Positions 1 through 35,413 of a stretch of DNA of 35,413 bases are shown piece after piece (the first letter of the stretch is position 1; the number at the start of each line of letters is the position of its first letter). The translations under genes and the position numbers were made by a program. The stretch is from Vulcanimicrobiota bacterium (lineage in GTDB: Bacteria; Vulcanimicrobiota; Vulcanimicrobiia; Vulcanimicrobiales; Vulcanimicrobiaceae), in the NCBI GenBank assembly GCA_027315505.1, contig DAHUXY010000167.1, positions 1-35,413 of the forward strand, given 5' to 3'. A model generated the notes under the pieces. It made no database searches. It was not told where the DNA came from and saw only the letters and a program-made list of their open reading frames with translations.

Positions 1-1
1 T

Positions 2-907
2 CGCACGGCCTTTATCGCGATGTCGATCGCCGCGCTGCTCGTCGGAGGGGTCGCGATCGTGATTTCGTCGCTTCTCGCGCGCCGCGCCCTGGCGCCCTTA
101 GATGCTATGAGCGTTCTTGCCGCAGAAATTGAAGGGCACGATCTTTCGATGCGCATCGGCACGCACGGGAACGATGAGTTGGGGCGATTGGGCGCGGCGT
201 TCGACCGGATGCTGGATCGGCTCGAGGATGCGTTTTCACGCCAGAGGCGCTTTACCGCCGATGCGTCGCACGAGCTTCGGGCTCCGCTTGCGGTAATGCG
301 AGCCGAGGCCGACCTGGCGTTGCGCGCGCGCCGCACCGGCGACGAATATCGCAGCGCGCTCGAAACGATCGCAAGCGAGATCGACCGGCTCGACGAATTG
401 GTCTCCGAATTGCTCGCCACCGCGCGCGCGGATGCGGATGGTCTCGTCCTGGAACCGGTGGACTTGGGAACGCTCGTGCGAGCGGTGGCCGGGCGCTTCG
501 AGGCGCGCCGCGCCTCACGCGGCATCGCGGTCGGAATCGACGCTCGCGAGGCGTGGATCGAAGGCGACCCTCAGTCAATCGAGCGCGCCATCGCCGCGGT
601 AATGCACAACGCGATCGAGATTGCCGAAGCACGTATCGAGATCGTGACGGAGGAGCGCGGGGCGGAAGCGATCGTTCGGATTCGCGACGACGGCCCCGGG
701 TTCTCGTCCGAAGCGCTCGAACACGCGCTCGAACGGTTCTGGCGCGGCGACTCCGCGCGGCGTAGAGGCGGCAGCGGCCTTGGCCTGGCGATCGCCGACG
801 CGATCGCGCGAGCGCATCGCGGCTCGCTTACCATTGCGAACCTGCCGGATGGCGGAGCCGAGGTGGTTGTTCGATTTCATAGGGAGTTCATTTCTCCGTC
901 ATCTTAG
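2..907 (+). CDS. Sensor histidine kinase, C-terminal part (5' end lies outside the window)
   Basis: Frame is open to the window edge. HAMP-like RRALAPLDAMSVLAAEIEGHDLSMRI; H-box FTADASHELRAPLAVMRAEADLAL; N-box MHNAIE; G boxes DDGPGFS and GSGLGLAIADAIARAHRG. Confidence 0.93.
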   Translation, partial: RTAFIAMSIAALLVGGVAIVISSLLARRALAPLDAMSVLAAEIEGHDLSMRIGTHGNDELGRLGAAFDRMLDRLEDAFSRQRRFTADASHELRAPLAVMRAEADLALRARRTGDEYRSALETIASEIDRLDELVSELLATARADADGLVLEPVDLGTLVRAVAGRFEARRASRGIAVGIDAREAWIEGDPQSIERAIAAVMHNAIEIAEARIEIVTEERGAEAIVRIRDDGPGFSSEALEHALERFWRGDSARRRGGSGLGLAIADAIARAHRGSLTIANLPDGGAEVVVRFHREFISPSS

Positions 908-935
908 CGGCGCAGAATAGCGCCGTGAGGGAATC

Positions 936-3900
936 CTGAAGCTCGAGAGTTTTGCGCTCCTGCACGAGCGAAGCATCGCTTTTTTGGTGGCGGTGCTCAC
1001 CGTGCTTGGAGCTTACGCGTACACCGTCGTGCCGGCGTCGATTTTTCCGACCATGTCGTTCGCTCGCATCGACGTGGTCGCCGACGCGGGTAATCTGCCG
1101 CCCGACCGCGTGCGGATCGCGGTTACGGTGCCGCTGGAGCGCGCGTTCGACGGCCTTCCGTCGGTGACGCGCGTCCGCGCCACGTCCGCGCAGGGCAGCG
1201 CGGAATTGGTGGTGGAGTTCGACCCGGCAACCGACGTGCAGGCCGATCTGCAGCGCGTCTTTCAAGGCATATCGAGCGTTCGCTCATCGCTGCCGGCGGG
1301 AACGAACGTCGATGCGACGATCATCAACCCGAACAGCGAACCGGTGCTTTCGTACGCATTCGTCTCCAAGGGTCTCTCGCAGACAGTGGTGCACGAATTG
1401 CTGCGTTTGAATCTGGTTCCGCAGTTCTACGGCGTTCCGGGGCTCGCGCGCATGCTGGTCGTCGGCGGCGCCGACCGCGAATATCGGGTCGATCTCGACC
1501 CCGGCTCTCTGGCGGCCAACGGCTTGACCGCCGCGGACGTTTCCCGCGCGCTGGCCGACGCGAATGCGGTCGTCTCGCCCGGCGTGGCCAATATGTACGC
1601 GCAGCGAAACGTCCTCGTCGTCGATTCGCAGCTGACCGGTGCGCGCCGGCTCGGAGAGGTGATCGTCACGGGCGCGCAGGGTCGCGGGGGCGTGCCGTTG
1701 CGAACGCTCGGCACGATTGCGCTAGGCGTCGGGCCGGAGCTCCTCCAAGTCTCGTACGATGCGCGCCACGCCGTGATCATGAATTTCTATGCGTTGCCGG
1801 GTGCGGACGCCGTCAAAATGGCCGACGGCATCGAGGCGCGGATGGCCGAACTCGCGCCGCATCTCCCCGCCGGTATCGCCGTCCACAAGTTCTGGGACCA
1901 AACGCTGCTGGTGCGCGATTCGCAGGCGAGCCTGCGCGATGCGATCGTGATCGGCGCTCTGCTGGCGATCGGCGTGATCCTCGCGTTTCTGCGGAACCTT
2001 CGCATGACGCTGATCGCGGCGTTCGTGATTCCGATCGCCATCGCCATCGTGATCTTCGTCATCGGCCAACTCGGGCAGACCCTCAATCTCATGAGCGTCG
2101 GCGGCCTCGCGGTTGCGGTGGGATTGATCATCGACGATGCGATCGTCGTGATCGAGAACATCGCGCGCCACCGCGCCGAACACCCGCGGGTAGCCCGGCG
2201 AGAGACGATCGCGAGCGCGATGCGCGAATTGATCGCGCCGATGACGGCATCGACGTTGACGACCGTGGTGGTCTTCTTGCCGCTGGGCTTGCTCTCGGGC
2301 GTCAGCGGATTTTTCTTTCGCGCTTTGGCGGTGACGCTCGGAGCCTCACTGGTGGTCTCGCTCCTGTTGGCGATTTTCGTCACGCCGATCATCGCGGAGA
2401 AATTCGTGCGTCCCGTCGCGGAAGAAACCGGGAGCGAGGGCCTCATCGGGAAGCTTTTGGGGCGCTACGAACCATTGCTGCGGTGGGCGCTTTCGCATCG
2501 GAAGAGCGTGTACGTCGCGTCGGGGATCGTCTTGGCGGTAACGGCGGCTCTGCTGCTGCGATTGCCCAGCGACTTTCTCCCGTCGCTGGATGAAGGACAG
2601 TTCGAAATCGGCTACACGATGCCGGTGGGGACGACGGTGCGGGCCAGCGACGCGGCTGCAACCGAGCTCGAGCGCATCGCCATGCAAGACCCGGCGGTGG
2701 CGCAAGTCGGCCGCCTGACCGGTATCGATTCCAACGGATTCTCCCCGATGCCGGTGCGAAAAGGGATCATTCGCTTGCAACTCAAGCCGCTCGGCGAGCG
2801 TGCGGGTTACGATGTCGTCAGCAGCCGCATGCGAGAACGCATGCAGAGCGCGGTGCCGGCGGCATCGCTCGATTTCCATCAGATCCTCGAAGATATGATC
2901 AACGATATGTCGGGTGCGCCGGCGCCGATCCAGATCACGCTGCACGGCACGAGCCAACACGAGTTGGTGACGCTGGCCACCGGGCTCGCGAAGCGTTTGG
3001 GCAAGCTCGACGGAATCGCCGACGTGTTCTCCGGCATCAACTACGACGACCCGACCGTGCGGGTGAGCCCGATCGGCGCGCGATTGGCGGCGTTGGGACT
3101 CTCCTCGAACGACGTCGCCGACGCGTTGGGCGCGACGGCGCAGGGCAACGTTGCGACGAACCTCGCCGAGCCGGCGATGCTCGTGCCCGTTCGCGTCCTG
3201 GTCGCCCAGCCTCCGGCCGCTCTCCCGGGTTCGCGCTTGCTCTCAACCGCAAGCGGGCTGATCCCGCTCTCGAGCGTGGCGCGGGTGCGCCCGGGAGCGC
3301 TCTCGAGCGACATCACGGAAGAAAACGGTGCGCGGGTGGTGTACGTGAGCGCGAATTACAGCGGTAAAAGTCTCTCGAGCGTCGTCGGCGAAATTCGCGG
3401 CGCGCTGGCGAAGACGAGTTTCCCGGCCGGCTATACGTGGTCGATCGGCGGAGCGTACCGCGCGCAACAGCAATCGTTTCGCGAGTTCGGCACGGTGATC
3501 GCGATTGCGATCGCGCTGGTATTCTTTGTGATGGTGGCGACGTTCCGTTCGTACCGCTTGCCGCTCGTGATCCTGACCGCGATTCCGCTCGCGCTCATCG
3601 GCGTGGCCCTCGGGCTCTCGCTCACGCACACGCCGTTCAACGTCTCGTCGTTCATGGGCCTCTTGCTCTTGGTCGGGCTCATCGTCAAGAACGGCATTCT
3701 CCTGATCGACGTCGCGAATCGCCGGCGCGCCGCGGGCGCGAGCGTCGACGATGCGCTCGTCGCTGCCGGACGCATGCGGCTGCGACCGATCGTGATGACG
3801 ACCTTCGCCGCGATCGGCGGGTTGCTGCCGCTCGCGCTAGGAATCGGCTCGGGCTCCGAGATGGAGAAGCCGCTGGCGATCGCGGTTATCGGAGGGCTCT

Positions 3901-3977
3901 CCACCGCGACCGTCTTTACGTTAATCGCGATCCCCGTGCTGTACGCCGGATTCGCGGGGAAGGATCGCCTCGCGTGA
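936..3977 (+). CDS. RND-family efflux pump inner-membrane permease (AcrB/CusA/HAE1-like)
   Basis: About 1000 aa with typical RND motifs (VVPASIFPTMSFARIDVVADAG, GLAVAVGLIIDDAIVVIENIARHR, LLLVGLIVKNGILLIDVANRRR). The track start TTG 984 would cut TM1; the in-frame CTG at 936 is proposed instead (start uncertain). Confidence 0.93.
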   Translation: MKLESFALLHERSIAFLVAVLTVLGAYAYTVVPASIFPTMSFARIDVVADAGNLPPDRVRIAVTVPLERAFDGLPSVTRVRATSAQGSAELVVEFDPATDVQADLQRVFQGISSVRSSLPAGTNVDATIINPNSEPVLSYAFVSKGLSQTVVHELLRLNLVPQFYGVPGLARMLVVGGADREYRVDLDPGSLAANGLTAADVSRALADANAVVSPGVANMYAQRNVLVVDSQLTGARRLGEVIVTGAQGRGGVPLRTLGTIALGVGPELLQVSYDARHAVIMNFYALPGADAVKMADGIEARMAELAPHLPAGIAVHKFWDQTLLVRDSQASLRDAIVIGALLAIGVILAFLRNLRMTLIAAFVIPIAIAIVIFVIGQLGQTLNLMSVGGLAVAVGLIIDDAIVVIENIARHRAEHPRVARRETIASAMRELIAPMTASTLTTVVVFLPLGLLSGVSGFFFRALAVTLGASLVVSLLLAIFVTPIIAEKFVRPVAEETGSEGLIGKLLGRYEPLLRWALSHRKSVYVASGIVLAVTAALLLRLPSDFLPSLDEGQFEIGYTMPVGTTVRASDAAATELERIAMQDPAVAQVGRLTGIDSNGFSPMPVRKGIIRLQLKPLGERAGYDVVSSRMRERMQSAVPAASLDFHQILEDMINDMSGAPAPIQITLHGTSQHELVTLATGLAKRLGKLDGIADVFSGINYDDPTVRVSPIGARLAALGLSSNDVADALGATAQGNVATNLAEPAMLVPVRVLVAQPPAALPGSRLLSTASGLIPLSSVARVRPGALSSDITEENGARVVYVSANYSGKSLSSVVGEIRGALAKTSFPAGYTWSIGGAYRAQQQSFREFGTVIAIAIALVFFVMVATFRSYRLPLVILTAIPLALIGVALGLSLTHTPFNVSSFMGLLLLVGLIVKNGILLIDVANRRRAAGASVDDALVAAGRMRLRPIVMTTFAAIGGLLPLALGIGSGSEMEKPLAIAVIGGLSTATVFTLIAIPVLYAGFAGKDRLA

Positions 3978-5173
3978 TGCACCTGTTGGCGGCTGCCGTC
4001 CTCACGATGGCCGACGTGGAACGCGCCGCGGTTGCCAATGCGCCGGCCGTTATCGCCGCGCGCGAACGCGTTCGCGAGCAGCGCGCGGTCGCCGCGTTAA
4101 CCGGGGCGTCGCGAATGCCGCATGCCTTCGCGAATTACGTACAAGCGCCGCAAGGCGGAGCGATCGGAACGATCACTCAGCGGCTCACAACCGTCGGCGG
4201 CCAATTCGCGCTGGGCGATTTCGCCGGTACTTCGGCGGCGCTGGCACAAGCGCGCTCGAACGTGCAACTCGCGCGGGCGCAGGAAATCGGCGCGCGCGAG
4301 GCCGAGCGCATGCGCGCCATCGGCCTGTTCTTCGACGCGATCCGGACGACGGAGATCGAGCGTTTGCGCGAGAGGATCGTCGCGGCCGCACAGGCCGATC
4401 GACGCGCGGCGCGCCTGCGTTACGCTGCCGGCGCAGCGCCGCGGCTGGACATCGTTCGCGCCGATGTCGCGCTCGCGAACGCGCAGGCCGGGCTCGCTCG
4501 AGCCCGGGCCGATCGCGACAACGCGCTGGGCGCACTCCGGCTTGAGACCGGCACGCCGGGCCCCGCTCTCGTTCTCCCCTCGCTCGCAAGCGCCGGCATC
4601 GGCGAACCGCCGGCGATCGCGCCCGCGACCGCGGTCGGCATCGGGCTGCGATTGCGCCCGGAGGTGCTTGCCGCGCGAGCCGGTGTCGCCGCGGAAGAGG
4701 CGGCGGTCGTGGCCGCGGAACGGGCGCGGCTGCCCGGCTTTACCGCGCAACTGGGATACACGGCGGGCGTGGACGGCGGCCTCAACGTCAAAGGCCCTAG
4801 CGCCAATCTCTCGCTGGACGTCCCGCTCTCCGGCGCCGGCGCCGACCGCGTTGCGGCCGAGCGGGCGCGCTTGGCGCAGGCCCGCGCGCGTTTAACGGGC
4901 GCGCAGCAGCTCGTTCAGGGTGAAATCGAGGCGGCGATCCGTTCCTCCGCGGCGGATCGCGAAGCACTCGTGGCGGCGGCACGCGCGCGCGACGAAGCGG
5001 CGGCCGAGGTAACCGCGACCGCGACCGGATATCGCAACGGCGCATCGTCGAGCCTGGATCTGCAAAACGCCCGCAGCACCTACGCGCAGGCCGCGATCGA
5101 TGCGGCCACGGCGGCCGCGACGCTCGATCGCGCCGTCGCGACGCTGCATCTGGTCATGGGAGAGAATCGTTGA
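3977..5173 (+). CDS. TolC-family outer-membrane efflux protein
   Basis: ATG at 3977 overlaps the RND stop (TGATG). Signal-like MHLLAAAVLTMADVERAAVANAPAV, Ala/Arg-rich coiled-coil repeats and GYRNGASSSLDLQNARSTYAQA typical of TolC proteins. Confidence 0.88.
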   Translation: MHLLAAAVLTMADVERAAVANAPAVIAARERVREQRAVAALTGASRMPHAFANYVQAPQGGAIGTITQRLTTVGGQFALGDFAGTSAALAQARSNVQLARAQEIGAREAERMRAIGLFFDAIRTTEIERLRERIVAAAQADRRAARLRYAAGAAPRLDIVRADVALANAQAGLARARADRDNALGALRLETGTPGPALVLPSLASAGIGEPPAIAPATAVGIGLRLRPEVLAARAGVAAEEAAVVAAERARLPGFTAQLGYTAGVDGGLNVKGPSANLSLDVPLSGAGADRVAAERARLAQARARLTGAQQLVQGEIEAAIRSSAADREALVAAARARDEAAAEVTATATGYRNGASSSLDLQNARSTYAQAAIDAATAAATLDRAVATLHLVMGENR

Positions 5174-6336
5174 CACATCGCCGCAGAACGCTTGCCGTCG
5201 CCATAACCGGCATCGTGGCCGTTGCCGCGGCGTGGTGGGTCCTGACGCACCGCGCGGAAACGCCGGCCCCAGCCCTCGCCTCACCGGCGGTGGAGAGAGC
5301 GGTCGCGCGCACCGGTAGCATCGCCGTTACGGTTCCCGCCGTCGGGCGTCTGGGCGCGAGCGGCGGGGCGCAGACCAAACTTGCCTTCACGAACGCGGGC
5401 CACATCGCCGCGATCGACGTGCAACTCGGCCAGCGCGTGGTCGCCGGCGAGACCGTGGCGCGCCTGGACACCACCGGTTTCGCGCTTGCCGCGCATCAGG
5501 CGCAGGCGCAGGCGCTTGCCGCGAACGCGCAGGCGCGCGCGGCGGCGGTGGATCGCACGTCGACGCGCCTGGCCGTAGATCGCAGCGCGCTCGCGCGTGC
5601 GAGCCGCCTGTATCGAGCCGGGGTCAGCGCGCGTAAAGACGTCGAAGCCGCGCGAGCGCAACTGGCGGCCGACGAGGCCGCCGCGCAGACCGATGCCGCA
5701 AATCGCGAAGCGGCGCAGGCGCAAGCGGCCGGCGCCGCCGCGCAGGCCGCGAGCGCGGAGCGCGATCTTTCCAACACCGCGCTGCGGGCGCCGGCGTCCG
5801 GCGTGGTGACCGCGCTCTATCACAATCCCGGCGAATACGTGGATCCCGGGGTTGCCGTCCTTGCGATCGCTCCGCCGGCGGGCGGAAGCGTCGTGCTGGA
5901 AGTCGCCGGTGCGGATGCTCTGCGCATCGCGCGCGGTGATATCGTGCATTTGCACGTTTCGGGCGCGGCTGAGACGCTCGACGGCCGCGTCGCCGGCGTC
6001 GCGGGTGCCGTCGACACGGCCACCCAGTCGGCGCAGGTTTCGGTGGCGGCCGCAATTCCCGCGGCTCTCGCCGGGAGCGCCGTCGATGCGTCGATCGTGG
6101 TCGCGCACGACCGCGGCGTTTTGATTCCCCGCGAGGCGATCGTCGCCGATCCCGCGACCGGCGCGACGCTGGTCTTCGCCTTGGAAAAAAACGGCGGTAC
6201 GACGGCGTTCGTCCAACGCGCGATTCACGTCGTCTTTCAAAACGATGCGAGCGCCGAGGTGACCGGGCTCGCGCCCGGTACCGCTATCGCCGCCAAAGGG
6301 GCGTTCGAATTGCTGGCTCCCGCGGGTGGCGGTTAG
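5170..6336 (+). CDS. RND efflux periplasmic adaptor (MFP/HlyD family)
   Basis: TTG start overlaps the TolC stop. N-terminal TM, lipoyl-like halves (GHIAAIDVQLGQRVVAGETVARLD ... LRAPASGVVTALYHNPGEYVDPGVAVLAIA) around an Ala-rich hairpin. Confidence 0.92.
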   Translation: MTHRRRTLAVAITGIVAVAAAWWVLTHRAETPAPALASPAVERAVARTGSIAVTVPAVGRLGASGGAQTKLAFTNAGHIAAIDVQLGQRVVAGETVARLDTTGFALAAHQAQAQALAANAQARAAAVDRTSTRLAVDRSALARASRLYRAGVSARKDVEAARAQLAADEAAAQTDAANREAAQAQAAGAAAQAASAERDLSNTALRAPASGVVTALYHNPGEYVDPGVAVLAIAPPAGGSVVLEVAGADALRIARGDIVHLHVSGAAETLDGRVAGVAGAVDTATQSAQVSVAAAIPAALAGSAVDASIVVAHDRGVLIPREAIVADPATGATLVFALEKNGGTTAFVQRAIHVVFQNDASAEVTGLAPGTAIAAKGAFELLAPAGGG

Positions 6337-6342
6337 CCCGGG

Positions 6343-8343
6343 CTACGAGCTGCGCGGGATCGCGATCGATTCGGAGAAGCGCGCTCGGACGGCATCTTCG
6401 ATGCGATCCGGCGATGCGGAGGTCGCAATCACGAACACGCTCTCGCCGTGCCACTTCACCGAGTCCATCTCCTGAATGAGCGAACCGATCAATTTCAGCG
6501 TTGCCGTGCTGCCGATTTGCACGTCGCTGCGCGCGGCGAGCATGTCGAGATCGGCGAGCAACAGAATCGACGGCGCGCTTTTACGCGCGCGCTCGAAGGA
6601 TTTTAGCATGAATTCATCCGGCTCGGGCTCGACCAGCGTAAGGCCGCTCTCGTATGCAACGGCGCGCGCGATGCGCGCGGTATCGTCCACATCGGGCCCC
6701 CAGAGGAGCACGCCGCGCGGCACGTCCACGCCCTGCTGCGCGAGTATTTTGGCGTTGGAGAACATCTTCGCGACGGCGTGTATGCGATCGAACACCGAGG
6801 GCGGAAGCCCAAAATCTTCGAGGCCGGGTTCGTCGCCGCGTTCTTTGCGTTCGCGCAACCGCGCGACGATCGTGAGGATCGCCTCGGTACTCAACGTCTG
6901 GGGGCCGAGTTCGCGGGCTTGTGAAACGACGTCCTCAAGATCGCCGGGCGTCAGCCCGGCGGTCGCGTCCACGAGCGCATCGTCGATGGGGAGATCGACG
7001 GCCGCGCGCCCCGCGGCCGCGTCGAAGATCGCACGGCGCTCCGCCGCGTCGGGTAGCGGCACCTCGAGGACGAGGCCAAAACGCGCGAGGATCTGCTCGT
7101 CGTGAGCGTTCCGCCCGTCGGCGGTCGCTACCAGCCAGACGTTCTCGGCATCTCTGACGCCGCTCCACTCCGAAAGCAAGAGCTTGAGCGAGGCTCGCTC
7201 GCAGCCCTGTGCGGCCAGGATCGTGCGGGTGCTGCGCGATTCATCGAAGACGCGGCGTATTCGCTCGAGACCGCCGTCGATGTCGGCCGGAGCGATGCGC
7301 ATTAATCGCGCGCCGGCGACCTTGGCCATCACGTCGAGGAGACGCGTTTTGCCGGCACCCGGCGGCCCATAGAGCAGGAGCGAACGAGTGGACGCGAGGG
7401 CGCCCATGCGGAAGAGCTGGACGCTCATATCGACCGACTCGCGGAGCTCTTGCGGAAGCGGCATCTGCTCGATCAGGTAACGGTTGCTGCGATATTCGTC
7501 CAACTCGCGTTCCAACTCGCGCGCGCGTTCTTGCGCGGCTTCCATCTGTGTGAAACGCAAGACCGCTCCGCGAAAGGTCTTGGCATGCAGGCTTACGAGC
7601 CCCAGGCGCAGTTCGAGTGCCCTTTGGAGAAAACTCCCGTACGCGCCTACGAACCGGTTGCCGAGATCGGCAAAGACGTGCGCCGGCGTTTTGCCGGGCA
7701 TGCGCGAGAGCATTACCGGCGACCCGTAGGTATCGATCACTTCGAAAAAACTCTCGTTGAGCGCTTCGTCGGTCCGCAAGGCCGCGATCTGCCACGAGCG
7801 CGGCGAAAGCTTGCCCTCCGCGCTGGGGCCATCGAAGCCGACGAGCGGATGTTCGAGCGAGGCGTCCGAGCGGGAGAAGGCGACGAGGCGGAGGTCCTTT
7901 CCGTCGTCGCCCAGCGATTTTTGCGCGGCCTTGACCGCCGCGACGCTCTGATTGCGGCCGACGACGAAGTCGACCGACGCGAAGACGGCGTAGATGACGA
8001 CCGACAACCCTATGCCGGCAAAATTCGATGCGAGCGCTTCGGCCACCGCAAGCCCGATCAGCGCGGCAAAAATGACGATACGCAGGCCGCCGTAGAGCCG
8101 CAAAGCCAGGGCTCCGGAGAAGTTCTTGCGGTCGGTCGCGGCGAGCTGGCGTTCGTAAACGTCGTGCCAGATCGTCGTGCCCGCGGCCGCGAGCGCGAGG
8201 TGGGTCTGCTTGAGATGCTCCGCGTCGGTCGCCACCACGCGTTGCAGCGAGTCGCGTTCGTCGCAGACTTTCGAAAGCGCTTCGGCGAGCGGCTCCTTGT
8301 TGATAATCAGCGTATCCATCGCCGTTACCGGTCGATCGTCCAT
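6343..8343 (-). CDS. Membrane-anchored AAA+ protein with two degenerate CDC48/FtsH-like ATPase modules
   Basis: Module 1 has Walker A GPPGAGKT; module 2 is AAA-like (GVLLWGPDVDDTARIARAVAYESG ... SAPSILLLADLDMLAAR ... VFVIATSASPDRIEDAVRARFSESIAIP). Hydrophobic TM region about 85-130 aa from the start. ATG 8343 chosen over TTG 8349. Confidence 0.85.
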   Translation of the reverse strand: MDDRPVTAMDTLIINKEPLAEALSKVCDERDSLQRVVATDAEHLKQTHLALAAAGTTIWHDVYERQLAATDRKNFSGALALRLYGGLRIVIFAALIGLAVAEALASNFAGIGLSVVIYAVFASVDFVVGRNQSVAAVKAAQKSLGDDGKDLRLVAFSRSDASLEHPLVGFDGPSAEGKLSPRSWQIAALRTDEALNESFFEVIDTYGSPVMLSRMPGKTPAHVFADLGNRFVGAYGSFLQRALELRLGLVSLHAKTFRGAVLRFTQMEAAQERARELERELDEYRSNRYLIEQMPLPQELRESVDMSVQLFRMGALASTRSLLLYGPPGAGKTRLLDVMAKVAGARLMRIAPADIDGGLERIRRVFDESRSTRTILAAQGCERASLKLLLSEWSGVRDAENVWLVATADGRNAHDEQILARFGLVLEVPLPDAAERRAIFDAAAGRAAVDLPIDDALVDATAGLTPGDLEDVVSQARELGPQTLSTEAILTIVARLRERKERGDEPGLEDFGLPPSVFDRIHAVAKMFSNAKILAQQGVDVPRGVLLWGPDVDDTARIARAVAYESGLTLVEPEPDEFMLKSFERARKSAPSILLLADLDMLAARSDVQIGSTATLKLIGSLIQEMDSVKWHGESVFVIATSASPDRIEDAVRARFSESIAIPRSS

Positions 8344-8367
8344 GACCAAACCCCGTCCGTTCTGTAG

Positions 8368-9033
8368 CTAGAGCGGGAGCATTTCCCTGACGTGAAAGAT
8401 ATGGAAGAAGAGGATCGTCGATCCCAGCGCGAGGAGCGAGCCGGCGATCACCTGCATCAGCGTGTGCGCCTTAAGGTATACGCGGGCCCAGCAGACCATC
8501 GGCACGAGAATGAGAAACGGCAGCGTCTGTTGCCCGTAGAGCAGCGTAAGCGCGACCAGCGGGGCGGTGATTCCGAGCGCGTGCGTGCTGATCTTCCAGT
8601 AACGCGTGATGTACTGGACGATCAACGTCGAGAGCGTGTATGCGGCCATCGAGGCGATCATCAAAATCGGCGAGCGCAGCATCCACAGCACCAGCGTGCC
8701 GAGCAAATAGAACACCACGAAGGCGCCCAGCACCGCTTCCCGCTCGTGCCGCACCGACATGTCCAGATCGGAGATGCGGTCGGTTCCGTAGAGCCAGAAA
8801 ACGTAGAGCATCGGGCCGAGCGAGGTGAAGAAGGTCGAGACGAAGAGCAGGAACCAAAAATCGAGCGTGCCCCGGGCGCTTGTATGGGCCAGAATGACAA
8901 AAAGCGCAAGCGCCGTTAGAAACGGGTTGAAGATCGTCGAGAGAATCCGAGCCAGGTCGCGCCAGACGCGACGCCCTTTGATCGCGACGACCGGGGTGGT
9001 GGGTTCCAGCACGAATCCTACTAACGTAGGCAA
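8368..9033 (-). CDS. PAP2-like (phosphatidic acid phosphatase superfamily) membrane protein
   Basis: Multiple TM segments and a PAP2-like tail KISTHALGITAPLVALTLLYGQQTLPFLILVPMVCWARVYLKAHTLMQVIAGSLL. No ATG start; TTG or GTG used. Confidence 0.65.
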   Translation of the reverse strand: MPTLVGFVLEPTTPVVAIKGRRVWRDLARILSTIFNPFLTALALFVILAHTSARGTLDFWFLLFVSTFFTSLGPMLYVFWLYGTDRISDLDMSVRHEREAVLGAFVVFYLLGTLVLWMLRSPILMIASMAAYTLSTLIVQYITRYWKISTHALGITAPLVALTLLYGQQTLPFLILVPMVCWARVYLKAHTLMQVIAGSLLALGSTILFFHIFHVREMLPL

Positions 9034-9105
9034 ACCCCAGAGTCCTGCCCTGCGTTACCCCGCGGGGTGGTTTTTCGGACCCCGTCGTCGAACCAGGGAG
9101 GTTCC

Positions 9106-11031
9106 ATGGTCATCGAACGCATTCAGACGCCCGCCGACGTCAAGGCGCTGCCCCGGGCCGATCTCGACGAACTCGCGCGAGAGATCCGCGACATGCTGGT
9201 AGTTACGTGCTCGCGTAACGGCGGGCACTTGGCGCCCAACCTCGGGGTGGTCGAATTGACGATCGCGCTGCATCGCGTTCTCAATCTTCCGGCCGACAGG
9301 CTTCTGTGGGACGTCAGCCATCAGACGTACGTCCACAAATTGCTGACGGGCCGCCGCGACCGGTTCCACACGCTGCGCGCCGGCGGAGGCATCTCCGGCT
9401 TCGCGATGCGTAGCGAATCCGAGTACGACGCCTTCGGCGCGGGCCACGCGAGCACGAGCGTCTCGGCAGCCTTGGGCATGGCCGTCGCGCGCGATCTGGC
9501 GGGCGGCCGCGAGAGCGTGGTCGCGGTTATCGGCGACGGCGCCCTGACCGGCGGCCTCGCCTACGAAGCGCTGAATAATGCGGGGCAGCTCCCCTCGAGC
9601 TTCATCGTCGTGCTGAACGACAACGAGATGTCGATCGCACCGAACGTCGGAGCGATATCGTCGTATCTCTCGGTGCTGCGCAGCAAACCGCTGGCGAATT
9701 TTGCACGCGAGAAAGCCAAGGACGTGCTCGGGCACATGCCGTTCGGCGGCACGGCCCGCAAGGCGCTCGCGAGCGCCGAAGTCGCCGCGATGCGCTTCGT
9801 CGCCCCGGCCGAAAAGACGGCCGTCATTTTCGAAGAGCTGGGCTTTCGCTATATGGGTCCGTTCGACGGGCATAATATCGACACGCTGGTGGATGCGTTC
9901 GAAACGGCGGTGCACGTCGGCGGCCCCGTTCTCGTGCACGTGCGTACGATCAAGGGCAAAGGCTACGAGCCAGCCGAGAAAGACGCGCGCACGTTTCACG
10001 GCGTGAGCGGAGCGTTCGACGTCGAAAACGGCAAACTCGAGATCAAGCCGGATGCGCGCCCTACGTACTCCGATGCGTTCGCCTCGGCGCTCGGCGAGGT
10101 GGCCGCGAAGGACGAGCGCATTATCGCCATCACCGCAGCCATGCCCGACGGCACCAAGCTTTCGAAATTCGCTAAAGCGTTCCCCAACCGGTTCTTCGAC
10201 GTCGGGATCGCCGAGGCGCACGCCGTCTGCTTCGCAGCCGGTGCCGCGGCATCGGGAATGAAGCCGGTCTGCGCGATCTACTCCACGTTTCTCCAGCGCG
10301 CGTACGACCAAATCGTGCACGACGTCTGCGTGCAGAATCTGCCGGTCGTATTCTGCATGGATCGAGCGGGTTTGGTAGGGGACGACGGGCCGACCCACAT
10401 GGGTCTGTACGACATCGCCTATCTGCGCACGTTGCCGAATATGCTCGTCCTCGCACCGCGCAACGAGGACGAATTGCTGCCGATGCTGGAGTTCGCGCTC
10501 GATCAAAACGGCCCGGTCGCCATTCGCTATCCCCGCGGTTCGAGCAACGGGCGTCATCACAGCCCGATCGCGCCGATCGTCGCGGGGCGCTCCGAGGTTC
10601 TGCGCAGGGGGAAGGGCGTGGCCCTGGTCGCGCTCGGAAACACCGTCGACGTCGCCTTGGACGCCTACGACTTGCTGGCCAGCGGGGAATTCGGACGCTC
10701 CGACGCCCTGCCGACCGTGGTGAACGCGCGGTTCGCGAAGCCGGTCGACGGGGCGCTCCTCGATGACCTCGCCAAGGACCACGAGCTGATTATCACCCTG
10801 GAGGAGCACGCTCTCGCAGGCGGCTTCGGTTCGGCGGTCGTAGAGAGCGTCTGCGATCGTGGCCTGAGGGTGGCCGTGGAGCGCATCGGCGTCCCGGATA
10901 TTCTGGTCCAGCACGATTCCCAAGCGGCTCAACGTGCTCGGTTTGGACTGAGCGCCGAGAGTGTGGCAGAGCGTGTCGCCCGTTCCCTGGGCGGCGAGAC
11001 GATTCGTGCCACGCGCCCGTTCACATTGTAA
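9106..11031 (+). CDS. dxs: 1-deoxy-D-xylulose-5-phosphate synthase
   Basis: DXS motifs LLWDVSHQTYVHKLLTGRRDRFHTLR, GDGALTGGLAYEALNNAGQL, NDNEMSIAPNVGAIS, GLVGDDGPTHMGLYDIAYLR. ATG 9106 is preceded by GGGAGGTTCC. Confidence 0.97.
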   Translation: MVIERIQTPADVKALPRADLDELAREIRDMLVVTCSRNGGHLAPNLGVVELTIALHRVLNLPADRLLWDVSHQTYVHKLLTGRRDRFHTLRAGGGISGFAMRSESEYDAFGAGHASTSVSAALGMAVARDLAGGRESVVAVIGDGALTGGLAYEALNNAGQLPSSFIVVLNDNEMSIAPNVGAISSYLSVLRSKPLANFAREKAKDVLGHMPFGGTARKALASAEVAAMRFVAPAEKTAVIFEELGFRYMGPFDGHNIDTLVDAFETAVHVGGPVLVHVRTIKGKGYEPAEKDARTFHGVSGAFDVENGKLEIKPDARPTYSDAFASALGEVAAKDERIIAITAAMPDGTKLSKFAKAFPNRFFDVGIAEAHAVCFAAGAAASGMKPVCAIYSTFLQRAYDQIVHDVCVQNLPVVFCMDRAGLVGDDGPTHMGLYDIAYLRTLPNMLVLAPRNEDELLPMLEFALDQNGPVAIRYPRGSSNGRHHSPIAPIVAGRSEVLRRGKGVALVALGNTVDVALDAYDLLASGEFGRSDALPTVVNARFAKPVDGALLDDLAKDHELIITLEEHALAGGFGSAVVESVCDRGLRVAVERIGVPDILVQHDSQAAQRARFGLSAESVAERVARSLGGETIRATRPFTL

Positions 11032-11049
11032 TTAGAGGAGAGAACCACG

Positions 11050-11433
11050 TTGAAGCCGTTTCAAATCGCCGCCGCGGCGACGTCCGCGCCCGCGGTGCAA
11101 ACCACGACCGTGCCGAATCCGATAGCGACCCAGCTCACGTCCTCGCCGCTCCAGACGCCGATCAGCGTGCAGCCGCAGTCGTTCTTCCAGATTCACGCAT
11201 CGTGGCTGACGCACGGCATCGCCGGTCTCTTCCTGATCAGCGCGATCGGTTTAGTGATCCTCCTGGCCGTCCAAACCACGAAACAAGAGGGGCTTTCGGG
11301 AACCATCGGCGGCCGGGTCGAATCGGCGTATCGCGGCCGCATGGGAGCGGACGAACAGCTCAAGCGCATCACGGGAATCGTCGCGGGGGCGTTTTTCTTT
11401 ACCGCATTTCTGCTCTCGCTGACCGGCATCTAG
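11050..11433 (+). CDS. secG: Preprotein translocase subunit SecG, with N-terminal extension
   Basis: Two TMs with the SecG-like loop VILLAVQTTKQEGLSGTIGGRVESAYRGRMGADEQLKRITGIVAGAFFFTAFLLSL. GAGGAGAG 7 nt before the TTG start. Confidence 0.85.
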   Translation: MKPFQIAAAATSAPAVQTTTVPNPIATQLTSSPLQTPISVQPQSFFQIHASWLTHGIAGLFLISAIGLVILLAVQTTKQEGLSGTIGGRVESAYRGRMGADEQLKRITGIVAGAFFFTAFLLSLTGI

Positions 11434-11443
11434 CACGACCTCG

Positions 11444-12472
11444 ATGGCGCTGTTAGATCTTCGGAATCTTCGGACGACCTTTCGCACCGAAGACGGCCCG
11501 GTAACGGCCGTCAACGGGCTCTCGTTCTCGATCGATGCCGGCGAAACGTTGGGTATCGTCGGCGAATCCGGGTCGGGCAAATCGGTCACCTCGCTCTCGA
11601 TCATGCGGCTGCTGGCGCGTAACGCCGCCGTCACCGCCGACGGCATCTTCTTTAACGGCAGCGATTTGCTCAAAAAGAGCGAAGCCGAGATGCGTAAAAT
11701 TCGCGGCCATCAGATCGCGATGATTTTCCAGGATCCGATGACCTCGCTCAATCCGGTCGTGACGATCGGCGAGCAGATCGCAGAAGCCGTGCGGCTGCAT
11801 CTGGGCCTGAATCGGCGCGAAGCGCAAGACAAAGCCGTCGAGATGCTGGAGAAAGTGCGCATCCCCTCGCCGCGCAACCGCCTGGGCGATTATCCGCATC
11901 AATTCTCCGGCGGCATGCGGCAACGCGTCATGATCGCGATGGCACTCTCGTGCAGCCCGCAACTGCTCATTGCCGACGAGCCGACGACCGCCCTGGACGT
12001 CACGATCCAAGCGCAGATTCTCGAACTGATGAACGAGATGCAGCAAGAGACGGGCGCTGCGATCATCTTGATCACCCACGATCTCGGCGTCGTGGCGGAA
12101 GTCTGCAAGAACGTTCTGGTGATGTACGGCGGAAATATGGTCGAATACGGGAGCGCCCAACAGATTTTCAGCGATCCGAAAATGCCCTACACGCAAGGAT
12201 TGCTCGCCTCGTTACCCCGTCTGGATGACTCCCGGCATCGCCGTTTGGAACCGATCCAAGGGCAACCGCCCAACCTTCTGCGGCTGCCGCCGGGCTGCGC
12301 GTTCGCCCCGCGGTGCACGCATCGCATGCCGATCTGCGCTGAGCCCGTGCCGCTCTACGATTTCGGGGCCGGACACGTCACGCGTTGCTGGCTCTACGAC
12401 GACCGTTCCAAGGAGCAGCGGGCCGTCGAGGTCGCGCCCGCGCCGATCGCGCAGGATGGGACCACGGCATGA
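11444..12472 (+). CDS. oppD: Oligopeptide/dipeptide ABC transporter ATP-binding protein (OppD/DppD type)
   Basis: Walker [10 protein letters not shown], signature [15 protein letters not shown], Walker [13 protein letters not shown], and the Opp-type C-terminal Cys cluster [15 protein letters not shown]. Confidence 0.93.
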
Positions 12473-13521
12473 ACGCGCACATCGACGTGCAGGCGCCGCT
12501 GGTCGAGGTCAAGGGCCTCTACAAATACTTTCCCATCCACGCGGGGCTGTTTTCGCGGCACATCGGGGATGTCAAGGCCGTCGACGGCGTGGATTTCTCG
12601 ATCGCGGCCGGCGAAACGCTGGGTTTGGTCGGCGAATCGGGCTCGGGCAAAACGACGATCGGACGGCTGGTGCTGCGGCTACTCGAGCAGACGCGGGGCG
12701 AGATTTTTTTCAACGGTGCCGACATCACGAACCTCGGCCGCACCGAGATGCGCCGTCTGCGCCGCGAAATGCAGATCATTTTCCAGGATCCTTTCGCGAG
12801 CCTGAACCCGCGCATGACGGTCGGCGACATCGTCTCCGAACCGCTGCGGATTCACCATATCGCGCACGGGGCCGCCGCGACCGATCGTCTCAACGAATTG
12901 CTCCGCCTGGTCGGCCTGCAGCCGTATCACGCCAATCGCTACCCGCACGAATTCTCGGGCGGCCAGCGGCAGCGCATCGGGATCGCGCGAGCGCTGGCGG
13001 TGAATCCGAAGTTCATCGTCTGCGACGAACCGGTTTCCGCGTTGGACGTCTCGATTCAGGCGCAGGTCATCAATTTGCTGGAAGATCTCCAGTCGCAATT
13101 GGGCTTGACGTATCTGTTCATCGCGCACGATCTCTCGGTCGTCCGGCACATTTCCACGCGGATCGCGGTGATGTACGTCGGCAAGATCGTCGAGCTCGCC
13201 GGGCGAGACACGCTATACGAGCGCCCGCTCCATCCCTACACCCAAGCCTTGCTCTCGGCAATCCCGATCCCCGATCCCAATGCGGACGGCCGGCGCAAAC
13301 GCATCGTGCTGACCGGCGATATCCCCTCGCCGGTGAACCCGCCGTCGGGCTGCCGTTTCCATACGCGCTGCCCCGTTGCATTCGAACGCTGCAGCGTGGA
13401 AGAGCCCGCATTCATCGAATACGAGGCGGGGCATTCGACCGCGTGTCATTGGGTCCAAGAACACAACGGCCAAGCGCCGAACCTCGCCAACGGCCCCGTC
13501 GTCATATCTGCCGCGCCTTAG
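12469..13521 (+). CDS. oppF: Oligopeptide/dipeptide ABC transporter ATP-binding protein (OppF/DppF type)
   Basis: ATGA overlap with oppD. Walker [44 protein letters not shown]-terminal [15 protein letters not shown]. Confidence 0.93.
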
Positions 13522-13542
13522 AAACGCGCGGAAACCAACAAA

Positions 13543-13583
13543 AAAGAGAGAGGCGATCGCACGCGGCGATCGCCTCTCTCTTT
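13543..13583. terminator. Bidirectional intrinsic terminator between convergent genes
   Basis: Perfect 18-bp inverted repeat AAAGAGAGAGGCGATCGC / GCGATCGCCTCTCTCTTT with 5-nt loop ACGCG, A-tract on the left arm and T-tract on the right, placed between the oppF and histone-like gene 3' ends. Confidence 0.85.
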
Positions 13584-13601
13584 ACGTTGCCGTATGAGGC
13601 A

Positions 13602-14081
13602 CTAGGCCTTTTTGCGGCGTACGGCCTTGCGAACGGCCTTCTTGCGCGCGGGTGCGGCGGCTTTCTTGCGTCCGCCGGCAGCCTTTTTACGTCCGCCGGT
13701 GGCTTTCTTGCGCCCGGCAGTAGCCTTCTTACGTCCGCCGGCAGCCTTCTTGCGTCCAGCGGTTTTCTTGCGTCCGGCCGTAGCCTTCTTGCGTCCGCCG
13801 GCAGCTTTTTTGCGTCCGACGGTCTTTTTACGCGTGGTCTTTTTGCGTCCGGCAGTCGCTTTTTTACGCGTTGCCTTCTTGCGTGTACCGACGGCTTTTT
13901 TGCGTCCGGCAGTGGCTTTCTTACGTCCGCCGGCAGCCTTCTTGCGCGTTCCGGTGGCCTTTTTACGGCCGCCCGCGGCGACCTTTTTCCGTGCGCCGGC
14001 AGCCTTTTTACGGGTTGCTTTGCGACGCGGTTTTTTCTCTTCGGCCATCGTGCCGCCATTCATCATGGTTTCGGAGTCCAT
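13602..14081 (-). CDS. Histone H1-like Lys/Arg/Ala-rich repeat protein, putative nucleoid-associated protein
   Basis: 159 aa made mostly of RKKAAGG/RKKATAG units. GAGGAGGA upstream of the start; clear promoter upstream and terminator downstream. Confidence 0.8.
   Translation of the reverse strand: MDSETMMNGGTMAEEKKPRRKATRKKAAGARKKVAAGGRKKATGTRKKAAGGRKKATAGRKKAVGTRKKATRKKATAGRKKTTRKKTVGRKKAAGGRKKATAGRKKTAGRKKAAGGRKKATAGRKKATGGRKKAAGGRKKAAAPARKKAVRKAVRRKKA
13605..14012 (-). repeat. Tandem imperfect ~21-nt coding repeat (RKKxxxG heptad)
   Basis: About 20 RKK tripeptides, mostly 7 residues apart (sometimes 5-6). On + strand the unit reads like CTTGCGTCCGCCGGCAGCCTT. Confidence 0.88.
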
Positions 14082-14150
14082 TCATTCCTCCTCGTCCCCC
14101 GGGGGACGAACAGCGTTATTTGGACAGCGCATATATTGCGCATTGAGCGC

Positions 14151-14179
14151 ATCATAAAGGATTTTGCAAAATGTTGCAA
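14151..14179 (-). promoter_or_regulatory. Sigma70-type promoter of the histone-like gene with an embedded palindrome
   Basis: On minus: TTGCAA (14179-14174), exactly 17 nt, TATGAT (14156-14151). The spacer contains ATTTTGCAAAAT (14161-14172), a perfect 12-bp palindrome. Confidence 0.7.
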
Positions 14180-14286
14180 ATGCGCGCGCTACGCGCGGTG
14201 CGCCCACGCGCGCGAGGCTTGCATGCCGGAGGCGCTATTTCCGGGGAATCGCCGCCGGCGCATTGCCCCGGTCTTGACCCCGGGGG

Positions 14287-14292
14287 TATACT
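14287..14292 (+). promoter_or_regulatory. Putative -10 element for leaderless topA transcription
   Basis: TATACT followed by 7 nt and the GTG start at 14300. Confidence 0.5.
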
Positions 14293-14299
14293 AAGCCCC

Positions 14300-16453
14300 G
14301 TGAAAAAGCCCGTGATTATCGTCGAATCGCCTACCAAGGCGCGCACGATTAAAAAGTTTCTTCCGGCGCGTTACGTCGTCAAGGCCTCCGTGGGGCACGT
14401 ACGCGACTTACCGAAGAGTACGCTCGGCGTCGACGTCGATCATGACTTTACCCCGAAATACCTCACGATCAAGGGTAAAGGCGACATCATCAAAGAGCTC
14501 AAGGCGGCCGTGAAGGGCGCGAGCGAAGTCTATCTCGCTACCGACCCCGATCGCGAGGGCGAGGCGATCGCCTGGCATTTGGCCGAATTGCTCAAGCTCG
14601 AAAATCCTCAACGCATCGAGCTCCACGAAATCACCAAAGAGGCCGTGCTGGCCGCGCTCAAGGACCCCCACCGGATCGATCAGGACCGCGTCAACGCGCA
14701 GCAAGCGCGCCGAATTTTGGACCGCCTGGTCGGCTATAAAATCTCGCCGCTGCTCTGGGCCAAGGTGCGCGGCGGCCTCTCCGCCGGGCGCGTGCAGTCC
14801 GTGGCGGTGCGCGTCATCGTCGACCGCGAGCGCGAGATCGCCGCGTTCGTGGCGCGCGAGTATTGGTCGCTGACGGCGCAGCTTGCGACCGAGCGCGAGC
14901 CGCAGATCGTTTTTCCCGCCGAGCTGGTCGCTCGCGACGGCCAGAAATACGAGATCGGTAATAAAGAAGAAGCGGATATCGCGCTGGCCGCGCTCGAAGG
15001 CGCGGCCTTCGTCGTGGATACGATCAAACGACGCGAGGTGCGCCGCAACGCTCCGGCTCCGTTTACCACCTCGACCCTGCAGCAAGAAGCCTCGCGGAAA
15101 CTCCGCGTGCGCGTTCGCCGGGCGATGCAGATCGCGCAAGGCCTCTACGAAGGCGTGGATCTGGGAGGTTCCGAGGGGACCGTCGGCCTGATCACCTACA
15201 TGCGTACCGACTCGACGCGCATCAGCGACCAGGCGCGCGACGCGGCTCGCGAGTTCATCACCGAGACCTACGGCGAGGCGTTTCACGGCGGGCGGCAGCA
15301 TAAGATCCGCGAAGGCGCGCAGGACGCTCACGAAGCGATCCGCCCGACGTCCGTCGCGCGGACCCCGGATAAGGTCGCGCACGTGCTCAAACGGGACGAA
15401 CTGCGGCTCTACACCCTCATCTGGGAACGCTTCGTTGCATCGCAGATGGCCGCGGCGGTTCTGGACCAGACGACGGTGGAGATCGCCGCCGCGAACTACA
15501 CGTTCCGAGCCACCGGCAGCATCATGAAATTCCCGGGATTCACGAAGTTGTATGAAGAGGGCAAGGACGACCCCACCGCGGCGGAGACGGTGTCCAAGGG
15601 TAAAGAGCGAATCCGGCTTCCCGAACTGCAAGAGCGCGACGCCCTCGATCGCCGCGGGCTCGAACCCAAACAGCACTTTACCGAACCGCCGCCGCGCTAT
15701 ACCGAAGCCACGCTCGTCAAAGCGTTGGAAGAGAACGGTATCGGCCGTCCCTCCACCTACTCGACCATCGTCGATACCATCCAAGCGCGCGGTTACGTGA
15801 CGCAGGAGGAGCGGCGTTTTCATCCCACCGACATCGGCATCGCGGTCAACGATCTCTTGGCCGAGCATTTCAAAGACGTCGTCGACCTGAAGTTCACCGC
15901 CGGCATGGAGGGCGACCTCGATCGCGTTGCGGACGGCAACGAAGACTGGGTTGAGGTGTTGCGCAAGTTCTACGGACCGTTCGCGGCCGAACTCGAAGAG
16001 GCCGAGAAAAAACTTCCAAAGGTGGAGATCAGAGACGAGCCCACCGATGAAATCTGCCCGAACTGCGGACGCCCGATGGTCATCAAGACCGGCCGTTTCG
16101 GCAAATTCATTTCTTGCACCGGGTATCCGGAATGTAAGACCACCAAGCCGATCGTCAAAGACACCGGCGTGAAATGCCCGAAGGACGGCGGCGCGATCGT
16201 CGAGCGGCGCTCCAAGAAAGGCCGCACGTTCTTTGGGTGCGCGAACTACCCGCTCTGCGATTTCGTTTCGTGGGATCGCGTGATCCCGGAGCCGTGCCCG
16301 GTCTGCGGCGCCTACGTGGTCGCGAAGAATCGGCGCGGCGGGACGCAACTGCTGCAGTGCTCGGCGGATAAGGAACACGATCTCTCCGTACTGCAGGCCG
16401 CGCTCGGCGGCGCGGACGATGCGGCCGAAGAGCCCGAACCCGTCGGTGCCTAG
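14300..16453 (+). CDS. topA: DNA topoisomerase I
   Basis: VKKPVIIVESPTKARTIKKFL, ATDPDREGEAIAWHL, GLITYMRTDSTRIS, and C-terminal zinc-ribbon repeats (CPNCGRPMVIKTGRFGKFISCTGYPEC). GTG 14300 matches the family N-terminus; the track ORF is extended upstream. Confidence 0.96.
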   Translation: MKKPVIIVESPTKARTIKKFLPARYVVKASVGHVRDLPKSTLGVDVDHDFTPKYLTIKGKGDIIKELKAAVKGASEVYLATDPDREGEAIAWHLAELLKLENPQRIELHEITKEAVLAALKDPHRIDQDRVNAQQARRILDRLVGYKISPLLWAKVRGGLSAGRVQSVAVRVIVDREREIAAFVAREYWSLTAQLATEREPQIVFPAELVARDGQKYEIGNKEEADIALAALEGAAFVVDTIKRREVRRNAPAPFTTSTLQQEASRKLRVRVRRAMQIAQGLYEGVDLGGSEGTVGLITYMRTDSTRISDQARDAAREFITETYGEAFHGGRQHKIREGAQDAHEAIRPTSVARTPDKVAHVLKRDELRLYTLIWERFVASQMAAAVLDQTTVEIAAANYTFRATGSIMKFPGFTKLYEEGKDDPTAAETVSKGKERIRLPELQERDALDRRGLEPKQHFTEPPPRYTEATLVKALEENGIGRPSTYSTIVDTIQARGYVTQEERRFHPTDIGIAVNDLLAEHFKDVVDLKFTAGMEGDLDRVADGNEDWVEVLRKFYGPFAAELEEAEKKLPKVEIRDEPTDEICPNCGRPMVIKTGRFGKFISCTGYPECKTTKPIVKDTGVKCPKDGGAIVERRSKKGRTFFGCANYPLCDFVSWDRVIPEPCPVCGAYVVAKNRRGGTQLLQCSADKEHDLSVLQAALGGADDAAEEPEPVGA

Positions 16454-17836
16454 ATGACGCGCCTGACCGTGATCGGCGGAGGCTTAGCGGGCTGCGAAGC
16501 CGCGTGGCAAGCCGCGCAGCGCGGCATCGACGTCGATCTCTACGAAATGCGGCCGCATCGCAGCGGCCCGGCGCACAAGACGGACCGGCTCGCCGAGCTG
16601 GTCTGCAGTAATTCTCTGCGCGGCGCGGCGCTCGAAAACGCGGTGGGTCTGCTCAAAGAAGAGTTGGCCCGCTTGGATTCGATCGTGATCGGTTGCGCGC
16701 GCGAGGCCGCCGTGCCGGCCGGCGGTGCGCTTGCGGTCGATCGCGAGCGTTTTGCCGCCGCGGTTGAATCGCGCATCGCCGCGCATCCGCACATCGTGCT
16801 GCGCCGGGAGGAGATCGCGGAGATCCCGCTCGATCGCCCGACGATCGTGGCCTGCGGCCCGTTGCCGGGGCACGCGCTGCTGGAGAGCATCGACGGCCTG
16901 CTCGCGCGCGCCGCTGCCGAGCGCGGCCTCGCGCCCGCGGAGCGGCGCTTGCATTACTTCGATGCGGCTTCGCCCATCGTGTCGGCGGATTCGATCGACG
17001 AAAGCGTCATGTATCGTAAATCGCGCTACGAAAAAGGCGACGGCGACGACTACGTCAACATCCCCCTCGATCGCGAACAGTACGCGCGCTTGTTGCACGA
17101 TTTACGCACGCTGGAGCGCCATCAACCCAAGGATTTCGAAAGCGCCGGCGCCGGCGATACGCGCTATTTCGAGGGCTGCTTGCCGATCGAAGAAATGGCC
17201 GACCGGGGCGACGACGTCCTTCGCTTCGGCCCGCTCAAGCCGGTGGGCCTGCGCCATCCGGTTACCGGCGTCACGCCCCACGCGGTGGTTCAACTCCGCA
17301 AAGAAAACGCGCAGGGGACCGCATTCAACCTGGTCGGGTTCCAGACGCGCTTGAGCTGGCCGGCCCAGCGCGAAGCCTTTGGCAGATTGCCGGGGCTTGC
17401 GGACGCCGAGTGGCTGCGTCTGGGGGTGATGCATCGCAACACGTTCATCGACGCCCCGCGGATGCTCGATGCGCACTTGCGGCTGCGCGGAACCGCCGCG
17501 CTCTACTTCGCCGGGCAGATCACCGGAGCCGAAGGCTACGTCGAAGCCGCCGCGTGCGGCGCGATGACCGGGATCCACGCCGCGCGCGAAATCGCAGGCC
17601 TGCCCGCGATCGAAGTACCGGGCGGGACGGCGCTGGGAGCGGTCGTCGCCCATCTGCAAAATACGCACACCGCCGATTTCCAACCGGCCAACGTCACCTG
17701 GGCCCCCTTCCCGCCGCTCGACCGGGAGATTCGCGATAAGCGCGTTCGGCGCGGCGCGATGGCCGAACGAGCGCTCCGCCTGCTCGATGAGTTCGTGCGT
17801 CATGCCGGCGTAAACAGCGGCGCGATAGCAATATAG
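16454..17836 (+). CDS. trmFO: Methylenetetrahydrofolate--tRNA-(uracil-5-)-methyltransferase
   Basis: FAD motif VIGGGLAGCEAAWQAAQRG, YEMRP, LVCSNSLRGAALENAVGLLKEE, GQITGAEGYVEAAACG; directly after topA. Confidence 0.96.
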   Translation: MTRLTVIGGGLAGCEAAWQAAQRGIDVDLYEMRPHRSGPAHKTDRLAELVCSNSLRGAALENAVGLLKEELARLDSIVIGCAREAAVPAGGALAVDRERFAAAVESRIAAHPHIVLRREEIAEIPLDRPTIVACGPLPGHALLESIDGLLARAAAERGLAPAERRLHYFDAASPIVSADSIDESVMYRKSRYEKGDGDDYVNIPLDREQYARLLHDLRTLERHQPKDFESAGAGDTRYFEGCLPIEEMADRGDDVLRFGPLKPVGLRHPVTGVTPHAVVQLRKENAQGTAFNLVGFQTRLSWPAQREAFGRLPGLADAEWLRLGVMHRNTFIDAPRMLDAHLRLRGTAALYFAGQITGAEGYVEAAACGAMTGIHAAREIAGLPAIEVPGGTALGAVVAHLQNTHTADFQPANVTWAPFPPLDREIRDKRVRRGAMAERALRLLDEFVRHAGVNSGAIAI

Positions 17837-17903
17837 CGTCCCAAAGCAGAACGCGTTGCTCACCGCTCGCTTGCTCTCTGAAACCTCAAGCACGCATGGT
17901 GGG

Positions 17904-17909
17904 TAGACT
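17904..17909 (+). promoter_or_regulatory. Putative -10 element upstream of hslV
   Basis: TAGACT, 9 nt, ATG at 17919. Confidence 0.45.
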
Positions 17910-17918
17910 CGGGTTGAG

Positions 17919-18449
17919 ATGAAGATTCGATCGACCACGATCCTGGCCGTCCGCCGGGACGGCGCCCTCGCCATCGCCGGCGACGGGCAAGTAACTCTGG
18001 ACAAGACCATCGTCAAGCACGGCGCGCGCAAGGTCCGCAAGATCGCCGGCGGCAAGGTCGTCGCCGGATTTGCAGGCTCGGCCGCCGACGGCATCACCCT
18101 GCTCGAAAAATTCGAGAAGAAGTACAACGAATTCAAGGACGTGACGCGAGCGGCGGTAGAGCTGGCAAAAGACTGGCGTCAGGATCGCGCGCTGCGCCGG
18201 CTCGAGGCGTTGCTGATCGTCGGAACGCCCGATCACCTCTTCGTCCTCTCGGGTACGGGCGACGTGATCGAGCCGGACGAGGGTATCGCCGCGATCGGCA
18301 GCGGTGGACCGTACGCTCAAGCTGCAGCGGCCGCGCTTTTGCGCAACACCGATATGGATGCGGCCGAGATCGCGCGGAAAGGGCTCGAAATCGCCGGCGA
18401 AATCTGCATCTACACCAACCACGACATCACGGTGGAGACCCTGCCATGA
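17919..18449 (+). CDS. hslV: ATP-dependent protease peptidase subunit HslV (ClpQ)
   Basis: [42 protein letters not shown] with predicted catalytic Thr; directly followed by hslU. Confidence 0.96.
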
Positions 18450-19891
18450 ACGGAACCGCGATCGCCGACCCCACGCATCTCACGCCGCGCCAGATCGTCG
18501 AAGCGCTCGACAAATACATCGTGGGCCAAGCCAAGGCGAAGCGCGCGGTTGCCGTAGCGTTGCGCAATCGCTATCGCCGCACGCGCGTGCGGGAAGATCT
18601 GCGCGAAGAGATCACGCCGAAGAACATCTTGATGATCGGCCCGACCGGCGTCGGCAAAACCGAAATCGCGCGGCGGCTGGCCGGTTTGGTCGGCGCTCCG
18701 TTCGTCAAGGTCGAAGCGACGAAATACACCGAGGTCGGCTACGTCGGCCGCGACGTCGAATCGATGGTCCGCGATCTGGTTGAATCCTCGATACGCACCG
18801 TCGGCGACGAGCGCCGCGCCGAAGTCAAGGATCTTGCCGATAAACACGCCGTCGATCGCATCATCGACATCCTCCATCCGGAGACCGCCCCGCGCGCGCC
18901 GCAGCAGCCCAACCCGTTCGCCGCGACGCTCGGTTCGATTTTCGGAAGCAACTATTCCCAACCGCAACCGCCGCCGCCCGAGCCGCAGCCGGCCGCGCCT
19001 CCGAGCGACGCGCAGCGCATTCGCGAGCAGACGCGCGGGGAGATCGAGCGCGGCTTCTACGACGTGCGTTTGGTCGAAATCGACGTCGAGGAGACGGCGA
19101 GCTTGCCGATCGGCATCATGGGCGGCATGGATCAAGGCGGCGGTGGCGGCGACATCGGCGAGATGCTCGGCGGCATTCTGCCTAAACGCAAGAACAAGAA
19201 GCGCGTGACGGTATTGGAAGCGCGACGGATCTTCGCGCAAGAAGAGGCGAACAAGCTCATCGATATGGACGCCGTCAAACGCGAGGCCCTACGCCGCGCG
19301 GCCGAAGACGGCATCATCTTCATCGACGAGATCGACAAGGTTGCCGGACGCGAGGGCGCGCGCGGTGGACCGGACGTTTCGCGCGAAGGCGTGCAGCGCG
19401 ACATTCTGCCGATCGTGGAAGGCTCGACGGTTACGACCAAGCACGGAACGTTGAAAACCGATCACATCTTGTTCATCGCGGCCGGCGCGTTTCACATGAG
19501 CAAGCCTTCGGATCTGATTCCCGAATTGCAAGGGCGCTTCCCGATCCGCGTCGAGTTGGATTCGCTCACCGCGGAGGACTTCAAAACGATCCTCACCCAG
19601 CCCAAGAACGCGCTGGTGGAGCAATACAAGGCTCTGCTCGCCACCGAAAACGTGACCCTCGATTTTGGAGAAGATGCGATCGAGCAACTCGCGCAATTCG
19701 CGATGCAAGTCAACGAACAGAGCGAGAACATCGGAGCCCGCCGCCTGCACACCGTGCTCGAACGCCTGTTGGAAGAGGTCAGCTTCGCCGCTCCCGAGAG
19801 CGGAGGCACCGTGACGATCGACGCCGCCTTCGTCCGCGCACGCCTGGCCGACGTGGTCGAGAACGCCGATCTCTCGGGGTACATTCTGTAG
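18446..19891 (+). CDS. hslU: ATP-dependent protease ATPase subunit HslU (ClpY)
   Basis: [75 protein letters not shown] overlap with hslV. Confidence 0.97.
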
Positions 19892-19936
19892 CGCGAGTTC
19901 TCACGATACTCTCAGGCATCGATTGCAGGATGGCCG

Positions 19937-19942
19937 TAGAAT
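19937..19942 (+). promoter_or_regulatory. Putative -10 element upstream of the lipoprotein gene
   Basis: TAGAAT, 9 nt, ATG at 19952. Confidence 0.5.
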
Positions 19943-19951
19943 AGGGCTGGT

Positions 19952-20416
19952 ATGAGAACGTCGTTGAATCTTGCTGCGGTCGTCGCGCTCGCCGGGCTCT
20001 CGCTCGCCGCCTGCGGCGGCGGTGGCGGCGGGTCGGTTACGCCCGCGGCACCATGCGTGTTGCCGGCTACGGTGCAGATGATCTATCCCGTCCCGGGCTC
20101 GACCGGCGTGCCGGACAATCCGCAGCAGCTCGTCTTTGCGGAGAGCGCCTATCTGCCGGGCTCGTGGAATGCCTACGTGAACAACGCTAACTCGCTCAGC
20201 GGCGCGATACCGACCGCAGCGACGGTCCATAACATCACGGCCTCGCAGGTGCCGCAGGGCTCGGCCACGCCCAGCCCGTCGCTTGGCACGCCGGTCTACC
20301 AGAGCATCGCGCTGCTCAACGGCTTCGCTGCCGGGCAGAGCATCTACGTCTGGCTGAACGACACGGGGAGCAGTTGCACGCCGTCGGGGCCGGTGGGATC
20401 GTTTACCACGCAATAG
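19952..20416 (+). CDS. Putative lipoprotein of unknown function
   Basis: Signal peptide with lipobox LSLAAC followed by GGGGGGS; no recognised domain. Confidence 0.7.
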   Translation: MRTSLNLAAVVALAGLSLAACGGGGGGSVTPAAPCVLPATVQMIYPVPGSTGVPDNPQQLVFAESAYLPGSWNAYVNNANSLSGAIPTAATVHNITASQVPQGSATPSPSLGTPVYQSIALLNGFAAGQSIYVWLNDTGSSCTPSGPVGSFTTQ

Positions 20417-20469
20417 GGCACCTCGCCCGCATGCCGGGTCAAGTCGTGGCGAGGCTTTCATCGCCGGCG

Positions 20470-20475
20470 TAGAAT
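20470..20475 (+). promoter_or_regulatory. Putative -10 element upstream of def
   Basis: TAGAAT, 9 nt, ATG at 20485. Confidence 0.5.
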
Positions 20476-20484
20476 ACTACGGTC

Positions 20485-21009
20485 ATGCCCTACATTCGTG
20501 AAATCATCGAGGACGGCCACCCGACCCTGCGTAAGGTCGCCAAAAAGGTCGAACCGAGAGAGATTCTCGACCCGCTCTTCCAGCAGTTGATCGACGATAT
20601 GTTCGAGACGATGTACGATGCGCCGGGCGTCGGCCTTGCCGCGCCCCAGGTCGGAATCTCCAAGCGCTTGTTCGTCATGGACATTCAGGACGAGGATCAC
20701 CCGCCCGCGGTGATGATCAATCCCAAGATCGAATTGGCCGAGGAAGAGGTCGAAATGACCGAGGGCTGCCTCTCCGTGCCCGGCAAAGTCGGCGAAATCA
20801 CGCGCTTTCGCCGCTTCGGGTTGAGCGGGCTCGACCGTAACGGCGAAAAGATTCGGATCGAGGGCGAGGATTTGCTGGCGCAGTGTTTGCAGCACGAACT
20901 GGACCATCTCAACGGCGTGCTGTATATCGATAAGGCCCGCAACATCCGGCCGGCCGCGACCGACGAGGAGCGCGAGATCGCGCAAGCCGCGAGTGCGGAA
21001 GCATCGTAA
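20485..21009 (+). CDS. def: Peptide deformylase
   Basis: PDF motifs GVGLAAPQVGISKRLFVMD, EGCLSVPG, QHELDHLNGVLYID. Confidence 0.97.
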   Translation: MPYIREIIEDGHPTLRKVAKKVEPREILDPLFQQLIDDMFETMYDAPGVGLAAPQVGISKRLFVMDIQDEDHPPAVMINPKIELAEEEVEMTEGCLSVPGKVGEITRFRRFGLSGLDRNGEKIRIEGEDLLAQCLQHELDHLNGVLYIDKARNIRPAATDEEREIAQAASAEAS

Positions 21010-21014
21010 TCCGC

Positions 21015-21893
21015 TTGAAAACGCTGTTCTTCGGCACCAGCGAGTTCGCGGTACCGAGCCTGCACGCGCTGGCCGATCGCACCGAGACGGTCGCGGTCGT
21101 AACGCAGCCGGATCGCCCGGCCGGGCGCGGACATAAACTGACCCCCTCGCCGGTGAAAACGGCCGCCCTCGCGCGCGGCCTGCGCGTACTACAGCCCAGC
21201 CGCCTGCGTGACCTGGCAGCGGAGATTTCCGGTGAAGGCATCGAGCTGTTCGCGCTCGCGTCATACGGCCGGATTCTGCCGAAGGCGTTGCTGGACGTTG
21301 CGCCGCTCGGTGCGTTGAACGTGCATCCCTCGCTGCTCCCGGCCTATCGCGGAGCGACGCCGATCCAAACCGCCCTGCGGAACGGCGAGCGTCAAACCGG
21401 CGTGAGCATTATGTTCATGGACGCGGGCATGGATACCGGAGATCTCGCGCTGCAAGAGGCGGTGCAGATCGGTCCGGACGAAACCTATGGCGAACTGCAC
21501 GATCGGCTTGCGCAGATCGGGGCGCGTCTGCTGGGCGAGGCGCTGCAACGCCTACAGTCCCATACTTTGCAACGTCACCCGCAGATCGGAGAGCCCAGCG
21601 TGACTTCCCCCATCCAAAAGAGCGATCTAGCCCTCGATTGGGCCTGGAACGCGCGACGCATCGTCGACGCGGTGCGCGCGTACGCTCCGCAACCGGCGGC
21701 GCGCGCGTCGCTACTGGGAGAGACGGTCAAAGTGCTGCGCGCGCACGTCGCGCACGGCGATGAGGCGGATGCCTTTACCGTTGCGTGCGCCGGCGGCGCG
21801 GTTGCGATCGACGAGGTGGTCGCGCCGAATCGCGGCCGCGAACCGGGCCCCGCGTTTCTCGCGCGGCATCGCGATCGCGTGGTGAACCCGTGA
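21015..21893 (+). CDS. fmt: Methionyl-tRNA formyltransferase
   Basis: FFGTSEFAVPSLHAL, VVTQPDRPAGRGHKLTPSPVK, LNVHPSLLPAYRGATPIQTALRNGERQTGVSIMFMDAGMDTGD; TTG start; follows def. Confidence 0.96.
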   Translation: MKTLFFGTSEFAVPSLHALADRTETVAVVTQPDRPAGRGHKLTPSPVKTAALARGLRVLQPSRLRDLAAEISGEGIELFALASYGRILPKALLDVAPLGALNVHPSLLPAYRGATPIQTALRNGERQTGVSIMFMDAGMDTGDLALQEAVQIGPDETYGELHDRLAQIGARLLGEALQRLQSHTLQRHPQIGEPSVTSPIQKSDLALDWAWNARRIVDAVRAYAPQPAARASLLGETVKVLRAHVAHGDEADAFTVACAGGAVAIDEVVAPNRGREPGPAFLARHRDRVVNP

Positions 21894-23224
21894 ACGCGCG
21901 CGAGACGGCCCTGCACGTCGTCCGCGACGTCTTTCCGGCGGTGGCCGGGAGCGAGCGCGGCGCCCAGGACGCGATGGAGTATCGTTCGCGCAAGGCGCAA
22001 CTCGACGCGCGCGATCGCGCGTTTGCTACCGAGCTCGCGTACGGCGCCATCAAAATGCGCCGGACGCTCGATTTTTATTTGGAGCCTTTTATCGGCGAGC
22101 GGCCGCAGCCGCCGCCGCCGGCGATCCACGAGATCCTGCGCTTGGCGCTCTACGAGTTGGTGTTTACTCGCGCCGACGAGCATGCGACGGTGTTCGAATT
22201 CGTCAACCTCGCCAAAAAGTACGGACACCGCGGGGTAGCAAACCTCGTCAATGCGGTGCTGCGCGGGTTTTTGCGCGACCGCCCGCCGGCGCCCTCGCGC
22301 GCGTCGTTCGATTCCGAGGACGAGTATTTCGGGGTCGCGTATTCGCTGCCGACGTGGCTCGTCAAGCAGTGGCGAGCGGTCTTCGGCGATGCGATGCTCG
22401 AATCGATCTGCGCCGCCGTGAACGATCCGGCTCGCAGCGCGATCACCGCGAACCCGCTGCTGATCTCGCGGGATGCGCTGGTGGCGCGCCTGATCGAAAG
22501 CGGGGTTGCGGCCGAGCCCTCCCCCTACGTCGAGGAGTCGGTACTGCTGAGCGACGCCTCGTATGCGACCCGTAACGAGTCGCAGGCCCAGGGCCGCTGG
22601 TGGACGCAGTCCGAGAGCTCGGCCATGCCGGCGGCCATTCTTCACCCGCACGCCGCGGAAGCGGTACTCGACGTGTGTAGCGGCCGCGGCAACAAGGCCT
22701 TGCAGCTCGGTAGCCGGCTCGCCGGAGAAGGCACGCTGCTGTGCGTGGAACGCGATCAGCGCAAGGCTACCGTGCTCGAGCGCCGGCTTGAGACGGCCGG
22801 GATCGCCGCGGGCATCATCGTCGGCGACGCGACCGGGCCGATTCTGGGGGCGAGCCAGCGCTTCGACCGCATCCTTCTGGATGCGCCCTGCTCCGGGACC
22901 GGCGTAGTGGGACGCCACCCCGAGGCACGTTGGAAGAAGCAGCTCGGCGATGGCGAACGCCTAGCCCATACCCAGCGCGCCCTCCTCGATGCCTGCTCGT
23001 CGCATGCCTTCGAGGGAGGTGCCTTGGTCTATGCGGTCTGCTCCACGGATCCGCGCGAAACCACCGAGGTGGTGAACGCGTTCCTGGAGCGTCATCACTT
23101 CGAGCGCGGGCTGATTCCGGGTGTTTTCGAACCGTTTCTGTCGGGCTTGGGCGACGTCGTCGTTCCACCCGGCATAGGCGGCCGCGACGGCTTCTACATC
23201 GCACGTTTGGAGCGAGCGTCATAG
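21890..23224 (+). CDS. rsmB: 16S rRNA (cytosine-C5) methyltransferase RsmB (NusB-like domain plus methyltransferase)
   Basis: NusB-like N-terminus and MTase motifs VLDVCSGRGNKALQL, ILLDAPCSGTGVVGRHPEARW, VYAVCSTDPRE. GTG 21890 overlaps the fmt stop. Confidence 0.93.
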   Translation: MNARETALHVVRDVFPAVAGSERGAQDAMEYRSRKAQLDARDRAFATELAYGAIKMRRTLDFYLEPFIGERPQPPPPAIHEILRLALYELVFTRADEHATVFEFVNLAKKYGHRGVANLVNAVLRGFLRDRPPAPSRASFDSEDEYFGVAYSLPTWLVKQWRAVFGDAMLESICAAVNDPARSAITANPLLISRDALVARLIESGVAAEPSPYVEESVLLSDASYATRNESQAQGRWWTQSESSAMPAAILHPHAAEAVLDVCSGRGNKALQLGSRLAGEGTLLCVERDQRKATVLERRLETAGIAAGIIVGDATGPILGASQRFDRILLDAPCSGTGVVGRHPEARWKKQLGDGERLAHTQRALLDACSSHAFEGGALVYAVCSTDPRETTEVVNAFLERHHFERGLIPGVFEPFLSGLGDVVVPPGIGGRDGFYIARLERAS

Positions 23225-23234
23225 GCAAGAGAGC

Positions 23235-23936
23235 ATGAGTTGGTTTGCGCGGATCGAGCAGGCGTGCGCCGCCTTCATCGAGCGCACGTTTGCGAGGTCT
23301 TTTCCGAGCGATCTCGATCCGGCACAGGTAGCGCGGAAACTGGTCTCAACGATGGAAGCACGAACGCGCGGCGACGAAGGGCACCTGCTTGCGCCCGGGT
23401 CGTACGTCGTCTACGTGCATCCGGAGGACTTCGAACGCCTGGCCGACCATCGAGCCTACCTCGAGCGGGAATGGGCCGAGTTGCTGCGCGACATGGCGGC
23501 GCGAGTGGGCGTGTATTTTTACGACGGCGGCCCGAAGGTTTCAATGGAGGGGCGCGCAAGCGTCCCGATGGGTGCGGTCGACGTAATCGTTGCGAGCGAC
23601 GTAACCACCGCGATTAAACCATCGCCGCCCCGGGGAGCGTCGCTACGCTTTCACCTGCGGATGCTCAAAGGTGTTCCGGCGTACGGCGTCTATTTGATCG
23701 AGGGGAGGGCGAACGTGGGAAGAAGTGACGATAGCGACATCTTTCTCGTCGATCCGAGCGTCTCTCGCGCGCATGCGATCGTGGAGATGGACGGCGACAC
23801 CCCGGTCGTTCGAGATCTCGAATCGACGAACGGGACCTTCGTGAACGGCGAACGCGTGGGCAAACGTCGTTTGATGCCGGGAGACGTCCTCGGCTTCGGC
23901 AACACCCAGATGCGGCTGGAGACGCTGGGCGAGTGA
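23235..23936 (+). CDS. FhaA-like protein: DUF3662 plus C-terminal FHA domain
   Basis: MSWFARIEQACAAFIERTFARSFPSDLDPAQVARKLVSTMEARTR (FhaA N-terminal type) and FHA core VGRSDDSDIFLVDPSVSRAHAIVEMDGDTPVVRDLESTNGTFVNGERV. Confidence 0.9.
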   Translation: MSWFARIEQACAAFIERTFARSFPSDLDPAQVARKLVSTMEARTRGDEGHLLAPGSYVVYVHPEDFERLADHRAYLEREWAELLRDMAARVGVYFYDGGPKVSMEGRASVPMGAVDVIVASDVTTAIKPSPPRGASLRFHLRMLKGVPAYGVYLIEGRANVGRSDDSDIFLVDPSVSRAHAIVEMDGDTPVVRDLESTNGTFVNGERVGKRRLMPGDVLGFGNTQMRLETLGE

Positions 23937-24355
23937 ACTTCGCGGCGCAGATGCGGATCGGATCGCTTGAGATCTCGGCCGCGCTGATGGCGGTCGCTGC
24001 AATTGCGGCTGTTCCGCGCCGGCGGATCGCATCGGAGATCGGCGCCATCGCGCCGATGCGCGTGCGCTTTCGCGCAATCGAGTTCGGCAAGCCGCGCTCG
24101 CTCGAGGCCGTATGCCCGATCGTGGTCGGACGTAGCCCGGAGGCCGGGCTCGTTCTCGCGGATTCTGAGGTGAGCCGGCGGCACGCGCGCTTCGAAACCG
24201 ATCGAGGAGCGGTCTTCGTGCGCGACTTGCAGAGCCGCAACGGGACGTTTCTCAACGGGCGCCGTTTGAGCGATGCCATCGAAGTGCGCGTCGGAGACGC
24301 GATCGACGGCGGCACGACGCGCGTGGGCGTCGAGGATATTTCACCGTGGACGTAG
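23933..24355 (+). CDS. FHA-domain membrane protein (FhaB-like)
   Basis: N-terminal hydrophobic segment and FHA core VVGRSPEAGLVLADSEVSRRHARFETDRGAVFVRDLQSRNGTFLNGRRL; overlaps the fhaA stop. Confidence 0.88.
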   Translation: MNFAAQMRIGSLEISAALMAVAAIAAVPRRRIASEIGAIAPMRVRFRAIEFGKPRSLEAVCPIVVGRSPEAGLVLADSEVSRRHARFETDRGAVFVRDLQSRNGTFLNGRRLSDAIEVRVGDAIDGGTTRVGVEDISPWT

Positions 24356-25095
24356 CGATACGCGGGGATCGCGCGGGGTGCTTGACGATGCAACTCGCGG
24401 AACACACCTGGCTGTTCGCCGTTGCCGCCGGCTTCGGCAGCATCGACGGACAACCCAGCGCGCCCGCGGCGCTGGCGCGCATGCGAGCGGAGGGGGAGCG
24501 GCGCGTGCGCGGCGAGCGTTTCCGTCGAGCGATCGATCGCCCCGCGGCGGCGTCCAACGCGTTGTTGAGCATACTGGCTCGGGTCAACGCCGATCTGTTC
24601 GCGCGCAGTGCGGCCCACGCCGATTACGTGACGGCGGGCTGCTCGATGACCGCCGTGCTGGTGGTACGCGGGCGCGGCTATGTGGTTCACGCCGGAGGGA
24701 CCGCCGCATATCTCGCGCACGATGGCAGCGTCCGCGCGTTAACCGCGGACGATTCCTTTGAGGACGTCCCGCAGCCGCTTCTAGCGCGAGCGTTGGGAAC
24801 CAGCCCGAACCTTGACGTCTGCGTTTCACATTTCGCGCTGCAGCCCGGCGACGTTGTCGTGCTGGTGGCGCACCGGGTGCGAGGCGACATCGATCGCGAA
24901 CGGCTGATCGCGCACGTCGAGCGCGCCGCGGCGAACGAGCACCTGCTGGTGGTGCGATTCGACGATACCGACCGCGAAGAATTCGGCGCGCCGGCGAGGC
25001 TGCAAGGCCGCGCCCCGTCCGTCATGCGGTGGCTCGTACGCTGCATCGCGACGCTCGCGACGCTGGCCCTGGCCGGGACGGGGTGGCTACGCTGA
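24346..25095 (+). CDS. PP2C (PstP)-like fold protein, predicted catalytically inactive
   Basis: Position-by-position resemblance to PstP with key motifs replaced: ALADGMGG -> AVAAGFGS, HIGDSRGYL -> HAGGTAAYL, LLCSDGLSD -> VLVAHRVRG, GPDNVTVVV -> ANEHLLVVR. C-terminal TM. Location fhaA-fhaB-X-ftsW/rodA matches pstP. Confidence 0.72.
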   Translation: MDVAIRGDRAGCLTMQLAEHTWLFAVAAGFGSIDGQPSAPAALARMRAEGERRVRGERFRRAIDRPAAASNALLSILARVNADLFARSAAHADYVTAGCSMTAVLVVRGRGYVVHAGGTAAYLAHDGSVRALTADDSFEDVPQPLLARALGTSPNLDVCVSHFALQPGDVVVLVAHRVRGDIDRERLIAHVERAAANEHLLVVRFDDTDREEFGAPARLQGRAPSVMRWLVRCIATLATLALAGTGWLR

Positions 25096-26333
25096 CGCTC
25101 GTTTCGCGACGCGTCCTGCCGATGGTGGCCGCGCTCCTCGTGAGCGCGATGATGCTGCGCTTTGCTCCGCCGCAGACCCTCGGGCCGCCATGGCTCTTGG
25201 GAGCGCTCGCGGCGCTGGCCCTTGCCTGGGTCGTTCTGGCGCCGATGCAGACGAAGCGAGACGACGTACTGCCGGCCCTGGCGATCGTGCTTTGCGCGCT
25301 CGGATTGACGTTGGTGGCTCGCGTTTCACCGCAATTGGCGCTCAAACAACAATGGTGGCTGCTCGTCTCCCTCGCCATCGCCATCGCGGCCGGCCCCGCA
25401 TGCACGAACGTGCGCCGCCTGGCCTCGTACAAATATCTCTGGGTATTGGGCTCGCTGATTCTCTTCGTGCTGTTGGTGGTCTTCGGGCAAGAGGTCAACG
25501 GTGCGAAACTGTGGATCACCATCGGGCCGGTGCACTACGAGCCGATCGAACTGATCAAAATCTTCATCGTGTTCTTCCTCGCAGCATATCTGGCGGAGAC
25601 TGCGGACGTGATTGCCGCCGCGCGGCCGTGGTCGTTGCGCGCCAATCTCAAATACCTGGGCCCGCTCTTTATCGGGTGGGGTGCATCCATGGCCATTCTC
25701 GTCTTGCAGCGAGATCTCGGGATGGCCGCGTTGCTGCTCGCAACGTTTGCCACGCTGCTCTACGTTGCGACCCGGCGCATCGATATCGTCGTGTTCGGGA
25801 TGGCGGTCTTCGCCATTGCCGCGTTTTGGGCGATGCATCATTTTCCGTACGTTCAAACGCGCGTTGCCGTGTGGCTCGATCCTTTCTCGTCGCCGCTGGG
25901 TGCGGGATATCAATCTTCACAGGGCTATTACGCGCTTGCGGCAGGCGGCTTGTTCGGCACCGGCTATCGGCTCGGCCACCCCGGTTTCATTCCGGACGTA
26001 GCGACGGACTATATCTACGCGGCGTTCTCCGAAGAGTTCGGCTGGATCGGCGCCGTCGTCATCCTCACCACGTTTCTGGGCATGGTGCGCAGGATGCTTG
26101 CGGTCGCGATGGAGCAGCCGGATTTGTATGCCAAGCTCCTCGCGACCGGGCTCGGCGCGACGATGGGATTTCAAGTCTTCATTATCGTGGGCGGCGTTAT
26201 CGGCGTGTTCCCGCTCACCGGCATCACCTTGCCGTTTATTTCGTACGGGGGGAGCTCGCTGGTAGCAAACTTCCTGTTGGTTTCGCTGGTGTGGGCGATG
26301 AGCGGCCGCGTCGCCGCGCGCAGGAATGCGTAA
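25083..26333 (+). CDS. SEDS-family peptidoglycan glycosyltransferase (FtsW/RodA/SpoVE)
   Basis: GQEVNGAKLWITIGPVHYEPIELIKIFIVFFLAAYLAE, LQRDLGMAALLL, YQSSQGYYALAAGGLFGTGYRLG, TDYIYAAFSEEFGWIG, TGITLPFISYGGSSLVANFLLVSLVWAM. GTG 25083 proposed start. Confidence 0.94.
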   Translation: MATLTLVSRRVLPMVAALLVSAMMLRFAPPQTLGPPWLLGALAALALAWVVLAPMQTKRDDVLPALAIVLCALGLTLVARVSPQLALKQQWWLLVSLAIAIAAGPACTNVRRLASYKYLWVLGSLILFVLLVVFGQEVNGAKLWITIGPVHYEPIELIKIFIVFFLAAYLAETADVIAAARPWSLRANLKYLGPLFIGWGASMAILVLQRDLGMAALLLATFATLLYVATRRIDIVVFGMAVFAIAAFWAMHHFPYVQTRVAVWLDPFSSPLGAGYQSSQGYYALAAGGLFGTGYRLGHPGFIPDVATDYIYAAFSEEFGWIGAVVILTTFLGMVRRMLAVAMEQPDLYAKLLATGLGATMGFQVFIIVGGVIGVFPLTGITLPFISYGGSSLVANFLLVSLVWAMSGRVAARRNA

Positions 26334-27093
26334 TTGGTTCTGGAGTTCCCTCATCGCGCTGTCGCTGGTAGCGATCGTGGCGGGGTATCTCAGCGGTAGC
26401 GGGGCCGCTCGCCCGCCGTCGGCGGTCGTGCGCGGCGCGGCCCGCACGGTGCCGCCGCGGCGCCCGCGCATTCACGAGATTGCGGTGCGCGATCTGTTCT
26501 CCCGCGACGCCGTCGAGATCGGGCATCCGCTGATGGCGCGGGTTGGACGGCGGCCCCAGCGCTTGAGCATCGTGGTCGGGCTGTGCGGGCAGTCGGTTGC
26601 GGTGGAATCGGGCTTCCTCGGCTTGGGTGTGCCGTTGGCCTTCGATCTCGATCCCCATGCCGCCCAAGCCGCAGCGTTCGCCGGCGATATCCGCGCGGCG
26701 GGGGACCCCCTGTACGTGCATCTCCAGCGTCCGCCGAGCGCGGGCGAACTGGCAGCGCTGCGCGCGCAACTCGGGCCCTTCGACGGCATTGCTTCACGGC
26801 GGCCGGCCGGGATGGCCGCAGCCTTGGCCGGGCAGGGGCTGGCCTTCTTCGACGAACGGGGCGACGCCGGCGCGGGCCCTTTCCGAGCCGGCGGAATCGC
26901 CTTCGTGCAGCGGGACATGACCGTCGACGATCGGGAGCAACGGCCGTACATCGCCTATATGCTGCGCCGGGCCGCCGAGCGCTCCGAATACGAAGGAGCG
27001 ACGGTGACGTTGATGCGTCCGACGCCCACCTCGCTTGCCGCGCTGGTGGGGTTTTTGCGCGAAAGCAACGCGGACATCGTCGCCTCGCGCTAG
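26326..27093 (+). CDS. Divergent polysaccharide deacetylase (YibQ/DUF610)-like protein, predicted catalytically inactive
   Basis: N-terminal TM. YibQ-like layout: LSIVVGLCG (for LAIVIDDFG), GDPLYVHLQRP (for GHEVLIHLPM), LAFFDERG (for LYFLDS), FVQRDMTVDDREQRPYIAYMLRRAAERSEYEGATVTLMRPTPTSLAAL (for KRKVFLDD...IAIGHPHPATVRVL). Confidence 0.6.
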   Translation: MRNWFWSSLIALSLVAIVAGYLSGSGAARPPSAVVRGAARTVPPRRPRIHEIAVRDLFSRDAVEIGHPLMARVGRRPQRLSIVVGLCGQSVAVESGFLGLGVPLAFDLDPHAAQAAAFAGDIRAAGDPLYVHLQRPPSAGELAALRAQLGPFDGIASRRPAGMAAALAGQGLAFFDERGDAGAGPFRAGGIAFVQRDMTVDDREQRPYIAYMLRRAAERSEYEGATVTLMRPTPTSLAALVGFLRESNADIVASR

Positions 27094-27152
27094 AAGTAGT
27101 AAGCTAGCGAACCGGGTGCGCATGGAACGGCCTTGCGGAAAGGCGCATATCG

Positions 27153-28940
27153 GTGTCCTGGCGCGCGTTGACGCTGTTGTGTTGCATAATCGCGACCTCG
27201 GCTCATGCCGAAGCGGCGGCGGTAGCTTTGCCCGCCGATCGTTCGTCACTATCGATTCTCTCCCAGACGGCGGTCGCAAGCGGTGCCTTGCCGGCGGCCA
27301 CCGTGCTATCCGGTCGCGCGCCCTTCGCGCCGTATCGGGCCGGGGCGCTGCGCGGGTGGCCGGTCGACGTGTGGATGCGGGTGCGCATCGGCCCGGTTCC
27401 CGCGGGCGGGCGGTGGTTTCTGCGCCTCTCCGTCGTCGATCGCGCCGATGCGTATATTCCGCTCGCCGACGGCGCCTACGTGCGCCAGCGTAGCGGCGTC
27501 GACGTGCCCTTTGCCGCGCGCACGGTTCCATACACGTTGCCGACGTTCGTCATCACGCCCGCCGATTCGAGCCGGTTGCCGGTCTATCTCCATCTGCACT
27601 TTCACCCCGAGCAGCAACTGGCGCTGACGCTGCAGGATGCGCCCCGTTTCTATCGAGTCTCGCTGCTTCGTCGCTTCATGCAAGGGGTATTTCTCGGCAT
27701 TCTCGTGGCGGTGCTGCTATTTAATCTCTATGTGTTCGTCGCGCTTCGAGCCGCCACGGCCTTATGGTATTCGAGTTTTACGTTCGCCCTCGCACTGTAC
27801 GAAGTCGTCACGACCGGCATCGGCGGTGAATACCTGTGGCCGGATCGCGGCGGCGACGCGCGCCTGGCGATACTGCTCACGGGCACGCTCGCGTTTGCGA
27901 CGTACCTGCTATTTGCGCGCGCCTTCCTGTTGCTGCGTCGCAACCTCCCGCGGATGGACGGGCTCATCATCGGGCTTTTCGCCGCGCAGACGCTGGTCGC
28001 AACCGTGCAGTATGCGCTCCCGGTTGGACGGGCGCTGGTTGCGCCGTTACTGATCGTTCAGTCCGCGGTGATGCTAAGCGTCGCCGCGGTCGGCATCGTG
28101 CGCTGGCGACAGGGCTTCCAGGCGGCGGGATTCTTTTCGATCGCGTTCGCGCCGTTGTTGGCGGGCGTGTTTGCGAATCTGTATTACGACGCCTACCTCC
28201 CGCTCGGAGGGGCCTGGCCATTGGCCGCTTACGGAATCGAAATAGGCGCGACGCTCCAATGCGTCATCATGACCTTTAGCGTGCTCGATCGCATTCAAAT
28301 GCTCGATCGCCAACGCCTCGCCGTAGAAGTCGCGCTCTCGAACCAAGCGCAGCGGAACAAGGAATTGCGAGCGATCGCACTCACCGATCCGCTCTCGGGT
28401 ATCCCGAACCGGCTCGCATTTTACGAGGGCATTCGCGAGGCGATCGAGCGCGCAAGGGTTGGCGGAGAGATGGTCGGAGTGCTGTTTATCGACGTCGACG
28501 GATTCAAAGACGTGAACGACGCCTACGGACATTCGACCGGCGACGAACTCCTGCGCATCGTCGCTCGACGCTTGACGACCGTTATTCGCGAGGCCGATAT
28601 GGCCGCGCGGATCGGCGGCGATGAATTTGCGGTGCTGGTGCGATCGGTAGCGGACGTCGACGAACTGGAACACGCGCGCGAGCGCGCCTTGGCCGCTTTC
28701 GTCGAACCCATCGTGATTGACACGCGGAGTTTACGGGTATCCCTGAGCGTCGGTATCGGCGTGTATCCGATGGACGGTGCGAGCGTTGATGAGGTCATCG
28801 ACGCGGCCGATCGCTCGATGTACGAACAGAAACAACGCCATGCGGCGATGGCCGGGCGCGCAGGCGGTCCCGCCGATCGCCGCGTACTGATGAACGACGA
28901 CGTCCTTATGGAGGGTGACCGAAGTGAACCGATATTATAA
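27153..28940 (+). CDS. Diguanylate cyclase with 7TM-DISM-type sensor region
   Basis: Signal peptide, extracellular beta domain, seven-TM-like hydrophobic region, coiled coil, then GGDEF domain (LSGIPNRLAFYEGI, DVDGFKDVNDAYGHSTGDELL, ARIGGDEFAVLV) with RxxD I-site READ five residues before GGDEF. Confidence 0.92.
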   Translation: MSWRALTLLCCIIATSAHAEAAAVALPADRSSLSILSQTAVASGALPAATVLSGRAPFAPYRAGALRGWPVDVWMRVRIGPVPAGGRWFLRLSVVDRADAYIPLADGAYVRQRSGVDVPFAARTVPYTLPTFVITPADSSRLPVYLHLHFHPEQQLALTLQDAPRFYRVSLLRRFMQGVFLGILVAVLLFNLYVFVALRAATALWYSSFTFALALYEVVTTGIGGEYLWPDRGGDARLAILLTGTLAFATYLLFARAFLLLRRNLPRMDGLIIGLFAAQTLVATVQYALPVGRALVAPLLIVQSAVMLSVAAVGIVRWRQGFQAAGFFSIAFAPLLAGVFANLYYDAYLPLGGAWPLAAYGIEIGATLQCVIMTFSVLDRIQMLDRQRLAVEVALSNQAQRNKELRAIALTDPLSGIPNRLAFYEGIREAIERARVGGEMVGVLFIDVDGFKDVNDAYGHSTGDELLRIVARRLTTVIREADMAARIGGDEFAVLVRSVADVDELEHARERALAAFVEPIVIDTRSLRVSLSVGIGVYPMDGASVDEVIDAADRSMYEQKQRHAAMAGRAGGPADRRVLMNDDVLMEGDRSEPIL

Positions 28941-29412
28941 GCTAAGCCTCGTGGCTGTTGCGCTTACACTAACACTTGCTGCGTGCGCCAAATCATCGAC
29001 TTCCGAGACGACTTCGAGCTCGAGTGAGACGACGGCCGCACCGATGGCCTCCGCGAGCGCCGGCGCCATGACGGCCGCCAACGGTGCCATGGCAAGCGAC
29101 GGAGCCAAGGTGTACCAAACGAACTGTTCGAGTTGCCATCAGGCGACCGGCGAGGGCGTCCCCTCGACGTTCCCTCCGCTCGCCGGGAACCCAACCGTGG
29201 TCGGTGACGCCACGAAAGTGATCCACATCGTGAAGTACGGCCTAACCGGCAAAGTTGTCGTGAAAGGCGTGACGTACGACGGCCAGATGCCGGCATGGGG
29301 CACGCAACTCTCCGATGCCGACGTCGCCGCAGCGGTCACGTACATCCGCTCCGCTTGGGGCAACAAAGCCGGTGCCGTGACCACGGCCGAGGTGAAGGCG
29401 GTCGCGCAGTAG
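28924..29412 (+). CDS. Lipoprotein c-type cytochrome (class I)
   Basis: Lipobox TLAAC, single CxxCH (NCSSCHQATGEGVPSTFPPLAGNP), C-terminal DGQMPAW axial Met region. GTG 28924 (or 28915) with upstream GGAGGG. Confidence 0.9.
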   Translation: MNRYYKLSLVAVALTLTLAACAKSSTSETTSSSSETTAAPMASASAGAMTAANGAMASDGAKVYQTNCSSCHQATGEGVPSTFPPLAGNPTVVGDATKVIHIVKYGLTGKVVVKGVTYDGQMPAWGTQLSDADVAAAVTYIRSAWGNKAGAVTTAEVKAVAQ

Positions 29413-29426
29413 CCGCGAGGGCGCGA

Positions 29427-30206
29427 TCAGCCGACTCGTACGCTGAGCATCGAGATCGAGCCGCCGTCGACGCCTTCGACCGGGAATGCGACCGGCTCGC
29501 CCGGCGTGCGCATGGCCAGGACGTAGAGCAGCGGGAGATAGTGTTCGGGGGTGGGCGCGCAGAGCAGCGCGTCCTCTCCGAGCGATTCGTAGTCGACGAG
29601 CGGTTCGTCGTTTCCGAGCAGCATCGCTTCGCGGGCGTACGCCTCGAAGCGTATCGCCCAGTCGAAGGGTGCTACGCTGTGGCGACCCCACGCGAACGTG
29701 TGGAGATTGTGAACGATATTTCCGCTTCCCACCACGAGGACGCCCTCATCGCGTAGCGGGGCAAGCCTTTGCGCGAGCCGATAGTGGGCTCGCGCGTCGA
29801 GCCGCTCGTCGAGGCTCAACTGAACGACGGGGATGTCGGCGTCGGGGAAGGCGTGTACGAGGACCGACCAGGTGCCGTGATCGAGGCCCCAGGAGAAATC
29901 CAGCCCGACCGGTGTTGGAGCCAGGAGCGCGCTTGCGCGCTCCGCAAGCGCGGACGAGCCGGGCGCGGGATATCGAACGCGATAGAGCTCGGGCGGGAAA
30001 CCGCCGAAATCGTGAATCGTTCGCGGGGCGTCCATCGCCGTGACGTGCGTTCCAGGAACGTACCAGTGCGCGGAGACGGCTAAGATCGCGCGCGGCCGCG
30101 GAACGCCCTGTCCGATGGCGCGCCAGCCGCGCGTATAGGCGTTGTCGTCCAATGCGTTGAGCGGATTTCCGTGGCCGAAGAAGATCGCCGGCATTCGTGC
30201 TGTCAT
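29427..30206 (-). CDS. DODA-type extradiol aromatic ring-opening dioxygenase family protein
   Basis: MPAIFFGHGNPLNAL, ILAVSAHWYVPGTHVT, FSWGLDHGTWSVLVHAFPDADIPVVQLSLD, VLVVGSGNIVHNL. Confidence 0.93.
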   Translation of the reverse strand: MTARMPAIFFGHGNPLNALDDNAYTRGWRAIGQGVPRPRAILAVSAHWYVPGTHVTAMDAPRTIHDFGGFPPELYRVRYPAPGSSALAERASALLAPTPVGLDFSWGLDHGTWSVLVHAFPDADIPVVQLSLDERLDARAHYRLAQRLAPLRDEGVLVVGSGNIVHNLHTFAWGRHSVAPFDWAIRFEAYAREAMLLGNDEPLVDYESLGEDALLCAPTPEHYLPLLYVLAMRTPGEPVAFPVEGVDGGSISMLSVRVG

Positions 30207-30251
30207 AATGATTGCGAACCGAATGCGGCGCCGGCGGTTGCGCGATCGCGT

Positions 30252-30848
30252 TCACGCAACCGAGCGAAATTCGGTATCGAACAGCTCGCAGACGTAGGCG
30301 AACATCGCCGGGTCGAGGTGGGCTAGACGGCTGCGCGTGGCTCGCGGCCATGCGGATGCCGGGTCGTTCGCTTCGATAAACGCTCTCAACGATTCGGCGA
30401 AGTATTCGTCGATGCCGGTCGCCGCATACGGCGTTACGAAGGCTCGCGCGTTCGAGAAGCAGCGACGGATCCGCGGATCGATGCCCGAGCGGTAGATGCC
30501 CGCGCCCAGAGCGCAATCCAGCGCGTGCCCGAACTCATGAGCCACCGTCATCGGGCTGCGCGAACGGAGATAGACGGTGCGCTCTTCCACGACGAAGAGC
30601 CCGGCCGGCGGTGCGGGCCAGCTATCGACGTCGATTCCAAGCCGCTGCAACGCCGGCGACGCCTGAGCGTATCGCTCGGACCGGCGTAGCGGCGCGACGC
30701 GAATCCCGCGTTCGAACGCGTAGTGCAACGCGCCGATGCCGAAACGCTGGAGCGTTTCGCAGATCGTGGAGTGGCCCAGAAGGCTACGTTCCGGCGCAAG
30801 TAAACGGTGGGCGACTGCCGTGGGAGTAGCGGACATCCATGCGAGCAT
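30252..30848 (-). CDS. Zinc metallopeptidase, anthrax lethal factor-like (ATLF/PPEP) family
   Basis: MTVAHEFGHALDCALG (HExxH) and downstream Glu motif DEYFAESLRAFIE in the ATLF-like arrangement. Confidence 0.6.
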   Translation of the reverse strand: MLAWMSATPTAVAHRLLAPERSLLGHSTICETLQRFGIGALHYAFERGIRVAPLRRSERYAQASPALQRLGIDVDSWPAPPAGLFVVEERTVYLRSRSPMTVAHEFGHALDCALGAGIYRSGIDPRIRRCFSNARAFVTPYAATGIDEYFAESLRAFIEANDPASAWPRATRSRLAHLDPAMFAYVCELFDTEFRSVA

Positions 30849-30939
30849 CGGGCATCGCGATTGCCGAAAACGCTCCGGTATGTGAACGCGGCGTGGCTTT
30901 GCTGCGACGCTGGTGCTGGCCTAACGCTGCGCGGTGGTG

Positions 30940-30945
30940 TATGGT
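30940..30945 (+). promoter_or_regulatory. Putative -10 element upstream of the VIT1-like gene
   Basis: TATGGT, 9 nt, ATG at 30955. Confidence 0.4.
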
Positions 30946-30954
30946 TTTGAGGTT

Positions 30955-31653
30955 ATGCGCGCTGCACACCCCCACGTCGAGCGGCACTTTACCGCCTCGG
31001 AAGCCGTTCGTGACGTCGTCATCGGCATGTCGGACGGGCTAACCGTTCCGTTCGCGCTCGCCGCGGGCATCTCGGGTGCTTTTGCCCAATCGCACTTCGT
31101 CGTTACGGCGGGCGTGGCGGAATTGGCGGCGGGCGGAATTGCGATGGGCCTGGGCGGCTATCTCGCGGCCCGAACCGAGCGCGAACATTATCAGAACGAG
31201 CTGCGGCGCGAACGCGACGAAGTCGAACGCATTCCCGATCACGAGCGCGGCGAAGTGATCGAAATCTTCGAAGGGTACGGGCTGCACGGCGACGCGCTCG
31301 AACGCGTGGTCGATGCGATCACGGCCGACCCGGAGCGATGGATCGATTTTATGATGCGCTTCGAACTTGGCTTGGAGGCGCCCGATCCGAAGCGTGCGCG
31401 AAGCGCGGCGGCGATCATCGGCGGGTCGTACGTTGTCGGCGGCCTGGTTCCACTACTACCGTATATGTTGATTGCCAATACCGGTCGCGCATTTGTCGTG
31501 TCGGCGATCATCACGATGCTGGCGTTAGCGGTGTTCGGCGTGGTAAAAGGACGCTTTACGGGAGTCGCTCCGCTTAAAGCGGGATTCCAAACGCTCGCCA
31601 TCGGCGGCGTCGCCGCGATCGCGGCTTACGCGCTCGCCAAATGGATTGCGTAG
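30955..31653 (+). CDS. VIT1/CCC1 family iron/manganese transporter
   Basis: VRDVVIGMSDGLTVPFALAAGISGA, GGIAMGLGGYLAARTEREHYQNELRRERDEVE, C-terminal TMs GGSYVVGGLVPLLPYML. Confidence 0.92.
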   Translation: MRAAHPHVERHFTASEAVRDVVIGMSDGLTVPFALAAGISGAFAQSHFVVTAGVAELAAGGIAMGLGGYLAARTEREHYQNELRRERDEVERIPDHERGEVIEIFEGYGLHGDALERVVDAITADPERWIDFMMRFELGLEAPDPKRARSAAAIIGGSYVVGGLVPLLPYMLIANTGRAFVVSAIITMLALAVFGVVKGRFTGVAPLKAGFQTLAIGGVAAIAAYALAKWIA

Positions 31654-31726
31654 CGTAGTCCATTACTCCCAATTAACGCCGAGGGTCCGGGAGTCGCGGT
31701 AGCGCGCGCGAATCTTGCTATGGCAT

Positions 31727-32023
31727 ATGACGCAAATCGGCGATCTCGTTCTCAACGCCGCGGCGCACAGCGTATGCGTTGACGGCGTTACGGTCCCGCT
31801 GACCCGGGCGGAATTTCGGATTCTTGCGGCACTCTGTGAGAGCCCGGGGGAAGTCTTTACCCGCTCGCAGTTGCTCGATCGCTTGAGCGACGGGGGAAGC
31901 ATTTACGAGCGAACGCTAGACCGTCATATCAACAACGTACGCAAAAAAATCGAACCGAACCCGCGCGATCCGCAATACGTGCAAACGGTATATGGAGTCG
32001 GGTATCGCGTCAGGCGGCCTTAG
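31727..32023 (+). CDS. Stand-alone OmpR/PhoB-type winged-helix DNA-binding protein (no receiver domain)
   Basis: LTRAEFRILAALCESPGEVFTRSQLLDRLSDGGSIYERTLDRHINNVRKKIEPNPRDPQYVQTVYGVGYRVRRP covers the whole ORF; possible TTG start at 31715. Confidence 0.88.
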   Translation: MTQIGDLVLNAAAHSVCVDGVTVPLTRAEFRILAALCESPGEVFTRSQLLDRLSDGGSIYERTLDRHINNVRKKIEPNPRDPQYVQTVYGVGYRVRRP

Positions 32024-32439
32024 GCCGAATCTTCCAGGCGCGAACATTCGGCGCAGCGACCCCGGAAGTGGACGGTGGCATTCGCGATCGCGCCGCCGAT
32101 TTGCGCGGCGAGCGCGGTGGTGACGGTGGCCGGGATCGCGAAATCGACGTCCTGCACGTCCCCGCAACGGTCGCACCGGAAGTGCGCGTGCGCGGGCCCG
32201 GCCGGCTCGTAGTAGGCGCGCTCGGCCCCGTGCGGCGTGATTTCGGAGATCAACCCGAGGTCGCGAAGCTTGGTGACCGCCCGGTAGACGGTCGTAAAGC
32301 CGATCCGCGGCTGCCTGGACTGGGCGAGCGAGAAGAGATCGGCCATGGCGAGGTGCCGCCCGATGCCCTGCTCCTGAACGATTTCATAGACCAAGCGGTG
32401 GCTTTTGGAGAGGGGCGCCTGAAGAGGGGAGGGGTTCAT
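32020..32439 (-). CDS. Fur/PerR-family transcriptional regulator
   Basis: GFTTVYRAVTKLRDLGLISEI, HAHFRCDRCGDVQDVD, and C-terminal CAEC. Confidence 0.93.
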   Translation of the reverse strand: MNPSPLQAPLSKSHRLVYEIVQEQGIGRHLAMADLFSLAQSRQPRIGFTTVYRAVTKLRDLGLISEITPHGAERAYYEPAGPAHAHFRCDRCGDVQDVDFAIPATVTTALAAQIGGAIANATVHFRGRCAECSRLEDSA

Positions 32440-32445
32440 GGCGTT

Positions 32446-32451
32446 ATCCTA
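32446..32451 (-). promoter_or_regulatory. Putative -10 element upstream of the Fur-family gene
   Basis: Minus strand TAGGAT, 6 nt, ATG at 32439. Confidence 0.4.
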
Positions 32452-32571
32452 CCACGCCATCCGGCCCGTTGTCGAAAGCGGAAGTCGTTTTCACCCCGGC
32501 GGATTTCGGTCCCGGCTCGCTCGAGGGTGCAGGAGTCCGGTCTTTATTAAAAATAATAATGCACCATATAT

Positions 32572-33031
32572 CATGAGCGCTCGTAGTAAGGGACCGGCCG
32601 AAGAGGTCATCCGGGGACCGATCAAGTCCAAGACGGTCTTCCCCGTCCTGATCCTCCATCTGCTGGCAACCGAACCCGACCACGGATCCGGCTTGATGCA
32701 ACGCATCGAGTCCCTCTGCCACGGGCTATTGGCCGTGAATACCAATACGATCTACCCGCTGTTGCGGCGATTAGAGGAACGCGGGTTCATCGTCGGCGAG
32801 TGGGAGCATCCGACCAAGCGCTCCCGGCGGTATTACCGCATCACCGACGACGGACGCGCTCGCCTCGACCGCATCAAAACTGGAATGTTGCCCTACCTTG
32901 ACATGCTCGCCGGATCGATCGCTCGGCTTCGCGGCGAGCTCTACGACGCCGACGCGACAGCGCAACCGCGCACGAGCGGAACGCTGCGCGCCCAAGGCGT
33001 CACCTCCACTGCAACGTCTGCGCTAGCCTAG
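32572..33031 (+). CDS. PadR-family transcriptional regulator
   Basis: VFPVLILHLLATEPDHGSGLMQRIE, NTNTIYPLLRRLEERGFIVGEWEHPTKRSRRYYRITDDGRARL. ATG 32572 preferred over the 32438 extension. Confidence 0.9.
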
Positions 33032-33051
33032 CGGAAAGAATCACCACTGCC

Positions 33052-34872
33052 ATGAGTACGTATCAAGCCCCCCTGCGCGATATGCAATTCGTTTTGCGCG
33101 AACTCGCCGGTATCGACGACATCGCGAAGCTCCCCGGCTTCGAGGACACGACCGACGTTCTCGATTCGATTCTCGAAGAGGCCGGCGCATTTGCAACCGG
33201 CGTGCTCGACCCGCTCAACCGTACGGCCGACAAAGAGGGCTGCACGTGGAAAGACGGCGAGGTCACCACGCCCAAGGGCTTCAAAGAAGCCTACAAAAAA
33301 TTCGCCGACGCCGGATGGATCGGCTTGCCGGTGCCGGCCGAATACGGCGGCCAGGGCCTGCCGCAGCTCTTGCTCGGCCCGACGCTCGAAATGTGGAACG
33401 GTTCCAACATCGGTTTTGCGAACGGTCCGCTGCTGAACCAGGGAGCGATCGAAGCGATCGAACTGGTGGGTTCGGACGAACAGAAGAAGACCTACATTCC
33501 GAATTTGGTCTCCGGTAAATGGACCGGCACGATGAACTTGACCGAACCGCAGGCCGGCTCCGATCTGGCCGCGACGACGGCGAAAGCGGTGCCGCAAGGC
33601 GACCACTACCTGCTCAAAGGCCAGAAGATTTTCATCACGTTCGGCGAGCACGACTTAGCCGAGAACATCATTCACCTAGTGCTGGCGCGCCTTCCCGACG
33701 CACCGCCCGGCACCAAAGGCATCTCGCTATTCATCGTGCCGAAGTTCTTGGTGAACGCCAACGGAACGCTCGGCGAAAAGAACGACGTCGTGTGCGTGGG
33801 CATCGAGCACAAGCTCGGCATTAACGGCAATCCGACTTGTACGATGGCGTACGGCGAGAAGGGCGAGGGCGCCGTCGGCTATCTCGTCGGAGAGCCCAAT
33901 CGCGGCCTCGAATACATGTTCATCATGATGAACGCAGCGCGTTTCTCGGTTGGCGTGCAGGGCTACGCGGTCGCCGACCGCGCGTACCAGCACTCGCTCG
34001 AGTACGCGAAGGAGCGCGTCCAGAGCCGCGACGCCGCTTCGCGCAATCCGCAGCCGGTGCGCATCATCGAGCACCCCGACGTGCGACGCATGCTGATGTG
34101 GCAGAAATCGCAAATCGAAGCGATGCGCGCGCTCGCATACGTCACGGCCGCTTCGCTCGATCTCGCGCACAAGCATCCCGACGAGAAAGTGCGCAAGGAG
34201 CACAAGGCGTTCATCGAACTGATGATTCCGGTGGTCAAGGGCTGGTCGACGGAAGTCTCGCAAGACTTGGTTTCGACCGCGCTCCAAATCTTCGGCGGCA
34301 TGGGCTACGTTGAAGAGACCGGCATCGCGCAGCAGTATCGCGACGTGCGCATTACCACGATCTACGAAGGCACGACCGGGATTCAGGCACTCGATTTGGT
34401 CGGGCGCAAGCTGATCCGCGACATGGGTGCTACGGCAACCGCGGTGATCAAGCAAATGGAGAAGTTCGCCAAGGAGGCCGCCGCACACGACAACGCCGAC
34501 GTGAAGGCGCTGGGCGAGGCGCTGCTCAAGGGCATCGCCACGCTCGGAGAAGTCTCGCAGTGGATCGGTATGAACGCGATGGGCGATCTGCATAAAGCCT
34601 TCGCCTGTTCGGTGCCGTATCTCAAGCTGTGGGGCGTCGTTGCCGGCGGCTGGCAGATGACGCGCGCGGCCCAGGTGGCGGCGGAGAAGATCGCCGCCGG
34701 CGATACCGACCCGTTCTACAGCTCCAAGATCACCACGGCCAAGTTCTATGCTTCGCACGTGATGACGCAGGCGGCATGGCTCAAACGCCAGGTCATCGAC
34801 GGGTCCGGCGACGTGATGACGCTGCCGGAATCGGGCTTCGAGCTCGACCGCAAAGCGGCGGTCACCGCGTAA
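33052..34872 (+). CDS. Acyl-CoA dehydrogenase (long form, FadE/DmdC-like)
   Basis: LPVPAEYGGQGLPQ, GTMNLTEPQAGSDLAATTAKA, FITFGEHDL, QIFGGMGYVEETGIAQQYRDVRITTIYEGTTGIQALDLVGRKL. Confidence 0.95.
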   Translation: MSTYQAPLRDMQFVLRELAGIDDIAKLPGFEDTTDVLDSILEEAGAFATGVLDPLNRTADKEGCTWKDGEVTTPKGFKEAYKKFADAGWIGLPVPAEYGGQGLPQLLLGPTLEMWNGSNIGFANGPLLNQGAIEAIELVGSDEQKKTYIPNLVSGKWTGTMNLTEPQAGSDLAATTAKAVPQGDHYLLKGQKIFITFGEHDLAENIIHLVLARLPDAPPGTKGISLFIVPKFLVNANGTLGEKNDVVCVGIEHKLGINGNPTCTMAYGEKGEGAVGYLVGEPNRGLEYMFIMMNAARFSVGVQGYAVADRAYQHSLEYAKERVQSRDAASRNPQPVRIIEHPDVRRMLMWQKSQIEAMRALAYVTAASLDLAHKHPDEKVRKEHKAFIELMIPVVKGWSTEVSQDLVSTALQIFGGMGYVEETGIAQQYRDVRITTIYEGTTGIQALDLVGRKLIRDMGATATAVIKQMEKFAKEAAAHDNADVKALGEALLKGIATLGEVSQWIGMNAMGDLHKAFACSVPYLKLWGVVAGGWQMTRAAQVAAEKIAAGDTDPFYSSKITTAKFYASHVMTQAAWLKRQVIDGSGDVMTLPESGFELDRKAAVTA

Positions 34873-34873
34873 C

Positions 34874-35413
34874 ATGGCACAGGTACGCGTGGAGGATCGC
34901 GACGGCGTTCGCATCCTCACCCTCGATAATCCGCCGGTGAACGCGCTCTCGTTCGCGTTCTCGGCCCAACTGCTCTCGGCCGTCGAAACGGCCGAGAGCG
35001 ACCCCGCAATCAAAGCGATCGTCATCACCGGCGTCAACAAGAATTTCTCCGGCGGCGCGGACGTCAACGATTTCTCAACCGAGCCGACACCCGAAACAAA
35101 AACGGTTCGCGATGTCATTGGCGCGGTCGAGCGTAGCGCGAAAACGTACGTCGCCGCGATCGACGGCAATGCGTTGGGCGGCGGGCTCGAACTCTCGCTG
35201 GCTTGCGACTATCGCGTTGCGACCGCAACATCGAAAGTCGGGCTCCCCGAAATCAAGCTCGGCCTGTTGCCCGGAGCGGGCGGCACGCAGCGTCTGCCGC
35301 GTCTGATCGGCGCGCAGGCGGCGCTCGAAGTCATGCTCAAAGGCTCGACGCACCCGGCGCCCAAGGCCAAAGAGAGCGGCATCCTCGATGAAGTCGTGGA
35401 GTCGAACGTCGTC
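34874..35413 (+). CDS. Enoyl-CoA hydratase/isomerase (crotonase) domain, probably N-terminus of a FadB/FadJ-type protein; truncated by the window end
   Basis: MAQVRVEDRDGVRILTLDNPPVNALS, GGADVNDF, AIDGNALGGGLELSLACDYRVAT, LPEIKLGLLPGAGGTQRLPRL; open to the window edge (180 codons). Confidence 0.92.
   Translation, partial: MAQVRVEDRDGVRILTLDNPPVNALSFAFSAQLLSAVETAESDPAIKAIVITGVNKNFSGGADVNDFSTEPTPETKTVRDVIGAVERSAKTYVAAIDGNALGGGLELSLACDYRVATATSKVGLPEIKLGLLPGAGGTQRLPRLIGAQAALEVMLKGSTHPAPKAKESGILDEVVESNVV

Follow-up and report, generated by a model that had tools for sequence, protein, structure and literature searches.

What might a membrane-anchored protein with two tandem AAA modules do when neither module retains a complete ATPase site? 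The question is posed by a gene on the reverse strand of a 35,413-nucleotide contig (DAHUXY010000167.1 of assembly GCA_027315505.1, from a Vulcanimicrobiota bacterium; this whole stretch is referred to below as the window). The ORF, at 6343-8349(-), comprises 668 codons when counted from TTG; the ATG at 8343, which is preceded by GGACGGGG, is the likelier start. The Pfam AAA model (PF00004) matches the ORF in two stretches (E 1.3e-20), and PDB sequence and profile matches to p97/CDC48-type chains span both modules, so the AAA similarity is not a matter of chance. All Pfam matches are of AAA type, and no peptidase domain was found in the protein.

AlphaFold2 predicts a layout of coiled coil, helix pair, small beta domain, long helix and two AAA modules, with moderate confidence (pLDDT 61 for the window protein, whose module 1 is poorly modelled, and 73 for its homologue in genome G091). 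In Foldseek searches both models match tandem p97/Cdc48/Drg1 chains. The N-terminal transmembrane (TM) region proposed by the initial annotation resolves, by hydropathy, into two helices, and a hydrophobic stretch lies at the matching position in the G091 homologue and in a Geminicoccaceae plasmid protein to be discussed below. The part of the protein that is best conserved is not the ATPase modules (24-30% identity to homologues) but the small beta domain with its long helix (44-48%); the N-terminal coiled-coil helix is 24-35% identical. No PDB relative was found for the N-terminal domain or for the small beta domain and long helix.

The state of the catalytic motifs (see the table) was mapped by alignment to a canonical CDC48 protein from within the phylum (L006) and to intact relatives. 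In module 1, alignment bears out what had been read from the window by eye: Walker A is kept and Walker B is lost, the latter position reading VIFVDEAD in an intact relative, with ~14 residues deleted after it in the window protein. The loss of Walker A from module 2 is likewise borne out. Module 2 still has an arginine-finger region, but its Walker B has gone from IDE to LAD, a break that the first reading had overlooked, and its sensor-1 Asn is replaced by Ser, as the corresponding residue of module 1 is by Asp. In each module pore loop 1 is shortened or gone altogether (5 residues lost from the first, ~11 from the second). The protein terminates directly after the RARF of module 2, with no second lid, and a match of an intact relative running past the AAA stop codon into the adjacent HlyD gene is unconvincing as a lid remnant. 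Judged by its motifs, then, the window protein would be what was originally supposed in this respect, a tandem membrane-anchored pseudo-AAA protein whose module 1 at most binds nucleotide and whose module 2 lacks both Walker motifs.

Table. Position of the AAA gene, its motifs and its immediate neighbours in the window
Feature	Position	Strand	Basis or remark
HlyD-type efflux gene, convergent	5170..6336	+	stop 6 bp from AAA stop
Putative double pseudo-AAA membrane protein	6343..8343	-	ORF opens at TTG 8349; ATG 8343 likelier start
Module 2 arginine-finger region AVRARF, near C-terminus	6376..6393	-	lid missing
Module 2 Walker B, degraded, ILLLADLD	6544..6567	-	compare IIFIDEID: D to A, E to D
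Module 2 Walker A, lost, GPDVDDTA (aa 551-558)	6676..6699	-	lost in 7/7 homologues too
Module 1 lid/sensor-2 region GLTPGDLEDVV, kept	6925..6957	-	absent from the 7 homologues
Module 1 sensor-1 region VWLVATAD (Asn to Asp) and short second region ILARFG	7075..7140	-	alignment
Module 1 Walker B position, lost, TILAAQGCE (aa 376-384)	7198..7224	-	D-E pair absent
Module 1 Walker A, intact, GPPGAGKT (aa 328-335)	7345..7368	-	alignment
Small beta domain and long helix (aa 150-294)	7468..7902	-	best-conserved part of the protein
Two transmembrane helices (aa 89-107, 112-130)	7960..8085	-	hydropathy
N-terminal coiled-coil helix (aa 17-78)	8116..8301	-	AlphaFold2 helix; pLDDT 73-90 over aa 21-70
PAP2 phosphatase-family gene	8368..9033	-	PF01569, 8.6e-08; 18 bp upstream of TTG, same strand

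A profile search with the N-terminal part finds this AAA family in 8 of the 149 genomes of the phylum (Eremiobacterota), the window included, spread over four genera; a ninth genome, G001, holds only the first 13 codons and stands outside that count. Identity to the window protein is 32-34% for the seven homologues, which share about 60-80% with one another. Every one of them has lost Walker A of module 1 (SGDRLDLT, for example) and has kept what the window protein lacks there, the pore loop (YVGQGA) and Walker B (I[IVL]FIDEA[DE], that is, FIDEAD or FIDEAE). In module 2 all seven have lost Walker A as well (GPSRDARQ, GGSTGTKQ and similar), and Walker B is without its DE pair wherever it has been sequenced (an assembly gap covers it in G060). 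The lids are also distributed in opposite ways: the seven homologues are without the first and have the second, and the reverse is true of the window protein. Homologues with an intact module 1 Walker B had been named at the outset as grounds for abandoning the pseudo-ATPase reading. Formally such proteins exist, but, having lost Walker A, they strengthen the conclusion that there is no complete site: none of the eight genomes has a Walker A and a Walker B together in either module (the second Walker B of G060 lying in the gap). Pairwise dN/dS among the seven homologues is 0.18-0.40, an approximate figure (Nei-Gojobori; dS 0.6-1.3) that refers to these seven, the window lineage being represented by one full sequence, and there are no frameshifts among them. 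By these approximate measures the seven look to be under purifying selection.

No intact member of the family turned up within the phylum. Two sets of candidates were set aside. A ~640-residue two-module protein, present in all five genomes checked and considered as an active paralogue, is of the ClpB/ClpC type; it and its relatives (L104:2490-4397, for one) are rich in cysteine over an N-terminal stretch and may have a membrane helix, and its N-terminus is cut by a contig end in G000. In G056, G058, G059 and G093 the tandem AAA proteins are soluble CDC48 of the canonical kind. Such CDC48/VAT proteins, their motifs intact, are scattered in the phylum (L143, L144, L145, L006), and one carrier, G093, belongs to the window's own family. 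Beyond the phylum, searching GTDB genome contigs with the window protein alone gave no match, and searching them with the N-terminal alignment gave six loci, all of them members already found. Viral contigs yielded no match to the Eremiobacterota N-terminal alignment or to the Geminicoccaceae pair described next, defence-system models matched generic AAA parts only, and no description of this membrane AAA family was found in the literature.

A tblastn search of plasmids does find a protein of the same layout, on two linear plasmids, p1 and p2, of Geminicoccaceae bacterium SCSIO 64248 (WGF90971.1 and WGF91092.1), and this is among the closest known systems, with 30% identity across both modules. 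In front of its two AAA modules it too has a hydrophobic TM region and a small soluble one, and it shares the short second region (ILSRFG and AVRSRF in this case); the similarity of its N-terminal soluble domain is weak and appears in the full alignment only. In contrast to the window protein, it has GPPGTGKT, a DE-containing Walker B, a pore-loop region and a lid in both modules. The plasmid gene order is RepC-like, tandem-AAA, short hypothetical and type IV secretion system (T4SS)-type ATPase, with a TrbL-like gene nearby; gene sets are similar in L111:784-7659 and the matching L112 stretch, which are from the two plasmids of the one strain, and possibly constitute a transfer-related module. 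In a tree of single modules, those of the window protein, of homologues and of the Geminicoccaceae protein group by position, the first modules together (96/94) and the second together (93/95), apart from CDC48 D1 and D2 and from FtsH, with the caution that these are long branches and that long branches meet.

That tree bears on what the protein should be called. It shares with CDC48/p97/VAT (TIGR01243) two tandem classic AAA modules, with Foldseek and sequence matches over both, but it has TM helices in place of the Cdc48 N-domain, no PG before the arginine finger, and broken catalytic motifs. Its TIGR01243 score of 81.7 bits is far below the cut-off of 802.65, its modules branch elsewhere and Walker A/B are not intact, so that 'CDC48-like', if meant as membership of that family, must be given up. 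FtsH is likewise a membrane-anchored classic AAA protein, but one with a single AAA module and a C-terminal zinc peptidase domain; the window protein, having two modules and no such domain, is not FtsH. The ATAD2-like family and Pex1/Pex6 provide known examples of tandem AAA proteins in which one ring is dead and plays a structural part (PMC13060104, PMC10518020): D1 of Pex6 binds ATP and cannot hydrolyse it (PMC10518020), and in ATAD2B the AAA2 ring, which has no nucleotide, lends support to the active one (PMC13060104). In these cases one ring is active, whereas every member found of the present family is incomplete in both modules.

The genomic setting narrows another proposal, that the AAA gene forms an apparent operon with the PAP2 gene just upstream. 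PAP2 is present in 92 of 99 genomes of the family, its conservation there being unrelated to the AAA gene, and adjoins dxs in five of six loci examined (the window, G001, G033, G092 and G005; in G003 it is not next to dxs within the stretch taken). In the seven homologue genomes, which belong to the three other genera, holA and purB directly flank the AAA gene. The pairing with PAP2 is thus specific to the window's genus. In the window genome and G001, holA-purB is uninterrupted (a gap of 66-74 bp) and in the window the AAA gene instead follows PAP2; purB is about 0-241 bp from holA in 14 of 21 family genomes outside the four genera, and the stretches examined at the other seven holA loci show no purB. 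The core genes holA, purB, purC, purL and mtnA are ~77-83% identical, as against 33% for the AAA gene. The two insertion sites, combined with this disparity, imply one of two histories for the gene, a move with rapid divergence or two entries. A PAP2 tree places the holders of the AAA gene together with weak support (49/83) and does not decide between the two, and no clear insertion repeats were seen at the ends of the AAA gene. Elsewhere in the window, 13655-14012 contains tandem repeats with 21-bp units; read on the reverse strand, these could encode a repeat of 7 residues, basic and rich in alanine, that might be a histone-like tail.

The explanation that we favour, with rather better than even confidence, is that an active ancestor gave rise to a small family of membrane scaffolds in which both AAA modules are pseudo-ATPases. 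The protein would sit in the inner membrane, with its coiled coil, a two-helix TM hairpin, the small beta domain and the two AAA modules, and would descend from a membrane tandem-AAA protein that is intact in the Geminicoccaceae plasmid members and became a double pseudo-ATPase in Eremiobacterota. Module 2 probably died before the lineages split or around that time, since its Walker A is lost in both. Module 1 would then have been broken in opposite ways, the window lineage keeping the nucleotide-contacting P-loop and the lid and losing the parts for hydrolysis and substrate (Walker B and the pore loop), the other lineage losing P-loop and lid and keeping pore loop and Walker B. Such a protein might be a scaffold or adaptor at the membrane, assembling by way of its coils and AAA surfaces and making no use of ATP hydrolysis. 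By analogy with D1 of Pex6, ATP may be a structural ligand of module 1 in the window lineage.

The main rival concerns the window copy only, and would make of it a decaying gene, relocated, cut short at its 3' end beside the HlyD gene and released from selection. The missing second lid, a stop codon 6 bp from a convergent gene, the non-ancestral locus and the low identity to homologues set against that of the core genes are all what decay would predict. A reading frame that remains open over all of its codons, with a GC3 (0.80) that is coding-like and equal to that of the neighbouring genes, is not; nor is the continuing conservation of the beta domain. The gene start is also conserved in G001, which is of the same genus, in a stretch with 92% DNA identity to the window (the G001 contig ends 13 codons into the gene, the remainder of which was not found in that assembly or bin). 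On balance we think decay unlikely, though it deserves serious consideration. Less probable by a good measure is an active mixed ring, in which module 1 of the window protein would bind ATP and a partner AAA protein, FtsH for instance, would supply what it lacks. The genome does have FtsH as well as other AAA proteins, and the retention of P-loop and module 1 lid would suit such an arrangement, but Walker A and B of AAA proteins act in cis, a neighbouring subunit supplying the arginine finger only; moreover, no intact tandem paralogue was found, and the other lineage has lost the P-loop. That the motif breaks are assembly or sequencing errors is very improbable indeed, even for a fragmented metagenome assembly of 291 contigs, because the changes are several and in frame, with no frameshift, and because the loss of Walker A and pore loop from module 2 is common to seven separately assembled genomes.

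Within the favoured reading, that of double pseudo-AAA scaffolds with an active ancestor, a more specific history can be proposed tentatively, and we would put it at somewhat short of an even chance: an active plasmid-type membrane AAA machine would have entered Eremiobacterota, perhaps twice (there being two different insertion sites), and been turned independently into a non-enzymatic scaffold, with the same module broken in complementary ways. If true, this would amount to a natural experiment in which one half of an AAA module, that for nucleotide binding, is set apart from the other, that for hydrolysis and the pore. A single dead ring has precedents among tandem AAA proteins, the other ring working in the cases cited; here both modules are incomplete in every member found. 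With opposite breaks in two lineages and an intact relative to serve as active control, it would become testable which of the two halves is needed for a scaffold role.
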